DNA of 64,000 nt from Rhizobium sp. SEMIA4064 (GTDB lineage: Bacteria; Pseudomonadota; Alphaproteobacteria; Rhizobiales; Rhizobiaceae). Shown piece by piece: positions 1-64,000 of this stretch. The notes under the pieces were generated by a model, which was not told where the DNA came from, searched no databases, and worked only from the letters and a program-made list of their open reading frames with translations. Both the position numbers and the translations under genes were made by a program. How positions within the stretch are numbered: position 1 is the first letter of the stretch; each line of letters opens with the position of its first letter. The DNA is taken from assembly GCF_003025035.1 (NCBI RefSeq), contig NZ_PYJN01000018.1:124001-188000 (forward strand), read 5' to 3'.

Positions 1-491
1 TTCACGACCTCTACAAGCAGGATCAAGTCCGCGCCGAGACGTTGGCGAAGAGATTGAAGATCGTCACTATCGGCACCCGCATCGCCATGCCACCGATCTT
101 TACTGATGTCGTCGATATCATCGGCGAATGGGACTGGTTCGGCGAGATGAACTCCAGACCATTCATTTCGACCGATCAGCACATTCCGCATGCCTGGCAC
201 CACACCAACACGGATTTGGCTGGCCACCTGCCTGTCACCAGAGTGCTGAAAGAGATCTTGGCCGATGCCACGATTTCGCAGGAGTCTGAAGCGGCGCCGA
301 CCCTGCATGTGGTGGCCGAGCCGGAGGCGTCGAAAGCCGAAACCACCGTCCCACGGTCTTCGGAGCGCACGACGCGGCGGCCCGCAACGATCGATAAGGT
401 GAAAGAAGCCTTCTCTGAAAAAACGTTGCCCGACATCCCGCCGAGAAAAACCGACCGATCCGGTGAAATGCAGCCGCCGAAGCCGCATTAA
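1..491 (+). CDS. 3' part of an unrecognised protein (truncated by window start)
   Basis: The reading frame is open from base 3 to the TAA at 489-491, so this is the C-terminal part of a longer protein whose start lies outside the window. A TTG at 42 could be mistaken for a start, but codons upstream of it are open and look coding. The first ~95 residues look globular (GTRIAMPPIF, IIGEWDWFGEM, IPHAWHHTNTDLAGHLP). The last ~70 residues are Ala/Glu/Pro/Arg-rich and probably disordered. I do not recognise the family. It could be the end of a hydrolase-like or secreted protein, but nothing visible proves that. Confidence 0.6.
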   Translation, partial: HDLYKQDQVRAETLAKRLKIVTIGTRIAMPPIFTDVVDIIGEWDWFGEMNSRPFISTDQHIPHAWHHTNTDLAGHLPVTRVLKEILADATISQESEAAPTLHVVAEPEASKAETTVPRSSERTTRRPATIDKVKEAFSEKTLPDIPPRKTDRSGEMQPPKPH

Positions 492-703
492 AATCAGGCG
501 CTCCGCAAATATTGTTCAGATATGTCGCTCGCAGTGTTGAAGCGCGGGCCATAAGAGGCATATTATATTTAGCCGGCAATCAAATCGCCGCCCGTTCATC
601 GGACAGGAAAAAGCACTGAAAATCATGCCTTTTCAGAAGCTTATGCTTGATTTCCGATAATTGCTGAAAACACGATGGCATGAGAAAGACATAAAAAGAC
701 GAA
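492..703. other. Intergenic region upstream of the Na/Pi cotransporter
   Basis: About 210 AT-richer bases between the first gene and the phosphate cotransporter. I looked for a PhoB box (paired CTGTCAT-like repeats) and did not find a convincing one. No small ORF with a good ribosome binding site was seen. It presumably holds the promoter of the downstream gene. Confidence 0.4.
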
Positions 704-2347
704 ATGGAATCCACCATCGTGATGATCAATTTGTTCGGCGCCGTTGCTTTGCTGCTGTTCGGCCTCGCGCAAGTAAAGGATGGTGTATCACGCGCCTTCG
801 GCGCCAAACTCAGAACCGGTCTTGCCAGCGGCACGCGTAGCGGGCTCCGCTCCTTCACCTCCGGTTTCGTGGCGACGGTGGCACTGCAGAGCTCGACCGC
901 AACGGCGCTGATGATCGCCTCGTTCGTGGAGCGCGAGCTTGTCTTGCCGAGCATGGCGCAGATCGTGTTGCTCGGCGCCAATGTCGGTACCGCCGTGACA
1001 GCCTGGATCGTCGCGACCGGTATCGAATGGCTGTCGCCGCTGCTCGTTCTCGTCGGCATCGTGCTCTATCGCCGCTCGTCCACCGCCAAACAAGGCGCCG
1101 GTGCGGCGCTGATCGGCATTGGCCTCATGCTGCTGTCGCTGCAATTGCTGAGCCTTGCCACTGCGCCGATGCGGCAATCGCCGGCGCTTGCCGCCTTTAT
1201 TGAGCTGCTCGACGGCGCCCTGCCCGTGGCTTTGATCTTTTCAGCCGTGCTCGCTTTCGTTTCGTCGTCCAGCCTTGCCATGGTCGTGCTGATCCTGTCG
1301 CTCGCCTCGACTGGCATCCTTTCTCCGGCCCTGACAGTCGCACTCGTGCTCGGCGCCAATCTCGGCGGCGCGATCCCGCCGGTCATGGCCACCCTCTCCG
1401 GCCCTGCCACTGCGCGGCGGGTGACGCTCGGCAATCTGATCGTGCGCACCATCGGGTGCCTCATCGTTCTGCCCTTTGCGGGCTATATCGGCGCGTGGCT
1501 GCAAGCCCTGCATTTTTCGCCGGCCAAGCTGCCCGTCGACGTCCATCTGCTCTTCAATATCGCCCTCGCGCTCTGCGCTTGGCCCTTCTCGTCCTTCCTG
1601 TCGAAAACAATGCAGCGGCTCGTGGCCAACGATCCGCAGGCCGACGACGGACCGAAATTTCTCGATCATAACGCGCTCAACACGCCAGTCGTCGCACTTG
1701 CCAGTGCGACGCGCGAGGTTCTGGGCGTCGGCGACCTCATCGAGCGCATGCTGATCCGCACGGAAAACGCCTTCAACAACAATGATCTGACGCCTCTGAA
1801 GGAAATTGCGGTTCTGGAGAAGCGCGTCGACCGGATCCAGCAGGAGGTGAAGATCTATCTCTCCAAGCTCGGGCGCGAAGGATTGGACGACGAAAACGGC
1901 CGCCGCTCGATCGTCATCATCGACTATGCCATCAACCTCGAACATATCGGCGACATCATCGAAAAGGGTCTGGCCGAACAGGTGGCGAAAAAGATCGGCA
2001 AAGGTCTGACCTTCTCCGACGATGGCTATCAGGAGCTGCAGAGCCTTTTCAAGCTGACGATCGATAATCTGCGCATCGCCCAGACCATCTTCGTCACCCG
2101 CGATTTCAACCTCGCCCGCCAACTCATGGAGGTGAAGGTCGACGTTCGCCGGCTAGAGAAGCAATCCTCCGAGCGCCACCTCGAACGCCTGCGCGACGGC
2201 CGTGTCGACAGCCTGCAGACCAGCTCGCTGCACCTCGACATGCTGCGCGACCTGAAGCGCATCAATGCCCACATCGTCTCGGTGGCGCATCCGATCCTGG
2301 ATGAAAGCGGGCTGCTGATCGAGAGCCGGTTGCGAAACACGCAATAG
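704..2347 (+). CDS. Na/Pi cotransporter family protein with PhoU-like tail
   Basis: Predicted inner-membrane sodium-dependent phosphate transporter of 547 residues. The N-terminal ~310 residues are strongly hydrophobic and carry two related half-repeats of the Na/Pi-cotransporter family: QSSTATALMIASF followed by GANVGTAVTAW, then SSSLAMVVLILSL followed by GANLGGAIPPVMA. From about residue 330 to the end is a charged helical region resembling PhoU (LEKRVDRIQQEVK, YAINLEHIGDIIE). That two-part architecture is typical of NptA/YjbB-like proteins. It stands alone, with intergenic DNA on both sides. Phosphate export or import cannot be told apart from sequence. Confidence 0.9.
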   Translation: MESTIVMINLFGAVALLLFGLAQVKDGVSRAFGAKLRTGLASGTRSGLRSFTSGFVATVALQSSTATALMIASFVERELVLPSMAQIVLLGANVGTAVTAWIVATGIEWLSPLLVLVGIVLYRRSSTAKQGAGAALIGIGLMLLSLQLLSLATAPMRQSPALAAFIELLDGALPVALIFSAVLAFVSSSSLAMVVLILSLASTGILSPALTVALVLGANLGGAIPPVMATLSGPATARRVTLGNLIVRTIGCLIVLPFAGYIGAWLQALHFSPAKLPVDVHLLFNIALALCAWPFSSFLSKTMQRLVANDPQADDGPKFLDHNALNTPVVALASATREVLGVGDLIERMLIRTENAFNNNDLTPLKEIAVLEKRVDRIQQEVKIYLSKLGREGLDDENGRRSIVIIDYAINLEHIGDIIEKGLAEQVAKKIGKGLTFSDDGYQELQSLFKLTIDNLRIAQTIFVTRDFNLARQLMEVKVDVRRLEKQSSERHLERLRDGRVDSLQTSSLHLDMLRDLKRINAHIVSVAHPILDESGLLIESRLRNTQ

Positions 2348-2477
2348 CCGCTTCGACCTCCCCATCCTTGTGTTTTGATTTCGCTCAGCAATACAGAGAT
2401 TTCCCCGGCATTACATTATCGCCACTTTAGAAGCCTATGTTGTAGGGCATTCTCAGATGACAGATGGAGGAAACGTC

Positions 2478-2888
2478 ATGCGTCTGGATGCCTATCTGAT
2501 CTTTGACGGCGATTGCCGGCAAGCCCTCGAGTTCTACCACCAATGCCTTGGCGGTGAACTCACTATCATGGACTACAGCCATCCGAATGTGGCGAGCCAA
2601 ACGCCGGAGCACTGGCGCGAGAAAGTCATGCATGCGCGGCTGACGGTCGGCGATGCGGTCTTGATGGCTTCTGACGGCAGGCCGGGTGAAACCGGCAAGA
2701 AATACGGTTTTTCGATCTCCGTTCAAATTGACAGGGCGGAAGAAGCGGAGAAACTGTTTGCGGCGCTGCAGGAGGGCGGCACGGTGACCATGCCGATCGA
2801 TGAAACCTTCTGGGCAGAGCGTTTCGGCATGCTGGTCGACAAATTCGGCGTGCCGTGGATGATCAATTGCCAGCGTTCGACCGCCTGA
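2478..2888 (+). CDS. VOC family protein (PhnB-like glyoxalase fold)
   Basis: Small cytosolic protein of 136 residues with the PhnB/3-demethylubiquinone-like VOC pattern: MRLDAYLIFDGDCRQALEFY at the N-terminus, then YSHPN, a central HARLTVGDAVLMASDG strand pair, and a C-terminal WAERFGMLVDKFGVPWMIN motif. This family is usually annotated only by fold; substrate unknown. I chose the ATG at 2478 rather than 2457 because GGAGG lies at 2466-2470, seven bases upstream, whereas 2457 has no ribosome binding site. It converges on the small gene at 2904-3164. Confidence 0.88.
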   Translation: MRLDAYLIFDGDCRQALEFYHQCLGGELTIMDYSHPNVASQTPEHWREKVMHARLTVGDAVLMASDGRPGETGKKYGFSISVQIDRAEEAEKLFAALQEGGTVTMPIDETFWAERFGMLVDKFGVPWMINCQRSTA

Positions 2889-2895
2889 AGACATT

Positions 2896-2914
2896 CCGCC
2901 GATTCAATCGGCGG
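2896..2914. terminator. Short hairpin between convergent genes
   Basis: CCGCCGAT (2896-2903) and ATCGGCGG (2907-2914) form a perfect 8-bp stem with a TCA loop; that TCA is also the stop codon of the minus-strand gene. There is no U-tract on either side, so it is at best a weak or Rho-assisted terminator or 3'-end stabiliser. Confidence 0.4.
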
Positions 2915-3164
2915 ACGGCAGGCGTCGCATGGTGAATTCGATGCGATCGCCTTCCACCTGCCGCCAGCTTTCGACTTCGGTCCAATAGGCGGCTTTCGGA
3001 AATTCATCGAACCACTCGCGCGCCTTGGCGCGCGCTTCCGGGCGGCTGAGACAAAAAGTCTCGCGGACAAAATCACTTTTCCCGCCGGCGGACGCTTCCT
3101 GCCGGTAACGTGATATTCTGCGTCTCAACCCGTCAAGGGGCGGCGGTCCGGGTATCTTCATCAT
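2904..3164 (-). CDS. Small conserved hypothetical protein
   Basis: An 86-residue basic protein with PGPPPLDGLRRRISRYRQEA near the start and a C-terminal half of type PEARAKAREWFDEFPKAAYWTEVESW. I do not recognise a named family. The ATG at 3164, or the ATG directly after it, is preferred over 3200 because a GGCGAGG-like ribosome binding site lies just upstream (GGCGAGGTTTCATGATG). No signal peptide or membrane segment. It may be cytosolic; function unknown. Confidence 0.6.
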   Translation of the reverse strand: MMKIPGPPPLDGLRRRISRYRQEASAGGKSDFVRETFCLSRPEARAKAREWFDEFPKAAYWTEVESWRQVEGDRIEFTMRRLPSAD

Positions 3165-3333
3165 GAAACCTCGCCTTCGAGAGGGAAGATAATACCGCAT
3201 TTGGCAATTTGCGAGTCGATTCTCCGGCGAGCCCAGCGCGCTGGTGACGATGCGATGATGCTGATATTCAAACCGGGAATCGACCTTACGAGAATCGCGG
3301 GCCTATAGCGGCCCGCATCGCCGGAGAGCATGC

Positions 3334-4245
3334 ATGGAACGACCGGAACTTCCCAAGGGACTACCCGAGGACATCGAAGAGAAGAAAGAAGCGGCAAAGG
3401 GCTGGTTTGAAAGCCTGCGGGACGCGATCTGCGCCCAGTTCGAACAGTTGGAAGACGAGCTTGCCGGCCCCCTCTCCGCTCAGGAGCCGGGGCGTTTCGT
3501 CGCCAAGGATTGGCTGCGGGAGAATGGTGAAGGCGGCGGCGGACGCATGTCGATCATGGAAGGCCGTGTCTTCGAAAAGGTCGGCGTGCATACGTCCACC
3601 GTTTACGGCGAATTCTCGCCCGATTTCCGCAGTCAGATTCCGGGCGCCGAGGAAGATCCGCGCTTCTGGGCTTCCGGCCTGTCACTGATCGCCCACCCCG
3701 TCAACCCGAATGTCCCGACCGTGCATATGAATACGCGGATGGTGGTGACGACCAGCCACTGGTTCGGCGGCGGCGCCGACCTGACGCCGGTGCTCAACCG
3801 GCGCCGCACACAGGAGGATGCCGACAGCGTCCTCTTCCATCGCGCGATGCAGATTGTTTGCGATCGTCATACGGTTGCAGATTATCAGCGCTATAAGACC
3901 TGGTGCGACGATTACTTTTATTTGAAGCATCGCAATGAGCCGCGCGGCATCGGCGGCATTTTCTTCGACTGGCTGCATTCTGGGGAGGAAGCAGGTGGTT
4001 GGGACGCCGATTTCGCCTTCACGCGCGATGTCGGGCGTGCCTTTTCGATGGTCTATCCGCGGATCGTGCGCTCGAACTTCAATGAAGTATGGTCCGAGGA
4101 GGATCGTGACGAACAATTAATTCGTCGCGGACGCTATGTGGAGTTCAATTTACTCTACGATAGGGGTACAATATTTGGGTTGAAGACAGGGGGCAACGTA
4201 GAGTCGATCTTATCGTCCTTGCCACCCGTCGTGCGTTGGCCCTAG
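3334..4245 (+). CDS. hemF: Aerobic coproporphyrinogen III oxidase
   Basis: Oxygen-dependent oxidative decarboxylation of coproporphyrinogen III to protoporphyrinogen IX in haem synthesis; cytosolic dimer. The 303 residues match the usual HemF length. Family motifs are plain: [19 protein letters not shown] around residue 70, [26 protein letters not shown] and the C-terminal [20 protein letters not shown]. The gene stands alone; I saw no FNR/FixK box (TTGAT-N4-ATCAA) in the short upstream region. The last ~130 bases use AT-rich codons (TTA, ATA, AAT) unlike the rest of the gene, although the encoded residues are the conserved ones. Confidence 0.97.
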
Positions 4246-4335
4246 AATGGCAAATGCTAATAAAAGAAAACCCTTGAATTAGTTCGGAGGAGTACCGAGG
4301 TTAGGTAATGCTCGTTTCAATCGGAGGAGGTTGTA

Positions 4336-4614
4336 ATGGCAGTACAGAATCAAGTGGCAGAAACCGCGAATGACCGAAAACTTTCGCGGGCAGTCGATAC
4401 GCCGGAATTCGTCGTGCGGCTGGCTGAAGACATGAGGATCAGAAGCGGGTCGGATCTGCCACTCTCCTGCTTCATCGAGCAGGTCAGAATGCAATTGGCA
4501 GGCAAGTCGCCAAGCGACGTCGCCCGCATCGTATCCGATCGCCCGGCAAGACAAGCGCCCATTCCGAAGTATCAATCTTCGGATTGCTTCAAATCCTGGG
4601 CCATGCCGGATTGA
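4336..4614 (+). CDS. Small hypothetical protein with strong RBS
   Basis: A 92-residue protein, start supported by GGAGGAGG at about 4322-4329. It has a charged middle section (TPEFVVRLAEDMRIRSGSDLP) and no membrane segment or signal peptide. No family recognised. It is followed by a strong inverted repeat at 4629-4656, which suggests a monocistronic, well-expressed unit. Confidence 0.6.
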   Translation: MAVQNQVAETANDRKLSRAVDTPEFVVRLAEDMRIRSGSDLPLSCFIEQVRMQLAGKSPSDVARIVSDRPARQAPIPKYQSSDCFKSWAMPD

Positions 4615-4628
4615 TATACCGGAACATC

Positions 4629-4656
4629 GTCCGGCAGGGTGGAGGCCCTGCCGGAC
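4629..4656 (+). terminator. Stable hairpin after the small gene
   Basis: Perfect 11-bp stem GTCCGGCAGGG / CCCTGCCGGAC with a six-base loop, starting 15 bases after the stop codon. Downstream is GTCCGAAACCTTTCCCC, which is not a clean U-run, so factor-independent termination is possible but not certain. Confidence 0.55.
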
Positions 4657-4747
4657 GTCCGAAACCTTTCCCCACCTTTTGCGTTTTGACCTTCAGGCCG
4701 TTTGTGGCGTGAAGTCTTTTATGGCGTCAAAATATCAGGAGGCAGAT

Positions 4748-4933
4748 ATGCGACTGTTCGAATGTGGTACTCTGGTGCCCGGCTGCGACTGGCACACTCG
4801 GGCCAATGATGATGCCGAAGTGGTTCGCCGCGCTGTCGAGCACATGCGCAACGCCCATGGCGAGACGATCATCCGCGAAAACATGGTCGACAACATCAAG
4901 GCCCGCATTCGCGACGAAGCAAGCGCCGCCTGA
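4748..4933 (+). CDS. DUF1059-like small protein
   Basis: A 61-residue protein that matches the small DUF1059 pattern: an early Cys pair (FECGTLVPGCDW), a conserved His-rich helix (VRRAVEHMRNAHG) and a C-terminal charged tail. The ATG at 4748 follows an AGGAGG ribosome binding site at about 4737-4742, so longer upstream starts are not needed. Function unknown; the CX6C arrangement and His residues could bind a metal, which is inference. It converges on cca, ending 17 bases away. Confidence 0.75.
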   Translation: MRLFECGTLVPGCDWHTRANDDAEVVRRAVEHMRNAHGETIIRENMVDNIKARIRDEASAA

Positions 4934-4950
4934 TCATTGGACCATAAGCA

Positions 4951-6207
4951 TCAGGACTCGATCAGTTCCTTGAGCCGGGCGAGAAGAGCCGCCCGGTCCA
5001 TAGCGAAATTGCTGTCGACCCATTGCTGCTCGAGTTTACCCAAGATATCGCCGACACGAGGCCCTGCGCCAACGCCGGCGGCAAGCGCATCTGCGCCATT
5101 GACCGGAAAGACCGGCTTCTTCCAGCGTGCCGTCCGCTCCAGCAATTTACCGAGCCGTGCAGCGCGCGCCATCTCCTCGAAATCGCCTTCCGCCTTGCCC
5201 CGAGCAACGGCAAGCGCCAGTTTCAGGCGCGCGGCAATGCCGGGTGCATCATGGCGGTAGAGCAAACGATTAAAGGCTGCTTCAGACACATCGTCCTTGA
5301 TGCCGGGCGCATTCGCCCAGTCCTGCAAATAGCCCGCTTCGGCCTTCGACAACTTGAGCCGTTCGCCAAGCTTTGCCAGCCTCGCGGCATCCGGCGGCAC
5401 AATGGCGGCCAGCCGCAGCAGCGGATCGGGCGCCCAGCCGAGCGCCTGTTCTGTCGCTATAAGCGCGGGAATGGCGTCGATGCCCCACTTCTCGGTTTCC
5501 GGCAGCACCTCGGTCAAAATGCCGACCTGCCGCATCCAGAGCAACACCCGGCCTGGATCTTTGGCCGCAAGCAGCTTCTTCATCTCCGACCAGACACGCT
5601 CGGCCGAAAGCGCCGCGATCTTCGAGCGCGCGGCCGCGCAGGCGCGCAATCCGTCCGCATCCGGTCTTCCGCTGCCGTAATAGGCGAAAAAGCGAAAGAA
5701 ACGCAGGATCCGCAGATGATCCTCGGCAATCCGCGTCGCCGCATCGCCAATGAAACGGATATTGCGGCGTTCCAGATCGGCAAGCCCGCCGATCATATCG
5801 ACGACTGCGCCATCGGCAGAGGCATAGAGCGCGTTGATCGTGAGATCGCGCCGCTCGGCATCGGCCTGCCAATCATCGCTGAAAGCCACCCGCGCACGCC
5901 GGCCGTCCGTTTCAACATCGCGCCGCAAGGTAGTGATTTCGAAAGGCTTTCCGTCGATGACCAGCGTCACCGTCCCATGCGCGATGCCCGTCGGCACCGC
6001 CTTGATGCCGGCGGCAACGGCCCTTTCTACGACGGTCTCGGGCAGCAATGTCGTGGCGATATCGATATCGGCTACCGGTAGCCCGAGCAGGCTGTTGCGC
6101 ACAGCTCCGCCGACGACACGCCCCTCGCCGCCATCGGCGTTCAACAGTGCCAGCACCCGCTGCAGCGCTCCGTCCTGGAACCAGGCCTCACCAGCAATGG
6201 AGGTCAT
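4951..6207 (-). CDS. cca: CCA tRNA nucleotidyltransferase
   Basis: Adds or repairs the 3'-terminal CCA of tRNA using CTP and ATP. The 418-residue protein is a class II nucleotidyltransferase: GGAVR at residues 33-37, the metal-binding DID at 47-49, the neck motif RRDLTINAL near 117, and IAEDHLRILRFFRF near 160. The ATG at 6207 overlaps the stop codon of the NUDIX gene (ATGA), so the two are translationally coupled in a three-gene operon with DUF1285. The longer open frame upstream of 6207 is only read-through of the neighbour in another frame. Confidence 0.96.
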   Translation of the reverse strand: MTSIAGEAWFQDGALQRVLALLNADGGEGRVVGGAVRNSLLGLPVADIDIATTLLPETVVERAVAAGIKAVPTGIAHGTVTLVIDGKPFEITTLRRDVETDGRRARVAFSDDWQADAERRDLTINALYASADGAVVDMIGGLADLERRNIRFIGDAATRIAEDHLRILRFFRFFAYYGSGRPDADGLRACAAARSKIAALSAERVWSEMKKLLAAKDPGRVLLWMRQVGILTEVLPETEKWGIDAIPALIATEQALGWAPDPLLRLAAIVPPDAARLAKLGERLKLSKAEAGYLQDWANAPGIKDDVSEAAFNRLLYRHDAPGIAARLKLALAVARGKAEGDFEEMARAARLGKLLERTARWKKPVFPVNGADALAAGVGAGPRVGDILGKLEQQWVDSNFAMDRAALLARLKELIES

Positions 6208-6839
6208 GAATAGAGCCTTTCGTAAAGCGTGCGGACAATGCCGGCGGTAATGCCCCAGATCATACGCGGGCCATAGGGCATGCGGTAAAAATGTCGCTCC
6301 ATCCCCTGCCAGACCATGCTGTCGGTCACATGATGGCCGGGATTCATGAGGAAGGAGAGCGGCACTTCGAAAGCATCCTCGACTTCGGTGGGATTGAGAG
6401 CCAGTTCGAAGCCGGGCTTGACCACGGCGAGGATCGGCGTGATGCGGAAGCCGGTCGCAGCCAGATAATAGGGCAACCGAGCCACCGGCTCGATGAAAAC
6501 ATCCGCCAATCCGATCTCTTCGCCCGCCTCGCGAACCGCTGCCATTTCCGGCGAAGCATCCTCCGGGTCGATGGTGCCGCCGGGAAAGGCGATCTGGCCG
6601 GAATGTTTGCGCAATGTCGAGGTGCGCAGCGTGAAGATGACATTGGCGTCGTCGCCATCGTCCACCACGGGCACCAGCACTGCGGCATCGCGCAGCTTCA
6701 GGCCTTCGACTTGCAAAATGGTGTCCCGATTGAGCGCGTGGTCGCCATGGTCGCGCCACGCAAGCTCGATCGGACCGCCGCTCTGATTGAGCGCACGGCG
6801 CCGGAACTCGGCGGCGGAATAAAGCGGGAATTCGCTCAT
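6204..6839 (-). CDS. NUDIX CoA pyrophosphatase (NudL-like)
   Basis: Predicted to hydrolyse CoA or related dinucleotides to phosphopantetheine and adenosine nucleotides. The 211-residue protein has a complete Nudix box, GGTIDPEDASPEMAAVREAG continuing into EEIGL, about residues 78-103, preceded by the HSGQIAFPGG motif that marks the CoA-pyrophosphatase subgroup (UPF0035). The ATG at 6839 overlaps the stop codon of the DUF1285 gene, and its own stop overlaps the cca start, giving a chain of coupled starts. The pairing with cca is common in rhizobia as I recall it; I know of no direct functional link. Confidence 0.93.
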   Translation of the reverse strand: MSEFPLYSAAEFRRRALNQSGGPIELAWRDHGDHALNRDTILQVEGLKLRDAAVLVPVVDDGDDANVIFTLRTSTLRKHSGQIAFPGGTIDPEDASPEMAAVREAGEEIGLADVFIEPVARLPYYLAATGFRITPILAVVKPGFELALNPTEVEDAFEVPLSFLMNPGHHVTDSMVWQGMERHFYRMPYGPRMIWGITAGIVRTLYERLYS

Positions 6840-7459
6840 CGCGTCAACGCGTCCAATTCGGCGACCGGCATGACTGGAAAGATCGTGCCGCCCGAACGCA
6901 CGCAAAACATCTCGCGCCCCGCGATCACAACGGTCTCGCCGAGCTCGACAAGATCATACATCACCGCGCGCGTCACCAGCGCCTCCAGACGGCCGCGAAC
7001 ATGGAGATAGGGCTTCAGCTCGTCGTTCTCGCCGCGGATGACGAAACGGATCGGATGCTCCCTGCCCGCCTCGACAACGTCGCCGACATTGGTGCGGAAC
7101 GTTAGTACCCGCTTGCCTTCGCGCTCGGTCACGCTCATTTCGACGGCGATGAAGGGCGCGTCGACGACGCGGATACCGACCTTTTCCACAGGCGTAACGA
7201 GATAGGTCTTTTGATCCGCATCCCTGCGCAGCACCGTCGAAAACAGCCGGACCAGTGGCGCACGGCCGATCGGCGTTCCCATGTAAAACCAGGTGCCATC
7301 AGCACGGATTTCCATGTCGATATCGCCGCAAAATGGCGGATTCCAGCGATCGACGGGCGGCAGGCTCTTCTTGCGTCCGCCGGCATCTCCGGCCGCGCGC
7401 GAAATCAGCGCAGCCAGACTTGCCGCATCGCTCGCCGCTCTGATTTCCTCGGTTGCCAT
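6836..7459 (-). CDS. DUF1285 domain protein
   Basis: First gene of the DUF1285 / CoA pyrophosphatase / cca operon. The 207-residue protein has the family pattern WNPPFCGDIDMEI, then GTWFYMGTPIGRAPLVRLFS and YLVTPVEKVGI, with mostly beta-strand character. No signal peptide or membrane helix, so probably cytosolic. Biochemical role unknown. It is divergent from the MoxR operon, sharing the ~170-base region 7460-7627, which must hold both promoters. Confidence 0.9.
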   Translation of the reverse strand: MATEEIRAASDAASLAALISRAAGDAGGRKKSLPPVDRWNPPFCGDIDMEIRADGTWFYMGTPIGRAPLVRLFSTVLRRDADQKTYLVTPVEKVGIRVVDAPFIAVEMSVTEREGKRVLTFRTNVGDVVEAGREHPIRFVIRGENDELKPYLHVRGRLEALVTRAVMYDLVELGETVVIAGREMFCVRSGGTIFPVMPVAELDALTR

Positions 7460-7627
7460 TCTTCCGTCCCGGTTTGTGCTTAGTTACGAATACGACCGCC
7501 TCTCACGAGATAGTCATTCGAAACGTGCTTGTCAGCTATCTTCATGGCGATAAGTTCTATTGATTATGGGGCAAATGTGTAAGGTCTGCGAATCGCGCGT
7601 ACCGTTTTTCTGCCGTTGGAGACGCAA

Positions 7628-8641
7628 ATGGGCATGATCAAATCGACCGAAACGAGCCTCGACGACCAGGCCATCATCGCATCCGCCGAACAGGCGTTGA
7701 AAGATATCGCCTCCATACGCGCCGAAGTCTCCAAGGTCATTTTCGGCCAGGAAAGCGTCGTGGAGAACACGCTTCTTGCCGTGCTGGCCGGCGGTCATGC
7801 TCTGCTCGTCGGCGTGCCCGGCCTCGCCAAGACCAAGCTGGTGACCACGCTCGGCGCCGTTCTCGGCCTCGCCGCCAACCGTGTCCAGTTCACCCCGGAC
7901 CTTATGCCGTCCGACATCCTGGGCTCGGAAGTCATGGACCAGGATGAGACCGGTCGCCGCTCCTTCCGCTTCGTCAAGGGGCCGGTCTTTGCGCAATTGC
8001 TGATGGCCGACGAAATCAACCGCGCTTCGCCGCGCACGCAATCGGCGCTGCTGCAGTCCATGCAGGAGTATCATGTCACCATCGCCGGGCAGCGCTACGA
8101 TTTGCCTGCGCCGTTCCATGTCCTGGCAACCCAGAACCCGCTGGAACAGGAAGGCACCTATCCGCTGCCGGAGGCGCAGCTCGACCGCTTCCTGCTGCAG
8201 GTCGATGTCGATTATCCGGAGCTTGCCGACGAACGCAAGATCCTGCTTGAAACCACCGGCCTCAGCGAAGCGACGCCTCATGCCGTGATCGATGCCGCGC
8301 GCTTGATGGAAATCCAGAAGTTGATCCGCCAGATGCCCGTCAGCGACGGCGTCGTCGACGCCATCCTGTCCCTGGTGCGTTCCGCGCGCCCCGGCCAAGG
8401 CAATGAAGCGACAGACAAGCATGTCGCCTGGGGTCCTGGCCCGCGCGCCGGCCAGGCAATGATGCTCTGCGCCCGCGCCCGTGCGCTTTATGAAGGCCGG
8501 CTTGCGCCGTCGCTCGACGATGTGCACGCCCTGGCCGAGCCGGTGCTGGAGCATCGCATGGCGCTGACCTTTGCTGCCCGCGCAGACGGCATGTCGGTAC
8601 GAGACGTGATTGCCGGGTTGATCAAGCGATCGAGATCGTAA
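7628..8641 (+). CDS. MoxR family AAA+ ATPase
   Basis: First gene of a tight five-gene operon. The 337-residue protein is a chaperone-like AAA+ ATPase: Walker A GVPGLAKTKL near residue 66, Walker B LLMADEINRASPRTQSALL near 123, sensor 1 ATQNPLEQEGTYPLPEAQLDR near 167 (the MoxR hallmark). The ATG at 7628 follows GGAG with good spacing; the in-frame TTG at 7616 is less likely. MoxR ATPases work with VWA/DUF58 partners, which matches the next gene 27 bases downstream. Confidence 0.95.
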   Translation: MGMIKSTETSLDDQAIIASAEQALKDIASIRAEVSKVIFGQESVVENTLLAVLAGGHALLVGVPGLAKTKLVTTLGAVLGLAANRVQFTPDLMPSDILGSEVMDQDETGRRSFRFVKGPVFAQLLMADEINRASPRTQSALLQSMQEYHVTIAGQRYDLPAPFHVLATQNPLEQEGTYPLPEAQLDRFLLQVDVDYPELADERKILLETTGLSEATPHAVIDAARLMEIQKLIRQMPVSDGVVDAILSLVRSARPGQGNEATDKHVAWGPGPRAGQAMMLCARARALYEGRLAPSLDDVHALAEPVLEHRMALTFAARADGMSVRDVIAGLIKRSRS

Positions 8642-8668
8642 CCCAGGATGTCAAGGAGAGTATAGCGC

Positions 8669-9589
8669 GTGGCATCCATCGGACAGATCGTCAGCCCGAC
8701 CCCAGGCAATGATGCCCTCTCCCGAGCCCGCAGCCGTGCTGCCCTCGTGCCGGATTGCCTTGTCGAAGCCAAGCGCATCGCCAACACCGTGATTGCCGGC
8801 TGGCATGGCCGGCGCAAGCGCGGCATCGGCGAAAATTTCTGGCAATTCCGCCCCTATACCGAGGGCGAGAGCCTGTCCCGCATCGACTGGCGCCGCTCGG
8901 CCCGTGACGATCATACCTATATCCGCGACCATGAATGGGAAGCGGCCCACACCATCTGGCTCTGGGCCGACATGTCGCCGTCGATGATGTACAAATCAAC
9001 CTACGGCCATGTCTCGAAGGAAGGCCGTGCTCTGGTGCTGATGCTGGCGCTCGCCGAAATCCTCGCCCGTTCCGGCGAAAGGATCGGTTGCCCCGGCATC
9101 ATGGAGCCGGTCTCCGCCCGCAACGCCGCCGAACGGCTGGCGGCCGCCCTGATGCACACGCCGCTCGAAGGTGGCCTGCCGCAGACCACCATGATCCGCG
9201 GCTGGAGCGATATCGTGCTGATCGGCGACTTTCTGGACGAAGCCGACAGCGTCATGGGCCGGATCGGACCGCTGGCCCGCCGCGGATTGCGCGGCCACGT
9301 GGTCGAGGTCGCCGACCCTGCCGAAGAGGTCTTCCCCTATAGCGGCCGCACCGAATTCACGGATCCGGAAAACGGCGCGAAGCTGGTGGCTGGCCGCGCG
9401 GAAAACCTGCGTGAAGATTACCAGCGCGCCTATCTCGCCCGCCGCGAAAACCTCGGCCAGTCCCTGCGTCATCTCGGCTGGACCTTCGTGAGCCACCGCA
9501 CCGACCGGCTGGCATCGGAAGCGTTGGTCGCCGTGCATATGTATCTCTCCGGCATGCCCGCCAAAGCGACGCTTGGGGGGCAGCCATGA
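8669..9589 (+). CDS. DUF58 domain protein
   Basis: A 306-residue partner of the MoxR ATPase, with GTG start and AAGGAG about ten bases upstream. It has the DUF58 signature RRKRGIGENFWQFRPYTEGE followed by SLSRIDWRRSAR (about residues 50-80), then a VWA-like half with IWLWADMSPSMMYKS in place of a canonical DxSxS MIDAS. Its stop codon overlaps the next start (ATGA at 9586-9589), indicating translational coupling. The likely role is as adaptor between the ATPase and the membrane proteins that follow; this is inference from family behaviour. Confidence 0.93.
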   Translation: MASIGQIVSPTPGNDALSRARSRAALVPDCLVEAKRIANTVIAGWHGRRKRGIGENFWQFRPYTEGESLSRIDWRRSARDDHTYIRDHEWEAAHTIWLWADMSPSMMYKSTYGHVSKEGRALVLMLALAEILARSGERIGCPGIMEPVSARNAAERLAAALMHTPLEGGLPQTTMIRGWSDIVLIGDFLDEADSVMGRIGPLARRGLRGHVVEVADPAEEVFPYSGRTEFTDPENGAKLVAGRAENLREDYQRAYLARRENLGQSLRHLGWTFVSHRTDRLASEALVAVHMYLSGMPAKATLGGQP

Positions 9590-12411
9590 ACGCGCTTTCC
9601 TTCGCTTTCGCTTCCCCAGCCATCCTCAGCGCATTGATCCTGCTTCCGGCGATCTGGTGGCTGCTGCGCCTGACGCCGCCGCATCCGAGAGCGGAAGTCT
9701 TTCCGCCGCTGCGTATCCTGGCAAAGATCCTGAAGCGCGAGGAAACGCCTGCGCGCAGCCCATGGTGGTTGACGCTGCTGCGTATGATCCTTGCGACTCT
9801 GGTCATCCTCGCCATCGCCAATCCGATGTTCAATCCGCGGAGCAATACGCTGTCGAGCGGCGGACCTTTGGTGCTGCTCATCGACAATAGCTGGGCGAGT
9901 GCCGCCGATTGGGAGCGCCGTGTGCAGACGGCCGATGCGCTGATCGACGACGCGGACGCCAAAAGCATCCCCGTCTCCATCGCCTTCACCGCAGATCGGA
10001 GCAACGACACCACGCCGGGCGCCGCTGCCGCCGCCCGTGACAAGCTGCACGCGGCCAATGCAAGGCCGCTGGTGCCTGATCGCCAGCGCGCCGCCCAGGC
10101 CATCAAGGCCGCGTTGAATGGCACGAAGCCGGGCACGATCGCCTTCCTTTCCGACGGCGCCGAAAGCAGGGACAAGGACGATATCGTCAACCAGCTTGCC
10201 ACCCTGGAGCCCAGCGATCTGCGGCTGATCCAAAGCGATGGCAACGAGGTACTGGCAATCACCGGCGCCACCAATGCCGCCGACAACATGACTGTCACCG
10301 CGACACGGCTGAACGGCAGCAGCCCGCTGCGGCTGGGGCTCAGCGCACTGGACAATCAGGGTCGGCCGATCGCGGCTGGCTCATTGAATTTCGCCGGCGG
10401 CCAGACGGTCGCGACCGGCACCATCGCTGCCCCCTTCGAAATGCGCAATGATTTCGCCCGCATCAGCATCGACCGCCATGCGAGCGCCGGCGCCGTGCAT
10501 CTCCTCGACGACGGTTTCAAGCGTCGCCGTGTGGCGCTGCTGTCCGGACAGGCGGCCGACGAGTTCCAGCCGATCCTGTCGCCGCTCTATTACATCCAGC
10601 GCGCCCTGCAGCCCTATGCCGATCTGGTCCAACCGAACAGCGCGGATCTGGCGAAGTCGATCCCCGAGCTGCTCGCCGGCAATCCCTCCGTCATCATCAT
10701 TGCCGATGTCGGCCGCCTGCCGCAGGAAAGCTACGCGCCGTTGCAGCAATGGATCCAGAACGGCGGTACGCTGGTGCGCTTCGCCGGACCGCGCCTTGCA
10801 GCCGCTCCCGCCGACGATCCGCTGGTGCCGGTTACGTTGCGCCAGGGCGAGCGCACCTTCGGCGGCGCGCTCTCCTGGGCCGAGCCACAGCCGCTTGCCG
10901 ATTTCCCCTCCTTCGGCCCCTTCGCCGGCATGCCGAAGCCGACCAATGTTCTCATCAAGCGCCAGGTGCTAGCTGAGCCCACACCCGATCTTGCTGAACG
11001 CACCTGGGCAAGCCTTGCCGACGGAACGCCGTTGGTGACCGAAAAGCAGATGCAGGCCGGTCGCATCGTTCTCTTCCATGTCAGTGCCGAACCTGAATGG
11101 TCCGATCTGCCGATCTCGGGCGATTTCGTCGAGATGCTGCGCCGTATCGTGCAACTTTCCCGCTCCGGCGGCGTCAACTCGGCCGAAAGCACCCCGAAGA
11201 CCAGCGAAGCGCTGCCGCCATTCCGGCTATTGACCGCCAAGGGCGTGCTGACGAGCGAGACCGGCAATGCCCGCCCGCTCACTCCAAACAACAAAGACGC
11301 AATCGCGGCCAACTTCGACAACCCGCCCGGCCTTTATGGCTCGGAAGAGGGCTTTACAGCGCTCAACGTCCTACCCGATGGCGCAGAACTCAAGCCGCTG
11401 GATGTCTCCGGCGCGGGCGTATCCGTGACGCGTGAGGGGCTGATCGGCGGCGAGGCTTGGTCGGCCAAGCCGATCCTCTTCACCATTGCCTTCCTGGTGC
11501 TTCTAGCAGACAGCCTGATCGTGCTTTTCATGAACGGTGCCTTCCCGCGTCTCAGAAGATCGACGAAGACAATCGCCGGCGGTGCCGCCGTGCTGTTGCT
11601 CGCAATCTCGGTTGCCGCCTTCCTGCATCCGACGAATTCCTGGGCCGACGATTCCAAACCCGGCGACGACACTACCTATCAGCGGCTCGACAAGACCCAT
11701 CTTGCCTATGTCGTCACCGGCGAATCCGACGTCGATCATATTTCCGAGCGTGGACTTGCCGGCCTCTCCGATTTCCTCACCTACCGCACGACTCTGGAGC
11801 CGGGTCCGCCTGTCGGTTTGGATCTCAGCAAGGATGAGCTTGCCTTCTATCCCATCATCTATTGGCCGATTTCCGCCACCGCGCCGATGCCGTCCACCGA
11901 TGCCATCAACCGCATCGACGCCTATATGCGCAATGGCGGCACCGTGCTGTTCGACACGCGCGACGCTATCGATACGATGGGCGACAACACCACGCCGAGC
12001 CCGAACGGCCAGCGGCTGCAGGCGATCCTCGCCAATCTCGACATTCCGGCGCTAGAGCCGGTGCCGGCCGGTCATGTGCTCACGAAATCCTTCTACCTGC
12101 TGTCCAGCTTTCCCGGCCGCTACGCCGATAGCCCGCTGTGGATCGAGGCGCGGCAGGATACGCGCGGCGACGGCCATGCGGTCGCTTCGTCAGACGGCGT
12201 GACCCCGATCATGATCACCGGCAACGACTTCGCCGGCGCCTGGGCGACCGACGACAATGGCTCGCCGCTGCTGCCGACCGTGCCGCCGGACGAAACCCAG
12301 CGCGAATATGCCTACCGCACCGGCGTCAACATCATGATGTACATGCTGACCGGCAACTATAAGTCCGATCAGGTGCACATCCCGGATATTCTGGAACGGT
12401 TGGGGCAGTAA
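9586..12411 (+). CDS. BatA-like / DUF4159 large membrane protein
   Basis: A 941-residue envelope protein. It starts with a BatA-type N-terminus (SALILLPAIWWLLRLTPPHP) and a second helix near residue 65. Next is a VWA-like domain with degenerate MIDAS (LLIDNSWASAADW, ~residues 100-115). There are two transmembrane helices near 626-678, and then a C-terminal DUF4159 domain (YQRLDKTHLAYVVTGESDVD and DAYMRNGGTVLFDTRDAID). The middle ~450 residues are probably periplasmic. It is coupled to the DUF58 gene by a 4-base overlap and followed after one base by the next gene. The operon resembles aerotolerance (Bat) clusters but has diverged; function is not established. Confidence 0.9.
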   Translation: MNALSFAFASPAILSALILLPAIWWLLRLTPPHPRAEVFPPLRILAKILKREETPARSPWWLTLLRMILATLVILAIANPMFNPRSNTLSSGGPLVLLIDNSWASAADWERRVQTADALIDDADAKSIPVSIAFTADRSNDTTPGAAAAARDKLHAANARPLVPDRQRAAQAIKAALNGTKPGTIAFLSDGAESRDKDDIVNQLATLEPSDLRLIQSDGNEVLAITGATNAADNMTVTATRLNGSSPLRLGLSALDNQGRPIAAGSLNFAGGQTVATGTIAAPFEMRNDFARISIDRHASAGAVHLLDDGFKRRRVALLSGQAADEFQPILSPLYYIQRALQPYADLVQPNSADLAKSIPELLAGNPSVIIIADVGRLPQESYAPLQQWIQNGGTLVRFAGPRLAAAPADDPLVPVTLRQGERTFGGALSWAEPQPLADFPSFGPFAGMPKPTNVLIKRQVLAEPTPDLAERTWASLADGTPLVTEKQMQAGRIVLFHVSAEPEWSDLPISGDFVEMLRRIVQLSRSGGVNSAESTPKTSEALPPFRLLTAKGVLTSETGNARPLTPNNKDAIAANFDNPPGLYGSEEGFTALNVLPDGAELKPLDVSGAGVSVTREGLIGGEAWSAKPILFTIAFLVLLADSLIVLFMNGAFPRLRRSTKTIAGGAAVLLLAISVAAFLHPTNSWADDSKPGDDTTYQRLDKTHLAYVVTGESDVDHISERGLAGLSDFLTYRTTLEPGPPVGLDLSKDELAFYPIIYWPISATAPMPSTDAINRIDAYMRNGGTVLFDTRDAIDTMGDNTTPSPNGQRLQAILANLDIPALEPVPAGHVLTKSFYLLSSFPGRYADSPLWIEARQDTRGDGHAVASSDGVTPIMITGNDFAGAWATDDNGSPLLPTVPPDETQREYAYRTGVNIMMYMLTGNYKSDQVHIPDILERLGQ

Positions 12412-12412
12412 G

Positions 12413-14485
12413 ATGAATATTGGTTTCGCCCCGTTCCTGCCCTGGCCCATCCTCGCCGCCCTTGCGGTGCTGACGCTTGCCATCGCCGCGCTCGCGATCT
12501 ACCGCCGCATGCGCGGCAGTGGTATCCGCGCGCTGGCGGCATTGGCCCTGCTCGCCGCCCTTGCCAATCCCGTATTGATGCAGGAGGACCGCGACCAGCT
12601 CTCCACCATCGTTCCCGTCATCGTGGACCGCAGTCCGAGCCAGGAGACGCCGGAGCGCATCAAGATGACCGACGATGCGCTGGCCGCACTGAAGGATCGG
12701 CTGGCGCAATTCCCGCGTATCGAGCCGCGTATCGTCGAAGTGCGCGAACCCGCCGAATCCGAGTCGCCTTCGACACGCCTCTTCGCTGCGCTCTCGTCAG
12801 CGACCGCCGATGTGCCGCCCGCCCGTGTCGGCGGTGCGATCTTCCTGACGGACGGCCAGATCCACGATATTCCCGGCGTCAATCAGGCACTCGGCTTCGA
12901 CGCACCGATCCACGGGCTGATCACCGGTAAGCCGGACGAGTTCGATCGTCGCATCGAGGTGGTGCGCGCGCCTCGCTTCGGCATCGTCAACGACGAGCAG
13001 CAGCTCGTGTTGCGCGTTGTCGATGATGGCAAAAGCCCCGGCGGCACCGCAGCCGTCACCGTCAGGATGAATGGCGACGAGATCGCCACGCTGCAGGCGA
13101 CGCCCGGCCAGGACACGCCCTTCAGCTTCAAGGTGCCGCGCGCCGGCAACAATGTGCTCGAATTCGCCGTCGCCGAAGTCCCCGGCGAAGTGACGCCCAT
13201 CAACAATCGCACCGTTCAACTGATCGAAGGCATCCGCCAGAACATGCGTGTGCTGCTCGTCTCCGGCGAACCGCATGCCGGCGAGCGCGCCTGGCGCAAT
13301 CTTCTGAAGTCGGACGCCTCCGTCGACCTCGTGCATTTCACCATCCTGCGTCCGCCGGATAAGCAGGATGGTACGCCAATCAACGAGTTGTCGCTGATCG
13401 CTTTCCCGACGCGCGAACTCTTCGTCGACAAGATCAACTCTTTCGACCTGATCATCTTCGACCGTTACCAGGACCGCCCCAACGTCCTGCCGACGATTTA
13501 TTATGATTACATGGCCCAATATGTCGAAAACGGCGGCGCATTGCTGGTGGCCGCCGGTCCCGAACATGCGGCCGGCAATTCGATCGCGCTGACGCCGCTA
13601 TCCTCTGTCCTCCCGGCAGAGCCGACCGGCCAGATGATCGAGAAGCCTTTCTATCCGCGCCTGTCGGAACAGGGCCGCAAGCACCCGGTCACGCGCGGCC
13701 TCGACGGATCGGACACCGAGCCGCCGCATTGGGGCCGCTGGTTCCGCAGCGTCGATGTGGAGAAGCCGCAGGGCCAGACCGTGATGGTCGGCGCCGATAA
13801 CCATCCGCTGCTGGTTTTGAACCGCGTCGGCCAAGGCCGCGTCGCCATGCTGCTTTCCGACGAAGGCTGGCTCTGGGCGCGCGGCTATGAAGGCGGCGGA
13901 CCGCATGTGTCGCTCTATCGCCGCATCGCGCATTGGCTGCTGAAGGAACCGGCTCTGGAGGAAGAGGCACTGACGGCAAACGCCGCCGGCCGTACGCTGG
14001 AAGTCACGCGCCAGACGATCGGCGACGATCCAGGCCCCGTCACCGTCAAAGCGCCCTCCGGCAAGACGCAGACCCTGCAGTTGAAACAGGCGCAGCCGGG
14101 CCTCTATCAGGCCCAGAAGCACATGAGCGAAATCGGCCTTTACCAGATCACCAGCGGCAATCTTTCGACGCTGGTGCATGTCGGCGCCGTCGACGCGCCG
14201 GAATTCAAGGCGATGATCTCGACGACGGAAACGCTGAAGCCCCTGGCAGAAAAGACCAAGGGGCTTGTCACCCGCGTTGCCAGCGCTGGCGGCGGCGTCA
14301 CCGTTCCGCCGATCCTACCGGTGCGCGGCGCCGTTCGCATCGCCGACGACCAACGCCTGACCATCCGCATGACCGACGAAACCGTCCTGAAGGGCGTCAA
14401 CAACCTGCCGCTCTTTGCAGGCTTCGCCGGTCTTGCCGCTCTCCTCTTCGCATTCTCCGCAATGTGGTGGCGCGAAGGACGGTGA
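12413..14485 (+). CDS. Large membrane protein of the MoxR/DUF58 operon
   Basis: A 690-residue protein with two N-terminal membrane helices (residues ~8-55), a long extracytoplasmic region and one C-terminal helix (LFAGFAGLAALLFAFSAMWW). Its soluble part includes a glutamine-amidotransferase-like stretch (YMAQYVENGGALLVAAGPEH, residues ~365-385), and a degenerate VWA-like start (IVPVIVDRSPSQETPERIK). I cannot see catalytic Cys/His residues, so the amidotransferase fold would be non-catalytic. The one-base gap upstream and two-base gap downstream place it in the same operon as MoxR and DUF58. Function unknown. Confidence 0.85.
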   Translation: MNIGFAPFLPWPILAALAVLTLAIAALAIYRRMRGSGIRALAALALLAALANPVLMQEDRDQLSTIVPVIVDRSPSQETPERIKMTDDALAALKDRLAQFPRIEPRIVEVREPAESESPSTRLFAALSSATADVPPARVGGAIFLTDGQIHDIPGVNQALGFDAPIHGLITGKPDEFDRRIEVVRAPRFGIVNDEQQLVLRVVDDGKSPGGTAAVTVRMNGDEIATLQATPGQDTPFSFKVPRAGNNVLEFAVAEVPGEVTPINNRTVQLIEGIRQNMRVLLVSGEPHAGERAWRNLLKSDASVDLVHFTILRPPDKQDGTPINELSLIAFPTRELFVDKINSFDLIIFDRYQDRPNVLPTIYYDYMAQYVENGGALLVAAGPEHAAGNSIALTPLSSVLPAEPTGQMIEKPFYPRLSEQGRKHPVTRGLDGSDTEPPHWGRWFRSVDVEKPQGQTVMVGADNHPLLVLNRVGQGRVAMLLSDEGWLWARGYEGGGPHVSLYRRIAHWLLKEPALEEEALTANAAGRTLEVTRQTIGDDPGPVTVKAPSGKTQTLQLKQAQPGLYQAQKHMSEIGLYQITSGNLSTLVHVGAVDAPEFKAMISTTETLKPLAEKTKGLVTRVASAGGGVTVPPILPVRGAVRIADDQRLTIRMTDETVLKGVNNLPLFAGFAGLAALLFAFSAMWWREGR

Positions 14486-14487
14486 AC

Positions 14488-14916
14488 ATGATGCCGCAAC
14501 TCGATGTGACCGACACCCCGTCAGAAAGTGAACTCGCGGCGATCGGCGAAGGATTGACGGCCTTCAACGCCGCCGATGTCGGCCCTTCCAAGCGCCGCTC
14601 GCTCGCCGTTCTGATCCGAGACGAAAGCGGCAAGACCATGGGCGGCATTTCGGGTTATACGGCCTGGGGCTGGCTGTTCACCGCGTGGCTGTTCGTGCCG
14701 GAAACGCTGCGCGGTCAGGGCATGGCGGGAAAGCTGCTGGAAGCAGCGGAGACGGAAGCGATCACCCGCGGCTGCCAAGGTGCCTGGATCGACACTTTCA
14801 ATCCGCAGGCGCTGCGCGCCTATCAGCGGCAGGGCTATGTCATCTTCGGCGAACTGCCGGAATTTCCCATCGGACGCAGCCGCTATTTTCTACAGAAAAA
14901 ACTATCGCCCCGCTGA
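14488..14916 (+). CDS. GNAT family N-acetyltransferase
   Basis: Last gene of the MoxR operon, starting two bases after the previous stop. The 142-residue protein has the acetyl-CoA motif LRGQGMAGKLLEAAE (residues ~77-91) and the C-terminal NPQALRAYQRQGYVIFGEL typical of GNAT enzymes. Two adjacent ATGs (14488, 14491) are possible starts. The substrate cannot be predicted. Its close coupling may be coincidental or may mean that it modifies an operon product. Confidence 0.9.
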   Translation: MMPQLDVTDTPSESELAAIGEGLTAFNAADVGPSKRRSLAVLIRDESGKTMGGISGYTAWGWLFTAWLFVPETLRGQGMAGKLLEAAETEAITRGCQGAWIDTFNPQALRAYQRQGYVIFGELPEFPIGRSRYFLQKKLSPR

Positions 14917-15000
14917 TGGAAACGGGACGATAGGCTTCTTTTTACAGATGCCCGCGCGATGCAGCCGGCAAGCGACAGATGGCTTGTGGAAGTCGCGGCG

Positions 15001-15573
15001 TTAGCCGGCGATTGCCCTCAACGGCAAATCGTCATCGTCATTTTCCTCATCGGAGACAACAACCGGGATGTCCGCGTCCCGCCAGGCGATCGTGCCCGTG
15101 AGCCGCGCATGCGTGTCGGCGGCGATCGGCACGACGAGTACCCTGTTGGGATCGACCGGCCCCGGAAAAGCGAGCGCGTTGTAGGCGACTTTCTCGAAGC
15201 CGAGCGGACCATAATAAGGCGGATCGCCCACCAGGATCACCGCTTCCGACCCCCCGCGCTTGGCGGCTTCGACGGCGATCCGCACGAGCTCGCGGCCGAT
15301 ACCCTGGTTCTTGTGGGAAGGCCGGACGGCGAGCGGTCCCAGCAGATGCCCCTTGACGGAACCCGCCAGCACCGGCGTCATCCGGACAGAGGCGATCGTC
15401 TCGCCATCATCTGCGCAGATGAAGGAGAGCGAGCGGTCATGCGCGCCCTGCTCGCGAATCCGCGCTGCGGCACGGGTAAACCGACCGGGACCAAATGCTT
15501 CTTCGTTGATGAGTTCGATGACAGCGTCATGCGACGCGTCCTCAGTGAGGTAGACCAATTCGTGCTTGTGCAT
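15001..15573 (-). CDS. GNAT family N-acetyltransferase
   Basis: A 190-residue cytosolic acetyltransferase related to the YhbS-like group: LGPLAVRPSHKNQGIGRELV binds acetyl-CoA (residues ~83-102), followed by LVGDPPYYGPLGFEKV, a hallmark of this subgroup. The ATG at 15573 gives the conserved N-terminus (MHKHELVYLTEDASHDAVI) although its ribosome binding site is weak; the longer open frame upstream to 15789 reads into a repeat element and is rejected. Substrate unknown. Confidence 0.9.
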   Translation of the reverse strand: MHKHELVYLTEDASHDAVIELINEEAFGPGRFTRAAARIREQGAHDRSLSFICADDGETIASVRMTPVLAGSVKGHLLGPLAVRPSHKNQGIGRELVRIAVEAAKRGGSEAVILVGDPPYYGPLGFEKVAYNALAFPGPVDPNRVLVVPIAADTHARLTGTIAWRDADIPVVVSDEENDDDDLPLRAIAG

Positions 15574-15903
15574 TAGACCAAAGAAACCAGATAGACATAC
15601 GGGATGGTTCTCGAAAACGCTTGTCGAGCGTTCGGGATCATCGGCGTCGTCGCAGGCTTCTGATTGCTTCCATAGCAAGTGGTCCTCAAAGTGTGACAAG
15701 CCCGATAGCAGGAAATGCCCGGCTCGTCCAATGCAAAATGCGAGCGGCCGGTTATTGAGGCATGATCTTGTCCGAAAACCACTTCGCACTTTTCGCGATC
15801 ATGTCTGTGACGCACTGTTCATCGTTTGCCGTCTCGAAATTCCGCCGGCATGCCGTATTTTCCAGGTCAAGTTCCTCGACAGGATTTCCGAAAGGACAGA
15901 GTA
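15574..15903. other. 330-base intergenic region with a repeat palindrome
   Basis: Divergent promoter region between the GNAT gene and the glutathionyl-hydroquinone reductase. The recognisable content is a repetitive rhizobial-type hairpin at 15761-15803 (listed separately) and a ribosome binding site (AAAGGAC) before 15904. No convincing small ORF. Confidence 0.5.
15761..15803. repeat. Intergenic palindrome, RIME-like
   Basis: CATGATC (15761-15767) pairs with GATCATG (15797-15803), and inside it CGAAAA pairs with TTTTCG. The core CCGAAAACCACTTCGCACTT is the reverse complement of a near-identical core (AAGTGCGAAGCGGTTTTCCG) at about 45868-45887. Two copies of the same core in intergenic DNA fit the family of rhizobial intergenic mosaic elements. 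Confidence 0.7.
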
Positions 15904-16893
15904 ATGGGCATGATGGTTGACGGCGCCTGGCATGACATCTGGTACGACACCAAGGAAACCAAGGGTCATTTCAAGCGCGCGGCTTCGCAGTTTCGCAACT
16001 GGATCACCGCGGACGGCACGCCGGGTCCGAGTGGTGTGGGCGGTTTCAAGGCCGAGGCCGGCCGCTATCATCTCTATGTTTCGCTCGCCTGCCCATGGGC
16101 GCACCGTACCCTGATCTTCCGCAAGCTGAAGAAGCTCGAAAACCTGATCTCCGTTTCTATCGTCGATCCGCTGATGCTGGAAAACGGCTGGGAGTTCAAA
16201 GATCGGGATGGTGGGACTGTCGATAACCTCTTCGGCGCAAAGGCGCTCTGGGAGGTCTACGCCAAGGCCGATCCGCATTATTCCGGCCGCGTCACCGTTC
16301 CCGTCCTCTGGGACAAGAAGACCGGTACCATCGTCAACAACGAATCCTCCGAGATCATCCGCATGTTCAACAGCGCCTTCGACGGCCTGACCGGCTCGAA
16401 GGACGATTTTTATCCGATGGACGTGCGCGGCGACATCGATGCGCTGAACGAGATCGTCTACGACACGGTCAACAACGGCGTCTACAAATCCGGTTTCGCC
16501 ACGACGCAGGAAGCCTATGAGGAAAATGTGCTTCGCCTGTTCGAAACCCTAGATATGCTCGACAAGCGCCTGGAACGAAGCCGCTACCTCTTCGGCGACC
16601 GGCTGACCGAGGCCGACTGGCGGTTGTTCACCACACTCGCCCGCTTCGATGCCGTCTATGTCGGCCACTTCAAATGCAACATCCGCCGCATCGAGGATTA
16701 CCGCAATCTATCCGGATATCTGCGCGACCTCTACCAGATCCCGGGAGTCGCCGAGACGACCAATCTCATGCACATCAAAAATCACTATTATTGCAGCCAC
16801 AGGACGATCAACCCCACCGGCATCGTCCCCGTCGGCCCTGACCTCGATTTCGAGCGCCCGCACGCCCGGGAGCGGCTGGCAAAGGCGGCTTGA
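15904..16893 (+). CDS. Glutathionyl-hydroquinone reductase (ECM4/YqjG-type GST)
   Basis: Reduces glutathionyl-hydroquinones with glutathione, an Xi-class (ECM4-type) glutathione transferase. The 329-residue protein has the catalytic motif LACPWAHRTLIFRKL with its Cys at about residue 62, a thioredoxin-fold region containing VPVLWDKKTGTIVNNESSEI, and the helical C-terminal domain with LTEADWRLFTTLARFD. The ATG at 15904 has a good AAAGGAC ribosome binding site. The adjacent gene is on the other strand. Confidence 0.93.
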   Translation: MGMMVDGAWHDIWYDTKETKGHFKRAASQFRNWITADGTPGPSGVGGFKAEAGRYHLYVSLACPWAHRTLIFRKLKKLENLISVSIVDPLMLENGWEFKDRDGGTVDNLFGAKALWEVYAKADPHYSGRVTVPVLWDKKTGTIVNNESSEIIRMFNSAFDGLTGSKDDFYPMDVRGDIDALNEIVYDTVNNGVYKSGFATTQEAYEENVLRLFETLDMLDKRLERSRYLFGDRLTEADWRLFTTLARFDAVYVGHFKCNIRRIEDYRNLSGYLRDLYQIPGVAETTNLMHIKNHYYCSHRTINPTGIVPVGPDLDFERPHARERLAKAA

Positions 16894-16904
16894 GGCAGCA
16901 AGGC

Positions 16905-17396
16905 CTACCAATAATTCGAGGGCGGCGCGTCGCCCTCCAGCTCCTTCAGCCGCCGGTAAGTTGCCCTAGTCGTTCCAGGCGGCAGGGCATCGAGCGGAAA
17001 GAAACCGCTTTCGACGATTTCGAGATCCGGCTTGCGCGGCACGGTCTGCTCGACCTCCACACGGTAGAAGACGACGTGATCGCGTTTGCTGGTCCGGTTG
17101 TTGAAGTAGACGTGGAAGATCTGCGGCCGGCCGGATATCACCAGATTGCCCTCTTCCCGCAATTCCTTCGCCAACGCCTGTTCCACTGTCTCATGCCGCT
17201 CAACACCGCCGCCGGGCATGTGCCAGCCGGCGACATACGAATGCCGAACCAGGAAAATCCGCCCCTGACTGTCGAAACAGGCCGCCCGCACACCCATGGT
17301 CATGCTGCGGGTGAGCACAAAATAGCTGTGCAGCATTCGGCCGAACAGCTTGGCCCGCCAACCGCGGGCTTCGTCGGGAGCAGTGCTGTCATTCAT
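16905..17396 (-). CDS. NUDIX hydrolase with degenerate box
   Basis: A 163-residue NUDIX-fold protein. The box reads GGGVERHETVEQALAKELRE followed by EGNL (about residues 63-86): the glutamates are kept, but the usual Arg of REUxEE is Lys and the late Gly is Asn. The neighbouring strand GVRAACFDSQGRIFLVRHSY and WHMPGGG are normal. It may still be active, since the metal-binding glutamates remain. Substrate unknown. It is divergent from the phosphoesterase at 17464. Confidence 0.88.
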   Translation of the reverse strand: MNDSTAPDEARGWRAKLFGRMLHSYFVLTRSMTMGVRAACFDSQGRIFLVRHSYVAGWHMPGGGVERHETVEQALAKELREEGNLVISGRPQIFHVYFNNRTSKRDHVVFYRVEVEQTVPRKPDLEIVESGFFPLDALPPGTTRATYRRLKELEGDAPPSNYW

Positions 17397-17463
17397 GCTG
17401 CGGTCCGCCGTTGCGTTCCACCATCGAAAAACCGATGTATTTGTTTTGACAATAGACTGAGCT

Positions 17464-18384
17464 ATGTCTCATCTCATGTTCAAGCTCGCGCATATTTCCG
17501 ACGTTCACCTAGGCCCCTTGCCTCGGCTTTCGATCAGAGAACTCGCCTCCAAACGCATTACCGGATTTGTGAACTGGCACCGAAACCGGCGCAAGCATCT
17601 TTTTGGCGGAACGCTCGATCTTCTGCTCGACGACATCAGGTCAAAGCAGGCCGATCATCTGGCGGTGACCGGCGATCTCGTCAATCTCGCCAGCGGTATC
17701 GAAATCCGCACTGCCGCGGAATGGCTGAAGACGCTCGGCGACCCTGCCTTTACCTCCGTCGTACCCGGCAACCACGATGCCTATGTGCCCGGCTCCTATG
17801 AGAAGGCCATGCGCGCCTGGTATCCATATGTCCAGGGCGACCATGCGCCGTCTGAGTGGCAGGAGGATCGGCGCATTTTCCCCTATCTGCGCATTCGCGA
17901 CCGCGTCGCGCTGATCGGCTGCTCGACGGCGGTGGCGACGCCCCCCTTTGCCGCCAGCGGCTTCTATTCGGCCCGGCAGGCACGCGAGACAGTCAATATG
18001 CTGCGCGCCGCCGGCGAGGCCGGCCTTTTTCGCGTTGTTATGATCCATCATCCGCCGATCCGAGGCGCAACCAGCTTTTACAAGCGCATGATCGGCATCC
18101 GCCGCTTCGCCGCTGTGGTCTCGACGGGCGGTGCGGAACTCGTCCTGCACGGCCACACGCATCTTAACACGCTGCATTGGCTGAGGGGGCAGACCGGCCC
18201 GGTGCCCGTCGTCGGCATCGCATCGGCCTCGCAGGGTCCCGGCGGGCTGAAGCCGGCCGCTGCCTACAATCTCTTCACCATCGACGGCCATCCCGGCGCC
18301 TGGGAGCTCAAGGCCGAGCGCTTCAGCCTCAATGCACGGGGCGACGACGTAGAGGAGCAAGGCGTCGATATCCTGGCTTCATAA
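17464..18384 (+). CDS. Metallophosphoesterase (calcineurin-like)
   Basis: A 306-residue dinuclear-metal phosphoesterase with all five blocks: AHISDVHLG, VTGDLVN, PGNHD, a central MIHHPP, and HGHTHLN. No signal peptide, so likely cytosolic. The substrate is unknown; candidates for this family include cyclic nucleotides and UDP-sugar lipids. A second ATG at 17476 is possible; neither start has a strong ribosome binding site. Confidence 0.92.
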   Translation: MSHLMFKLAHISDVHLGPLPRLSIRELASKRITGFVNWHRNRRKHLFGGTLDLLLDDIRSKQADHLAVTGDLVNLASGIEIRTAAEWLKTLGDPAFTSVVPGNHDAYVPGSYEKAMRAWYPYVQGDHAPSEWQEDRRIFPYLRIRDRVALIGCSTAVATPPFAASGFYSARQARETVNMLRAAGEAGLFRVVMIHHPPIRGATSFYKRMIGIRRFAAVVSTGGAELVLHGHTHLNTLHWLRGQTGPVPVVGIASASQGPGGLKPAAAYNLFTIDGHPGAWELKAERFSLNARGDDVEEQGVDILAS

Positions 18385-18477
18385 GCTCTGGCATTTTGTG
18401 AAGGCGGCCCCGTCGTTTCGGTGGCGTTTTCGAATATCCGGCGCTACAATTCTCACATCGGATTTCAGGAGGATGGA

Positions 18478-19044
18478 ATGGGTTTTGGTGTAGCGATGAA
18501 GAGTTCGGCCGTGACTGCGCTTGCGGTCGGATTTCTGTTTGGCGCCAGCCTGCAGGCTCTCGCCGCCGGCTCCGAGGGCGACGAGACGGCACCACCGCCG
18601 AAGACCAAAACCACAACCAAATGTACTGACGGCAAGGTCTGGGACAAGGATAAAAAAGAATGCGTGAAACCGCAGAAAAGCGGCTTCAACGACGATAAGC
18701 TTTTCCAGGCGGCGCGCGAATTCGCCTATGCCGGCCAATATGACAACGCCATCACCGTCCTGAAACTTGCCAAGAACCAGGACGATCCCCGTATTCTCAA
18801 CTATCTCGGTTATTCCAACCGCAAAGCCGGACGCATGCAGCTCGGCATGACCTATTATCGCAAGGCCCTCCAGCGCGACGAAAACTACATTCTCGCGCGT
18901 TCCTATATGGGCCAGGCGCTGCTCGAGCAGGGCGATGTGCAGGCGGCGCGTGTGCAACTTGTTGAAATCCGCGATCGCGGCGGCGAAAACACCTGGGCCT
19001 ATCGCGCGCTGCTGCAATCGCTGAATGGTCAAATCAGGTATTGA
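18478..19044 (+). CDS. Secreted tetratricopeptide-repeat protein
   Basis: A 188-residue periplasmic protein. Residues 1-29 form a signal peptide (AVTALAVGFLFGASLQALAA). After a Thr/Lys-rich linker with two Cys (TKCTDGKVWDKDKKEC), residues ~75-185 make about three TPR units (AREFAYAGQYDNAITVLKLA, ILNYLGYSNRKAGRMQLGMT, ILARSYMGQALLEQGDVQAA). The start at 18478 has a CAGGAGGATGGA ribosome binding site. It probably serves as a protein-interaction scaffold in the envelope. It precedes the ECF sigma unit, but the 210-base gap argues against one operon. Confidence 0.9.
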   Translation: MGFGVAMKSSAVTALAVGFLFGASLQALAAGSEGDETAPPPKTKTTTKCTDGKVWDKDKKECVKPQKSGFNDDKLFQAAREFAYAGQYDNAITVLKLAKNQDDPRILNYLGYSNRKAGRMQLGMTYYRKALQRDENYILARSYMGQALLEQGDVQAARVQLVEIRDRGGENTWAYRALLQSLNGQIRY

Positions 19045-19255
19045 GACAGGTGCGAGAACCCCATTCCTCAAGATCGTGTGAGAAGTGGAGATGAAGCGCA
19101 CAACCGCTTTTTGAAGACTTGCGAAACGGCACGAAAATGGTTCATACCAACACAGAACGATCCTTCGGCTCAGTTAGCTTTTTCCGCAAGAAAGGCCGTC
19201 TTTTGCCGAAGGACGACCGCAGCTCGACAACCCTCAACGCCCCTGTGGAAAGACA

Positions 19256-19771
19256 ATGCCTACGCCGGTAGCCGCCATCGACATCAGACGAGATCTGGTA
19301 GGCCTTCTTCCGAAGCTCCGGCGCTTCGCCTTGACACTGGCCGGCGATCTGACTGACGCGGACGAGCTGGTGCAGGGCGTTTGCCAGCGCGGCATTGCGA
19401 AATTCCATCTGTGGAACAATGACGGCCGGCTCGAAAGCTGGCTCTACACCATGGCCCGCCATCAATGGGTGGAAGAGTCCCGACGCCATCGGCTGCGGCC
19501 TGCCACCAAGGGTAGCGCCTTGGAACAAGGCGAACTGGCAACGCCGGGCATGCGTACCAATCCTGTCGAAGCAAGCGAAGCGCATCAGATGGTCACATCT
19601 TTGCCCGAAGGACTTGCCAGTGTCTTCCTGCTCGTCGATGTCGAAGGGCATAGCTACAAACAGGCGGCCGATATTCTTGGCATCTCCTTGTCGACGGTGG
19701 CGTCCCGGCTTTCCGGCGCCCGCCTTCGCCTCGCCACTCAAGGTCACAGCCGCTCGCCGCGAAGGTTTTAG
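19256..19771 (+). CDS. ECF-family RNA polymerase sigma factor
   Basis: A 171-residue group IV sigma factor with region 2 (LPKLRRFALTLAGDLTDADE to ESWLYTMARHQWVEESRR) and region 4 (LPEGLASVFLLVDVEGHSYK, then AADILGISLSTVASRLSGAR). It is paired with an anti-sigma factor starting 2-11 bases after its stop codon. Such pairs are normally autoregulated; I did not identify the promoter sequence. The signal it responds to cannot be read from sequence. Confidence 0.93.
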   Translation: MPTPVAAIDIRRDLVGLLPKLRRFALTLAGDLTDADELVQGVCQRGIAKFHLWNNDGRLESWLYTMARHQWVEESRRHRLRPATKGSALEQGELATPGMRTNPVEASEAHQMVTSLPEGLASVFLLVDVEGHSYKQAADILGISLSTVASRLSGARLRLATQGHSRSPRRF

Positions 19772-19782
19772 CATTGCAGGAT

Positions 19783-20610
19783 ATGAAAAAAATGCCGCTC
19801 GAAACTCGTTTGTCCGCCTTTATGGACGGCGAGACGAGTCGCGAGGAGAAAGAGGAGCTGGAGCGGCTCATCGCCTCCGATCCGGAAGCGCGGCGGATTT
19901 TCGATGAACTGAAGCATGGCTCCGATGTCGGCCGCAAGGCTTTCGACGAGGTACTGAAGGAGCCGGTGCCGCTAGCTTTGGTGCGCTCCATCAAAAGCGC
20001 GCAGGCGCCGAAGCCGCGCGAGCCCGCCCCTCGCCTTTCCCGGCCATCCCTGAAGCTTGCTCCGACCGGTCGCCAGGCGCTCGCCGCCGCTCTCATCCTC
20101 TTCGTGGTCGGTGGCGGCATCGGCTATCTCTTCGGCGTCCAGCCGTCCAGCGCGCCGGCTGCGACCCCGGCTGCACCGGCCCCGAGCCGCACATGGCTGG
20201 ACGATATTGCCGCCTATCACCGCATCTATGCGCATCAGCCTCGCCATGTCGTCGAAGTACAGGCGACTGAAGCCGACGAGATCATCCAATGGCTGAAGGG
20301 GACCGTCGGCGTGAAATTCAACGTGCCGGATCTCGCCGCCGATGGGTTGGTCTTCCAAGGCGCGCGCATGTTCATTGCCACCGGCAAACCGGCCGGTCAG
20401 TTGATCTACAAGGACCTCGACGGCGACGTCATCGCCATCTGTTTCATGAAAGATGAAGGGGTCGCCGACGACGGCAATTTTGACGAGACCATCAGGGATG
20501 ATGTGAGCATCGTATCCTGGCATCGCAACGGCACCGCCTATGCCGTCGTCGGCCCCTCCTCCGACGCGATGCTCGACCAGATCGCCGACCGGGTATCGAC
20601 GGAAATTTGA
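19783..20610 (+). CDS. Membrane anti-sigma factor
   Basis: Partner of the ECF sigma factor just upstream. About 275 residues: a cytoplasmic N-terminal anti-sigma domain (ETRLSAFMDGETSREEKEEL), a single transmembrane helix near residues 95-118 (ALAAALILFVVGGGIGYLFG) and a periplasmic domain (TWLDDIAAYHRIYAHQPRHV to the end). I chose ATG 19783 after GCAGG; an in-frame TTG at 19774 is an alternative and would add three residues. No HxxxCxxC zinc motif is visible, so redox sensing of the ZAS type is unlikely. Confidence 0.9.
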   Translation: MKKMPLETRLSAFMDGETSREEKEELERLIASDPEARRIFDELKHGSDVGRKAFDEVLKEPVPLALVRSIKSAQAPKPREPAPRLSRPSLKLAPTGRQALAAALILFVVGGGIGYLFGVQPSSAPAATPAAPAPSRTWLDDIAAYHRIYAHQPRHVVEVQATEADEIIQWLKGTVGVKFNVPDLAADGLVFQGARMFIATGKPAGQLIYKDLDGDVIAICFMKDEGVADDGNFDETIRDDVSIVSWHRNGTAYAVVGPSSDAMLDQIADRVSTEI

Positions 20611-20720
20611 GCTGAGCCGCCACAGCCCTGCTTGCGACTTTCATGCAGCCCGAGGATACTATCAGTCAGTCCATCGCGCCCGGAGCTTCAGCCGACGGGC
20701 GCATTCCCTGGAGATTGACC

Positions 20721-20924
20721 ATGTCCGACATTCTGTTGACCATCCCGGAGATTGACGAGCGCATTGCGGCAATAAGAGAAAATCTCCGCGAGTTGATCGA
20801 ACAGGCGGCCGCATATTCCGGCGCAGCGGACGAGGAACTCGCATCGACACGCATCGCCGAGCAGGAGGAAGAGCTCGAACGCCTGATGAAACGGCGCGAG
20901 GAACTTTCCGGACAAAAGCCCTGA
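20721..20924 (+). CDS. Small coiled-coil protein
   Basis: A 67-residue acidic helical protein (IAAIRENLRELIEQAAAYSG, RIAEQEEELERLMKRREEL) with heptad-like hydrophobics, following TGGAG before the ATG. No family recognised. It may be a structural or regulatory small protein; function unknown. Confidence 0.65.
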   Translation: MSDILLTIPEIDERIAAIRENLRELIEQAAAYSGAADEELASTRIAEQEEELERLMKRREELSGQKP

Positions 20925-20970
20925 CGGCGAGAAGACGGCGTTGACTTGTCTGCCGTCTCCTCTCGCAAGA

Positions 20971-21375
20971 TCAGCGAGATCGCGCCGGCGAAATCGTTGC
21001 CGTGGCCTGCTCACTTGAAAAGATGATGAAGGCGAACAGCAGAACGCCGATGAAGATCACGATCGACGCTGCCGCAACGATCGGCTCCATCGCCATATTG
21101 CCGAGAAGCATCATATACAATGCCGGCACCAGGACTGCGACGCCGGCTGTGTAGACACAATATTGAATCATCGCCAGCCGCCTTTCCGCCTTTTGCGGGT
21201 TCAGCGCATGATAACCGCCGAAGAGTGCCATGGTCACCCAGCCGAGGAGATTGGCATGCGCATGGGCGCCGATGACGCTATGATCCTCGGTAATTGCCAT
21301 TTTCAGGCCTATTCCAATTCCGATGATCAGAAAGATGATTGCTGTCTTGAAATACAGATTGGCAACGCGTGGCAT
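20971..21375 (-). CDS. Small haem-copper-oxidase-like membrane protein
   Basis: A 134-residue protein with four predicted transmembrane helices. The segment VIGAHAHANLLGWVTMALFG resembles the helix of cytochrome oxidase/NorB subunit I that carries the low-spin haem His ligand, and such proteins are often annotated as cytochrome c oxidase-like in rhizobia. The protein is far too short to be a full oxidase subunit (about 450-550 residues). It may bind haem as a small membrane cytochrome; this is inference. Confidence 0.75.
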   Translation of the reverse strand: MPRVANLYFKTAIIFLIIGIGIGLKMAITEDHSVIGAHAHANLLGWVTMALFGGYHALNPQKAERRLAMIQYCVYTAGVAVLVPALYMMLLGNMAMEPIVAAASIVIFIGVLLFAFIIFSSEQATATISPARSR

Positions 21376-21573
21376 GACGTTCCCCCCAGATAGGATTGCC
21401 GGCAGTTTAAAATATCACGCCGATCCGCCTGCCGGGAATTCAGCTTAATGGACGATAGCGGGGTCGATTTCACCCATATCGGGGGAAGCGCCTTTCTATG
21501 GATGCCATTTTTGCTGACATTAGCGCCATCATGCGCTATACAACCGGCAAGCGACTTGAGAGGAGAGCGTTTG

Positions 21574-21606
21574 ATGAAAACCCACGGCACCGGAAACCAC
21601 CGCTGA
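21574..21606 (+). CDS. Possible 10-residue upstream ORF before the ABC exporter
   Basis: ATG at 21574 is preceded by AGGAGAGCG (about nine bases upstream) and encodes MKTHGTGNHR before TGA. The coding bases overlap an 8-bp inverted repeat, CACGGCAC (21583-21590) with GTGCCGTG (21613-21620), so translation would open the hairpin. It lies 74 bases before the ABC exporter start. Whether it is translated is untested. Confidence 0.35.
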   Translation: MKTHGTGNHR

Positions 21607-21679
21607 AAAGCAGTGCCGTGAAGGGCTGCTTGTTCGGCCCATCCATCAAACTGTCATCTCGCGCCCCTGGAGGGCACTC

Positions 21680-23530
21680 ATGTTTCGTCGCTTTGAAAAG
21701 CTCGTCGATCCGTTCCAACATTATGCCGATCTGAACCCGCCATCCGATCCATGGCGGTATCTGAAGGGCAACCTGCATCCGTTCCGCTTCGTCATGGCAA
21801 TGAGCCTTGCCCTGACCGTCATCGGTGCGGCGATCGAGATCTGGCTCATCGGCTATACCAGCCAGCTCGTGGATATCCTGGCAGCCGCTCGGCCGGATCA
21901 ACTTTGGGCATCCCATGGCACCGAATTGCTGGCTGCCGCCGCCCTTGTGCTGATTGGACGGCCGCTTGCCGGCTATGTCAGGGAAAGCCTCGACGACATC
22001 GCATTTCGGCCGAATGCCGAGACCTTGTTTCGCTGGCGCGCCCATCGCCACGTCCTGCGGCAATCCGTTGGCTGGTTCCGCCAGGATTTTTCCGGGCGCA
22101 TCGCCAGCCAGGTGCGCGACATCGGCAATTCCGCGACTGGAGCGGCCTATGCGGTGCTGCATACGCTATCCTTCGTGACAATCTATGTCGCCGGCTCGCT
22201 CTGGCTCATGGCCTCGATCGATCTGCGTCTCATCTGGCCACTCCTCGTCTGGCTCTGCTGCTATCTGGGTCTGATGGCGTTGGTCATCCCGCGGCTTCGC
22301 AGAGCGTCCGAGGACTTTCAGGGCGCCTATGCAGCGCTCACGGGCATGTTGGTCGACACCTATGCCAATATCGACATCATCAAGCTCTTTGCCAATGCGG
22401 CCGAAGAAGACCGTGAAGGACGGGAGCGCTTCGCCGCTGCCCGCAAGACCTTCGTGCGCGTGCAGAAGCTCGAAGTCATGGTCAATTCGAACATGCTGTT
22501 CCTGGGTAGCTGTCTGATCGTCGGCCTGGTCGGCTATGCCGTGATCCTTTGGCAGGCCGGCAGCGCGCCGCTCGGTCTGATTGCCGCCTCACTCGCCTTG
22601 AGTTTCCGCATCACCGGCATGGCGGAATGGATGCTCGACGCCGTCTCGTCGCTGTTCGGTCACCTCGGCGCAATGCGGCAATCGCTGCTGACCGTGACGC
22701 AACCGCTCACCGTCACGGATGCGCCTGATGCCCGCCAACTCACAGTCAGTGGCGGCGGTATTACCTTCAAGAAGGTGACGCATCATTATGGCAAGGGTAG
22801 TGGCGGCCTGGCCGGCGTTTCACTGCGGATCGCACCCGGCGAAAAGGTCGGCCTCGTCGGTCGTTCCGGCACCGGAAAGTCGACGCTCGTCAATCTGCTA
22901 TTACGGTTCTTCGATCCGGAAGCGGGTTCCATCGAAATCGACGGACAGAATATTCGCGGGATCACCCAGGAGAGCCTGCGCAGACAGATCAGCATGGTGA
23001 CCCAGGACGCTGCCCTGCTCCACCGCTCGGTTCGCGATAACATCGCCCACGGCGATCCCCGGTTCTCCGAAAACGCGATGATGGCGGCGGCGGACAAGGC
23101 GGCGGCGAGCGGATTTATCGCAACGCTCCGGGATCACGAAGGCCGCACCGGCTACGATGCCCATGTCGGCGAGCGCGGCGTCCAGCTATCGGGCGGACAA
23201 AGGCAACGCATCGCCCTTGCCCGCGCCATCCTCAAGGATGCGCCGATCCTCGTGCTGGACGAAGCGACGTCGGCGCTGGATTCGGAGGTGGAGGCTGTTA
23301 TCCAGGAGACGCTCTATGGCGTCATGGAGGGCAAAACGGTCATCGCGATCGCCCATCGCCTGTCGACCATCGCGCGGATGGATCGCATCGTCGTCCTCGA
23401 TGAAGGGCGGATCGCAGAAGACGGGACCCATGGCGATCTGCTCGCGCAAAACGGCATCTATGCCGCATTATGGGCACGCCAATCCGGCGGCTTCATTGGC
23501 GACGATGATCCCGTCTTGAACGACGGATAG
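21680..23530 (+). CDS. ABC transporter, fused permease and ATPase (exporter type)
   Basis: A 616-residue half-transporter that dimerises into an exporter. Residues ~35-330 contain six membrane helices. The ATPase domain (370-605) has Walker A VGRSGTGKST near 393, Q-loop SMVTQDA, signature LSGGQRQRIALARAI near 503, Walker B ILVLDEATSALD and the switch IAHRLSTI. Start ATG 21680 is preceded by CTGGAGGGCACTC. Its substrate may be a lipid or drug and cannot be told. A short ORF with hairpin lies upstream, and a bidirectional terminator separates it from leuA. Confidence 0.93.
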   Translation: MFRRFEKLVDPFQHYADLNPPSDPWRYLKGNLHPFRFVMAMSLALTVIGAAIEIWLIGYTSQLVDILAAARPDQLWASHGTELLAAAALVLIGRPLAGYVRESLDDIAFRPNAETLFRWRAHRHVLRQSVGWFRQDFSGRIASQVRDIGNSATGAAYAVLHTLSFVTIYVAGSLWLMASIDLRLIWPLLVWLCCYLGLMALVIPRLRRASEDFQGAYAALTGMLVDTYANIDIIKLFANAAEEDREGRERFAAARKTFVRVQKLEVMVNSNMLFLGSCLIVGLVGYAVILWQAGSAPLGLIAASLALSFRITGMAEWMLDAVSSLFGHLGAMRQSLLTVTQPLTVTDAPDARQLTVSGGGITFKKVTHHYGKGSGGLAGVSLRIAPGEKVGLVGRSGTGKSTLVNLLLRFFDPEAGSIEIDGQNIRGITQESLRRQISMVTQDAALLHRSVRDNIAHGDPRFSENAMMAAADKAAASGFIATLRDHEGRTGYDAHVGERGVQLSGGQRQRIALARAILKDAPILVLDEATSALDSEVEAVIQETLYGVMEGKTVIAIAHRLSTIARMDRIVVLDEGRIAEDGTHGDLLAQNGIYAALWARQSGGFIGDDDPVLNDG

Positions 23531-23534
23531 TGGA

Positions 23535-23572
23535 CAAAAAAAATCCCCTCGATGACATCGAGGGGATTTGTC
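23535..23572. terminator. Bidirectional Rho-independent terminator
   Basis: AATCCCCTCGAT (23542-23553) and ATCGAGGGGATT (23557-23568) form a perfect 12-bp stem with a GAC loop. On the minus strand it is followed by eight T, ideal for leuA; on the plus strand TTTGTCTT follows the stem for the ABC gene. It lies between the two convergent genes. Confidence 0.92.
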
Positions 23573-23596
23573 TTCACTAGGCGATGCGGCTGAAAT

Positions 23597-25309
23597 TCAG
23601 CCCTGTTTCGCCCGGATATCGAGCACGCGGTTCGCCGCCGAGACGATCGCCTCGAGAGAGGCGGCGACGATGTTGGTATTGATGCCAGCACCGAAGAGCT
23701 TGCCGCCGGGATAGGAGGTCTCGACATAGGAGATTGCCGCGGCATTCGAGCCATGCTGCAGCGAATGCTCGGAATAATCCTCGACCGACATCGGAATGTC
23801 GAGATAGATCGAGAGAGCATTGATGAAGCCGTCGATCGGGCCGTTGCCGCGGCCTTCGATGCGCTTCACCTCGCCATTGTCGGTGATCTCGGCTGCGACG
23901 ATCCGCTGCCCCCTGTTCTCGGGATCGGCGAAGGTGTGGTGGTCGACGAAGCGGATGCGCGCGTCGGACTGGGTCACGTAACGCTCGATGAAGTGGTCGT
24001 AGATGCGCTTGGACGGCAATTCCTTGCCCTCTTCGTCGGTGATGCGCTGGATCTCTTCGCGATATTCCACCTGGAGATTGCGCGGCAGGTTGAGCCCGTA
24101 ATCCTGCTGCATGATGTAGGCGATGCCGCCCTTGCCCGACTGCGAGTTGATGCGGATGATCGCCTCGTAGGTGCGGCCGACATCCTGCGGATCGATCGGC
24201 AGATACGGCACTTCCCAAACCGGATGGTTGGCGACCTTGGCGGCCTTCATGCCCTTGTTGATCGCATCCTGATGTGAGCCGGAAAAGGCGGTGTAGACCA
24301 GTTCGCCGACATAGGGGTGGCGTTCGCCTATCGCCATCTGGTTGGAATATTCGAAGACTTCTTTCATGCGCTCGATGTTCGAGCAATCCAGCTCCGGATC
24401 GACGCCCTGCGTGAACATGTTCAGCGCCATGGTGACGACATCGACATTGCCGGTACGCTCACCGTTGCCGAACAGCGTGCCTTCGACGCGGTCGGCGCCG
24501 GCCATCAAGGCCAGTTCGGCAGCGGCGATACCGGTGCCGCGGTCATTATGCGGATGCAGCGAGATGATCAGGTTTTCGCGGTTGTCCAGATTGCGGCACA
24601 TCCATTCGATCTGGTCGGCATAGATGTTCGGGGTCGCCATTTCGACGGTGGAAGGCAGGTTGATGATCAGCTTGTTGTCCGGCGTCGGCTTCACTACGTC
24701 GATGACGGCGTTGCAGATTTCCAGCGCCACCTCCAGTTCGGTGCCGGTGAAGCTTTCCGGCGAATATTCGAAGCGATAGCCGCCACCCGCCTTGGCCGCC
24801 ATGTCGGTGATCATCTTGGCCGCATCGACGGCGATCTCCTTGATCCCCTTCACATCCTTGGCAAACACCACGCGGCGCTGCAATTCGCTGGTGGAATTGT
24901 AGAAATGCACGATCGGCTTGTTGGCGCCTTCCAATGCCTCGAAGGTGCGGGTGATCAGCTCCGGCCGGCACTGCACCAAAACCTGCAGCGACACGTCGTC
25001 GGGCACATTGCCTTGCTCGATGCACCAGCGGGCAAAGTCGAAGTCGGTCTGTGATGCCGAAGGAAAACCGATCTCGATTTCCTTGAAGCCCATCTCCAGC
25101 AACAGGTGGAACATGCGGGCCTTGCGGTCGTGGCCCATCGGATCGACGAGCGCCTGGTTGCCGTCACGCAGATCGACGGAGCACCAAATCGGCGCCTTGG
25201 TGATGGTTTTCGAAGGCCAGGTTCGGTCGGGAATATTGATCTGCGGGTAAGCGCGGTACTTCGCCGCTGCGTCGGGCATGCCTTTGGGGGAATGGCTGTT
25301 CGCGTCCAT
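23597..25309 (-). CDS. leuA: 2-isopropylmalate synthase
   Basis: First committed step of leucine synthesis: condenses acetyl-CoA with 2-ketoisovalerate. The 570-residue protein is of the longer LeuA type 2 class. It has VDLRDGNQAL near residue 47, the metal-binding SLHPHNDRGTG near 250, DRVEGTLFGNGERTGNVD near 280, and a C-terminal regulatory domain from about residue 430 (feedback by leucine). Upstream on the same strand at 25469-25594 is a candidate leader peptide with a run of four Leu codons, followed by a strong hairpin, suggesting attenuation. It ends at a clear terminator. Confidence 0.97.
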   Translation of the reverse strand: MDANSHSPKGMPDAAAKYRAYPQINIPDRTWPSKTITKAPIWCSVDLRDGNQALVDPMGHDRKARMFHLLLEMGFKEIEIGFPSASQTDFDFARWCIEQGNVPDDVSLQVLVQCRPELITRTFEALEGANKPIVHFYNSTSELQRRVVFAKDVKGIKEIAVDAAKMITDMAAKAGGGYRFEYSPESFTGTELEVALEICNAVIDVVKPTPDNKLIINLPSTVEMATPNIYADQIEWMCRNLDNRENLIISLHPHNDRGTGIAAAELALMAGADRVEGTLFGNGERTGNVDVVTMALNMFTQGVDPELDCSNIERMKEVFEYSNQMAIGERHPYVGELVYTAFSGSHQDAINKGMKAAKVANHPVWEVPYLPIDPQDVGRTYEAIIRINSQSGKGGIAYIMQQDYGLNLPRNLQVEYREEIQRITDEEGKELPSKRIYDHFIERYVTQSDARIRFVDHHTFADPENRGQRIVAAEITDNGEVKRIEGRGNGPIDGFINALSIYLDIPMSVEDYSEHSLQHGSNAAAISYVETSYPGGKLFGAGINTNIVAASLEAIVSAANRVLDIRAKQG

Positions 25310-25425
25310 GTTTCGTCTCTTCCTTTCCCGTCATTTGCCCCGCGTCTTAACCGATCGTATGCGGCTTGGCGATGACAAATACGGACCCGCTATGGGGTAT
25401 ACTGTCGATTTTAGGGATATGTCGC

Positions 25426-25470
25426 GAGGAGCGATGGCCGGGCGGGCTCTACGGCCGCCGAGCGCTCCTC
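25426..25470 (-). promoter_or_regulatory. Hairpin downstream of putative leuA leader
   Basis: On the minus strand GAGGAGCG (25470-25463) pairs with CGCTCCTC (25433-25426), starting within the leader stop codon region. The GC-rich interior can form further pairs. There is no U-tract after it, so it is not a canonical intrinsic terminator; it could act by Rho, or as a pause or anti-antiterminator. Confidence 0.45.
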
Positions 25471-25594
25471 AAAGGACCCGGCAACCGCGCGTAAGGCCGA
25501 GAAGAAGAAGCGAAGTCAGGGCGCGCGTATTGTCACGCAGGGCAACGCGCCCACGTGCAATCTGTTCGGAAATCTTCGCGCCAGTCGTCTTCAT
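25469..25594 (-). CDS. Putative leucine-rich leader peptide of leuA
   Basis: A 41-residue ORF between benE and leuA on the leuA strand. It contains a run SLLLLGL encoded TCG-CTT-CTT-CTT-CTC-GGC-CTT near its C-terminus, ending TGA. The sequence CGCGCG occurs both just before (25522-25528) and just after (25486-25492) the Leu codons. Either copy could pair with an upstream ACGCGCCC-type segment (25545-25552), so alternative structures are possible. This fits leucine-dependent attenuation. The start codon has only a weak ribosome binding site, and the true start could be internal. Confidence 0.5.
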   Translation of the reverse strand: MKTTGAKISEQIARGRVALRDNTRALTSLLLLGLTRGCRVL

Positions 25595-25638
25595 GCCCGC
25601 GCTTATAGCCGTGCAGTCAAAAAGAAGCAACCCCTCGC

Positions 25639-26823
25639 TTATTTCTTCAGCAATTGCACCATGTGCGACAGTGCCATCATCAATCCTCCCGCGACCAGCC
25701 CCCAGAAGGCGCCGGAGATGCCAGCGAAGGAAACGCCCGATGCCGTGACGAGGAAAGTGATTGCGGCCGCCTCGCGCGATTCTGCCTTTTGAAAAGCGTT
25801 CATGGCCGAGTTGGACAATGCACCAACCAGCGCCAGCCCGGCGACGGCTTCGATCAGGATCGGCGGCGCCAGCGCCACGAAGGCGGTGACCGCACCGGCG
25901 AGCAGCCCAAGGATGATGTAAACAACCCCGGCAATAATCGCCGCCCAATAGCGCCGCTGCGGGTCGGCATGGGCGTCCTGTCCCGCACACATGGCGGCGG
26001 TGATCGCGGCAAGATTGACGGCATGCCCGCCGAGGGGCGCGCTGAACAGGGAAAACAGGCCCGTGACGGCAAAGAGCGGACCGGGCTTCGGATCATAATG
26101 GTGAACCTTCAGCACCGCGATGCCCGGAATATTCTGCGACGCCATGGTGACGATGAAGAGCGGCAGTGCGACGGAGACGAGGCCGGCGGCGGTGAAGGCC
26201 GGTTTGACCAGTTCAACGCTCGGCAGCAACGAATGCTGCAGCGATGCCAGCGCTCCATCAGGCACCTTCACGCCGAAAGCCAGCACCAGCGCGAAGGCAG
26301 CAAGCGCCGCCGGCACGGCCCAGAGCCGCTTGAATGCGCCGACGACGATCCAGGCGATAATGATCGGCAGGCCGAGCCAGGGATTGAAGCCGATTGCCTT
26401 CACCGGTGCGAAGCAAAGCCCGAGCAACACGCCGGCAAGCATGGCATTCGCCAACGCCGGCGGAATAGCGGCAACGGCACGCCCGAGCGGCCGGAACAGG
26501 CCGGCAATCACGATCAGCACCGCACAGACGAGAAACGCACCGACCGCCGCCGGAAAGCCGCCCTCAATGGCGCCGGCGCTCGCCAGGAGCGCCGCGCCCG
26601 GCGTCGACCAGGCAATGCTGATCGGCAGCTTTGTCGCAACGCTGAGCACGATGGCGCAGAGGCCCATCGAGATCGACAGGGCCGTCAACCCGGACGCAGC
26701 CTGCGCAGCCGTGGCACCGACCGCCTGCAGCCCATGCAGCACGACCGCGAACGAACTGGCAAAGCCGACAAAGGCGGTAAGACAGCCCATGAACAGGCTT
26801 TGAACGGAGAAATCTTTGAGCAT
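25639..26823 (-). CDS. benE: BenE family benzoate/H+ symporter
   Basis: Inner-membrane transporter of 394 residues with about 11-12 hydrophobic helices. Family motifs seen: SIAWSTPGAALLASAG near residue 70, NAMLAGVLLGLCFAPVKA, ASQNIPGIAVL near 228, and FSAPLGGHAVNLAAITAAMC near 255. BenE proteins import benzoate or related aromatics by proton symport. No aromatic-degradation genes are nearby, so the actual substrate is uncertain. It ends about 45 bases before the leuA leader ORF on the same strand, so leuA may receive some read-through. Confidence 0.92.
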   Translation of the reverse strand: MLKDFSVQSLFMGCLTAFVGFASSFAVVLHGLQAVGATAAQAASGLTALSISMGLCAIVLSVATKLPISIAWSTPGAALLASAGAIEGGFPAAVGAFLVCAVLIVIAGLFRPLGRAVAAIPPALANAMLAGVLLGLCFAPVKAIGFNPWLGLPIIIAWIVVGAFKRLWAVPAALAAFALVLAFGVKVPDGALASLQHSLLPSVELVKPAFTAAGLVSVALPLFIVTMASQNIPGIAVLKVHHYDPKPGPLFAVTGLFSLFSAPLGGHAVNLAAITAAMCAGQDAHADPQRRYWAAIIAGVVYIILGLLAGAVTAFVALAPPILIEAVAGLALVGALSNSAMNAFQKAESREAAAITFLVTASGVSFAGISGAFWGLVAGGLMMALSHMVQLLKK

Positions 26824-27074
26824 GGCAGCGGCTGGAGACTCGTGGGTACGATGGAAAGCGCATGGAGCATCTCAAGCGTCGGTCATGCAAGTGCAGTTTC
26901 GCGAAGATCAGGCAATCCACCCAACCGAGCGCCATTCGATTGACAAAAGAGCACAGACAGGGATTGCGCACCAAACATCAAACCTGTGTAGTCAAATGCA
27001 ACTAAGAGGTTTCTGAACTCCAGCCGATAGCTCGATTGGCTGAAACCGATAGATCCATAGAGGGGGAACGATCT

Positions 27075-27458
27075 ATGTATTACGCCATCCTGGCCTATCA
27101 CGAAGAGGGTGTGGTCGAATCCTGGACCAAGGAGGAAGATGCGGCCTTGATGACCGAACTTCTCCAGATCAATGATCGCCTCGTTCAGGAGAAGTCTTTG
27201 GGACCCGCCGCACGGCTTGGCTCGACGCAAGGCGCCGTGACGCTGCGAGGCAAGGGTGCCGGCATCGTCACTGACGGCCCTTTTGCTGAGACCAAGGAGC
27301 AATTGCTGGGCTTCTATGTTGTGGATTTTCCAACGCTTGAGGCGGCAGTTGCGGCAGCGCGCGACCTCCGCCGCGTCAATCCGACCGCGGTCTACGAAAT
27401 CAGACCGATTTCGCTTTATATTCCCGGAGCGTCACTGGCATCCCGCGACGAGGAATAG
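27075..27458 (+). CDS. YciI-like DGPF domain protein
   Basis: A 127-residue protein of the YCII-related family, with the diagnostic TDGPFAETKEQLLGFYVVD near residue 65 and MYYAILAYHEEG at the start. ATG 27075 follows AGGGGGAACG. Such proteins are often encoded beside ECF sigma factors (ECF41-like or SigJ-like groups), but no sigma gene is adjacent here. Biochemical role unknown. Confidence 0.9.
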   Translation: MYYAILAYHEEGVVESWTKEEDAALMTELLQINDRLVQEKSLGPAARLGSTQGAVTLRGKGAGIVTDGPFAETKEQLLGFYVVDFPTLEAAVAAARDLRRVNPTAVYEIRPISLYIPGASLASRDEE

Positions 27459-27509
27459 CAAGTTCGGCCATAGCGCATCACCATCGCAACTTCCGCTACC
27501 CGGCAACGC

Positions 27510-27545
27510 AAAACGCCCTCGCCTGCCTTTCGGCAAGCAAGGGCG
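27510..27545 (-). terminator. Rho-independent terminator of clpP
   Basis: On the minus strand CGCCCTTGCTTGCC, GAAA, GGCAGGCGAGGGCG forms a stem with two mismatches followed by TTTTGCG. It lies 25 bases after the clpP stop codon. Confidence 0.8.
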
Positions 27546-27569
27546 CCTTAACTCAGCAAAAGCCTTCGC

Positions 27570-28157
27570 TTAGATGTCGGCCTGCGACGTCACGATCCGG
27601 GAAACCAGGCCATAAGCCTTGGCTTCTTCCGCAGACAGCCAGTAGTCACGGTCCGTATCCTTGGCGATGCGCTCGACGGGCTGGCCGGTCGCTTCCGAGA
27701 AGATCTTATTCAGGCGCTCGTTCATCTTGATGATCTCGCGAGCCTGAATTTCGATGTCGGAAGCCATACCGCGCGTGCCGCCGGACGGTTGGTGCAGCAG
27801 GAAGCGGGTGTTCGGCAGGCAGATGCGGCGCTCCTTGGGGGCTGCCACGTAGATCAGCGCGCCCGCAGAAGCGACCCAACCGGAACCAATCATCCAGACC
27901 TTCGGCTTGATGAACTTGATCATGTCGTGAATGGAATCGCCGGATTCGACGTGGCCGCCAGGCGAATTCACGTAGATTCGGATATCCTCATCGCTGGCCG
28001 CGGCAAGCGCCACGAGCTGCGAGCAGACCTTCTGCGCCAGTTCCTGCGTAATGCCGCCATAGATGAAGATCGAGCGCGATTTGAAAAGATTCGCCTCCGC
28101 GTCCTTGCCCAAGGGCAGCTCTTTCGTCTTTTCTTCCTGTTCGTCTTCGTCGTTCAT
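27570..28157 (-). CDS. clpP: ATP-dependent Clp protease proteolytic subunit
   Basis: Serine peptidase of the Clp system, 195 residues. The catalytic triad is complete: Ser97 in GWVASAGA, His122 in FLLHQPSGG and Asp171 in [10 protein letters not shown]. The oligomer motif [19 protein letters not shown] is typical. The active-site segment ASAGA replaces the commoner ASMGA, and the N-terminus is an unusual acidic/charged extension ([15 protein letters not shown]) rather than a standard propeptide. It stands alone with no clpX or clpA adjacent, so it is probably an extra ClpP paralogue, as rhizobia carry several. ATG 28157 follows GGAGA. Confidence 0.94.
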
Positions 28158-28385
28158 TCGCAAGTCTCCAGCAGATGTGTCCTACCGCACATAGTGCGAC
28201 TCAATGCGTAAAACAATGCCGGAAAAAGGCAAGGCGCGAATAGCCTGGGAAAGCATGGCGTTATGGTTGCGGATTACCGAATTGTAACTTGAAGCGGCTT
28301 TGAAAAGCCGGAATTCCATCCTACGTCAGGTAAGCGCGAGAATCGCGCCCCGAATTTGCAGCAACAGATAGCCAAGGAGGCCATC

Positions 28386-29186
28386 ATGTCGCCTGAAGAA
28401 CGTCAACTGCTCGCGTCCCTCTTCGATCGCGTCCGCGCTACGGCCAGCACTCAGCGCGATGCAGATGCGGAGGCCTTCATCAATCAGTCGGTTCGCGATC
28501 AGCCCTATGCGCCTTATTTCCTCGCACAAGCTGTGCTCATGCAGGAACAGGGCATGAAGGCTGCCGCTGACCGCATCCAGCAGCTCGAAGCGCGCGTGCG
28601 CGAACTGGAACAGCAGGGCGCCGACAATCACCCGCAGCCCCAGAGCGGCGGCTTCCTCGGCGGTCTCGGCTCGCTGTTCGGCGGTGGCCAGCAGCAGCCG
28701 CAGCGTGGCCCGGGGCCGCAAGCCGGTAATTCGCAGCAGCAGGGCCGTCTCTATGACGATTATGCCCGCAATGCTCCGCAGCCCGGTCCGTGGGGCGGCC
28801 AGCAACAGCCAAGCGGCCCGTGGAACCCGCAGGCCGCCGCTCCCTCGGCAGGCGGCAGCTTCCTGCGCGGTGCCCTCGGCACGGCAGCCGGCGTCGCCGG
28901 CGGCGTCATGCTGGCGGAATCGCTCTCCAGCCTGTTCAGCCCCCATCTCGGCGGTACCGCCGGCGGTGGTCTCGGCGGCCTCTTCGGCGGCACGGCCGCC
29001 AATGCAGCCGAACAGCCCGTTCAGGAAACGATCATCAACAACAATTATTTCGGCAACGACAGCAATGGCCAGAACGATAATGGTCAAACCAATGTCGACT
29101 ACGCATCGAATGATCAGGACGACGACAATGACAATGACTACGACGACTCGTCCGACAACGGCGGCGACGACAGTTCATTTGCCTGA
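28386..29186 (+). CDS. DUF2076 family protein
   Basis: A 266-residue protein with the family N-terminus (SPEERQLLASLFDRVR) and a coiled-coil (AAADRIQQLEARVRELEQQ), then a long low-complexity Gln/Pro/Gly-rich stretch. Next is a Gly/Ala-rich helix (GTAAGVAGGVMLAESL) and a very acidic Asn/Asp tail. The family is thought to be periplasmic or envelope-associated, but no clear signal peptide is visible. ATG 28386 follows AAGGAGGCC. Function unknown. Confidence 0.9.
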   Translation: MSPEERQLLASLFDRVRATASTQRDADAEAFINQSVRDQPYAPYFLAQAVLMQEQGMKAAADRIQQLEARVRELEQQGADNHPQPQSGGFLGGLGSLFGGGQQQPQRGPGPQAGNSQQQGRLYDDYARNAPQPGPWGGQQQPSGPWNPQAAAPSAGGSFLRGALGTAAGVAGGVMLAESLSSLFSPHLGGTAGGGLGGLFGGTAANAAEQPVQETIINNNYFGNDSNGQNDNGQTNVDYASNDQDDDNDNDYDDSSDNGGDDSSFA

Positions 29187-29206
29187 AGCCAATCGTCTCT
29201 GATTGC

Positions 29207-29239
29207 AAAAAGCCGCCTCCCTTCGGATGGCGGCTTTTT
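29207..29239. terminator. Bidirectional terminator between DUF2076 gene and queF
   Basis: AAAAAGCCGCC and GGCGGCTTTTT form a perfect 11-bp stem with an 11-base loop, with T-runs on both strands. It lies between the convergent DUF2076 and queF genes. Confidence 0.9.
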
Positions 29240-29242
29240 AGT

Positions 29243-29707
29243 TTACCCGCGCCCACGATAAGGCTGCACGCCCTGATCCGGCAACCACACACCCTCCGGT
29301 GCCTTTCCCGTCTGCCAGAACACATCGATCGGGATACCGCCTCGGGGATACCAATAGGCACCGATGCGCAGCCATTTCGGCTCCAGCAGTTCGACCAGCC
29401 GCTTGGCGATGTAGATCGAGCAATCCTCGTGGAAAGCGCCGTGGTTGCGGAAGGAATGCAGGAAGAGCTTCAGCGACTTCGATTCCACCAACCACTCGTT
29501 CGGAATGTAGTCAATGACGATATGGGCAAAATCCGGCTGACCCGTCATAGGGCAGAGCGAGGTGAATTCCGGAGCGGTGAAGCGCACGACGTAGTCCGTG
29601 CCGGCATGGCCGGACGGCACTTTTTCGAGAACGGCGGCTTCGGGGTTCGCAGCCGTTTCGGTCTGACTGCCGAGCATCGACAGACCGGAAACATCGGTTG
29701 TAGGCAT
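29243..29707 (-). CDS. queF: NADPH-dependent preQ1 synthase
   Basis: Reduces the nitrile preQ0 to preQ1, a precursor of queuosine in tRNA. The 154-residue protein is of the short, unimodular QueF class. The catalytic Cys52 lies in [14 protein letters not shown], the general acid Asp59 follows, and the QueF motif is ESKSLKLF at 75-82. It lies one base downstream of the CDF transporter gene on the same strand, so both are probably cotranscribed. No preQ1 riboswitch was recognised. Confidence 0.96.
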
Positions 29708-29708
29708 C

Positions 29709-30623
29709 TTAGATCTCCTTGATCACTTTGACGCGGATGCCATGGGCCTTCTCGCCCTCGGGCTCCACGTGAATGGTTATTTCCGCGCCCGCATGGATCG
29801 CCCGTATGGCGTCTTCAAGGCGGTCGCAGATGCGATGTGCCTCGCGGACAGGCATGGCCGCGGGTACAACGAGGTGGAAATCGACAAAGGTGACGGCGCC
29901 CGCCCGGCGCGTCTTCAGATCGTGCACGCCGAGCGAGCCGTTGGCATGCGTCGCGATCGCCTCTTTGATCACCGCTTCCTCTTCCGGTAGGACGGCCTTG
30001 TCCATCAGCCCGTCGATGGAATTGGAGACGACCTTCCAGCCCTGATAGAGAATGTTGACGGCGACGAGAATAGCAAGCACCGGGTCGAATATCGGGTAGC
30101 CGGTGCCCAGCGCCAGCAGCAGGCCGAACAACACGCCGATGGAAGTATAGACATCGGACATGATGTGCTGCCCATCCGCCGTCAGCGCCGGCGAGCGATG
30201 CTCGCGCCCTGCCCGGATCAAGGTCAGCGCCCAGATCGCATTGATGACACCGGCGGCAAAGTTGATGGCGAGGCCGAGGACGGGCGCCTGCAACGGCTGA
30301 GGATTGCTCAAATGCCCCATCGCCTCCTGCACAATCATCAGCGCAGCGACGATGATCATCGCGCCTTCTGTGACGGCCGAAAGATATTCCGCCTTGTGGT
30401 GGCCGAAGGGATGATCGTGATCCGCCGGCTTCTGCGCATAGCGGATGACGAAGAAAGCGATGAAAGCGGCCACGACATTGACGAGGGATTCCAGGGCGTC
30501 CGACAACAGCGCCACGGAGCCCGTCACCCACCAGGCGAGCATCTTCAGCGCCAAGACGCCGAGCGATAGCGGAATGCCCCAGAGGGCCAGTTGCCGTATC
30601 GTCTGGTTGCCCTGTCCGTTCAT
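29709..30623 (-). CDS. Cation diffusion facilitator (CDF) metal exporter
   Basis: A 304-residue inner-membrane metal/proton antiporter with six helices. It carries the CDF metal site [12 protein letters not shown] (near residue 42), the loop [15 protein letters not shown] (~residues 70-84), a second Asp pair ([12 protein letters not shown] near 150), and a C-terminal cytoplasmic domain ([20 protein letters not shown]). [14 protein letters not shown] and an Asp-rich site fit Fe/Zn/Mn exporters; the exact metal is not decidable. ATG 30623 follows GGAGAAACGC. Upstream on the same strand is a promoter followed immediately by a terminator-like hairpin. Confidence 0.93.
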
Positions 30624-31769
<1,146 letters not shown>

Positions 31770-31785
31770 GCAGCCTTGATCCGCG

Positions 31786-32493
31786 CTACTCCGCCTGAGT
31801 GGATGCAAAACGGTCGCGATCGTTGTGCAGGCTGAGTGACAGCCGCAGCGTCCAAGGCAGCGCCGTCCATAAGCCCGAAGTCAATCCCGCCTGCCTCAAC
31901 CCGGCGGCTGTCCAGGTATTGCATCCCGTGAGCGCGTTGAAATATCCCCGCGCCTCGAAGAACGCATCATTCGGTCCGTAATTGCTGCCAATCAACGGGC
32001 TCGGCTGGTTATTCGTTTGCTCGAAACTGCCGAGAATGAACCGTTTGAGCCGCTCCAGCCCCTCGGTATCGATGCTGATGGCCGTGACATCAGGAGCATC
32101 CGCCGGAATCTCGCCCGCCAGCTCGGCGTGGATGACGGCACGATCCAGAGTGAAGCTTTTCAAGACAGGGCCAGCCTTCAAATCAGCCCAAGTTCGCGTC
32201 TCCGTATAGAAACTCCGGCCGCCCCAGCCGAAAACGAGATAGCGCACATTCGGATTATCGAGATCAAGCCCCGCTGTCCGCAGGAATGCGAAACGGGAGA
32301 TGAGATCGCCATCGACCGGTATGGCGATATCCGTATGGATGGGATTGCTGAGCACGAGGATATGTTGCGACCGCTCGGCTCTTGCCGCCTGCCCGTCATG
32401 CCAAAGCGGCCGCGGCGCAACGATGCCGAGACCTGCGATCGCCACAACCGCAAGCACGGCGAAAAAGACGCCCTTGAATATCCTTGAGATCAC
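31786..32493 (-). CDS. DUF2459 / TIGR02117 family membrane-anchored protein
   Basis: A ~235-residue protein with one N-terminal membrane anchor (GVFFAVLAVVAIAGLGIVA) and an extracytoplasmic domain. Family motifs: SNPIHTDIAIPVDG, LVFGWGGRSFYTET, and the C-terminal RGYFNALTGCNTWTAAGLRQ with conserved Cys. I chose GTG 32493 because the longer frame from 32586 begins inside the trpE(G) terminator stem. A GGCGGGGGC-like site lies ahead of the GTG. The conserved Cys and His suggest a hydrolase, but activity is unknown. Confidence 0.82.
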   Translation of the reverse strand: MISRIFKGVFFAVLAVVAIAGLGIVAPRPLWHDGQAARAERSQHILVLSNPIHTDIAIPVDGDLISRFAFLRTAGLDLDNPNVRYLVFGWGGRSFYTETRTWADLKAGPVLKSFTLDRAVIHAELAGEIPADAPDVTAISIDTEGLERLKRFILGSFEQTNNQPSPLIGSNYGPNDAFFEARGYFNALTGCNTWTAAGLRQAGLTSGLWTALPWTLRLSLSLHNDRDRFASTQAE

Positions 32494-32552
32494 CGACCGA
32501 AAGCCCCCGCCAACATCGAATGTCTTCAGCGGTTTGTTGGCTCTTTCAAGGC

Positions 32553-32592
32553 AAAAAACACCCCTATGCACTTTTTCCGAGTGCATAGGGGC
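32553..32592 (-). terminator. Rho-independent terminator of trpE(G)
   Basis: CCCCTATGCACT (32561-32572) and AGTGCATAGGGG (32580-32591) form a perfect 12-bp stem with a 7-base loop. On the minus strand a T6 run follows (A6 at 32553-32558). It lies about 30 bases after the trpE(G) stop. Confidence 0.92.
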
Positions 32593-32622
32593 GTTCGAAC
32601 TCGACGGCTAACGGTTCTCGCC

Positions 32623-34812
32623 TCACGCAGCCTTCGTCTTCACCCGCCGCGCCAGATGCGCTACGACATTCTCGATCATCCGCATGCCGGCGTCGCCACC
32701 AAGCGTCATGATCGATTCCGGGTGGAACTGTACAGCCGCAATCGGCTCCTTGACGTGCTCGATGCCCATGATCGTGCCGTCTTCGCTTTCGGCCGTGATC
32801 ATGAAGTCACGCGGCAGGCTCGACGGATCGGCGAAGATCGAATGATAGCGGCCGACCGTAACCTCGCGGCCAAGACCCGAGAAGACGAGTCCCGGCTCCA
32901 GCACGCGGATGCGTGATGGCTTGCCATGCATCGGAACCGCAAGATGGCGCAGCTCGCCGCCATAGGCCTCGGCGAGCGCCTGCAGACCCAGGCAGACGCC
33001 GAAGATCGGCAGGTTGCGCGCCCTCGCCTTCTTGATGGTCGCCTTGCAATCGAAGTCCTTCGGATTACCGGGACCCGGCGACAGCACGACCAGATCCGGA
33101 TCAAGCCGGTCGAAGACCTCTTCCGGCACCGGCGTGCGCACGGTCGAAACCGTGGCACCCGTCTGGCGGAAATAATTGGCGAGCGTGTGCACGAAGCTGT
33201 CTTCGTGGTCGACGAGCAGGATCTTCACACCCTTGCCCACGGAGGCGACGTCACGTTGCTGTTTGCCGGAATTGCCGGTCTTGGCATCACGGATGGCGGA
33301 AAGCATGGCAGAGGCCTTCAGTTCGGTTTCGGCTTCTTCTTCCTCGGGAATCGAGTCGTTGAGCAGAGTTGCGCCGGCACGCACTTCGGCAATGCCGTCC
33401 TTGATGCGGACGGTACGCAGCGTCAGGCCGGTGTTCATGTCGCCATTGAAGCCGACCATGCCGATCGCACCGCCGTACCATGCGCGCGGGCTCTTTTCAT
33501 GGCTCTCGATGAAGCGCATGGCCCAGAGCTTCGGCGCGCCGGTGACGGTGACAGCCCAGGCGTGGCTGAGGAAGCCGTCAAAAGCATCCATGTCGTCGCG
33601 CAGGCGGCCTTCGATATGGTCAACCGTGTGGATCAGGCGCGAATACATCTCGATCTGGCGGCGGCCGATGACCTTGACCGAACCCGGCTCGCAGACACGG
33701 CTCTTGTCGTTGCGGTCAACGTCGGAGCACATGGTCAGCTCGGACTCGTCCTTCTTGGAGTTCAGGAGCTTCAGGATCTGCTCGCTGTCGGCAATCGGAT
33801 CGTCTCCGCGCTTGATCGTACCCGAAATCGGGCAGGTCTCGATGCGGCGGCCGGACACGCGCACGAACATCTCAGGCGAAGCGCCGACGAGATATTCCTG
33901 ATTGCCGAGATTGATGAAGAAGGAATAGGGCGACGGATTGATCGCCTTCAAGCGCTTGGAAATATCGGATGGCTTGCTCTCGCAGCGCTCCATGAACTTC
34001 TGGCCGGGCACGACTTCAAAAAGATCGCCCTTGCGGAAGCTCTCCTTCGCCTTGACCACCAGCTCGGCATATTCGCCGGGGCGATGATCGCTCTTCGGCG
34101 GAATGGTATTGGTGTGGCGGAAGGGCTCGGCAGCGATCTCGCCGGACTTGCCTTCGGTAGTGACGCCTCCCTTGGCAAAATCGTAACGATCGATCCAGGC
34201 CTTGGCGGAATAGTTGTCGACCACCAGAATCTCGTCCGGCAGATAGAGCACCATGTCGCGCTGGTCATCAGGACGCTCGAGCTTCAGGCTGATCGCGTCG
34301 AACTGGAACGCCAGATCGTAGCCGAAGGCGCCGTAGAAGCCGATGCTGGCATCGGCCTGCGAATAGAAGAGATCAGTGACCGCGCGTAGCACCGTGAAGA
34401 CCGTCGGGGTCTTCGAGCGCTCTTCCTCGGTAAAGACGCGATCCGGCGTCTTTACCGTCAGGTCAAGCCGGCGTTCTGTCGAAGCGCCAAGCACCAGTTC
34501 GGAAACCGTCTTCAGCTTTTCAGCGATGAAACCGAGAATGACCTCGCCACGCTCATTATAGGCCTCGATCCAGACATTGCGCCCATTGCAGGACAAACCG
34601 AGCAGCGGATCGACGATGGCGGTATCCCAACGGGTGTAGCGGCCGGGATATTCGTAGTTCGACGAGAAGACCGCGCCACGGCGCTCATCGAGCTTGTCGA
34701 TATAGGACGAAACCGCATCCGCATAGGGAGTCGGCCGGCGTTGCCGGGTGACGGTGATGCCACCCTTCGTCTCGTAGATTTCCGCACCATCATCCCGAAG
34801 GATCGTTACCAT
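32623..34812 (-). CDS. trpE: Fused anthranilate synthase TrpE(G)
   Basis: Makes anthranilate from chorismate and glutamine, the first step to tryptophan. The 729-residue protein joins the chorismate-binding TrpE domain (~1-510; motifs [54 protein letters not shown]) to a class I glutamine amidotransferase (~525-725; catalytic Cys near 606 in [16 protein letters not shown], and His/Glu near 697-699 in VQFHPES). This fusion is characteristic of rhizobia. Expression is controlled by the trpL leader and attenuator directly upstream. Confidence 0.98.
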
Positions 34813-34860
34813 TGTTCCTCACTCCGTTGTCGGGCCCGGATGACAGGCGGCCTTTATAAC

Positions 34861-34890
34861 AAAAAAGCCGCCTCGAAATCTCGGGCGGCT
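34861..34890 (-). terminator. trp attenuator terminator
   Basis: On the minus strand AGCCGCC and GGCGGCT close a stem around CGAGATTTCGA, followed by TTTTTT. It sits between trpL and trpE(G). The 5' arm can instead pair with GGCGGC right after the trpL stop codon (about 34920-34926), the expected antiterminator. Confidence 0.9.
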
Positions 34891-34927
34891 CACTCGTCGT
34901 CTTTGAACACGATTGGTCGAGGCCGCC

Positions 34928-34975
34928 TCAGCGTGCCCACCACCAAACTGCAATATTGTTCAAGGACATGTTCAT
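34928..34975 (-). CDS. trpL: Tryptophan leader peptide (peTrpL)
   Basis: Fifteen residues, MNMSLNNIAVWWWAR, with three consecutive TGG codons near the end. It matches the S. meliloti peTrpL type, which also ends WWWAR. When charged Trp-tRNA is short, the ribosome stalls at the TGG run and the antiterminator forms. There is no ribosome binding site; the -10 element lies about eight bases from the ATG, so the mRNA would start at or very near the AUG (leaderless), as known for S. meliloti trpL. The peptide and attenuated RNA (rnTrpL) act in trans in that species. Confidence 0.93.
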   Translation of the reverse strand: MNMSLNNIAVWWWAR

Positions 34976-34983
34976 GAGGGAAT

Positions 34984-35011
34984 TGTTAGCGTGAGACGAG
35001 ATGATGCGCAA
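34984..35011 (-). promoter_or_regulatory. Candidate trpL promoter
   Basis: On the minus strand TTGCGC (35011-35006) and CTAACA (34989-34984) are 16 bases apart, with the trpL ATG eight bases after the -10. The -35 match is moderate. The promoter overlaps the end of the intergenic space just after the DUF805 gene. Confidence 0.55.
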
Positions 35012-35026
35012 GCCGCAATCTCAGGA

Positions 35027-35926
35027 TTACGCAACCGCCTTGTTTTTTCTCCAACGGAAGGGCGGTCCATATTTGTTGGCATCGGCATTTCCCCTTGGAA
35101 TGCCAACAGCGATGATCATAACTAAACAAAGAAGTATCGGTCCTGAAGTCGCGTAGGATGGCAAACTAGACATCTGGTCCACCCCGATAAGCGAAAACAT
35201 CGCCAGTGGAATAACAAAACTCAAGCCGACAATGACGCTCCATCCCCAGAAGCCAGACCACCCGAAATCGCGCAGCCGCGCCGCAACAAGCGTTGCCGCG
35301 ATAGCAACTGCCAGAACGAATAGCGGAAGTCCCCATGCGGTATCCCCATTGTTGCCCCCCTCAGCCGCCGCTCGCGCGAAAAGAACCGCAAAGACGAACA
35401 CCAGGCCTGCCCAATAGGCGGAGCGGTTCACACGTCGTCTGAAAATAGACAGTGGCGGCAAAATCCAGCGCCGCGCAAATTGCTGCGTGGATTCCGATAC
35501 AACTATGTTATACCGCGACGGCATTCTATATTTGCTATCCGGATCGCTTGGCGGAAGCCCCACAACTGTGACCAAAGCAAGGAACGGAAGTGTGTCAAAT
35601 AAGGTAATATAGCCCCCAGCGGGACCATCCACCCATCCATTCGGCAATATCGCCGGCTTTAGTATCGCTATTATTCCAACGGGAAAAACGAAACTAAACA
35701 ACGCCACGCCCGCCCAACCCCAAAAGGCTGACCATCCAAAATCCCGTAGTCGTGCGCCCATCACGGACGCGACGAAGAAGAGGATGAAGTCCATATGACG
35801 TAAGAGATCGGAAGTGTAACCCATCTCGCTCAGAACAACGGCTCCGACCCGAAATCCTAAAAATATGCAGATGAACATCCAGTATGCAGGGCGGTTCAGG
35901 CGATCGTTCAGAATCAAGCTCGTCAA
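35027..35926 (-). CDS. Duplicated DUF805-like membrane protein
   Basis: A 299-residue inner-membrane protein built of two similar halves. Each half starts with a charged NR-x-AYW segment (LNRPAYWMFICIF; VNRSAYWAGLVFVF) and contains ARLRDFGWSxFWGW followed by helices (residues ~55-95 and ~210-250). This is the DUF805 pattern present twice, whereas the usual protein is a single ~120-residue unit. The TTG start at 35926 follows AAGG by six bases. Codon use is AT-richer than its neighbours, suggesting acquisition or low expression. Function unknown. Confidence 0.8.
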   Translation of the reverse strand: MTSLILNDRLNRPAYWMFICIFLGFRVGAVVLSEMGYTSDLLRHMDFILFFVASVMGARLRDFGWSAFWGWAGVALFSFVFPVGIIAILKPAILPNGWVDGPAGGYITLFDTLPFLALVTVVGLPPSDPDSKYRMPSRYNIVVSESTQQFARRWILPPLSIFRRRVNRSAYWAGLVFVFAVLFARAAAEGGNNGDTAWGLPLFVLAVAIAATLVAARLRDFGWSGFWGWSVIVGLSFVIPLAMFSLIGVDQMSSLPSYATSGPILLCLVMIIAVGIPRGNADANKYGPPFRWRKNKAVA

Positions 35927-36053
35927 GTTGCACCTTCATGAAATGTCGGTTGCATTCTGTATGCTGATATTTCTCGCTGTCAACTCAAAGCTGTAGATGC
36001 GTTCACAGTCGATGCTCGCTGCCGATCCGATCGCCTTACCCTACCTCTTATTC

Positions 36054-37571
36054 CTACCTCCTGGCCGCCTCGAAGAACTCCTCCGGCCCCTCCACTTCCG
36101 TCAGCCGCTTCTTCTCAATCAGCCAGAAGCGATTGCCGATGGCGCGGACGAAGCTGCGGTCGTGGGAGACGAGCAGGCAGCTTGCCTCTTGCGTCATCAA
36201 CTCGCCCTCCAGCGCCTCCTGCCCATCGATATCGAGATGGTTGGTCGGTTCGTCCAGTAGGTAGAAGTTAGGATCGGTCAATCGCAGCACCAGCATGGAC
36301 AATCGCGCCTTCTGACCACCCGAAAGCCTGCCGATGGCCCGGCCCTGCATGTCGACGCCCATACCGGCGCCAGCAAGCAGCGTGCGCGCCCGCTGTTCGC
36401 CGAGTTCGAACAGCCGCGTGATCACGCCGAGCGGGGTGTCGTCATGACCGAGATGCGAGAGCGCCTGATCGCTATAGCCTAGCGCCAGCGATGGCGTTGC
36501 CCGGATTGCCCCCGATGCGCTCTGATCGGCAATGGCTTTGTGGATCATCTCGACAAGCCGGGTCTTGCCTGCCCCATTTTGGCCAAGCAGGACGATGCGA
36601 TCACCCTGGCAGATCCAGCGTTTGCCGGTCTTGAACAACAATGTGCCATCCGGTGTCTCGACGCAGGCATCATCGAGCGTCACCAATATCTTCGCCTGAA
36701 TGCCGCGATTGGCGAGCTTGATCGCACCGGACGAACGCTCCTGATGACCCGGCCGTGCCGCATCCTCCAGGCGCTCGGCGCGCGCCTTGAGCTGTTTCGT
36801 CTTGACCGTCAGCAGGTCGCTGCCGGAATTGATGCCGAGATTGTTGAGCTTGGCTGCCTGCTTGCGCAATTGCTGCGCCGTCTTCATGTCCTTCTGGTAA
36901 CGCCGCTCATCCGAAGCGTCGGCCTCGTCCAGCGCAGCCCGTGCCCGGCCATACGGCAAGGCGTAGTCCACCGATTGCTCCTGGCGCAGGAACAGGGTGC
37001 GGTTGGTGACGGCATCGAGAATGGCGCGGTCGTGGCTCGCGATCAACACCGGCACATCGCGTGGCAGAGCGTTCAACCAATCTTCCAGCAGCGCGATCTT
37101 CGCGAGATCGAGGTGGTTGGTCGGCTCGTCCAGCAGCAGGACATCCGGCTCCGTCACCCAAACACGGGCGAGCATGGCCAGCCGCTGCCAACCGCCACTA
37201 AGCTCCGCAAGTGCCCTCTCCCGCAGCACCTGCGGCACGTCGAGCGAATCCAAACTGACGTCGACGCGCCAGCCCTCGCTCTCGGCTTGTTCGGCCGGCA
37301 GAGCACGGAGAACCGCATCGTAGAAAGAGATAGCAGCCAGATCGGCCGGCACATTCTGCTCGACATAGCCGACCCGAAGGCCGCGCGAGCGGGTAACGTC
37401 GCCCGCTGTCGGCTCCAGCCGGCCGGCGATGCAATTGAGCAGGCTGGATTTACCCCTGCCATTGGCAGCAACGATGCCTATACGGTCGCCGGCACCCACG
37501 GTGAAATTGAGATTGGAGATGAGCGGCACACCCAAGGTAATGCCAAAATTGCGGAGATTGATCAGAGTCAT
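36054..37571 (-). CDS. ABC-F family ATPase
   Basis: A 505-residue soluble protein with two ABC domains and no membrane segment, so an ABC-F translation factor. Walker A sites: VAANGRGKSSLL near residue 38 and LGQNGAGKTRLV near 318; signatures LSGGWQRLAMLARVWVTEPD near 130 and LSGGQKARLSMLVLRLTDPN near 415; each is followed by LLDEPTNHLD. The linker between the domains is charged and helical. ABC-F proteins rescue stalled or antibiotic-bound ribosomes. A short ORF with a palindrome upstream (37774-37845) suggests regulation by ribosome stalling. ATG 37571 begins the conserved MTLINLRNFGITLG. Confidence 0.93.
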   Translation of the reverse strand: MTLINLRNFGITLGVPLISNLNFTVGAGDRIGIVAANGRGKSSLLNCIAGRLEPTAGDVTRSRGLRVGYVEQNVPADLAAISFYDAVLRALPAEQAESEGWRVDVSLDSLDVPQVLRERALAELSGGWQRLAMLARVWVTEPDVLLLDEPTNHLDLAKIALLEDWLNALPRDVPVLIASHDRAILDAVTNRTLFLRQEQSVDYALPYGRARAALDEADASDERRYQKDMKTAQQLRKQAAKLNNLGINSGSDLLTVKTKQLKARAERLEDAARPGHQERSSGAIKLANRGIQAKILVTLDDACVETPDGTLLFKTGKRWICQGDRIVLLGQNGAGKTRLVEMIHKAIADQSASGAIRATPSLALGYSDQALSHLGHDDTPLGVITRLFELGEQRARTLLAGAGMGVDMQGRAIGRLSGGQKARLSMLVLRLTDPNFYLLDEPTNHLDIDGQEALEGELMTQEASCLLVSHDRSFVRAIGNRFWLIEKKRLTEVEGPEEFFEAARR

Positions 37572-37773
37572 GGTCTTTTCCGGTCTGACCCAAGCAAGCC
37601 ACCGTCCATCGATCCAAGGCGCCTTATCGCCATGGGATGCAGGTGTTACCGGCCGTATGTTCGGCTCTTTGCTCGGTAAACTGTCATGACGCAGCCGCGC
37701 GAACACAAAAGCTCAGCGCTGCGTTACCCAACAGGGGCAGACCAGAAGGAAATGAGTGAGTGACAGCCTCTGA

Positions 37774-37845
37774 TCAGCCCTGCAAACGCGTTTGCAGGGC
37801 ATGAGTCGGACCGAACTGGCGATTACGCCAGACAAACGTCATCAT
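37774..37845 (-). CDS. Putative regulatory upstream ORF of the ABC-F gene
   Basis: A 23-codon ORF on the same strand as the ABC-F gene, starting MMTFVWRNRQFG and ending LQTRLQG. A very strong ribosome binding site (GAGGAGGG, about five bases before the ATG) argues that it is translated. Its last eight sense codons are exactly a perfect 24-bp palindrome, directly followed by TGA. Stalling on this ORF would prevent the hairpin from forming. The ABC-F start is 203 bases downstream. This resembles leader-peptide control of ABC-F resistance genes in Gram-positive bacteria; here it is inference. Confidence 0.55.
   Translation of the reverse strand: MMTFVWRNRQFGPTHALQTRLQG
37777..37800. repeat. Perfect 24-bp palindrome in the ABC-F leader
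   Basis: GCCCTGCAAACG followed directly by its exact reverse complement CGTTTGCAGGGC, with no spacer. As RNA it would form an 8-10-bp stem with a small loop. It contains the end of the upstream ORF. It could also be a DNA operator for a dimeric repressor. Confidence 0.85.
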
Positions 37846-37986
37846 GCGGCCCTCCTCTCTCAATCGGTTGAGCCGCCTTGATAGCATTGAACGCTGCGAT
37901 AGACAATCGCGCGGCATTCGCAGGCAGGCGTTCAGGAAGGCGAAGCCGAGCATGTTTATGCGTCAGCTTCCCCAAAAATGCTCAGG

Positions 37987-38014
37987 AAAAAGGGCGATGC
38001 CGAAGCATCGCCCT
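37987..38014 (-). terminator. Terminator of the haem receptor gene
   Basis: GGGCGATGC and GCATCGCCC form a perfect 9-bp stem with a four-base loop, followed on the minus strand by TTTTT. It starts 24 bases after the receptor stop codon. Confidence 0.9.
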
Positions 38015-38037
38015 CCCTGTCATCACGATGAGATCGC

Positions 38038-40266
38038 TTAGAACTTCTGCGTCAGCGTCAGCTTGAAGGTCCGGCCAGGCTCCGAATAGAACTCATGCGG
38101 TTGCGTCAGACTGGTCGAGGCGACGTTCAGTGCGTCGTAATAGGTCTTGTTGAAGATATTATAGACCCCTGCCCGCAACGTCAGGCCTTTCACCTGCTCC
38201 GGTTCCCACCATCCCGTCAGGTCGAAGATGCCGTAACCCGGCGTGCGGAAGCTGTCGCCATCCTTCTTCGGCTCGCTCGTCGCGGTGATGAAGGTCAGAT
38301 CCGTACCCCAGATCTCGGTGGCATAGCCGACGGTGAAGGCCGCCTTTGCCGGAGCGACGGAATCGAGCCATTCGCCGGTATCGGAGTCCTTGCCATTGGC
38401 ATAGGCAAGCGAGCCCTTGATATGAATGCCATTGTCGAACTTCTTGTGCGCATTGACCTCGACGCCGAAGATGCGGACGTTGTCGCGGTTGAAGTATTCG
38501 GTAATCCCCAACGGGTAAGTACGCGTCGGATCGACGGAAGTCTCGCTGTCGATGAAGTTCTTATACTTGTTGTAGAAGCCGCCGATATGGCCGCCGAAAT
38601 CATCATCGCCGAGGTTCGCGCCGATTTCGACGCCGTTGCTGGTCTCCGGCTTCAGATCGGGATTGCCGTAGCTGACATAGCCGCCGGGCACGCCGTAATT
38701 CAGGTAGAGTTCGCTGACATTCGGCGCGCGGAAGCCCATGGCCCATTGCGCATAAAGCTCGACATTGTTCTGCGGCTGGTATGCCGCACGCAGCTTCGGC
38801 GAGAAGCGGGTGTCGGACTGTCCGGACGGCAGGCCGGAATAGTTGGCGCTGTCGCGATAAGCGTCGGTATTCTTTGGCGAGTAGTCATACCAGTCGAAGC
38901 GCAGGCCCGGCGTCAGCGAAAAGCTGCTGGAGCCGATTTCGATCTTGTCGTCGATGAAGGCGCCGACGCGCTTGCCGTCGACATCAGGCATATCAGACTG
39001 GTTGGTGTGCAGGAATGCGCAAGAAGCGGCCCAACGAGGAAGGTTGCAGCTATCGCCGCCGGCTGAATATTGATGCGTCTTGGTGAAGGCGACGTCGAGG
39101 CCGAAGGTGACGTTGTGATGCAGGCTGCCGGTATCGAAGGACTTCGACGCATTGCCGTTGAAGCCGATGCTGCGATCCTCGACCTCGTTGCGGCGCCAAT
39201 AATCGCCGATGACGGAGGTATAACGATAACCCTCGGCGCCGTTCTCGCGCATCAGGTTCTGCCAGTAGAAGACCGCATTGGCGGTGTCGACCAGCGAGTC
39301 GGCGCTATCGGCCTCGTATTTATAATCGAGCGACAGGCGGTTGCGTTCGATATTGTCGGTCGTATCGTAGTTGCCAGGCCGGAAGTTTCCGGTCGGGCTC
39401 TGCAGATGCATGGCATCGATATCTGTATCTTTATTGTAGTGTTCGGCCGTAATGCCAAAAGTTCCGACATCGGTATATTGGCGGATCTTGAAGAGGCCAT
39501 TGCGCTGGTTGTAGTTGGCCGGATCGGCCTCGGTGCGCTTGGTGGAGTAGCCGCCGACATCGCCGTTGTTTTCCAGCTCATGTCCGTGCGTGTATCCGCC
39601 CTCGAAAAGAACGGCAGTATTGTCGATGCGCTTGGCAACTGCGGCCGAGCCGCCGACGCTGCGGTCATCGCCGTTGTAGCCGAGTTTGAAGACGCCGCCC
39701 CAGGTCGAACCAGGCGTGATCAGATCCTCCGGCTCCAGCGTGCGCAACACGAAAGCGCCGCCAAGAGCACCGGAACCAGCGCGGCTGGAATCGGCGCCGC
39801 GCACGACGTCGACCGTCGAAAGCGTATTGAAGTCGAAGCTGTTGACGCCGCCGTCCGCAGCGCGAGCGCCGTCGAGCAGGAACGGGACCTCGATGCCGTC
39901 GATCGTCGTCAGCACGCGGTCGTCTTCGAGGCCGCGAATATTGATGCTGCCGCTGGTGCGGTCGAAGCCAACGCCGACTTCGGTGCTACGGCCAAGGTCC
40001 TCGATACGGGTAATCTGATTATCGTCGATTTCCTTTGCCGTCGTCTCAGTGGTCGTCGGCGAGTCGGCGAGCACGTCTTTCGACGCTTTCCCCTTGACCA
40101 CGATCGGCTTCAACTCCGTTGCGCGGCCGCTCTTCGCCGCCGCTCCGTCTGCGGTCGCATCATTCTGATTTGCCGTCTGCGCATAAGAGGCCGTGCCGAG
40201 CCCGAGGGCCAGAAACGCCGTGCACGCCAAGAGAACCGAGCGGGATCGCCGGACAACCATAACCAT
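38038..40266 (-). CDS. TonB-dependent haem/haemoglobin-type outer-membrane receptor
   Basis: A 742-residue outer-membrane receptor. Signal peptide at residues 1-30 (LLACTAFLALGLGTASYAQ), a plug domain with GSINIRGLEDDRVLTTIDGI near 105 and DVVRGADSSRAGSGALGGAF near 155, and a 22-strand barrel ending in TFKLTLTQKF with terminal Phe. It resembles rhizobial haem receptors of the ShmR/HmuR/BhuR type, the TonB-haemoglobin/transferrin family. Two TGA-N9-TCA (IRO-like) motifs overlap and precede its promoter, indicating iron control by RirA. No haem ABC transporter genes are adjacent. Confidence 0.93.
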   Translation of the reverse strand: MVMVVRRSRSVLLACTAFLALGLGTASYAQTANQNDATADGAAAKSGRATELKPIVVKGKASKDVLADSPTTTETTAKEIDDNQITRIEDLGRSTEVGVGFDRTSGSINIRGLEDDRVLTTIDGIEVPFLLDGARAADGGVNSFDFNTLSTVDVVRGADSSRAGSGALGGAFVLRTLEPEDLITPGSTWGGVFKLGYNGDDRSVGGSAAVAKRIDNTAVLFEGGYTHGHELENNGDVGGYSTKRTEADPANYNQRNGLFKIRQYTDVGTFGITAEHYNKDTDIDAMHLQSPTGNFRPGNYDTTDNIERNRLSLDYKYEADSADSLVDTANAVFYWQNLMRENGAEGYRYTSVIGDYWRRNEVEDRSIGFNGNASKSFDTGSLHHNVTFGLDVAFTKTHQYSAGGDSCNLPRWAASCAFLHTNQSDMPDVDGKRVGAFIDDKIEIGSSSFSLTPGLRFDWYDYSPKNTDAYRDSANYSGLPSGQSDTRFSPKLRAAYQPQNNVELYAQWAMGFRAPNVSELYLNYGVPGGYVSYGNPDLKPETSNGVEIGANLGDDDFGGHIGGFYNKYKNFIDSETSVDPTRTYPLGITEYFNRDNVRIFGVEVNAHKKFDNGIHIKGSLAYANGKDSDTGEWLDSVAPAKAAFTVGYATEIWGTDLTFITATSEPKKDGDSFRTPGYGIFDLTGWWEPEQVKGLTLRAGVYNIFNKTYYDALNVASTSLTQPHEFYSEPGRTFKLTLTQKF

Positions 40267-40378
40267 TCCTTTCGAATTGCTTCACCGGGCTGGCTGGTTG
40301 GTGCCTTCTGACGCACGCAAGGGGCTGGCTGGGTTCTTTTCGTTGAACGAAGCGGAGCAATTTCCGCCTTCTTTCTGC

Positions 40379-40443
40379 CGCATAAAAAACATGACTATTA
40401 TTGTCAATATATCCAGTTGATATAATTATGAATAAAATTGTCA
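40379..40443 (-). promoter_or_regulatory. Iron-responsive promoter with two TGA-N9-TCA boxes
   Basis: On the minus strand TTGACA (40407-40402) and TATGCG (40384-40379) are 17 bases apart. A box TGA-CTATTATTG-TCA (40392-40406) overlaps the -35 and spacer; a second, TGA-ATAAAATTG-TCA (40429-40443), lies upstream. These fit the IRO motif bound by RirA in rhizobia. A near-perfect palindrome TCATGTTTAAAACATGA at 40441-40457 adjoins the second box. Confidence 0.75.
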
Positions 40444-40527
40444 TGTTTAAAACATGACCGATAAAGTTGCTGAATTGCAACGAAATCGCTGCATCGAGCG
40501 TTCTCCCGGCGTTGCTATTAGAAATGG

Positions 40528-41337
40528 GTGAAATACTTGATGCTGCTCCGGATCATCTCCGTCACGATCGCCGTCGCCATGTTGACGGCAGCCTCCCTCC
40601 CCGAAACCGGCCCTATGCCCCAGTCCAAGCCGGATAGCGAACAAACTCAATCGCCTACTGAGCCGCCGATACCGGCACAAAAACCGGAGACTTCCGAGAC
40701 CCAACCGGCCGAGACCCAACCGACCGACGGGGAAATGCAAGGGCCGCCCAAGCCGCCGCTAACCGTCGCAGCGGAATCGGACGAAGAGCATCAAGCCTGT
40801 CTTAAAGAATTGAGCGCCATGGGTGCGGTGTTCAAGGACATTCCCCGCATCGATGACGGCAACGGCTGCGGCATCGACAAGCCGATTGCCCTCTCCGAAC
40901 CGCTGCCGGATATCAAGCTGAAGCCGGAAGGCACGATGCGCTGCGCGGCCGCCTTGGCGCTTGCCCACTGGATGAAAGAGAGCGTGATCCCCGCCGCCGC
41001 AACTGCGCTGAAGGACAATGGCCGAATTACCGCGCTCAACCAGGCCTCGACCTATATCTGCCGCCTGCGCAATAACGCCACCACCGGCAAGATCTCGGAA
41101 CATGCCCGCGGCAATGCCATCGACATCGCCAGCTTCACCTTCGAAAACGGCGAGACCGTCGGCATCGAGCCCCGCCACGAAGATCCGACCCTGACAGGTG
41201 CGTTCCAACGCAGCGCCAGTGCCTCCGCCTGCCTCTATTTCACAACCGTCCTCGACCCGGACAGCGACGCTGCACACGAGACGCATTTCCATCTGGACGT
41301 GCTGAAGAGGAACGGCGAGTTCCGATATTGCCACTGA
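40528..41337 (+). CDS. Extensin-like family protein (secreted)
   Basis: A 269-residue protein with an N-terminal signal/lipobox-less hydrophobic segment (LRIISVTIAVAMLTAASL), then a Pro/Thr/Glu-rich linker (~residues 25-80), and the extensin-like C-terminal domain (PF06904 type). The latter shows conserved Cys residues, LALAHWMKESVIPAA, ISEHARGNAIDIASF and HETHFHLDVLKR. The His/Asp pattern resembles zinc D-Ala-D-Ala-type peptidases, so a cell-wall role is plausible. Start is GTG 40528 or ATG 40540. Confidence 0.9.
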   Translation: MKYLMLLRIISVTIAVAMLTAASLPETGPMPQSKPDSEQTQSPTEPPIPAQKPETSETQPAETQPTDGEMQGPPKPPLTVAAESDEEHQACLKELSAMGAVFKDIPRIDDGNGCGIDKPIALSEPLPDIKLKPEGTMRCAAALALAHWMKESVIPAAATALKDNGRITALNQASTYICRLRNNATTGKISEHARGNAIDIASFTFENGETVGIEPRHEDPTLTGAFQRSASASACLYFTTVLDPDSDAAHETHFHLDVLKRNGEFRYCH

Positions 41338-41445
41338 GCGTCGGGCTTTGGCCCGCTTAGGGGAGCTGGCGCGGCTCGGTCAGCTCTCGGCGCTGGCCAA
41401 CAAAGTTCTGACCCTCCGGCTCCCCAGTTGCACCGGAATCGGAAC

Positions 41446-43125
41446 TTAAAACAATCCCTCGATATATCCCTGATCATTGAGGAAAATCCGCTCTGCCGCC
41501 GGGGATTTCGGCAGGCCTGGCATGGTCATGATCTCGCCGGTGATAACGACGACAAAGCCGGCGCCGGCCGAGAGGCGCACTTCGCGGACTGGCACGATAT
41601 GCCCCTCCGGCGCGCCGCGGATGTTCGGGTCCGTTGAGAAGGAATATTGTGTCTTCGCCATGCAGACCGGCAAATGGCCGTAACCCTGATCTTCCCAGGA
41701 ACGGAGCTGATCGCGCACGGCCTTGTCGGCGGTCACCTCGCCGGCATGGTAGATCTTCGAAGCGACGATCTCGATCTTTTCAAGCAGGGAGAGGTTGTCA
41801 GGATAGAGCGGCTGGAATTTCGCCTGGCCGGATTCGGCAAGCTCGACCACCTTGTAGGCAAGCTCTTCGATCCCCGCCGATCCCTCGGCCCAGTGGCGGC
41901 AAAGGATCGCCTCGGCACCAAGCCGCGCCACGTAATTCTTCAACGCCTCGACTTCCGCATCCGTATCCGAAATGAAGTGATTGATGGCAACAACGACCGG
42001 CACGCCGAATTTGCGGACATTGGCGACGTGCCGCCCGAGATTGGCGCAGCCTTTCAGAAGGGCTCCGACGTTCTCCTGGCCGAGATCTTCCCTCCTGACA
42101 CCGCCATTCATCTTCAGTGCCCGGACCGTCGCGACGATAACAGCCGCATCCGGCGAAAGCCCGGCCTTACGGCACTTGATGTCGAAGAACTTTTCCGCGC
42201 CGAGATCGGCGCCGAAGCCCGCCTCGGTCACGACATAGTCGCCAAGCTTCAGCGCCGTGCGCGTAGCGATCACAGAATTGCAGCCATGGGCGATGTTGGC
42301 GAAGGGGCCGCCATGCACCAAAGCCGGATTGTTTTCCAGCGTCTGCACTAGGTTCGGTTGCATCGCATCCTTGAGCAGCACCGCCATTGCCCCATCCGCC
42401 TTGAGGTCGCGGGCATAGACCGGCGTGCGGTCGCGGCGATAACCGATGATGATGTTGCCGAGCCGCTTTTCCAGGTCCTTCAGATCGGCAGCCAAACAAA
42501 GGATCGCCATGACCTCGGAGGCGACGGTGATGTCGAAACCGCCCTCGCGCGGAAAACCATTGGCCACGCCGCCGAGCGAGGTGACGATATCGCGCAACGC
42601 CCGGTCGTTCATGTCCATGGCGCGGCGCCAGGTGATGCGACGGACATCGATATTCTGTTCGTTGCCCCAATAGATATGATTGTCGATCAGCGCGGCCAAA
42701 AGATTGTGCGCCGCCGTGACAGCGTGGAAATCGCCGGTGAAGTGCAGGTTGATATCTTCCATCGGGATGACCTGCGCGTAGCCGCCGCCCGCCGCCCCGC
42801 CCTTCACGCCAAAGCAAGGTCCGAGCGAGGCCTCGCGCACGCAGACGATCGCCTTTTTGCCGATGCGATTCAGCCCGTCGCCGAGGCCAACGGTGGTCGT
42901 CGTCTTCCCCTCGCCGGCCGGCGTCGGATTGATAGCAGTGACGAGGATCAGCTTGCCGTCCGCGTTGCCCGCTTTCGAAGCGATGAACCTCGCCCCTATC
43001 TTCGCCTTGTCATGTCCGTAGGGCGCAAGATCTTCGGCAGGAATGCCAAGCTTGGCGCCGATCTCGGCGATCGGCAATTTCTTCGCGGCGCGCGCGATTT
43101 CTATATCGGATTTCACCGCTGTCAT
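41446..43125 (-). CDS. fhs: Formate-tetrahydrofolate ligase
   Basis: Makes 10-formyl-THF from formate, THF and ATP in one-carbon metabolism. The 559-residue protein is the usual length; the P-loop [20 protein letters not shown] lies at ~67-86. Other conserved blocks are [20 protein letters not shown] near 113, [14 protein letters not shown] near 305 and [15 protein letters not shown] near 385. ATG 43125 follows ACAGGTGCT. Longer open frame to 43335 is not coding. No THF riboswitch was recognised upstream. Fhs pairs with FolD in many bacteria; folD is not in this window. Confidence 0.97.
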
Positions 43126-43300
43126 AGCACCTGTTCCCGCCCTGAACATGGAAGCATTCCCCCTGTCGGGATAGCCCAATAAATATCCACTGTGAATAGC
43201 TGCATATTGCGGTCGGTCCTGCAACCATGCTGCCTTGCAGCAAAGCGCCGGCGCACCTATTTTCCCGGACGATCTGCAGGACGAACGAAAAGGATAAGGC

Positions 43301-43810
43301 ATGAAGTCCCTGGAACTACTGCTCGAGCGCATCATTCTCTCCAGCCGTTGGATTCTGGTGATCTTCTATCTCGGCCTCGCTGCCTCGCTCGCGATCTATG
43401 CCGTCTCGTTCGGCTACAAATTCCTGAAGGTCGCCGCCGGCGTCTTTGACTATGACGAGGCGGACATGATTCTCGCCATTCTCGGCCTTATTGATGCCGC
43501 GCTGGTGGCCAGCCTCATCGTCATGGTGATGATTTCAGGCTACGAAAATTTCGTCAGCCGCTTCGACAAGGCCGATGACGAAGTCTCCTTCCTCGGCAAG
43601 CTCGATTCCGGCAGCCTCAAGATCAAGGTTGCCTCTTCGATCGTCGCCATCTCGTCGATCCACCTGCTGCAGATATTCCTCAACGCCACCCAATACGAGA
43701 ACGCCAAGCTGATGTGGCTGACCATCATGCACCTCGCTTTCGTCGCCTCGGCACTTCTGCTCGGCTATCTGGAGCGGATCATGGCTAAGGCGAAAAGCAA
43801 GGAGGCCTGA
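43301..43810 (+). CDS. YqhA/UPF0114 family membrane protein
   Basis: A 169-residue inner-membrane protein with about four helices. Family markers: [20 protein letters not shown] at the start, [27 protein letters not shown] in the middle and [16 protein letters not shown] later. Start follows AAAAGGATAAGGC. Function unknown, although the family is widespread in Proteobacteria. Confidence 0.92.
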
Positions 43811-43823
43811 GGCGAAGGCATAT

Positions 43824-44762
43824 TTACTCGCCGACGACAGGCGAAGCGGGCGGCCGGGCGGCACATTCCGCAATCGACTGCTTGCCCTTGCAATCCCTGG
43901 CGGCAACGAGTTGATCGGCAGCGGCAAGCTCCGTCGTCAATCGCAGCTTCAGCGCATCCATCTGCGCGATGAGATGGATCGACGTCGGCGCGGTGCCGAG
44001 CATCAGATCGACAAGCGATTTGTCGACACCCATTTCCTCCAGGAAATCGACGAGCCTCGCCGTCTGTCGCCTGTCGAGCTTGGTCGTATCGTGCTTACCG
44101 ACGAATTTGCGCCCCACCTCCCGTTTGGAGAGGATCTTTCGCTTGCCATTCACCATTTCGTATTCGGTGCGGTACTGGACGCGCACCTCGCTGTAGGTCG
44201 TGGTGATCTGATGGACGCCGAGAAGCGCGAAGGGACTGGAGACGCGCTCGGCGCCGCCGGCAAAAAACAGCGGGCAGGCCGAAAAGCAGATGGCACCGAG
44301 AGAAAATGTCTCACCCTTGATGGAGCCATCCTTAGTGCGGGCGGCCGAACAGATCGGCTCGGCATAGGGACAATCGCGCGAGCGCGTCCTGCCGACGGCG
44401 ATTGCGAGTTTCTGCTTGCGGATGGCATAGGCCATCTCCATGGCTGCCCGGACATCGCCGCCCGGCGAACTGACAATGATCGGCAGTTTCCTGCCGCCGA
44501 GGCGTTTCAGCAGCTTTTGCAACTTCTTCGGCGAATCCGCCATGATCTGCCCTTCGGCGGAGATCCAGTCCGGGCAATTGTTGTCGGCGCGGCACCAGGC
44601 CATGTCACCATGCACCAAAACAAAGTCCATGGACTGACCGGCGGCAGCGCCCGAAGCTTCAGCGGAGGTGAAAGAAAGCAACAGAAGAAAAACGGTTGTC
44701 AGGAACCACAAGGCCCTTTGGCAACACCGAGCGACACGCTGCGGGAACAAGCAGAAGATCAT
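43824..44762 (-). CDS. Secreted ClpP/crotonase-like protein (COG3904 type)
   Basis: About 312 residues after a signal peptide (FLTTVFLLLLSFTSAEA; start ATG 44762). The fold resembles a ClpP-like serine protease: IIVSSPGGDVRAAMEMAYAI, then GAICFSACPLFFAGGAERVS where Ser sits in the nucleophile position, and FALLGVHQI with a candidate His. Two Cys pairs (CRADNNCPDW, CPYAEPIC) suggest disulphides in the periplasm. Similar proteins in alphaproteobacteria lack characterised function. I cannot confirm the catalytic Asp. Confidence 0.78.
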   Translation of the reverse strand: MIFCLFPQRVARCCQRALWFLTTVFLLLLSFTSAEASGAAAGQSMDFVLVHGDMAWCRADNNCPDWISAEGQIMADSPKKLQKLLKRLGGRKLPIIVSSPGGDVRAAMEMAYAIRKQKLAIAVGRTRSRDCPYAEPICSAARTKDGSIKGETFSLGAICFSACPLFFAGGAERVSSPFALLGVHQITTTYSEVRVQYRTEYEMVNGKRKILSKREVGRKFVGKHDTTKLDRRQTARLVDFLEEMGVDKSLVDLMLGTAPTSIHLIAQMDALKLRLTTELAAADQLVAARDCKGKQSIAECAARPPASPVVGE

Positions 44763-45120
44763 GAAATAGAAGCCTGGAAGCAATTGCTGTGAAAGACCGA
44801 TAGCAATCGCTTTTGACCTTCGCAAGGCAAGCCTCGATAGTCTTCCGTCAGCCGTCACCAATGGCGATCAGCTTGGCATTTCCGCCGGCCGTTGCCGGAT
44901 GTCCGCAGGCCCGGCGCCCATGCCGGAATGGAGAAATCAAGAAAGCAACATTTTTGCTCAAAAAACCACTTTTCGGAAAAGTAATACAAATCAGAACTTT
45001 ACCATATTAAGACATATGAAAATGGAATTATTTCTGATTGGTGTCGCAAATTTGTCTCTAGCATTCGCCCGGAAATCCGGTATTTGATACCGATAACACG
45101 CTGTGGGCGCTTACATCAAA
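44763..45120. other. AT-rich divergent promoter region before the LuxR gene
   Basis: The stretch from about 44935 to 45090 is markedly AT-rich (runs of A and T, few GC bases) relative to the flanking DNA. I see no ORF with good start signals. It probably holds the promoters of the LuxR regulator and of the ClpP-like gene. The AT-rich bias may mark binding sites for nucleoid proteins. Confidence 0.45.
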
Positions 45121-45852
45121 ATGTCCTATTTCATCACCGCCGAGAGACAATTATTGCTTTCCGCCGAATTGGCCGCAGCCCGGACACAAACGGCTTTTGC
45201 GCAGGCTTTGGATCGTGCGAGCTCCGCTTTCGGCTTCAGCCACGCAGCCCTGATGAATGCTCCGGTTTCCGAAGATTCCATGTTGACGCCGCTGGTCATC
45301 GAAGGCTCGATGCCGGTGCAGTTTCTCCGTGATTTCGATCGTAACCAGTTGCTCCGCCAATGCTCGATCTTGATGCGCGTGCGGGACTCGGTCATGCCGC
45401 GTTCGTGGCATCTGCTGGAAAAAGGCGCCGCCCACGATGTGGACCTGCCGCGCGAGCTGCGGACGCTCTTCACCAATCACAATTGTCCGATGGGCGTCGT
45501 TATTCCCATCAACTCCTCTGACGGACAGCGTCTCGTCTTCTGGTTCATGGGCAATCGCAGCAGTCTCGGGCAGAGCGAGCTCAACGAGCTCACCATGATC
45601 ATGCTACAGGGGCTCGACACCTACAACTGCATCAAGCGCAACGACGGTGCCGTGCCGCACATGCTTTCCGCCCGGGAGCTGGAAGTGGTTCGCTGGACGG
45701 CGCAGGGCAAAACTTCGGTCGAAATCGGCCAAATTCTCTCCCTCTCCGATCACACGGTCAACGCCTATATGACCAACGCGATCAGAAAGCTCGATTGCGT
45801 CAACCGCACACAGTTGGTCGCCAAGGCCATCCGTTTGAAACTGATTAGCTAA
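45121..45852 (+). CDS. LuxR family transcription regulator
   Basis: About 243 residues: an N-terminal ligand-binding-like region (ELAAARTQTAFAQALDRASS to the middle) and a C-terminal HTH (LSARELEVVRWTAQGKTSVE, IGQILSLSDHTVNAYMTNAI, residues ~178-230). The autoinducer-binding signature (Trp/Tyr/Asp pattern of TraR) is not fully visible, and no luxI-type synthase is nearby, so it is a solo. GTG 45103 is an alternative start; neither has a strong ribosome binding site. Targets unknown. Confidence 0.9.
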   Translation: MSYFITAERQLLLSAELAAARTQTAFAQALDRASSAFGFSHAALMNAPVSEDSMLTPLVIEGSMPVQFLRDFDRNQLLRQCSILMRVRDSVMPRSWHLLEKGAAHDVDLPRELRTLFTNHNCPMGVVIPINSSDGQRLVFWFMGNRSSLGQSELNELTMIMLQGLDTYNCIKRNDGAVPHMLSARELEVVRWTAQGKTSVEIGQILSLSDHTVNAYMTNAIRKLDCVNRTQLVAKAIRLKLIS

Positions 45853-45853
45853 A

Positions 45854-45952
45854 GCAATTCCAGGAAAAGTGCGAAGCGGTTTTCCGTCCGGAATTGCGTG
45901 AAAACAAAGAGATAGAGCGGGAAAGCGATTCCGTGACACGCTTTCCCGCTCT
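45854..45952. repeat. Intergenic mosaic repeat with two hairpins
   Basis: Two hairpins lie directly after the LuxR gene. GCAATTCC/GGAATTGC (45854-45897) contains the core AAGTGCGAAGCGGTTTTCCG, which also occurs in reverse at 15761-15803. The second, AGAGCGGGAAAGCG/CGCTTTCCCGCTCT (45914-45952), has 14 perfect pairs and could also terminate transcription. The arrangement matches rhizobial intergenic mosaic elements. Confidence 0.75.
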
Positions 45953-45990
45953 AATCGTTTCAGCACATTCCCCTGACGACCGCCCGTCCT

Positions 45991-47130
45991 TTAACGGCCG
46001 CCAAGAACGCTACGCATTTCCACCAGATTCGAGCGCACACGCAGGATGTAGAATCCCATGGTCGCAAGATGGCTCGGCATGATCCAGCCATCTTCGCGCC
46101 CATTCGAAATGATGGCGGGCTGAATCCGCAAGGCGGCTTGCAACTGCTTCATCGTGCCGGTCCAGAGCGTACCCAGGTTACGCTCGGCGATGACCTGCTG
46201 GAAATCGGCACCAACCGCGCTCAGAATGCCGTAATAGCCATAGAGCTGGCCATAGGCGAACCAGAAACGGTCATCGGCGCGCATGTCAAACCAGCCGTAA
46301 TTGTGGTTCTCCGAGCGCTCCGCCAGAATGTCCGACGTGCTACCGAGATCGTTGGCAACGCGATCGATGAATTGCAAGAGATTGTCGGCCCGGCTATCGA
46401 AAACGGCATTGCAGGCGCCGAGATCGGTATTGAACTTGCGCAAGCTGCCGATGGCAGCGCGATAATAGCTCGGCGTCGGCGTCTTCAGACCAAAGGGGCG
46501 CAGGCCGAAGTACCAGCTCGATTCGTCGAACTGCAGATTGCCACGAGCGCTCTGCAGGTCGCTGTTGACGCCGGATGTGCCACGCACGCGGACGAGCGTA
46601 TCGACCAGCTCCACCGATGTGCGCCGCACAGCCTGATTCACGCCGCGCTGAAAAGCCGCCTTATTGTCGAGGAAAGGCGTGTCATCCCAGCTCATGCCGA
46701 CGAACCCCAGCTTGAAGAGCAGCATCGAGGAGATCCACGCATTCTGGTTGACGTTGAAATCGGTAAGATCGGCCGTAACGTCGACGATCGCGGAGGTCTG
46801 GCAGGCCTTCGGCGCATTCGCGGCTGCTTGCTGCCCATTCACAGCCGGCAGTTCCTGCCCTGCCCCGACCTTGCGGTCTGAAAACTTGTAGACGTCGGGA
46901 TAATTGGCATCGAAGCCGTTCCAGACCTGCGTCTGCCAGATGAAATAGACGTAGAGCACCGCCATCAGCGCCACGAAAGCGGCAATCGGCAGTTTGATCA
47001 TCCAATTGCGCTGCCGGTACCAGCCGTGAGCGGCAAGGAAGGGCCAGAGTATCCCAACGAAGAGGAGCCCCAGGCCGCGTGCAATGGCGCTGCCGATCCG
47101 CTTGAAGAACGCAGTGATCGAATCAAGCAT
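45991..47130 (-). CDS. DUF2333 family membrane-anchored protein
   Basis: A 379-residue protein with one or two N-terminal membrane helices (LGLLFVGILWPFLAAHGWY; LPIAAFVALMAVLYVYFIW) and a large periplasmic domain. Family features: NQNAWISSMLLFKLGFVGMS W, WDDTPFLDNKAAFQRGVNQA and WFDMRADDRFWFAYGQLYGY. ATG 47130 follows GGAGAGG. The family is conserved in rhizobia and gammaproteobacteria without known function. Confidence 0.9.
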   Translation of the reverse strand: MLDSITAFFKRIGSAIARGLGLLFVGILWPFLAAHGWYRQRNWMIKLPIAAFVALMAVLYVYFIWQTQVWNGFDANYPDVYKFSDRKVGAGQELPAVNGQQAAANAPKACQTSAIVDVTADLTDFNVNQNAWISSMLLFKLGFVGMSWDDTPFLDNKAAFQRGVNQAVRRTSVELVDTLVRVRGTSGVNSDLQSARGNLQFDESSWYFGLRPFGLKTPTPSYYRAAIGSLRKFNTDLGACNAVFDSRADNLLQFIDRVANDLGSTSDILAERSENHNYGWFDMRADDRFWFAYGQLYGYYGILSAVGADFQQVIAERNLGTLWTGTMKQLQAALRIQPAIISNGREDGWIMPSHLATMGFYILRVRSNLVEMRSVLGGR

Positions 47131-47319
47131 GAACCTCTCCTTTGCCGCGCTGCGCGCCTGTCGGACGAGCAATGAACGCGGGACACCTTGAGCTTCCCTT
47201 CTGCGCCGAAAATCGCTTCGGATTCTCGTGCATGTGGAGGCATGTCGTTATTCTCGTTCAAGCAGATATGTGTTCCCGGAGGAGACAGCAACCGGCTGTT
47301 GTCATTTTTCAATCAATGA

Positions 47320-48342
47320 TCAGGTCTCCGGCTCGGTCTCTTCCGACGGCTCGACGACTGCCGCAGGCGCTGCCAGCAGATGCGGCTCCAGCCGCCGCGT
47401 AAAGATATCATCGGCACGAGCCTTGCGCGCTGCGAGATCATGCCCCGCAAGCACATTCGCTTCGAAGGCCGCAATCAAAGCGGAGACCGCGGCTGGCCTT
47501 TCGGTGGCCGGCAGCGGCGGCGCAGCTTCCGATATCACCGCCCGCAGCAAGGCAATCCGCTGCTCGATGTCGATGGCAAGCTTGCCCGCCATCGCATTGA
47601 CGGCGGCAATTTGCGTGTTCAGGACGTTTGCCAGCTCCTCATAGATATCGATCAGCCGCTGTCGCGCTGCTCGCCCCGGCTGCAATGCCCGCTCCCGCTC
47701 ATGCAGATCATCCCGCTCGGCGGTCAGCCGGCTATATTCCGCCTCCAATTCGGATCGTGAACCGGCATCGCGAGCCGACGAAATGCTGCTGCGCCGATCG
47801 AAAATCCTTGGAATCAAGACATCCGCCTGGCGCTGCACGTCCTCAATCTCGAAATCGATGTGTTGCCGCCGCTCGATGACCCGCACCAGATGCGCCTCGC
47901 AATCGCGAAAGGAGCGAACCAGCGCCGGTCGCGCGGTCCTGAACTGCGCATCGAGCGAAGCCGAAGCTGCCAGCGCCGCTTCGAGATCGGCCGCAATCGA
48001 CGCCGGCTTGGCCTGACTTTGCCCGATCCTGCGCCCGAACAGCCCCGACGTGTCGATCCCGGCCGTCTCATCGAACAGCCGCCGGTGCTGCAAATCAGCG
48101 GTCGCGGTCAGTGAATCCAGTTGCTTCACCAGCGACAGGGCCAGATTTCTCCAGCGATCGAGCAGCTCGATCGTTTCACGCACCAGCGCCTCTTCCACCG
48201 GGAAATTGATGGCGTCGACGCGCCCGTTGCCCTTGGCATTGCCGCCGAGCCCGGCATTGGCCGCATCCATGCCCTTGATCGCGTCCTCGAGCGCCGCGCG
48301 GGCCTTGTCGATCTCGCCGTCGAAAGAGTGGGCCTTGACCAT
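47320..48342 (-). CDS. Coiled-coil hypothetical protein
   Basis: A 340-residue soluble protein dominated by helical heptads (EYSRLTAERDDLHERERALQ, LLDRWRNLALSLVKQLDSL). No signal peptide or membrane helix. ATG 48342 is preceded by GAGAG. I recognise no catalytic motif. It lies between the DUF2333 gene and cytochrome c on the same strand but with gaps of ~190 and ~80 bases. Possibly a cytoplasmic scaffold; function unknown. Confidence 0.75.
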   Translation of the reverse strand: MVKAHSFDGEIDKARAALEDAIKGMDAANAGLGGNAKGNGRVDAINFPVEEALVRETIELLDRWRNLALSLVKQLDSLTATADLQHRRLFDETAGIDTSGLFGRRIGQSQAKPASIAADLEAALAASASLDAQFRTARPALVRSFRDCEAHLVRVIERRQHIDFEIEDVQRQADVLIPRIFDRRSSISSARDAGSRSELEAEYSRLTAERDDLHERERALQPGRAARQRLIDIYEELANVLNTQIAAVNAMAGKLAIDIEQRIALLRAVISEAAPPLPATERPAAVSALIAAFEANVLAGHDLAARKARADDIFTRRLEPHLLAAPAAVVEPSEETEPET

Positions 48343-48423
48343 GAAAGCGTCTCTCAATTGCCGTTGTTGGCGAGACTAACCGCTTAAATGCACAAAGAAA
48401 ATGCCTGAGCGTGCAAACCTGCC

Positions 48424-48810
48424 TCAGTGTGTGACAGAAGGGTTCTTCAAATAGGCGATCAGATTGTCCAAATCCTTGTCGCTCTTCAAACCGGGAAAGG
48501 TCATCTTCGTGCCTTTCACCAGGAATTGCGGACTGGGCAGGTATTTCCGCAGCAGCGCCTCGTCCCAAACCTTGCCATCGGCGCCGAAGGCCTTCATCGC
48601 CGGCGAGTAGTTATAATCCGGCACGGTGGCCACGGGACGACCGACCACGCCCATCAGCGATGGCCCGACATGGTTCTCATGTTCGGTTGCCGTGTGACAG
48701 ACGGCGCACTTCTTGAAGACTGCCGCACCGGCAACTGCATCTCCGTCGGCAAGAGCGGCCGAAGCGGAAAGAAGAACGGCGGCCACGGCCGTCAGACAGC
48801 GCAATTTCAT
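48424..48810 (-). CDS. Small c-type cytochrome
   Basis: A 128-residue periplasmic class I cytochrome c. Signal peptide at 1-21 (LRCLTAVAAVLLSASAALA), haem attachment CAVCH at residues 35-39, and a Met ligand in KGTKMTFPGL near residue 100. The start has GGAGGAAAC immediately upstream. It resembles soluble cytochrome c2/c552 electron carriers in Rhizobiales. Neighbouring genes give no clue to its partner. Confidence 0.94.
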   Translation of the reverse strand: MKLRCLTAVAAVLLSASAALADGDAVAGAAVFKKCAVCHTATEHENHVGPSLMGVVGRPVATVPDYNYSPAMKAFGADGKVWDEALLRKYLPSPQFLVKGTKMTFPGLKSDKDLDNLIAYLKNPSVTH

Positions 48811-48907
48811 GTTTCCTCCACCATCGGATGTCTGGATGCGATTCCGATTGCCACGACCATAAAGAAATTCGCCGCCATCTACCGGATGACGCAATGCCGC
48901 GGACGCT

Positions 48908-49489
48908 TCATTCCCCGGCCATGGCTTCCTCCCAGTGACGGCGGCAGAGAGAAACATATTTGTCGCTGCCGCCGATCTCGATCTGCGCGCCCTCGTGCAC
49001 CACCCTGCCCTGTCGGTCCAGGCGCACCAGCATCGTCGCCTTGCGGCCGCAGTGGCAGATCGTCCGCACTTCACGCATCTCGTCGGCAATCGTCAAAAGC
49101 TCCTGCGAGCCCGGAAACAGCTTGCCTTGGAAATCGGTGCGCAGCCCATAGGCCATGACCGGTACGCCGAGGCGATCGACAATGTGGGCAAGCTGCCAGA
49201 CCTGCTCGCGCGACAGGAACTGCGCCTCGTCGACGAAGACGCAAGCAAGCGCTTCCTCGGCGTGCAGGTTGTCCACCATTGCAAAGAGATCGTCCGTTTC
49301 ATCGAAGGGCGTGGCGGCCATCTCCAGGCCGATACGCGAAGCGATCTTGCCGCGGCCGGCGCGATCATCCAGCGCGGCGATGAAGGCAACCGTCCGCATG
49401 CCGCGCTCCTCATAATTATAGGCAGCCTGCAGCAGCATGGTCGACTTGCCGGCATTCATCGTCGAATAGTGGAAGTACAGCTTGGCCAT
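48908..49489 (-). CDS. tdk: Thymidine kinase
   Basis: Phosphorylates thymidine with ATP in nucleotide salvage. The 193-residue protein is a type II, zinc-containing kinase: P-loop STMNAGKST at 9-17, FVDEAQFLSREQV with catalytic Glu near 85-97, the lasso-type CHCGRKATMLV and a final Cys/His (SLCRRHW) for zinc. The start follows AAGGAGAATATC. Confidence 0.96.
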   Translation of the reverse strand: MAKLYFHYSTMNAGKSTMLLQAAYNYEERGMRTVAFIAALDDRAGRGKIASRIGLEMAATPFDETDDLFAMVDNLHAEEALACVFVDEAQFLSREQVWQLAHIVDRLGVPVMAYGLRTDFQGKLFPGSQELLTIADEMREVRTICHCGRKATMLVRLDRQGRVVHEGAQIEIGGSDKYVSLCRRHWEEAMAGE

Positions 49490-49722
49490 GATATTCTCCT
49501 TGAGCGTCTCATGGGTTCTCCATCGCCGGAAGGAAAGACGCCTTCGGCGAAAACCACAGGAATTGCGCGGCCCGGACAGGACAGATCGGCTCGGCAATAT
49601 ATGGCTGAAAAAATATTGGGGAGTCGCAATCAGCCCCTACAAACCGACGCAAATACAATGAGGTCGCTTGAAAATGTCAGTTATTGGTGGTTGCTTGGGA
49701 ACGTTAGACTGGGAGTCACACA

Positions 49723-50679
49723 ATGATAAAAATGACTTTAACCGCATTTGCCTTCGCTTCAGCTCTTTCCGCGCTGATGCTGGGCGCAACCACCGCATCC
49801 GCCGCTGAGCCGGCAAGCTGTGGCAACGTACATTTTGCCGATGTCGGCTGGACCGACATCACCTCCACCACCGCGACGGCCTCCATCCTCCTGAAGGCTC
49901 TCGGCTACGACACCGACGTCAAGGTGCTCGCCGTGCCGGTGACCTATCAGTCCCTGAAGAACAAGGACATCGACGTGTTCCTCGGCAACTGGATGCCCTC
50001 CATGGCCGAGAACATCAAGCCGTTTGCCGCTGACAAGTCGGTCGAAACCGTACGTGCCAACCTCGAAGGCGCCAAATACACCCTGGCGACCAACGAAAAG
50101 GGCGCAGCACTCGGCATCAAGGACTTCAAGGATATCGCTGCCCACAAGGACGACCTTGACGGCAAGATCTATGGCATCGAGCCGGGCAATGACGGTAACC
50201 GCCTGGTCATCGACATGGTCGACAAGAACACCTTCGGCCTGAAGGGCTTCGAGGTGGTCGAGTCCTCCGAGCAGGGCATGCTGGCTCAGGTGTCGCGCGC
50301 CGACAAGGAAGGCAAGCCGATCATCTTCCTCGGCTGGGCGCCGCATCCGATGAACAACACCTACAAGATGACCTACCTCACCGGCGGTGACGACATCTTC
50401 GGACCGAACTTCGGCGGCGCGACCGTCTACACCAACGTCCGCGCAGGCTACCTGCAGGAATGCCCGAATGTCGGCACCTTCGTCAAAAACCTCGTCTTCT
50501 CGCTGCCGATGGAAAACGAGATCATGGGTAAGATCCTGAACGACAGCAAGGAGCCGGAAGCGGCTGCCACGGAATGGCTGAAGGCAAATCCGACTGCGAT
50601 CACTCCCTGGCTCGCTGGCGTCACCACCAAGGACGGCGGCGACGGGCTTGCAGCGGTTAAGTCCAAGCTCGGTCTCTAA
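49723..50679 (+). CDS. choX: Choline ABC transporter, substrate-binding protein
   Basis: Periplasmic choline-binding protein of 318 residues. Signal peptide at 1-27 (LTAFAFASALSALMLGATTA), and ligand-box aromatic residues typical of ChoX (FADVGWTDITSTTATA; LGNWMPSM; FLGWAPHPMN). The mature protein belongs to the glycine-betaine/ProX-type class. The next two genes encode the permease and ATPase. An intercistronic hairpin follows at 50694-50717. Choline uptake supplies glycine betaine and carbon in rhizobia. Confidence 0.95.
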   Translation: MIKMTLTAFAFASALSALMLGATTASAAEPASCGNVHFADVGWTDITSTTATASILLKALGYDTDVKVLAVPVTYQSLKNKDIDVFLGNWMPSMAENIKPFAADKSVETVRANLEGAKYTLATNEKGAALGIKDFKDIAAHKDDLDGKIYGIEPGNDGNRLVIDMVDKNTFGLKGFEVVESSEQGMLAQVSRADKEGKPIIFLGWAPHPMNNTYKMTYLTGGDDIFGPNFGGATVYTNVRAGYLQECPNVGTFVKNLVFSLPMENEIMGKILNDSKEPEAAATEWLKANPTAITPWLAGVTTKDGGDGLAAVKSKLGL

Positions 50680-50693
50680 CAACATCCGGGGAT

Positions 50694-50717
50694 AAGGGGC
50701 GGCTCAACCGCCCCTTT
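50694..50717 (+). terminator. Hairpin between choX and choW
   Basis: GGGGCGG and CCGCCCC form a 7-bp stem with a CTCAA loop, followed by TTTCTCTT. It may terminate or partly terminate transcription and raise the binding protein over the permease. A 130-base gap to choW follows. Confidence 0.75.
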
Positions 50718-50850
50718 CTCTTCCGGTGGACGAGAGACTGTTTCCTTCCTATTGCGCCACATATCCGGCAGTGACCGGGTGGCGCCATAGGCCGTTATTC
50801 TCCGGCGGCCCTATCCGGAATCATTTAAGACGCCCGGAATTGCCGCCCCA

Positions 50851-51711
50851 ATGGTGGGCAAAGACGTGAACTGGTTAAACGATTACCGCATCCCCATCGG
50901 TCCATGGGCCAAGGCCGTCGTGGATTGGCTGACAAGCAATTTCATATGGTTCTTCGACGGCCTTTCCTTCGTTGCCTCACATGGGATCAAAGGACTGCTG
51001 TTCCTCTTGCAGGAACCACATCCGCTGGTCGTCGTCGTCATTTTCGCGGCCGTTGCCTACTGGTTGCGCCGGAGCATTCCGGTCACGATCCTGACCCTGG
51101 TCGGCCTGCTGATCACCATCAATCAAGGCTATTGGAAGGAAACGACGGAGACGCTAGCGCTGGTGCTGGCCTCGACCTTCGTCTGCATGCTCGTGGGCGT
51201 CCCCCTCGGGATAGCCGCCGCTCGCCGCCCCTGGCTCTATGCCTTCATGCGGCCGATCCTCGACCTGATGCAGACCATCCCGACCTTCGTCTATCTGGTA
51301 CCGGCGATGATCCTGCTCGGCCTCGGCATGGTCCCGGGCCTGATCGCCACCGTCGTCTTCGCCATCCCCGCATCGATCCGTATGACCCGTCTCGGCATCA
51401 TCTCGACACCGCCTTCTCTCGTCGAAGCAGCCGAAGCCTTCGGCGCGACGCCGCGACAGGTGCTGCGCAAGGTCGAGGTGCCCTTCGCCATGCCGCAGAT
51501 TATGGCCGGCCTGACGCAGACGATCATGCTGTCGCTCTCGATGGTCTCAATCGCCGCCCTCGTCGGTGCGCCTGGCCTCGGCGTGCCGGTGCTGCGCGCG
51601 CTGAATAGCGTCAACGTCGCCAAGAGCTTCGATTCCGGCTCCTGCATCGTCATCCTGGCGATCATTCTCGACCGCATGTTCCGTGCCCCCGGCGAAGGAG
51701 AAAAATCATGA
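50851..51711 (+). CDS. choW: Choline ABC transporter, permease
   Basis: A 286-residue inner-membrane permease with about six helices. The EAA-type motif EAAEAFGATPRQVLRKVEVP lies near residue 193-212, and MILLGLGMVPGLIATVVFAI near 152. It overlaps the start of choV by four bases (ATGA). The start ATG 50851 has a weak ribosome binding site; GTG 50866 is an alternative. Confidence 0.94.
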   Translation: MVGKDVNWLNDYRIPIGPWAKAVVDWLTSNFIWFFDGLSFVASHGIKGLLFLLQEPHPLVVVVIFAAVAYWLRRSIPVTILTLVGLLITINQGYWKETTETLALVLASTFVCMLVGVPLGIAAARRPWLYAFMRPILDLMQTIPTFVYLVPAMILLGLGMVPGLIATVVFAIPASIRMTRLGIISTPPSLVEAAEAFGATPRQVLRKVEVPFAMPQIMAGLTQTIMLSLSMVSIAALVGAPGLGVPVLRALNSVNVAKSFDSGSCIVILAIILDRMFRAPGEGEKS

Positions 51712-52757
51712 CCACCGCCGTCGGCTTCAAAAATGTTAGCATTATCTTCGGCGACCGTCCCGAGGCAGCGCTCAAGCTTGCAGATGCGGGAAAAACGCGC
51801 GACGAGATCGGCAAGGCGACCGGCCTCGTGCTCGGCGTCGCCAATGCCTCGCTCGAGATCGAAGAGGGCGAAATCCTCGTGCTCATGGGCCTGTCCGGCT
51901 CTGGCAAGTCGACACTGCTGCGCGCCGTCAACGGCCTGGCGCCGGTCGTGCGCGGCGAGGTCGTCGTCAACAGCAAGACCGGACCGGTCAATCCCTATAG
52001 CTGTAATCCCAAGGCACTGCGCGACCTGCGTATGCATACCGTCTCCATGGTGTTCCAGCAGTTCGCGCTGCTGCCCTGGCGCACCGTCGCCGAAAATGTC
52101 GGCTTCGGTTTGGAGCTGGCGGGCGTGCCCGAGGCTGAGCGCAAGAAGCGTGTCGACGAGCAATTGCAACTCGTCAACCTGACGCAATGGGCAAACCGCA
52201 AGGTCAACGAACTCTCCGGCGGCATGCAGCAGCGCGTTGGCCTCGCCCGCGCTTTCGCCACCGGCGCGCCGATCCTGCTCATGGACGAGCCGTTCTCGGC
52301 GCTCGACCCGTTGATCCGTACCCGCCTGCAGGACGAGCTTCTGGAATTCCAGCGCCGCCTGAAACGGACGATCCTCTTCGTCAGCCACGATCTCGACGAG
52401 GCCTTCCGCATCGGCAACCGCATCGCCATCATGGAGAGCGGCCGGATCATCCAGTGCGGCACGCCGCAGGAAATCGTCAAGAACCCCGCTGACCAATATG
52501 TTGCCGACTTCGTGCAGCATATGAACCCAATCAGCATGTTGACCGCCCGCGATGTCATGCAACAGGGTCTCGGCCACTCCGGAGCAGGCGGCTCGGTCAC
52601 TGCTACGGCCACGGCCACGACACCGCTCATCGATATCCTCGACGCGCTGACACATCAGCCAGGCAATATCGGCGTCGTTGACAACGGCGTGATTATCGGG
52701 ACGATTTCCGCCCAGGATGTCGTGGCTGGCCTCACCAGCCACCGGCGGAGAGAGTAG
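51708..52757 (+). CDS. choV: Choline ABC transporter, ATPase
   Basis: A 349-residue ABC ATPase: Walker A GLSGSGKSTLL near residue 64, signature LSGGMQQRVGLARAF near 170, Walker B ILLMDEPFSALDPL and switch His in FVSHDLDEAF. The C-terminal ~60 residues resemble a degenerate CBS-type regulatory region, as in ProV/OpuA. Its start overlaps choW, so translational coupling is likely. Confidence 0.95.
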   Translation: MTTAVGFKNVSIIFGDRPEAALKLADAGKTRDEIGKATGLVLGVANASLEIEEGEILVLMGLSGSGKSTLLRAVNGLAPVVRGEVVVNSKTGPVNPYSCNPKALRDLRMHTVSMVFQQFALLPWRTVAENVGFGLELAGVPEAERKKRVDEQLQLVNLTQWANRKVNELSGGMQQRVGLARAFATGAPILLMDEPFSALDPLIRTRLQDELLEFQRRLKRTILFVSHDLDEAFRIGNRIAIMESGRIIQCGTPQEIVKNPADQYVADFVQHMNPISMLTARDVMQQGLGHSGAGGSVTATATATTPLIDILDALTHQPGNIGVVDNGVIIGTISAQDVVAGLTSHRRRE

Positions 52758-52797
52758 TCTATCTCAGGCTCTCTCCCGTCTTGTAGAGAGAGCAACT

Positions 52798-53547
52798 ATG
52801 AACGACAAACCGTCCGTATTGCGGGAAACCGATGACGAGGCGCGCAAGCAGGCACGTATCCTGCTGCGCGCCGCTCGCTATGCGGCCATGGCCGTCATCG
52901 ATCCGGAAACAGGCTTCCCTTCCGTCAGCCGCGTGCTGACCGGCACGGATATCGATGGCGTGCCGGTCATTCTCGTCTCCGGCCTTTCCGCCCACACTAA
53001 AGCGCTATCGAAAGACCCCCGCGCCTCGGTTCTCTTCGGCGAGCCCGGCAAAGGCGATCCGCTCGCCTACCCGCGCCTCGGTGTTCAGTGCAGGGCCGAG
53101 CGCGTCGATCGCGAAAACCGTCTGCATGGACGCATTCGTTCGCGCTTCCTTGCGCGGCATCCCAAAGCCAAGCTCTATGCCGATTTTGCCGATTTCTGCT
53201 TTTTCCGCCTTATACCGCTTACCGCCAGCCTGAATGGCGGTTTCGGAAGAGCATATATTTTGCCCGGGAACGATCTGATGATTCTTTCAGCGGCGAACGA
53301 GATGCTTGCTGAACAAGCAGACGAGATAGTGCGAGAATTACTAGCCCACTACCCACGTATCATTACAACTATAGTGAGTAGTCTAAGAGGATCGGGCGGC
53401 AAAAATTGGCGGATTTGTGGCCTAGATATGGCAGGAATCGACCTAATTTGGGGAGATGAGGCCTTGAGATGGGAATTTGACCCACCTTTGGCGGAGCCGC
53501 ACGACGCTCATACATACATATCTAAAATAGCATACTCGATACCTTAA
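52798..53547 (+). CDS. HugZ family PNPOx-like protein
   Basis: A 249-residue cytosolic split-barrel protein. RKQARILLRAARYAAMAVID and PSVSRVLTGTDIDGVPVILV belong to the pyridoxamine-5'-phosphate-oxidase-like domain, followed by a C-terminal DUF2470-like region (residues ~165-240). HugZ members bind and degrade haem, though substrates in rhizobia are not established. It starts 40 bases after choV. The last ~280 bases have strongly AT-rich codon use (ATA, TTA, AGA), unlike the first part. Confidence 0.88.
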   Translation: MNDKPSVLRETDDEARKQARILLRAARYAAMAVIDPETGFPSVSRVLTGTDIDGVPVILVSGLSAHTKALSKDPRASVLFGEPGKGDPLAYPRLGVQCRAERVDRENRLHGRIRSRFLARHPKAKLYADFADFCFFRLIPLTASLNGGFGRAYILPGNDLMILSAANEMLAEQADEIVRELLAHYPRIITTIVSSLRGSGGKNWRICGLDMAGIDLIWGDEALRWEFDPPLAEPHDAHTYISKIAYSIP

Positions 53548-53665
53548 ATTTAGGTATATACAATCTTTGGCCTGTATTGGTATTGTTACTTATCGGATTA
53601 ATTCCCCGATTAGAGCAAAAACCCGCAATTTCTGATGTACGCTCCGCATTAGGAAGATTAAAAAG

Positions 53666-53983
53666 ATGAAGACAAGAAATTTGGCCGAACACTCCAACGT
53701 GGCGGCAGCATTATTATCTGCTATGGCGAACCCGAAGCGCCTCATGATTCTTTGCAGCCTGGTCAAGGGTGAAGTTCCGGTTGGTGTATTGGCCAATCAG
53801 GTGGGGCTCAGCCAATCTGCACTTTCCCAGCACCTTTCGAAGCTGCGCGCCCAGAAGCTGGTGAAGACCCGCCGCGATGCTCAAACGATTTACTACTCCA
53901 GTACTTCAGACTCGGTTATCCGGGTTCTGGAAACACTGGAAGACATTTATTGTGAACCGGAAAAAAGTAGATCGGCTGCTTAA
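53666..53983 (+). CDS. nolR: NolR-like ArsR-family repressor
   Basis: A 105-residue winged-helix DNA-binding protein. The core AALLSAMANPKRLMILCSLV and GLSQSALSQHLSKLRAQKLV, then TRRDAQTIYYSS, closely match NolR, the global repressor of nod and other symbiosis genes in Sinorhizobium and Rhizobium. It has no CXC metal site, so it is not an arsenic sensor. It lies after the HugZ gene in an AT-rich stretch and ends ~100 bases before a strong terminator. Assignment is by remembered sequence similarity. Confidence 0.82.
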   Translation: MKTRNLAEHSNVAAALLSAMANPKRLMILCSLVKGEVPVGVLANQVGLSQSALSQHLSKLRAQKLVKTRRDAQTIYYSSTSDSVIRVLETLEDIYCEPEKSRSAA

Positions 53984-54087
53984 TAGCCAAAACTGGCTAT
54001 GAGTATGTCGAGGCAAGGTCCGCAAGGAAAAGATAGTTTCCAACCTTAGGATCAAGCCTCTTTCATCACCACATATATAAATGATTT

Positions 54088-54119
54088 GGCTGGCAAATTA
54101 CCCAATTTGCCAGCCTTTT
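54088..54119 (+). terminator. Rho-independent terminator of nolR
   Basis: GGCTGGCAAATT (54088-54099) and AATTTGCCAGCC (54104-54115) make a perfect 12-bp stem with an ACCC loop, followed by TTTT. Confidence 0.92.
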
Positions 54120-54240
54120 CGTGTTCGGTGCCTTGCTCTTGGGCGAGCGCGGTGCGGCATGCGAGCATTGCGCCAAGCGCTGCGGCACGCGGGGCGGGGC
54201 AGGATCCACTATAGACCCGCGCGCTATCCTAACGCCCACC

Positions 54241-54292
54241 TTTGTCTTGACACCCATGTTTGTCTTGACGCCAAGGGGCCGGCTGATAATTT
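54241..54292 (+). promoter_or_regulatory. Promoter with direct repeats before the aminotransferase
   Basis: TTTGTCTTGACACC (54241-54254) and TTTGTCTTGACGCC (54259-54272) form a direct repeat with an 18-base period. The second TTGACG is 16 bases from TAATTT (54287-54292), a good -35/-10 pair. The repeat may be a regulator binding site. The DNA between the nolR terminator and here holds no ORF. Confidence 0.55.
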
Positions 54293-54367
54293 GACCAGGC
54301 AGTAAATAATCACGCGGCCCCACGGCTGCGATCGGGAAATGGCCCCCGAATGGCCATGGAGAACAGC

Positions 54368-55696
54368 ATGTCCGACCGTCAGAATGCCACCCCCAACGAT
54401 CTGCGCGCCTTTTGGATGCCGTTTACGGCCAATCGCCAGTTCAAGAAGGAACCACGTCTCTTCGTCGGCGCCAAGGATATGTACTATACGACCCATGATG
54501 GGCGGCAGGTGCTTGACGGTACGGCCGGCCTCTGGTGCGTGAATGCCGGCCACTGCCGGCCGAAGATCACTGAGGCCATTCGCGAGCAGGCGGGCGAACT
54601 CGATTATGCGCCGGCCTTCCAGCTCGGCCATCCCAAGGCTTTCGAATTGGCGAACCGGCTGGTGGACATCGCCCCCGAGGGCATGAACCACGTTCTCTAT
54701 ACCAATTCAGGTTCCGAATCCGTCGAGACCGCGCTTAAGGTGGCGCTCGCCTACCATCGCGTGAAGGGTAACGGCTCGCGTTTCCGCCTCATCGGCCGCG
54801 AGCGCGGCTATCACGGCGTCAACTTCGGCGGCATCTCCGTCGGCGGCATCGTTTCCAACCGCAAGATGTTCGGTACGCTGCTGACCGGCGTCGACCACAT
54901 GCCCCATACGCATATTCCCGGCAAGAATGCCTTCACGCGCGGCCAGCCGGAGCACGGCGGCGACATTGCCAGCGAGCTGGAGCGCATCGTCACGCTGCAT
55001 GACGCCTCCACCATCGCCGCCGTCATCGTAGAGCCGATCGCCGGCTCCACGGGCGTGCTGATCCCGCCGAAGGGCTATCTGCAGAAGCTGCGCGAGATCT
55101 GCACCAAGCACGGCATCCTTTTGATCTTCGACGAAGTCATCACCGGCTTCGGCCGCCTCGGCGCTCCCTTCGCCGCGCAATATTACGATGTCGTCCCGGA
55201 CATGATCACCACAGCCAAGGGCCTGACGAACGGTGTCATCCCGATGGGCGCCGTCTTCGTCACCTCGGAAATCCATGATGCCTTCATGCAGGGACCCGAG
55301 CACATGATCGAGTTCTTCCATGGCTACACCTATTCCGGCAACCCGATTGCCTCTGCCGCCGCTCTTGCGACGCTCGATACCTATAAGGAAGAAGGCCTGC
55401 TGACGCGCGCTGCTGAGCTTTCGGACTATTGGGCCGATGCGCTGCATTCCCTGAAGGATTGCCCGAACGTTATCGACATCAGAAACACCGGCCTGATCGG
55501 CGCCATCGAGCTCGACCCCATCGCCGGCGAACCCACCAAGCGCGCCTTCACCGCCTTCCTGAAGGCCTATGAAAAAGGCCTGCTGATCCGCACCACCGGC
55601 GACATCATCGCACTCTCCCCACCGCTGATCATCGAAAAGCACCATATCGACGAACTCTTCGGCAAACTCAGGGATATCTTGCAGAATAATATCTGA
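54368..55696 (+). CDS. Omega-amino acid:pyruvate aminotransferase (class III)
   Basis: A 442-residue PLP enzyme with the class-III signature VIVEPIAGSTGVLIPPKGYL (near 221), LLIFDEVITGFGRLGAPFAA (near 252), and the PLP Lys in MITTAKGLTNGVIPMGAVF (near 283). The pattern fits beta-alanine/omega-amino acid:pyruvate transaminases. GGAG at 54357 supports ATG 54368 over ATG 54350. It is upstream of adenine deaminase with a 91-base gap; a pyrimidine/beta-alanine salvage link is possible but inferred. Confidence 0.93.
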   Translation: MSDRQNATPNDLRAFWMPFTANRQFKKEPRLFVGAKDMYYTTHDGRQVLDGTAGLWCVNAGHCRPKITEAIREQAGELDYAPAFQLGHPKAFELANRLVDIAPEGMNHVLYTNSGSESVETALKVALAYHRVKGNGSRFRLIGRERGYHGVNFGGISVGGIVSNRKMFGTLLTGVDHMPHTHIPGKNAFTRGQPEHGGDIASELERIVTLHDASTIAAVIVEPIAGSTGVLIPPKGYLQKLREICTKHGILLIFDEVITGFGRLGAPFAAQYYDVVPDMITTAKGLTNGVIPMGAVFVTSEIHDAFMQGPEHMIEFFHGYTYSGNPIASAAALATLDTYKEEGLLTRAAELSDYWADALHSLKDCPNVIDIRNTGLIGAIELDPIAGEPTKRAFTAFLKAYEKGLLIRTTGDIIALSPPLIIEKHHIDELFGKLRDILQNNI

Positions 55697-55787
55697 GGCT
55701 TAGTCTCGTCAGAATCAGCCCCTCATACCCCCATTGCAATTGCAGAATGGTCGGGCATGAGGGGCAAACTTTATACGAGGAATGGAC

Positions 55788-57485
55788 ATGTCGGAAAAAC
55801 TTGAACGCTATATCGACCAGGGTGTCGGCCGGGAGCCGGCGGATATCGTGCTCAAGGGCGGGCGGTTCTTCGACCTGGTGACGGGCGAGCTCGTCGCCTC
55901 GGATATCGCCATCTGCGGCGATCGCATCGTCGGCACCTGCGGCACCTATCAGGGCCGCGAGGAGATCGATATCTCCGGGCGGATTGTCGTTCCGGGCTTC
56001 ATCGATACGCATCTGCATATCGAATCCTCCCTGGTGACACCGCATGAGTTCGATCGCTGTGTTCTGCCCTATGGCGTGACCACGGCCATCTGCGATCCGC
56101 ATGAGATCGCCAATGTGCTCGGCACGGAAGGTATCCAGTATTTTCTGGATTCCTCGCTGGAAACCATCATGGACGTCCGCGTCCAGCTTTCCTCCTGTGT
56201 GCCGGCAACGCATCTGGAGACGTCGGGAGCCGATCTGCCGATCGAACGACTCCTGCCCTTCCGCGATCATCCGAAGGTCATCGGCCTGGCAGAATTCATG
56301 AATTTCCCGGGTGTCGTGCACAAGGATCCCATCTGCATGGCCAAGCTCGACGCCTTTCAGGGCGGCCATATCGACGGCCATGCGCCGCTTTTGCGTGGCA
56401 ACGACCTCAACGGCTATCTCGCCGCCGGCATCCGCACCGAACATGAATCGACGACCGCCGAGGAAGCGCTCGAAAAGATCCGCAAGGGCATGCATATCTT
56501 GGTGCGCGAAGGCTCGGTCTCCAAGGACCTGCATGCGTTGATGCCGATCCTCACCGAGCGCCTGTCGCCCTATCTGGCGCTTTGCACTGACGATCGCAAT
56601 CCGCTCGACATCGCCGAACAGGGCCATCTCGATTATATGATCCGCACTGCGATCGCCCACGGCGTCGAGCCGCTGGCGATCTATCGCGCAGCCTCCATCT
56701 CGGCCGCCCGCGCCTTCGGCCTGCGGGACCGTGGCCTGGTGGCGCCCGGCTGGCGCGCCGATCTGGTCGTCATCGACAGTCTGGAGAACTGCAAGGCGGA
56801 GACCGTCTTCTCCGCGGGCCGGCGCGTCACTGCAGAGCTTTTCGCCACCCGCAAATCCGTCGCCCCGGTCGGTCTCGACAGCGTCAAAGCGCGCCCGATC
56901 AACGCTGCCGATTTCGGCGTGCCGATGACCGAGGGCGAAAGCTCCGTGATCGGCGTCACCCCCGGAAAAATCATCACGCAGCATCGCCGTTACCGCCTGC
57001 CGGTCAAGGGCAACCAGACCGATATCGATCTCGGCAACGATGTCATCAAGGTGGCCGTCATCGAGCGGCACGGCAAGAACGGCAATCATGCTAATGGTTT
57101 CGTTCAGGGCTTCGGCCTGAAGAAGGGCGCCATCGCCTCGACGGTCGGTCACGATAGCCACAACATCTGCGTCGTCGGCGTCAATGAAGACGATATGGCT
57201 CAAGCCGCCAACCGCCTCAGCGAAATCAATGGCGGCTTCGTCGTCGTCGAAAACGGCGTCGTCACCGGCGAAATCGCCCTGCCAGTCGCCGGCCTGATGA
57301 GCCTCGAGCCCTATGAAAATGTGCGCGATACGCTGCATCACCTGCGCCAGGCTGCTTACGCCCTCGGCGCGACGCTGGAAGAGCCCTTCCTGCAGCTCGC
57401 CTTTCTGCCGCTGCCGGTCATCCCACATCTGAAGATTTCAGACCGAGGTCTTGTCGATGTCGACAAGTTTATGCTGATTGGGTGA
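55788..57485 (+). CDS. ade: Adenine deaminase
   Basis: Converts adenine to hypoxanthine in purine salvage. The 565-residue amidohydrolase has [20 protein letters not shown] near 60-79, with the metal-binding [27 protein letters not shown] near 260; and the C-terminal [21 protein letters not shown] and [19 protein letters not shown]. Length is typical of the Ade/YfaU class. ATG 55788 follows CGAGG. It is likely cotranscribed with or near the aminotransferase. Confidence 0.96.
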
Positions 57486-57589
57486 TGAAGCCCGCAATCA
57501 AACAATTCACGCGCTGGGACTCCAATTGAGTGGCGCGTATTGTTATCTTTTAATCGCAACGCAAAATCACTTGGCAACGGAAAATACTC

Positions 57590-57790
57590 GTGACGAAGCT
57601 TGAGCAGATTGAGAAAAACATCACCGAACTGGGACAAGAGGATTTCAAGGCGTTCACCGAATGGTTTGAAGCTCTCCAGGCGGCTCGCTGGGACAAGCAG
57701 ATTGAGGCCGATATCAACGCCGGTAAGTTGGACCAGCTAGCAGACGGAGCCCTCGCCGATTTCCGGGCAGGAAAGACTAAGGCGCTGTGA
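57590..57790 (+). CDS. Antitoxin-like small protein
   Basis: A 66-residue acidic/helical protein (LEQIEKNITELGQEDFKAFT, EWFEALQAARWDKQIEADIN) with a GTG start. It lacks a clear DNA-binding motif. Its end overlaps the start of a RelE/ParE-type toxin gene by four bases, the arrangement usual for type II toxin-antitoxin modules. It could neutralise the toxin through its C-terminal acidic segment. Confidence 0.8.
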   Translation: MTKLEQIEKNITELGQEDFKAFTEWFEALQAARWDKQIEADINAGKLDQLADGALADFRAGKTKAL

Positions 57791-58041
57791 AACATCATGC
57801 GGCGCCGACATTCTGGCAAGCTTATGAAAAGCTGCCAAAACACGTCCAAGAACTGGCTGATCGCAACTTCGAACTACTGAAATCGAACCCGAAGCATCCG
57901 TCGCTTCACTTCAAGCAAGTGGGACGCTTTTGGTCAGCCCGTGTAGGAATTTCCTGGCGTGCGCTTGCCGCAGCGGATGGGGAGGATCTCATTTGGTTCT
58001 GGATCGGCTCCCACACCGACTACGACAAACTCCTGCGCTGA
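57787..58041 (+). CDS. RelE/ParE-family toxin-like protein
   Basis: An 84-residue basic protein, GTG start, that overlaps the antitoxin gene by four bases. YEKLPKHVQELADRNFELLK and the C-terminal RVGISWRALAAADGEDLIWF, WIGSHTDYDKLL match RelE/ParE-superfamily toxins. Such toxins cut mRNA or block gyrase; which applies here cannot be told. It abuts the convergent alpha-glucosidase gene, whose stop is at 58042. Confidence 0.85.
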   Translation: MKHHAAPTFWQAYEKLPKHVQELADRNFELLKSNPKHPSLHFKQVGRFWSARVGISWRALAAADGEDLIWFWIGSHTDYDKLLR

Positions 58042-59688
58042 TCATCCCACCTGCCCGCAGAACACGTCCAGTGCCGCGAGGGTCACCGCCTCGCTGGCGT
58101 GGGCGGTCGCAAAGCCCGGCATCGGCACGGTCTTTGTCACTTTGATCCCCTTTGGCAAAGCGACCTTTACAGGCTCCCGGGACAGGTTGAAGACAAAGAG
58201 CAGTGTTTCGCCCCCCTTCTTGCGCGTAAAGGCGAGAACATCTGCTTTGGTATCGAGGAAGGTCATGTCGCCGTCGACCAGCGCTGCGTGCCGCTTTCGG
58301 AAGGCCAGCGTCGCACGGTAATGATGAAGAACGGACTGCGCATCCGCCTCCTGCTTGTCGACGGCGAGTGACGCGTGCTGATAGGGCACCGGCAGCCATG
58401 ATTTCTCGGCCGTGCTGAAGCCCGCATGCACGCGGCCCGCCTCCCAGGGCATCGGCGTGCGGCACCCGTCGCGGCCCCTGAAGGCCGGCCAGAAGCGGAT
58501 GCCGTAGGGGTCCCGAAGATCCTCGAAAGCGAGCTCCGCCTCGGGCAGGCCCAGTTCTTCACCCTGATAGAGACAAATCGAACCGCGCAAGGTGGAGAGC
58601 AAGGAGATCGCCAATTTGGCGACACGCGGCTGCTCGGCCTCCGTTTCGGCAAACCGGCTAACATGACGGTTCACGTCGTGGTTGGAGAAAGCCCAGCAAA
58701 CCCAGCCGTCTGTGACGTTTTCCTGGAAATCGCCGACACAGCGGCAGAAATGTTCTGGCGTGAAGTCCGGGCCTAGCAGGTCGAAGGTATAGCACATATG
58801 CAGCTTGTCGCCGCCGCTGGTATAGGCGGCGACCGTCTGCAGCGAGCGGGCGCCATCGCCGACTTCGCCGACGGTCGTGCGTCCCTCGTACTGATCCAGC
58901 AGCTTGCGGAAGCGCTTCAGGAAGCCGATATTTTCCGGCTGCGTCTTGTCGTGGAGGTGGTTCTGCATGCCATAGGGGTTGCTTTCCGGCGCATCCAGTC
59001 CGCCAATGGCAACCGCGGCCGGCGGATTGTCCCGCAGCTTCTTGTCACAGAAATAATAGTTCACCGTATCCAGCCGGAAACCGTCGACGCCGCGATCGAG
59101 CCAGAACTTGACCGCCGCAAGCACGGCATCCTGGACCTCGCCATTGTGGAAATTCAAATCCGGCTGAGAGGTCAGAAAATTGTGCTGGTAATATTGACGG
59201 CGCACGCCGTCCCATTCCCAGCCCGGCCCGCCGAAGATCGACAGCCAGTTGTTCGGCGCCGTGCCGTCCGGCTTCGAATCGGCCCAGACATACCAGTCCG
59301 CTTTGGGATTGTTGCGGCTTGCCCGGCTCTCGACGAACCAGGGATGGCGATCCGACGTATGCGAGATCACCTGATCGATGATGACCTTGAGGCCGAGCGC
59401 ATGTGCAGCCGTCATCATCTCATCGAAATCGGCGAGCGTGCCGAAGATTGGATCGACGTCGCAATAGTCGGCGACGTCATAACCCATATCGGCCATCGGC
59501 GAGGTGAAGAACGGAGCCAGCCAAATGGCATCGACGCCGAGTGAGGCAATATGCGGCAGGCGGCGGGTGATGCCTTTGATATCGCCGAGCCCGTTGGCGT
59601 CGGTATCCTGAAATGACCGCGGATAGACTTGATAGATCACCGCACCGCGCCACCAATCGGCTCCCGCCGCTTTGTCCGTTGATTTCAT
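58042..59688 (-). CDS. GH13 alpha-glucosidase
   Basis: A 548-residue family 13 glycosidase. VIYQVYPRSFQDTDANGLGD begins it, then DAIWLAPFFTSPMADMGYDV; the nucleophile Asp lies in DGFRLDTVNYYF, the acid/base Glu in TVGEVGDG, and the third Asp in FSNHDVNRH. QPDLNFHN marks the oligo-1,6/alpha-glucosidase subgroup. No signal peptide, so intracellular, acting on imported alpha-glucosides such as sucrose or trehalose-like sugars. ATG 59688 is the conserved start. AglA-type enzymes in rhizobia have adjacent sugar ABC genes; none is visible here. Confidence 0.94.
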   Translation of the reverse strand: MKSTDKAAGADWWRGAVIYQVYPRSFQDTDANGLGDIKGITRRLPHIASLGVDAIWLAPFFTSPMADMGYDVADYCDVDPIFGTLADFDEMMTAAHALGLKVIIDQVISHTSDRHPWFVESRASRNNPKADWYVWADSKPDGTAPNNWLSIFGGPGWEWDGVRRQYYQHNFLTSQPDLNFHNGEVQDAVLAAVKFWLDRGVDGFRLDTVNYYFCDKKLRDNPPAAVAIGGLDAPESNPYGMQNHLHDKTQPENIGFLKRFRKLLDQYEGRTTVGEVGDGARSLQTVAAYTSGGDKLHMCYTFDLLGPDFTPEHFCRCVGDFQENVTDGWVCWAFSNHDVNRHVSRFAETEAEQPRVAKLAISLLSTLRGSICLYQGEELGLPEAELAFEDLRDPYGIRFWPAFRGRDGCRTPMPWEAGRVHAGFSTAEKSWLPVPYQHASLAVDKQEADAQSVLHHYRATLAFRKRHAALVDGDMTFLDTKADVLAFTRKKGGETLLFVFNLSREPVKVALPKGIKVTKTVPMPGFATAHASEAVTLAALDVFCGQVG

Positions 59689-59900
59689 GAAACAATCCGC
59701 CTCGATTTCCTCTCGCCCTTCAGATTGCACACTAAGCCTTGGGCGGCAAGCTGCAACTCAGGCGAAGGGTGAGCCCGTGCTTATATGAGCAAAAATTTGT
59801 GAAGTGATTTCGGAAAACTGCCAATGTAGATATTCACAGCCGCGAGCCCGAGCTTGCTTTAGGACTTGAAAGCGACGTTGCATCGGATAACTTGCGACAT

Positions 59901-59920
59901 TGACCTGCACGTACAGGTCA
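59901..59920. promoter_or_regulatory. 20-bp palindromic operator-like site
   Basis: TGACCTG and CAGGTCA are perfect 7-bp arms separated by CACGTA, 63 bases before the peptide-binding protein start. Its size and symmetry suit a dimeric repressor or activator. Confidence 0.6.
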
Positions 59921-59982
59921 CCTGCGGGATAAAAATAGCCTTAAAAAACAAGGCCCATAGCTCCAGAAAGGTGGGGAAAGAT

Positions 59983-61563
59983 ATGACTCATTTTAGCAAG
60001 AAGTTCATCGTGTCGGCATTCGTCGGCACGTTGTTAAGCGTCTCTGCACATGCAGCAACCCTCAATATCCACAACGGCGGCGACCCCACGTCGCTCGACC
60101 CGCAAAAAATTTCCGGTGACTGGGAAAACCGCATCGACGGCGACATTTTCGAAGGCCTGGTGACGGAAGATTCCAAGGACAACCCGATCCCTGGCCAAGC
60201 GGCAAGCTGGACCGTTTCCCCCGACCAGAAGGTCTATACCTTCAAGCTGCGTGACGGCATCAAGTGGTCCGATGGCCAGCCGGTGACCGCCGAGGATTTC
60301 GTCTTCGCCTTCCGGCGCCTGATGGACCCGAAGACCGCCGCCCAATACGCCTATCTGCAGTACACGATCTTGAACGCGGAGAAGATCAACAAGGGCGAGA
60401 TCAAGGATCTGACGCAACTCGGCGTCAAGGCCATCGACGACAAGACGCTGGAAATCACGCTTGAGAACCCGACGCCTTACTTCCTCAATGCCCTGATGCA
60501 CTACACGGCCTACCCGCTGCCGAAGCATGTCGTGGAAGCCAAGGGCGACGAATGGGTCAAGATCGGCAACATCGTCACCAACGGCCCCTATAAGCCCGTA
60601 GAATGGGTGCCCGGCTCGCACGTCGCCAACGTCAAGAACGATCAGTACTATGACGCCAAGAACGTGAAAATCGACAAGGTGAACTTCTACACGCTGGAAG
60701 ATCAGGCAGCCGCGCTGAAGCGCTATCGCGCCGGCGAATTCGATGTTCTGACGTCGTTCCCCGCCGATCAGTTCGAGTGGATCCAGAAGAACCTTCCTGG
60801 CCAGGCACATGTGGTTCCGTTCCTCGGCACCTATTACTACGTCCTGAACGCCACCAAGCCGCCCTTCAATGACAAGCGCGTCCGCCAGGCCCTCTCCATG
60901 GCCGTTAACCGCGAGGTCATCGGGCCGAAGATCCTCGGCACCGGCGAGCTGCCGATGTATTCCTGGGTACCGCCGGGCACGGCCAATTACGGCGAGCCGG
61001 CTTACGTGAGCTGGAAGGATGAGCCTTATAAGCAAAAGGTCGAAGAGGCCAAAAAGCTGCTGAAGGACGCCGGCTTCGGCCCTGACCATCCGCTGAAGGC
61101 ACAGCTTCGCTACAACACCAACGACAACCATAAGCGCATCGCCGTTGCGATCGCCGCCATGTGGAAGCCGCTCGGCGTCGATATCGAACTCTACAACACC
61201 GAAACCAAGGTGCATTACGATGAAATGCAGCGTGGCCAGGTGGAAATTGGCCGTGCCGGCTGGCTTGCCGACTACAACGACCCGATCAACTTCCTGAACC
61301 TGCTGTCCACCGGCGTCGAGATGAACTACGGCCGCTGGAGCAACCCGGATTACGATGCGCTGATCAAGCGGGGCAACGAACAAACCGACCTGCAGAAGCG
61401 GGCCGAAATCTACAAGAAGGCCGAGCAGCTCGCTCTCGACGACAGCGCTGCCATCCCGATCTACTACTACGTTTCCCAGAACATCGTCGCCCCGAAGGTC
61501 CAGGGCTTCGTCGATAATATCCAGGACATCCACCGCACGCGCTGGCTGTCGATCAAAGAATAA
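59983..61563 (+). CDS. Peptide ABC transporter, substrate-binding protein (OppA-like)
   Basis: A 526-residue periplasmic binding protein of SBP family 5. Signal peptide at 1-24 (FIVSAFVGTLLSVSAHAATL). Family motifs LNIHNGGDPTSLDPQKISGD, VYTFKLRDGIKWSDGQPVTA and AGWLADYNDPINFLNLL fit OppA. ATG 59983 follows GGGGAAAG. A strong hairpin at 61573-61604 separates it from the permease gene, which suggests differential expression. Ligand is probably oligopeptide; opines or other solutes are possible. Confidence 0.94.
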   Translation: MTHFSKKFIVSAFVGTLLSVSAHAATLNIHNGGDPTSLDPQKISGDWENRIDGDIFEGLVTEDSKDNPIPGQAASWTVSPDQKVYTFKLRDGIKWSDGQPVTAEDFVFAFRRLMDPKTAAQYAYLQYTILNAEKINKGEIKDLTQLGVKAIDDKTLEITLENPTPYFLNALMHYTAYPLPKHVVEAKGDEWVKIGNIVTNGPYKPVEWVPGSHVANVKNDQYYDAKNVKIDKVNFYTLEDQAAALKRYRAGEFDVLTSFPADQFEWIQKNLPGQAHVVPFLGTYYYVLNATKPPFNDKRVRQALSMAVNREVIGPKILGTGELPMYSWVPPGTANYGEPAYVSWKDEPYKQKVEEAKKLLKDAGFGPDHPLKAQLRYNTNDNHKRIAVAIAAMWKPLGVDIELYNTETKVHYDEMQRGQVEIGRAGWLADYNDPINFLNLLSTGVEMNYGRWSNPDYDALIKRGNEQTDLQKRAEIYKKAEQLALDDSAAIPIYYYVSQNIVAPKVQGFVDNIQDIHRTRWLSIKE

Positions 61564-61572
61564 TTGGGAACA

Positions 61573-61604
61573 GGCCCCCTCCCGGACACAACCGGGAGGG
61601 GGCC
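61573..61604 (+). terminator. Intercistronic hairpin after the binding-protein gene
   Basis: GGCCCCCTCCCGG (61573-61585) and CCGGGAGGGGGCC (61592-61604) form a perfect 13-bp stem with a six-base loop. There is no U-tract. It lies between the binding protein and permease genes and may protect the upstream mRNA. Confidence 0.8.
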
Positions 61605-61614
61605 GTCTAAGACC

Positions 61615-62538
61615 ATGTTTGGCTACGCTCTCCGTCGTTTGCTGTCTACAATCCCGGTCCTGTGGATTGCCGTGACAGTGTGTTTTTTCATTCTGCGCCT
61701 CGCTCCCGGCGGCCCTTTCGATGGCGAAAGGCCATTGCCGCCGGAAGTCAAAGCCAACCTCGCGGCTCACTACAACCTCGATAAGCCCCTGGTTGAGCAA
61801 TACCTGATCTATGTCGGCGACGTCATGAAGGGCGACCTTGGCCCCTCCTTCGCCAATCAGGACTTCACCGTCACCCAGCAGATCATGTCCGGCTTCCCCT
61901 ATACGCTCACCATCGGCGGCGCCGCCTTCGTGCTCGCAACCATCGTCGGGGTGTTTATAGGCTGTCTTGGGGCGCTCTATCAGAACCGCTCGGCCGACTA
62001 TTGGCTGGGCGGCGGGCTCTTGATCGGCCTGGTCATGCCAAGCTTCCTGATCGCCCCGATCCTTCAGCTCGTCTTTGGCAATACGCTCGGCTGGCTGCCG
62101 GTCGGCGGCTGGGGTGATGGCTCGATCCGGTTCCTGATCCTGCCCATCGTCGTCCTGACGCTGCCGCATGCGGCACGCATCTCGCGGCTGATGCGCGGCT
62201 CGATGATCGAGGTGATGAGCCAGAACTTCATCCGCACCGCCAAGGCCAAGGGCATAGGCCCGCGGCTCACCGTAATGCGGCATGCGTTGAAACCGGCCAT
62301 GATGCCCGTCGTGTCCTATCTCGGACCGGCGGCAAGCTACCTGCTCACCGGTTCACTGGTCGTCGAAAGCATTTTCGGCCTCCCCGGCGTCGGTCGCTAC
62401 TTCGTCGGCGCAGCGCTGAACCGCGACTACGGCATGGTCCTCGGCACGGTCATTTTCTACATGGTCCTGATCGTGGTCCTCAATCTGCTGGTCGACATCG
62501 CCTATGCCTGGCTCGATCCGAAAGTGAGAATGCGATGA
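61615..62538 (+). CDS. Peptide ABC transporter permease (OppB-like)
   Basis: A 307-residue permease with six helices. MFGYALRRLLSTIPVLWIAV is the typical OppB/DppB N-terminus, and RTAKAKGIGPRLTVMRHALK is the EAA motif near residue 205. ATG 61615 lies just after the intercistronic hairpin. The last four bases overlap the next gene (ATGA). Confidence 0.95.
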   Translation: MFGYALRRLLSTIPVLWIAVTVCFFILRLAPGGPFDGERPLPPEVKANLAAHYNLDKPLVEQYLIYVGDVMKGDLGPSFANQDFTVTQQIMSGFPYTLTIGGAAFVLATIVGVFIGCLGALYQNRSADYWLGGGLLIGLVMPSFLIAPILQLVFGNTLGWLPVGGWGDGSIRFLILPIVVLTLPHAARISRLMRGSMIEVMSQNFIRTAKAKGIGPRLTVMRHALKPAMMPVVSYLGPAASYLLTGSLVVESIFGLPGVGRYFVGAALNRDYGMVLGTVIFYMVLIVVLNLLVDIAYAWLDPKVRMR

Positions 62539-63452
62539 TCCTCAATTCCGCCAAGAGAGAATTGCTGGAAGCGGAATTGCTTTCGGCAGAAGGGCTTGCA
62601 CCCAAGGGGCGCTCCCTCACCGGCGATGCGATGCGTCGCCTGCTCCGCAACAAGGCCGCAGCACTTTCCCTGATCGTGCTGGGGCTGCTGGTTCTTGTCG
62701 CCATTTTCGGCCCGTACTTCCTGCCCTTCAACTATGAGGACCCGGACTGGAACTCCTTTCGAGGCGCGCCAGACTTTGCCGCCGGCCACTATTTCGGTAC
62801 CGATGGCAACGGTCGCGACCTTCTATCGCGCACGCTCTACGGTACGCGCGTTTCGCTGACCGTCGCGCTCGTCGCCACCCTCGTCTCGGTGGTCATCGGC
62901 GTGCTCTACGGTGCCGTCTCGGGTTATTTCGGGGGCCGTGTGGACGCCATCATGATGCGCTTCGTCGATATCATGTACGCGCTCCCCTACGTCCTCTTCG
63001 TCATCCTGCTGATGGTGATCTTCGGCCGCAACGTCTATCTGCTGTTTGCGGCGATCGGTGCGCTCGAATGGCTGACCATGGCGCGTATCGTGCGTGGCCA
63101 GACGCTCTCCATCAAGCAGCGGGAGTTCATCGAAGCCGCGCGGGCCTCCGGCCAGCGATCGTTCAAGATCATCCTCAAACACATCGTGCCGAACCTCGTC
63201 GGTCCGGTCGTCATCTACGCGACGCTGACCATTCCCGAGATCATCGCAACGGAGAGCTTCCTCTCCTATCTCGGCTTCGGCGTGCAGGAACCACTGACCT
63301 CCCTCGGCACGCTGATTGCGGAAGGCTCGGCCGGCATGGAGACGACGCCCTGGCTGCTGTTCTTCCCGGCCGGCTTCTTGGTCGCGCTGTTGATGAGCCT
63401 GCTCTTCATCGGCGATGGCCTGCGCGACGCTTTCGATCCGAAGGATCGCTGA
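62535..63452 (+). CDS. Peptide ABC transporter permease (OppC-like)
   Basis: A 305-residue permease. The N-terminal AMRRLLRNKAAALSLIVLGL, GTDGNGRDLLSRTLYGTRVS near 85-104 and EFIEAARASGQRSFKIILKH near 197 are OppC hallmarks. It is coupled to the OppB gene by a 4-base overlap and followed after one base by the ATPase gene. Confidence 0.95.
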   Translation: MILNSAKRELLEAELLSAEGLAPKGRSLTGDAMRRLLRNKAAALSLIVLGLLVLVAIFGPYFLPFNYEDPDWNSFRGAPDFAAGHYFGTDGNGRDLLSRTLYGTRVSLTVALVATLVSVVIGVLYGAVSGYFGGRVDAIMMRFVDIMYALPYVLFVILLMVIFGRNVYLLFAAIGALEWLTMARIVRGQTLSIKQREFIEAARASGQRSFKIILKHIVPNLVGPVVIYATLTIPEIIATESFLSYLGFGVQEPLTSLGTLIAEGSAGMETTPWLLFFPAGFLVALLMSLLFIGDGLRDAFDPKDR

Positions 63453-63453
63453 C

Positions 63454-64000
63454 ATGACAGATACACTTCTCGAACTCAAAGACTACTCCATCACCTTCCG
63501 CACCCCGGAAGGCGAAGTCGCCGCCGTCTCAAAGATGAACCTCAAGATCGGCCGTGGCGAACGCATCGCCATCGTCGGTGAATCCGGTTCCGGCAAGAGC
63601 CAGACCTTTCTCGGCCTGATGGGCCTGCTCGCCAAGAACGGCCGCACCAGCGGCCAGGCGCTGCTCGACGGCAAGGACCTGCTGACGCTGAAGCCCCGCG
63701 AACTCGACCATGTGCGTGGCAAGGACATGGCCATGGTCTTCCAGGACCCGATGACGGCGCTCAATCCATCGCTGCGCATATCGCGGCAATTGACCGAGCA
63801 GCTCGAGGTCCATGGCGGGCTTTCGGCGCGTGCGGCTTCGGCGGCAGCACTCGACATGCTGAAGCGGGTCGGTATCCCTGACCCGACGCGCCGCTTCAAC
63901 CTCTATCCGCATGAGCTCTCGGGCGGCATGCGCCAGCGCATCGTCATCGCCATGGCGCTGCTCACCAAGCCGAAGCTCCTGATCGCCGACGAGCCGACGA
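63454..64000 (+). CDS. Peptide ABC transporter ATPase (OppD-like), 3'-truncated
   Basis: The first 182 residues of an ABC ATPase, cut off by the window end. It contains Walker A GESGSGKS near 43, the Q-loop FQDPMTALNPSLRI near 95, the signature LSGGMRQRIVIAMAL near 155 and Walker B LLIADEPT at the edge. OppD proteins are normally ~320-350 residues, often followed by OppF. Confidence 0.94.
   Translation, partial: MTDTLLELKDYSITFRTPEGEVAAVSKMNLKIGRGERIAIVGESGSGKSQTFLGLMGLLAKNGRTSGQALLDGKDLLTLKPRELDHVRGKDMAMVFQDPMTALNPSLRISRQLTEQLEVHGGLSARAASAAALDMLKRVGIPDPTRRFNLYPHELSGGMRQRIVIAMALLTKPKLLIADEPT

Follow-up and report, generated by a model that had tools for sequence, protein, structure and literature searches.

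What does a 23-codon open reading frame that ends in a perfect palindrome do ahead of an ABC-F gene in Rhizobium sp. SEMIA4064? The original prediction, made from the 64,000-nucleotide stretch of DNA analyzed here (the window), was that a ribosome stalled by an antibiotic on this ORF would block the palindrome's hairpin and switch ABC-F expression on. The leader ORF, MMTFVWRNRQFGPTHALQTRLQG, occupies 37774–37845 on the minus strand (23 codons plus TGA), and its assignment is based on sequence reading, same-genus loci and codon-level conservation. A second ATG lies inside it at 37842. Its Shine-Dalgarno sequence, GAGGAGGG, was read as the complement of the forward-strand letters (37850–37857, minus strand), and a script located a leader start preceded by a Shine-Dalgarno sequence in 55 of 57 representative leaders. 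The palindrome GCCCTGCAAACGCGTTTGCAGGGC at 37777–37800 makes up the final eight sense codons, with TGA at 37774–37776. The predicted ORF, ribosome binding site, palindrome and stop codon are all correct in coordinates and letters on the minus strand. The palindrome is single-copy at up to 3 mismatches in the assembly of the window's genome, which is 82% complete.

The ATG of the window ABC-F gene at 37571 is 205 nt after the last sense codon of the leader. The conserved unit extends 3' to this start and 5' to a putative promoter, TTGTCT-N17-TATCAA (37878–37906, minus strand), assigned by consensus match. In 84 of 126 leaders the pattern TTGN3-N16..18-TATN3 occurs 50–150 nt ahead of the hairpin, compared to 4.1 expected from shuffles. 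A stricter promoter scan of the window gave an opposite-strand site (37878–37907) as its sole match there. From the sequence, the transcript is expected to start just before the leader ORF. An ORF that resembles a TonB receptor in its translation lies upstream of the leader at 38038–40266, and a relative of it was found in the surrounding stretch at 11 of 29 further loci of the genus. Rfam release 15 gave no match in 37540–37960 up to E = 1, and a known RNA family was rejected on this basis. Elsewhere in the window, the RcsR1 sRNA was located at 34861–34956 on the minus strand with 107.7 bits.

The gene presumed to be controlled encodes a 505-residue ABC-F ATPase (36054–37571, minus strand), identified by its conserved start and protein matches. 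It was taken from the ATG at 37571 rather than as the longer 550-residue frame from the GTG at 37706; an equivalent start is present in all 36 same-genus loci that have the whole leader region, the window included. The best NCBIfam model is NF000355 (ribosomal protection-like ABC-F) with 284.6 bits, below its cut-off of 380, and all 23 members of protein set A7 match the same model at E ≤ 1e-50. The closest solved chain by both sequence and fold is VmlR2 (8buu), with YheS, YbiT, EttA and PoxtA among the next. The fold search placed VmlR2 first and PoxtA second with EttA and YbiT close behind, a ranking that is not decisive. The linker was modeled with moderate confidence as two helices (residues 207–249 and 252–272) without an inserted tip loop. 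An accessory role would fit the distribution of the gene, which occurs in 57 of the 297 family genomes and also on plasmids. The protein may protect against a drug and is a putative resistance factor.

Distribution of the leader and its linkage to ABC-F

Sequence comparison indicates that the window leader is one case of a conserved ABC-F leader in Alphaproteobacteria. The 341 bases of the leader region were searched against 61 genomes and matched 37 of them, which are the window's own genome plus the 36 other members of the genus; none of the 24 genomes of other families matched. Alignment across Rhizobium genomes had been suggested as a check on the prediction, and the leader recurs in 37 of 37 same-genus genomes with one copy partial. 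The other 36 loci contain the whole leader region, including G009 with its earlier stop. In the partial copy (L016 in G024), the leader ends after codon 22 and the stretch searched contains only the last 65 residues of ABC-F, about 1 kb further; this locus was left out of the alignments and later sets.

Of the 297 family genomes, 57 have a leader found by covariance model R1, and these represent 27 of 109 genera; the ABC-F protein was detected at E ≤ 1e-100 in the same number of genomes. Every one of the 57 ABC-F genomes carries the leader, which R1 detects in 56; the leader of the remaining one (G155), MFTLRHQHHHTFGPDFALHQ, was missed by R1 and recognized by eye. The only family leader without the gene is that of G109, where a decayed ABC-F start read by eye follows and tblastn gave no match to ABC-F within the 2.5 kb examined. 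The best protein match in G236 and G275 is the later part of the gene and the first part matches separately (L057, L075), and the ABC-F frame may be broken in these two genomes.

The same association extends beyond the family. In the order, a wider model matches 65 of 397 genomes at E ≤ 0.001. The 43 order-level loci inspected, which exclude eleven matched genomes, comprise 39 with a downstream ABC-F match and four without (L139, L140, L141 and L144), all four of them weak (E of 2.9e-4 or more). The 385 genomes of the class yielded 12 loci besides the window at E of 4.4e-11 or less, all of which precede ABC-F, and six weaker inspected matches (E of 9.3e-5 or more) that precede no ABC-F. In the 398 genomes of the phylum, every match below E 1e-10 falls in the same class, and three matches outside it are weak (E of 1.4e-4 or more) and involve only hairpin-sized parts of the model. 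Six loci (L079, L095, L139, L140, L141 and L144) were left out because the start was not placed, the gene was decayed or there was no ABC-F. The hand-thinned sets A4 and A6 contain 69 and 72 loci; L080 is in neither, and L138 is not in A6.

An independent degenerate pattern was built from the Gly-Pro codons, the hairpin arms and the TGA and applied to a collection of 84,980 species with one genome each. It detects at least 118 loci. The predicted location of the ORF ahead of ABC-F was recovered in 117 of the 118 matches listed, which sit 62–229 nt before an ABC-F start, and the remaining locus (L181) is cut short with just 89 nt of downstream sequence. The titles of 80 listed pattern matches include Rhizobium, Mesorhizobium, Bradyrhizobium, Bosea, Devosia, Aminobacter, Ensifer, Shinella, Roseomonas, Sulfitobacter, Yoonia and Nisaea. 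The leader is therefore found in rhizobia, as originally described, and is not confined to them, since Roseomonas, Nisaea, Sulfitobacter and Yoonia are among the listed matches. Plasmid copies of the gene also have the leader in all five cases inspected of the 12 listed, two of which are Sinorhizobium meliloti psymA. The leader carries no annotated feature in four plasmid records with gene tables, and these tables are incomplete. The two psymA plasmids (L285 and L289) are of the PLSDB type conjugative, and a RelE/ParE-type toxin gene and a ParD antitoxin gene lie upstream in L285.

Peptide signal and RNA segments

The most constant part of the peptide is a Gly-Pro pair, Gly12-Pro13 in the window (37807–37812, minus strand), two codons before the hairpin. 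This is the putative stall site, a role assigned from its conservation and from the RNA switch model. Of 139 leaders, 136 have Gly-Pro at codons −4 and −3 relative to the hairpin and three lack it; the choice of hairpin favored Gly-Pro for 12 class-level loci and was unbiased for the other 127, 126 of which have it. In the 57 representatives, Gly is found at −4 in 55 and Pro at −3 in 56. The entropies of the three codon positions in these sequences are 0.22, 0.13 and 1.10 bits for Gly and 0, 0.13 and 1.65 bits for Pro, and the free third positions are a mark of selection on the peptide. The synonymous, codon-level conservation anticipated for the ORF is thus located at Gly-Pro. The wider motif is RxxGP in 46 of the 57 representatives, RGP[VI] in 39 and [RK]x[RK]GP in 37. 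The window's clade has RQFGP(T), without an Arg adjoining the Gly. The leader ORF usually has 13–16 codons ahead of the hairpin, and its TGA directly follows the hairpin in 46 representatives; the stop is inside the hairpin in eight and 11–17 nt beyond it in three. A literature search with the letters of the leader peptide found no paper.

The codons that follow Gly-Pro (GCC CTG and onward) are fixed by hairpin pairing. Five kinds of change occur in the 5' arm within the genus, and four of these keep the pairing as wobble pairs. The changes that keep pairing include Gln to stop in mid-hairpin (G009, L035) and Gln to Arg; a Leu to Pro change in G008 (L036) breaks one hairpin pair. ALQMRLQG was rejected as the main peptide signal because the 3' arm is common to two helices, most kinds of 5'-arm change keep pairing, and eight representatives have a stop inside the hairpin. 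The initial emphasis on the perfect palindrome and its ALQ-RLQG codons did not hold: these letters are set mainly by RNA pairing, and the peptide signal is the RxxGP just upstream.

The RNA of the leader region divides into four segments on the minus strand. Segment 1 is the 5' arm of hairpin 1:2, GCCCTGCAAA (37791–37800). Segment 2 consists of the 3' arm of this hairpin plus UGAUCAGAGG (37767–37786) and can partner segment 1 or segment 3. Segment 3, TTTCCTTCTGGTCTGCCC (37735–37752), can partner segment 2 or segment 4, and segment 4, CAGACCGGAA (37578–37587), lies 7–16 nt before the ABC-F ATG. Helix 1:2 pairs GCCCUGC... with ...GCAGGGC, and helix 2:3 pairs GGGC-U-GAUCAGAGG with CCUUCUGGUCUGCCC. 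Helix 3:4 is formed by UUCUGGUCUG and segment 4 directly ahead of the ABC-F start, with 10 pairs including one G-U. The three helices are mutually exclusive. The usual hairpin in the genus has as many as ten stem pairs, G-U pairs among them, and a UGCG loop. Among the 36 same-genus loci whose leader region is complete, the window alone has the self-complementary center ACGCGT, and the perfect palindrome was rejected as the key feature because no other of these loci has it in perfect form. The 24-bp palindrome is present in the window as reported; its perfect form is not a conserved feature, and the conserved object is the hairpin together with segments 3 and 4. Two departures from the common arrangement were observed. 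Segment 3 of L080 (G265) lies about 80 nt after the hairpin compared to 14–43 nt elsewhere, an apparent insertion between segments 2 and 3. Five loci (L090, L091, L093, L094 and L096) have a TAA stop inside the hairpin, and the letters of their segments 2 and 3 are quite different.

Covariation was measured in 72 diverse sequences over 17 pairs, which comprise 1:2 and the upper part of 2:3, using an alignment fitted to the model, which favors the result. In this alignment 93.8% of the cells pair, and shifting it by one column reduces pairing to 44–53%. Changes on both sides were counted in 10 pairs and 53 cells compared to 6.0 pairs and 20.7 cells in shuffles. Examples of the pair changes are GCCCUGUAAA/UUUACAGGGC, GCCCCGCG/CGCGGGGC and GCCCCACGA/UCGUGGGGC. 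An alignment-free swap test compared each sequence's own partners with partners exchanged between genera in 5000 swaps. The outcome was 0 of 5000 for 1:2 (46 representatives) and 0 of 5000 for 3:4 (48 representatives); two control windows gave 1603 and 1002 of 5000 (48 representatives). Helix 2:3 did not pass, with 1419 of 5000 (48 representatives), because its sequence is nearly constant; some covarying pairs are seen in it in the 72-sequence alignment. Compensatory changes, proposed earlier as a check on the palindrome, are present in hairpin 1:2 by both the covariation counts and the swap test. Helices 1:2 and 3:4 are thus supported by covariation through the swap tests. Helix 2:3 is supported more weakly, through pair counts and constancy. 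The swap tests of 2:3, 3:4 and the control windows and a terminator scan took their positions from the end of the hairpin and the start of ABC-F. Neither the 48 leaders scanned nor the window region yielded a terminator-like element, and control by an intrinsic terminator was rejected on these grounds.

Folding model and proposed switch

The peptide and RNA signals and the folding calculations make it probable that the leader is a ribosome-sensing, ermC-type translational attenuator of ABC-F that is opened by a ribosome stalled at Gly-Pro. In the proposed mechanism, translation of the leader ORF without delay, or its lack of translation, would let 1:2 form and then 3:4, and ABC-F translation would be low. 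A ribosome stalled with the Gly-Pro codons in its P and A sites would cover segment 1 with its leading edge. Segment 2 would then be freed to pair with segment 3, exposing segment 4 and the ABC-F start. A drug or a natural product that targets the peptidyl-transferase center or exit tunnel would most likely cause the stall, with ABC-F as the response to it. We infer the stall at Gly-Pro, the control at translation and the identity of the inducer. The stalled-ribosome switch first suggested is upheld in its conserved ORF, covarying hairpin and link to ABC-F, and it is amended in that release would act only through segments 3 and 4, which had not been reported.

Folding calculations address whether a ribosome on the leader could redistribute these helices. 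Without a ribosome, 35 of 36 same-genus leaders have 1:2 formed and 3:4 above threshold. A P-site placed anywhere from codon −4 to +1 brings 2:3 past 0.5 in 16–20 of the 36. A 29-nt ribosome footprint was then moved along 62 leaders, consisting of 46 representatives (a single one for each genus but three for that of the window) and 16 chosen named loci, with codons numbered from the hairpin. Half of 3:4 is lost in 0–3 leaders with the P-site at −14 to −8, in 7 at −7 and in 14 at −6 and −5. The number is 21–25 from −4 to +1, followed by 17 at +2, 9 at +3 and 0–1 from +4 to +9. The highest single count is at codon −3. These counts place Gly-Pro (−4, −3) at the 5' edge of the switch plateau; the switch window does not single it out, since the plateau reaches +1. 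When segment 4 is still missing from the RNA, 59 of the 62 leaders form 2:3 with 6 pairs if the P-site is at −3, compared to 34 of 62 in free RNA. The count is 0 of 62 for a P-site at +7, which is the final sense codon in leaders whose stop comes after the hairpin.

At equilibrium, folding predicts a switch in no more than 25 of the 62 leaders, and in the window's own RNA 3:4 persists with a ribosome at Gly-Pro and no switch is predicted. The model needs folding during transcription for this reason. In shortened window RNA, 2:3 appears only at some lengths and ribosome positions. The predicted openness of the ABC-F start hardly shifts, with the mean rising from 0.30 to 0.35 and a second value going from 0.43 to 0.46. 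The ABC-F Shine-Dalgarno sequence is weak and no strong one was seen by eye near segment 4; helix 3:4 therefore hides no strong Shine-Dalgarno sequence.

Related systems and alternative explanations

The ermC attenuator has a four-segment scheme. The present leader is like it in having a leader ORF, exclusive helices 1:2, 3:4 and, on weaker support, 2:3, and a segment 4 located where the downstream gene begins. It differs in preceding ABC-F rather than a methyltransferase gene, in a segment 4 that covers a weak Shine-Dalgarno sequence, and in having both arms of 1:2 inside the ORF in most representatives. An ermC-type translational attenuator is described in the excerpted text of PMC10219788. 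The uORFs of Gram-positive antibiotic resistance ABC-F genes (msrD, vmlR, vmlR2, cplR and lsaA) are given in excerpts of PMC10314930 and PMC10201436 as 3–6 codons long (MRI, MIN, MK[L/Q], MAGN and MYLIFM), with premature transcription termination as the usual control and, in cplR, a translational anti-Shine-Dalgarno part that acts alongside transcriptional attenuation. As far as these excerpts go, the likeness is a short ORF ahead of ABC-F with alternative RNA structures; the differences are the 13–16 codons before the hairpin, the RxxGP core, the lack of a detected intrinsic terminator and the occurrence in Alphaproteobacteria. A uORF of a Sinorhizobium meliloti DUF1127 gene is also rhizobial and responds to translation inhibition, being tetracycline-responsive and modeled as Rho-type transcription attenuation with a C-rich element; it precedes a different gene, and the excerpted text of PMC12218461 describes no such exclusive hairpins for it. 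No description of an alphaproteobacterial ABC-F leader was found in the titles and abstract openings of the best-ranked papers, a search that covered few subscription journals.

Four other explanations were weighed against a drug-responsive translational switch. Chance occurrence of the ORF, or a small protein gene with no part in ABC-F control, has only the short length of the ORF in its favor and is extremely improbable, given the linkage to ABC-F, the constant spacing between peptide core and hairpin and the joint damage of leader and gene in G024 and G109. We give as little credence to the palindrome as a DNA operator for a transcription factor with the overlying ORF incidental. The 24-bp palindrome is perfect in the window; however, the hairpin of some other species is 26 to 28 bases with differing arms, G-U pairs and compensatory pairs, and the Shine-Dalgarno sequence and Gly-Pro codons are kept. 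The uORF might instead control transcription, with a stalled ribosome preventing Rho-dependent termination in the 62–229 nt before ABC-F. There is enough room between leader and gene, and the excerpts of PMC12218461 give a Rho-type model for the S. meliloti uORF, yet this reading does not predict a covarying 3:4 helix beside the ABC-F start and we consider it unlikely. The other transcriptional route, through an intrinsic terminator, is opposed by the scan of the 48 leaders and the window region.

The remaining alternative keeps the same switch and changes the inducer. Arrest at R-x-R-G-P would be cleared by ABC-F itself, and a shortage of ABC-F or slowing at Gly-Pro would raise ABC-F synthesis. 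SecM forms a comparable autoregulatory loop for SecA. This form of autoregulation is rather improbable for the present leader. The RGP of 39 of the 57 representatives, within a uORF, resembles the RAPP-like arrest motifs, which the excerpted text of PMC12992588 lists as RAGP in SecM, RAPP in ApdP, and RGPP. Ectopic msrD suppresses induction through the msrD leader according to the excerpt of PMC10314930, and that of PMC11381351 reports that stalls are resolved by ABC-Fs such as YfmR. Against this, RGP is followed by Val or Ile in 39 of 39 and never by Pro, so that no R-(A/G)-P-P or RAGP/RAPG core was found, and the window's clade with RQFGPT keeps Gly-Pro without Arg beside the Gly. The gene is also accessory, being carried by 57 of the 297 genomes in the family sample. 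Within SecM, the P166A and RAPG variants are defective in arrest, yet RAPG is the natural core of ApcA (excerpt of PMC12992588). The similarity to RAPP-like peptides is a lead, not membership.

The drug-responsive translational attenuator remains the preferred reading, and the leader would represent a new sequence context for ribosome stalling. A broader claim is that RxxGP, often RxRGPV, defines a new class of conditional arrest peptides in Alphaproteobacteria through which the ribosome detects an inhibitor or an ABC-F shortage and switches on a stall-clearing ABC-F. We advance this tentatively, as somewhat doubtful. If true, an ancient sensor-resistance pair with its own stalling chemistry has spread through the class, and the inhibitor is perhaps derived from soil. 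A leader with a Gly-Pro core and exclusive helices would serve as a natural, testable sensor for ABC-F responses, and its carriers include Rhizobium, Mesorhizobium, Bradyrhizobium, Bosea, Devosia, Roseomonas and Rhodobacterales.

A further pairing was observed at the ABC-F start of the window. In the minimum-energy structure, GAUCAGAG after the leader stop (37767–37776) pairs with CUCUGAUC in the first ABC-F codons (37560–37571). This predicted pairing may be a further lock on the ABC-F start. Both stretches, compared by eye, are common to the window's clade and absent from the other clade.
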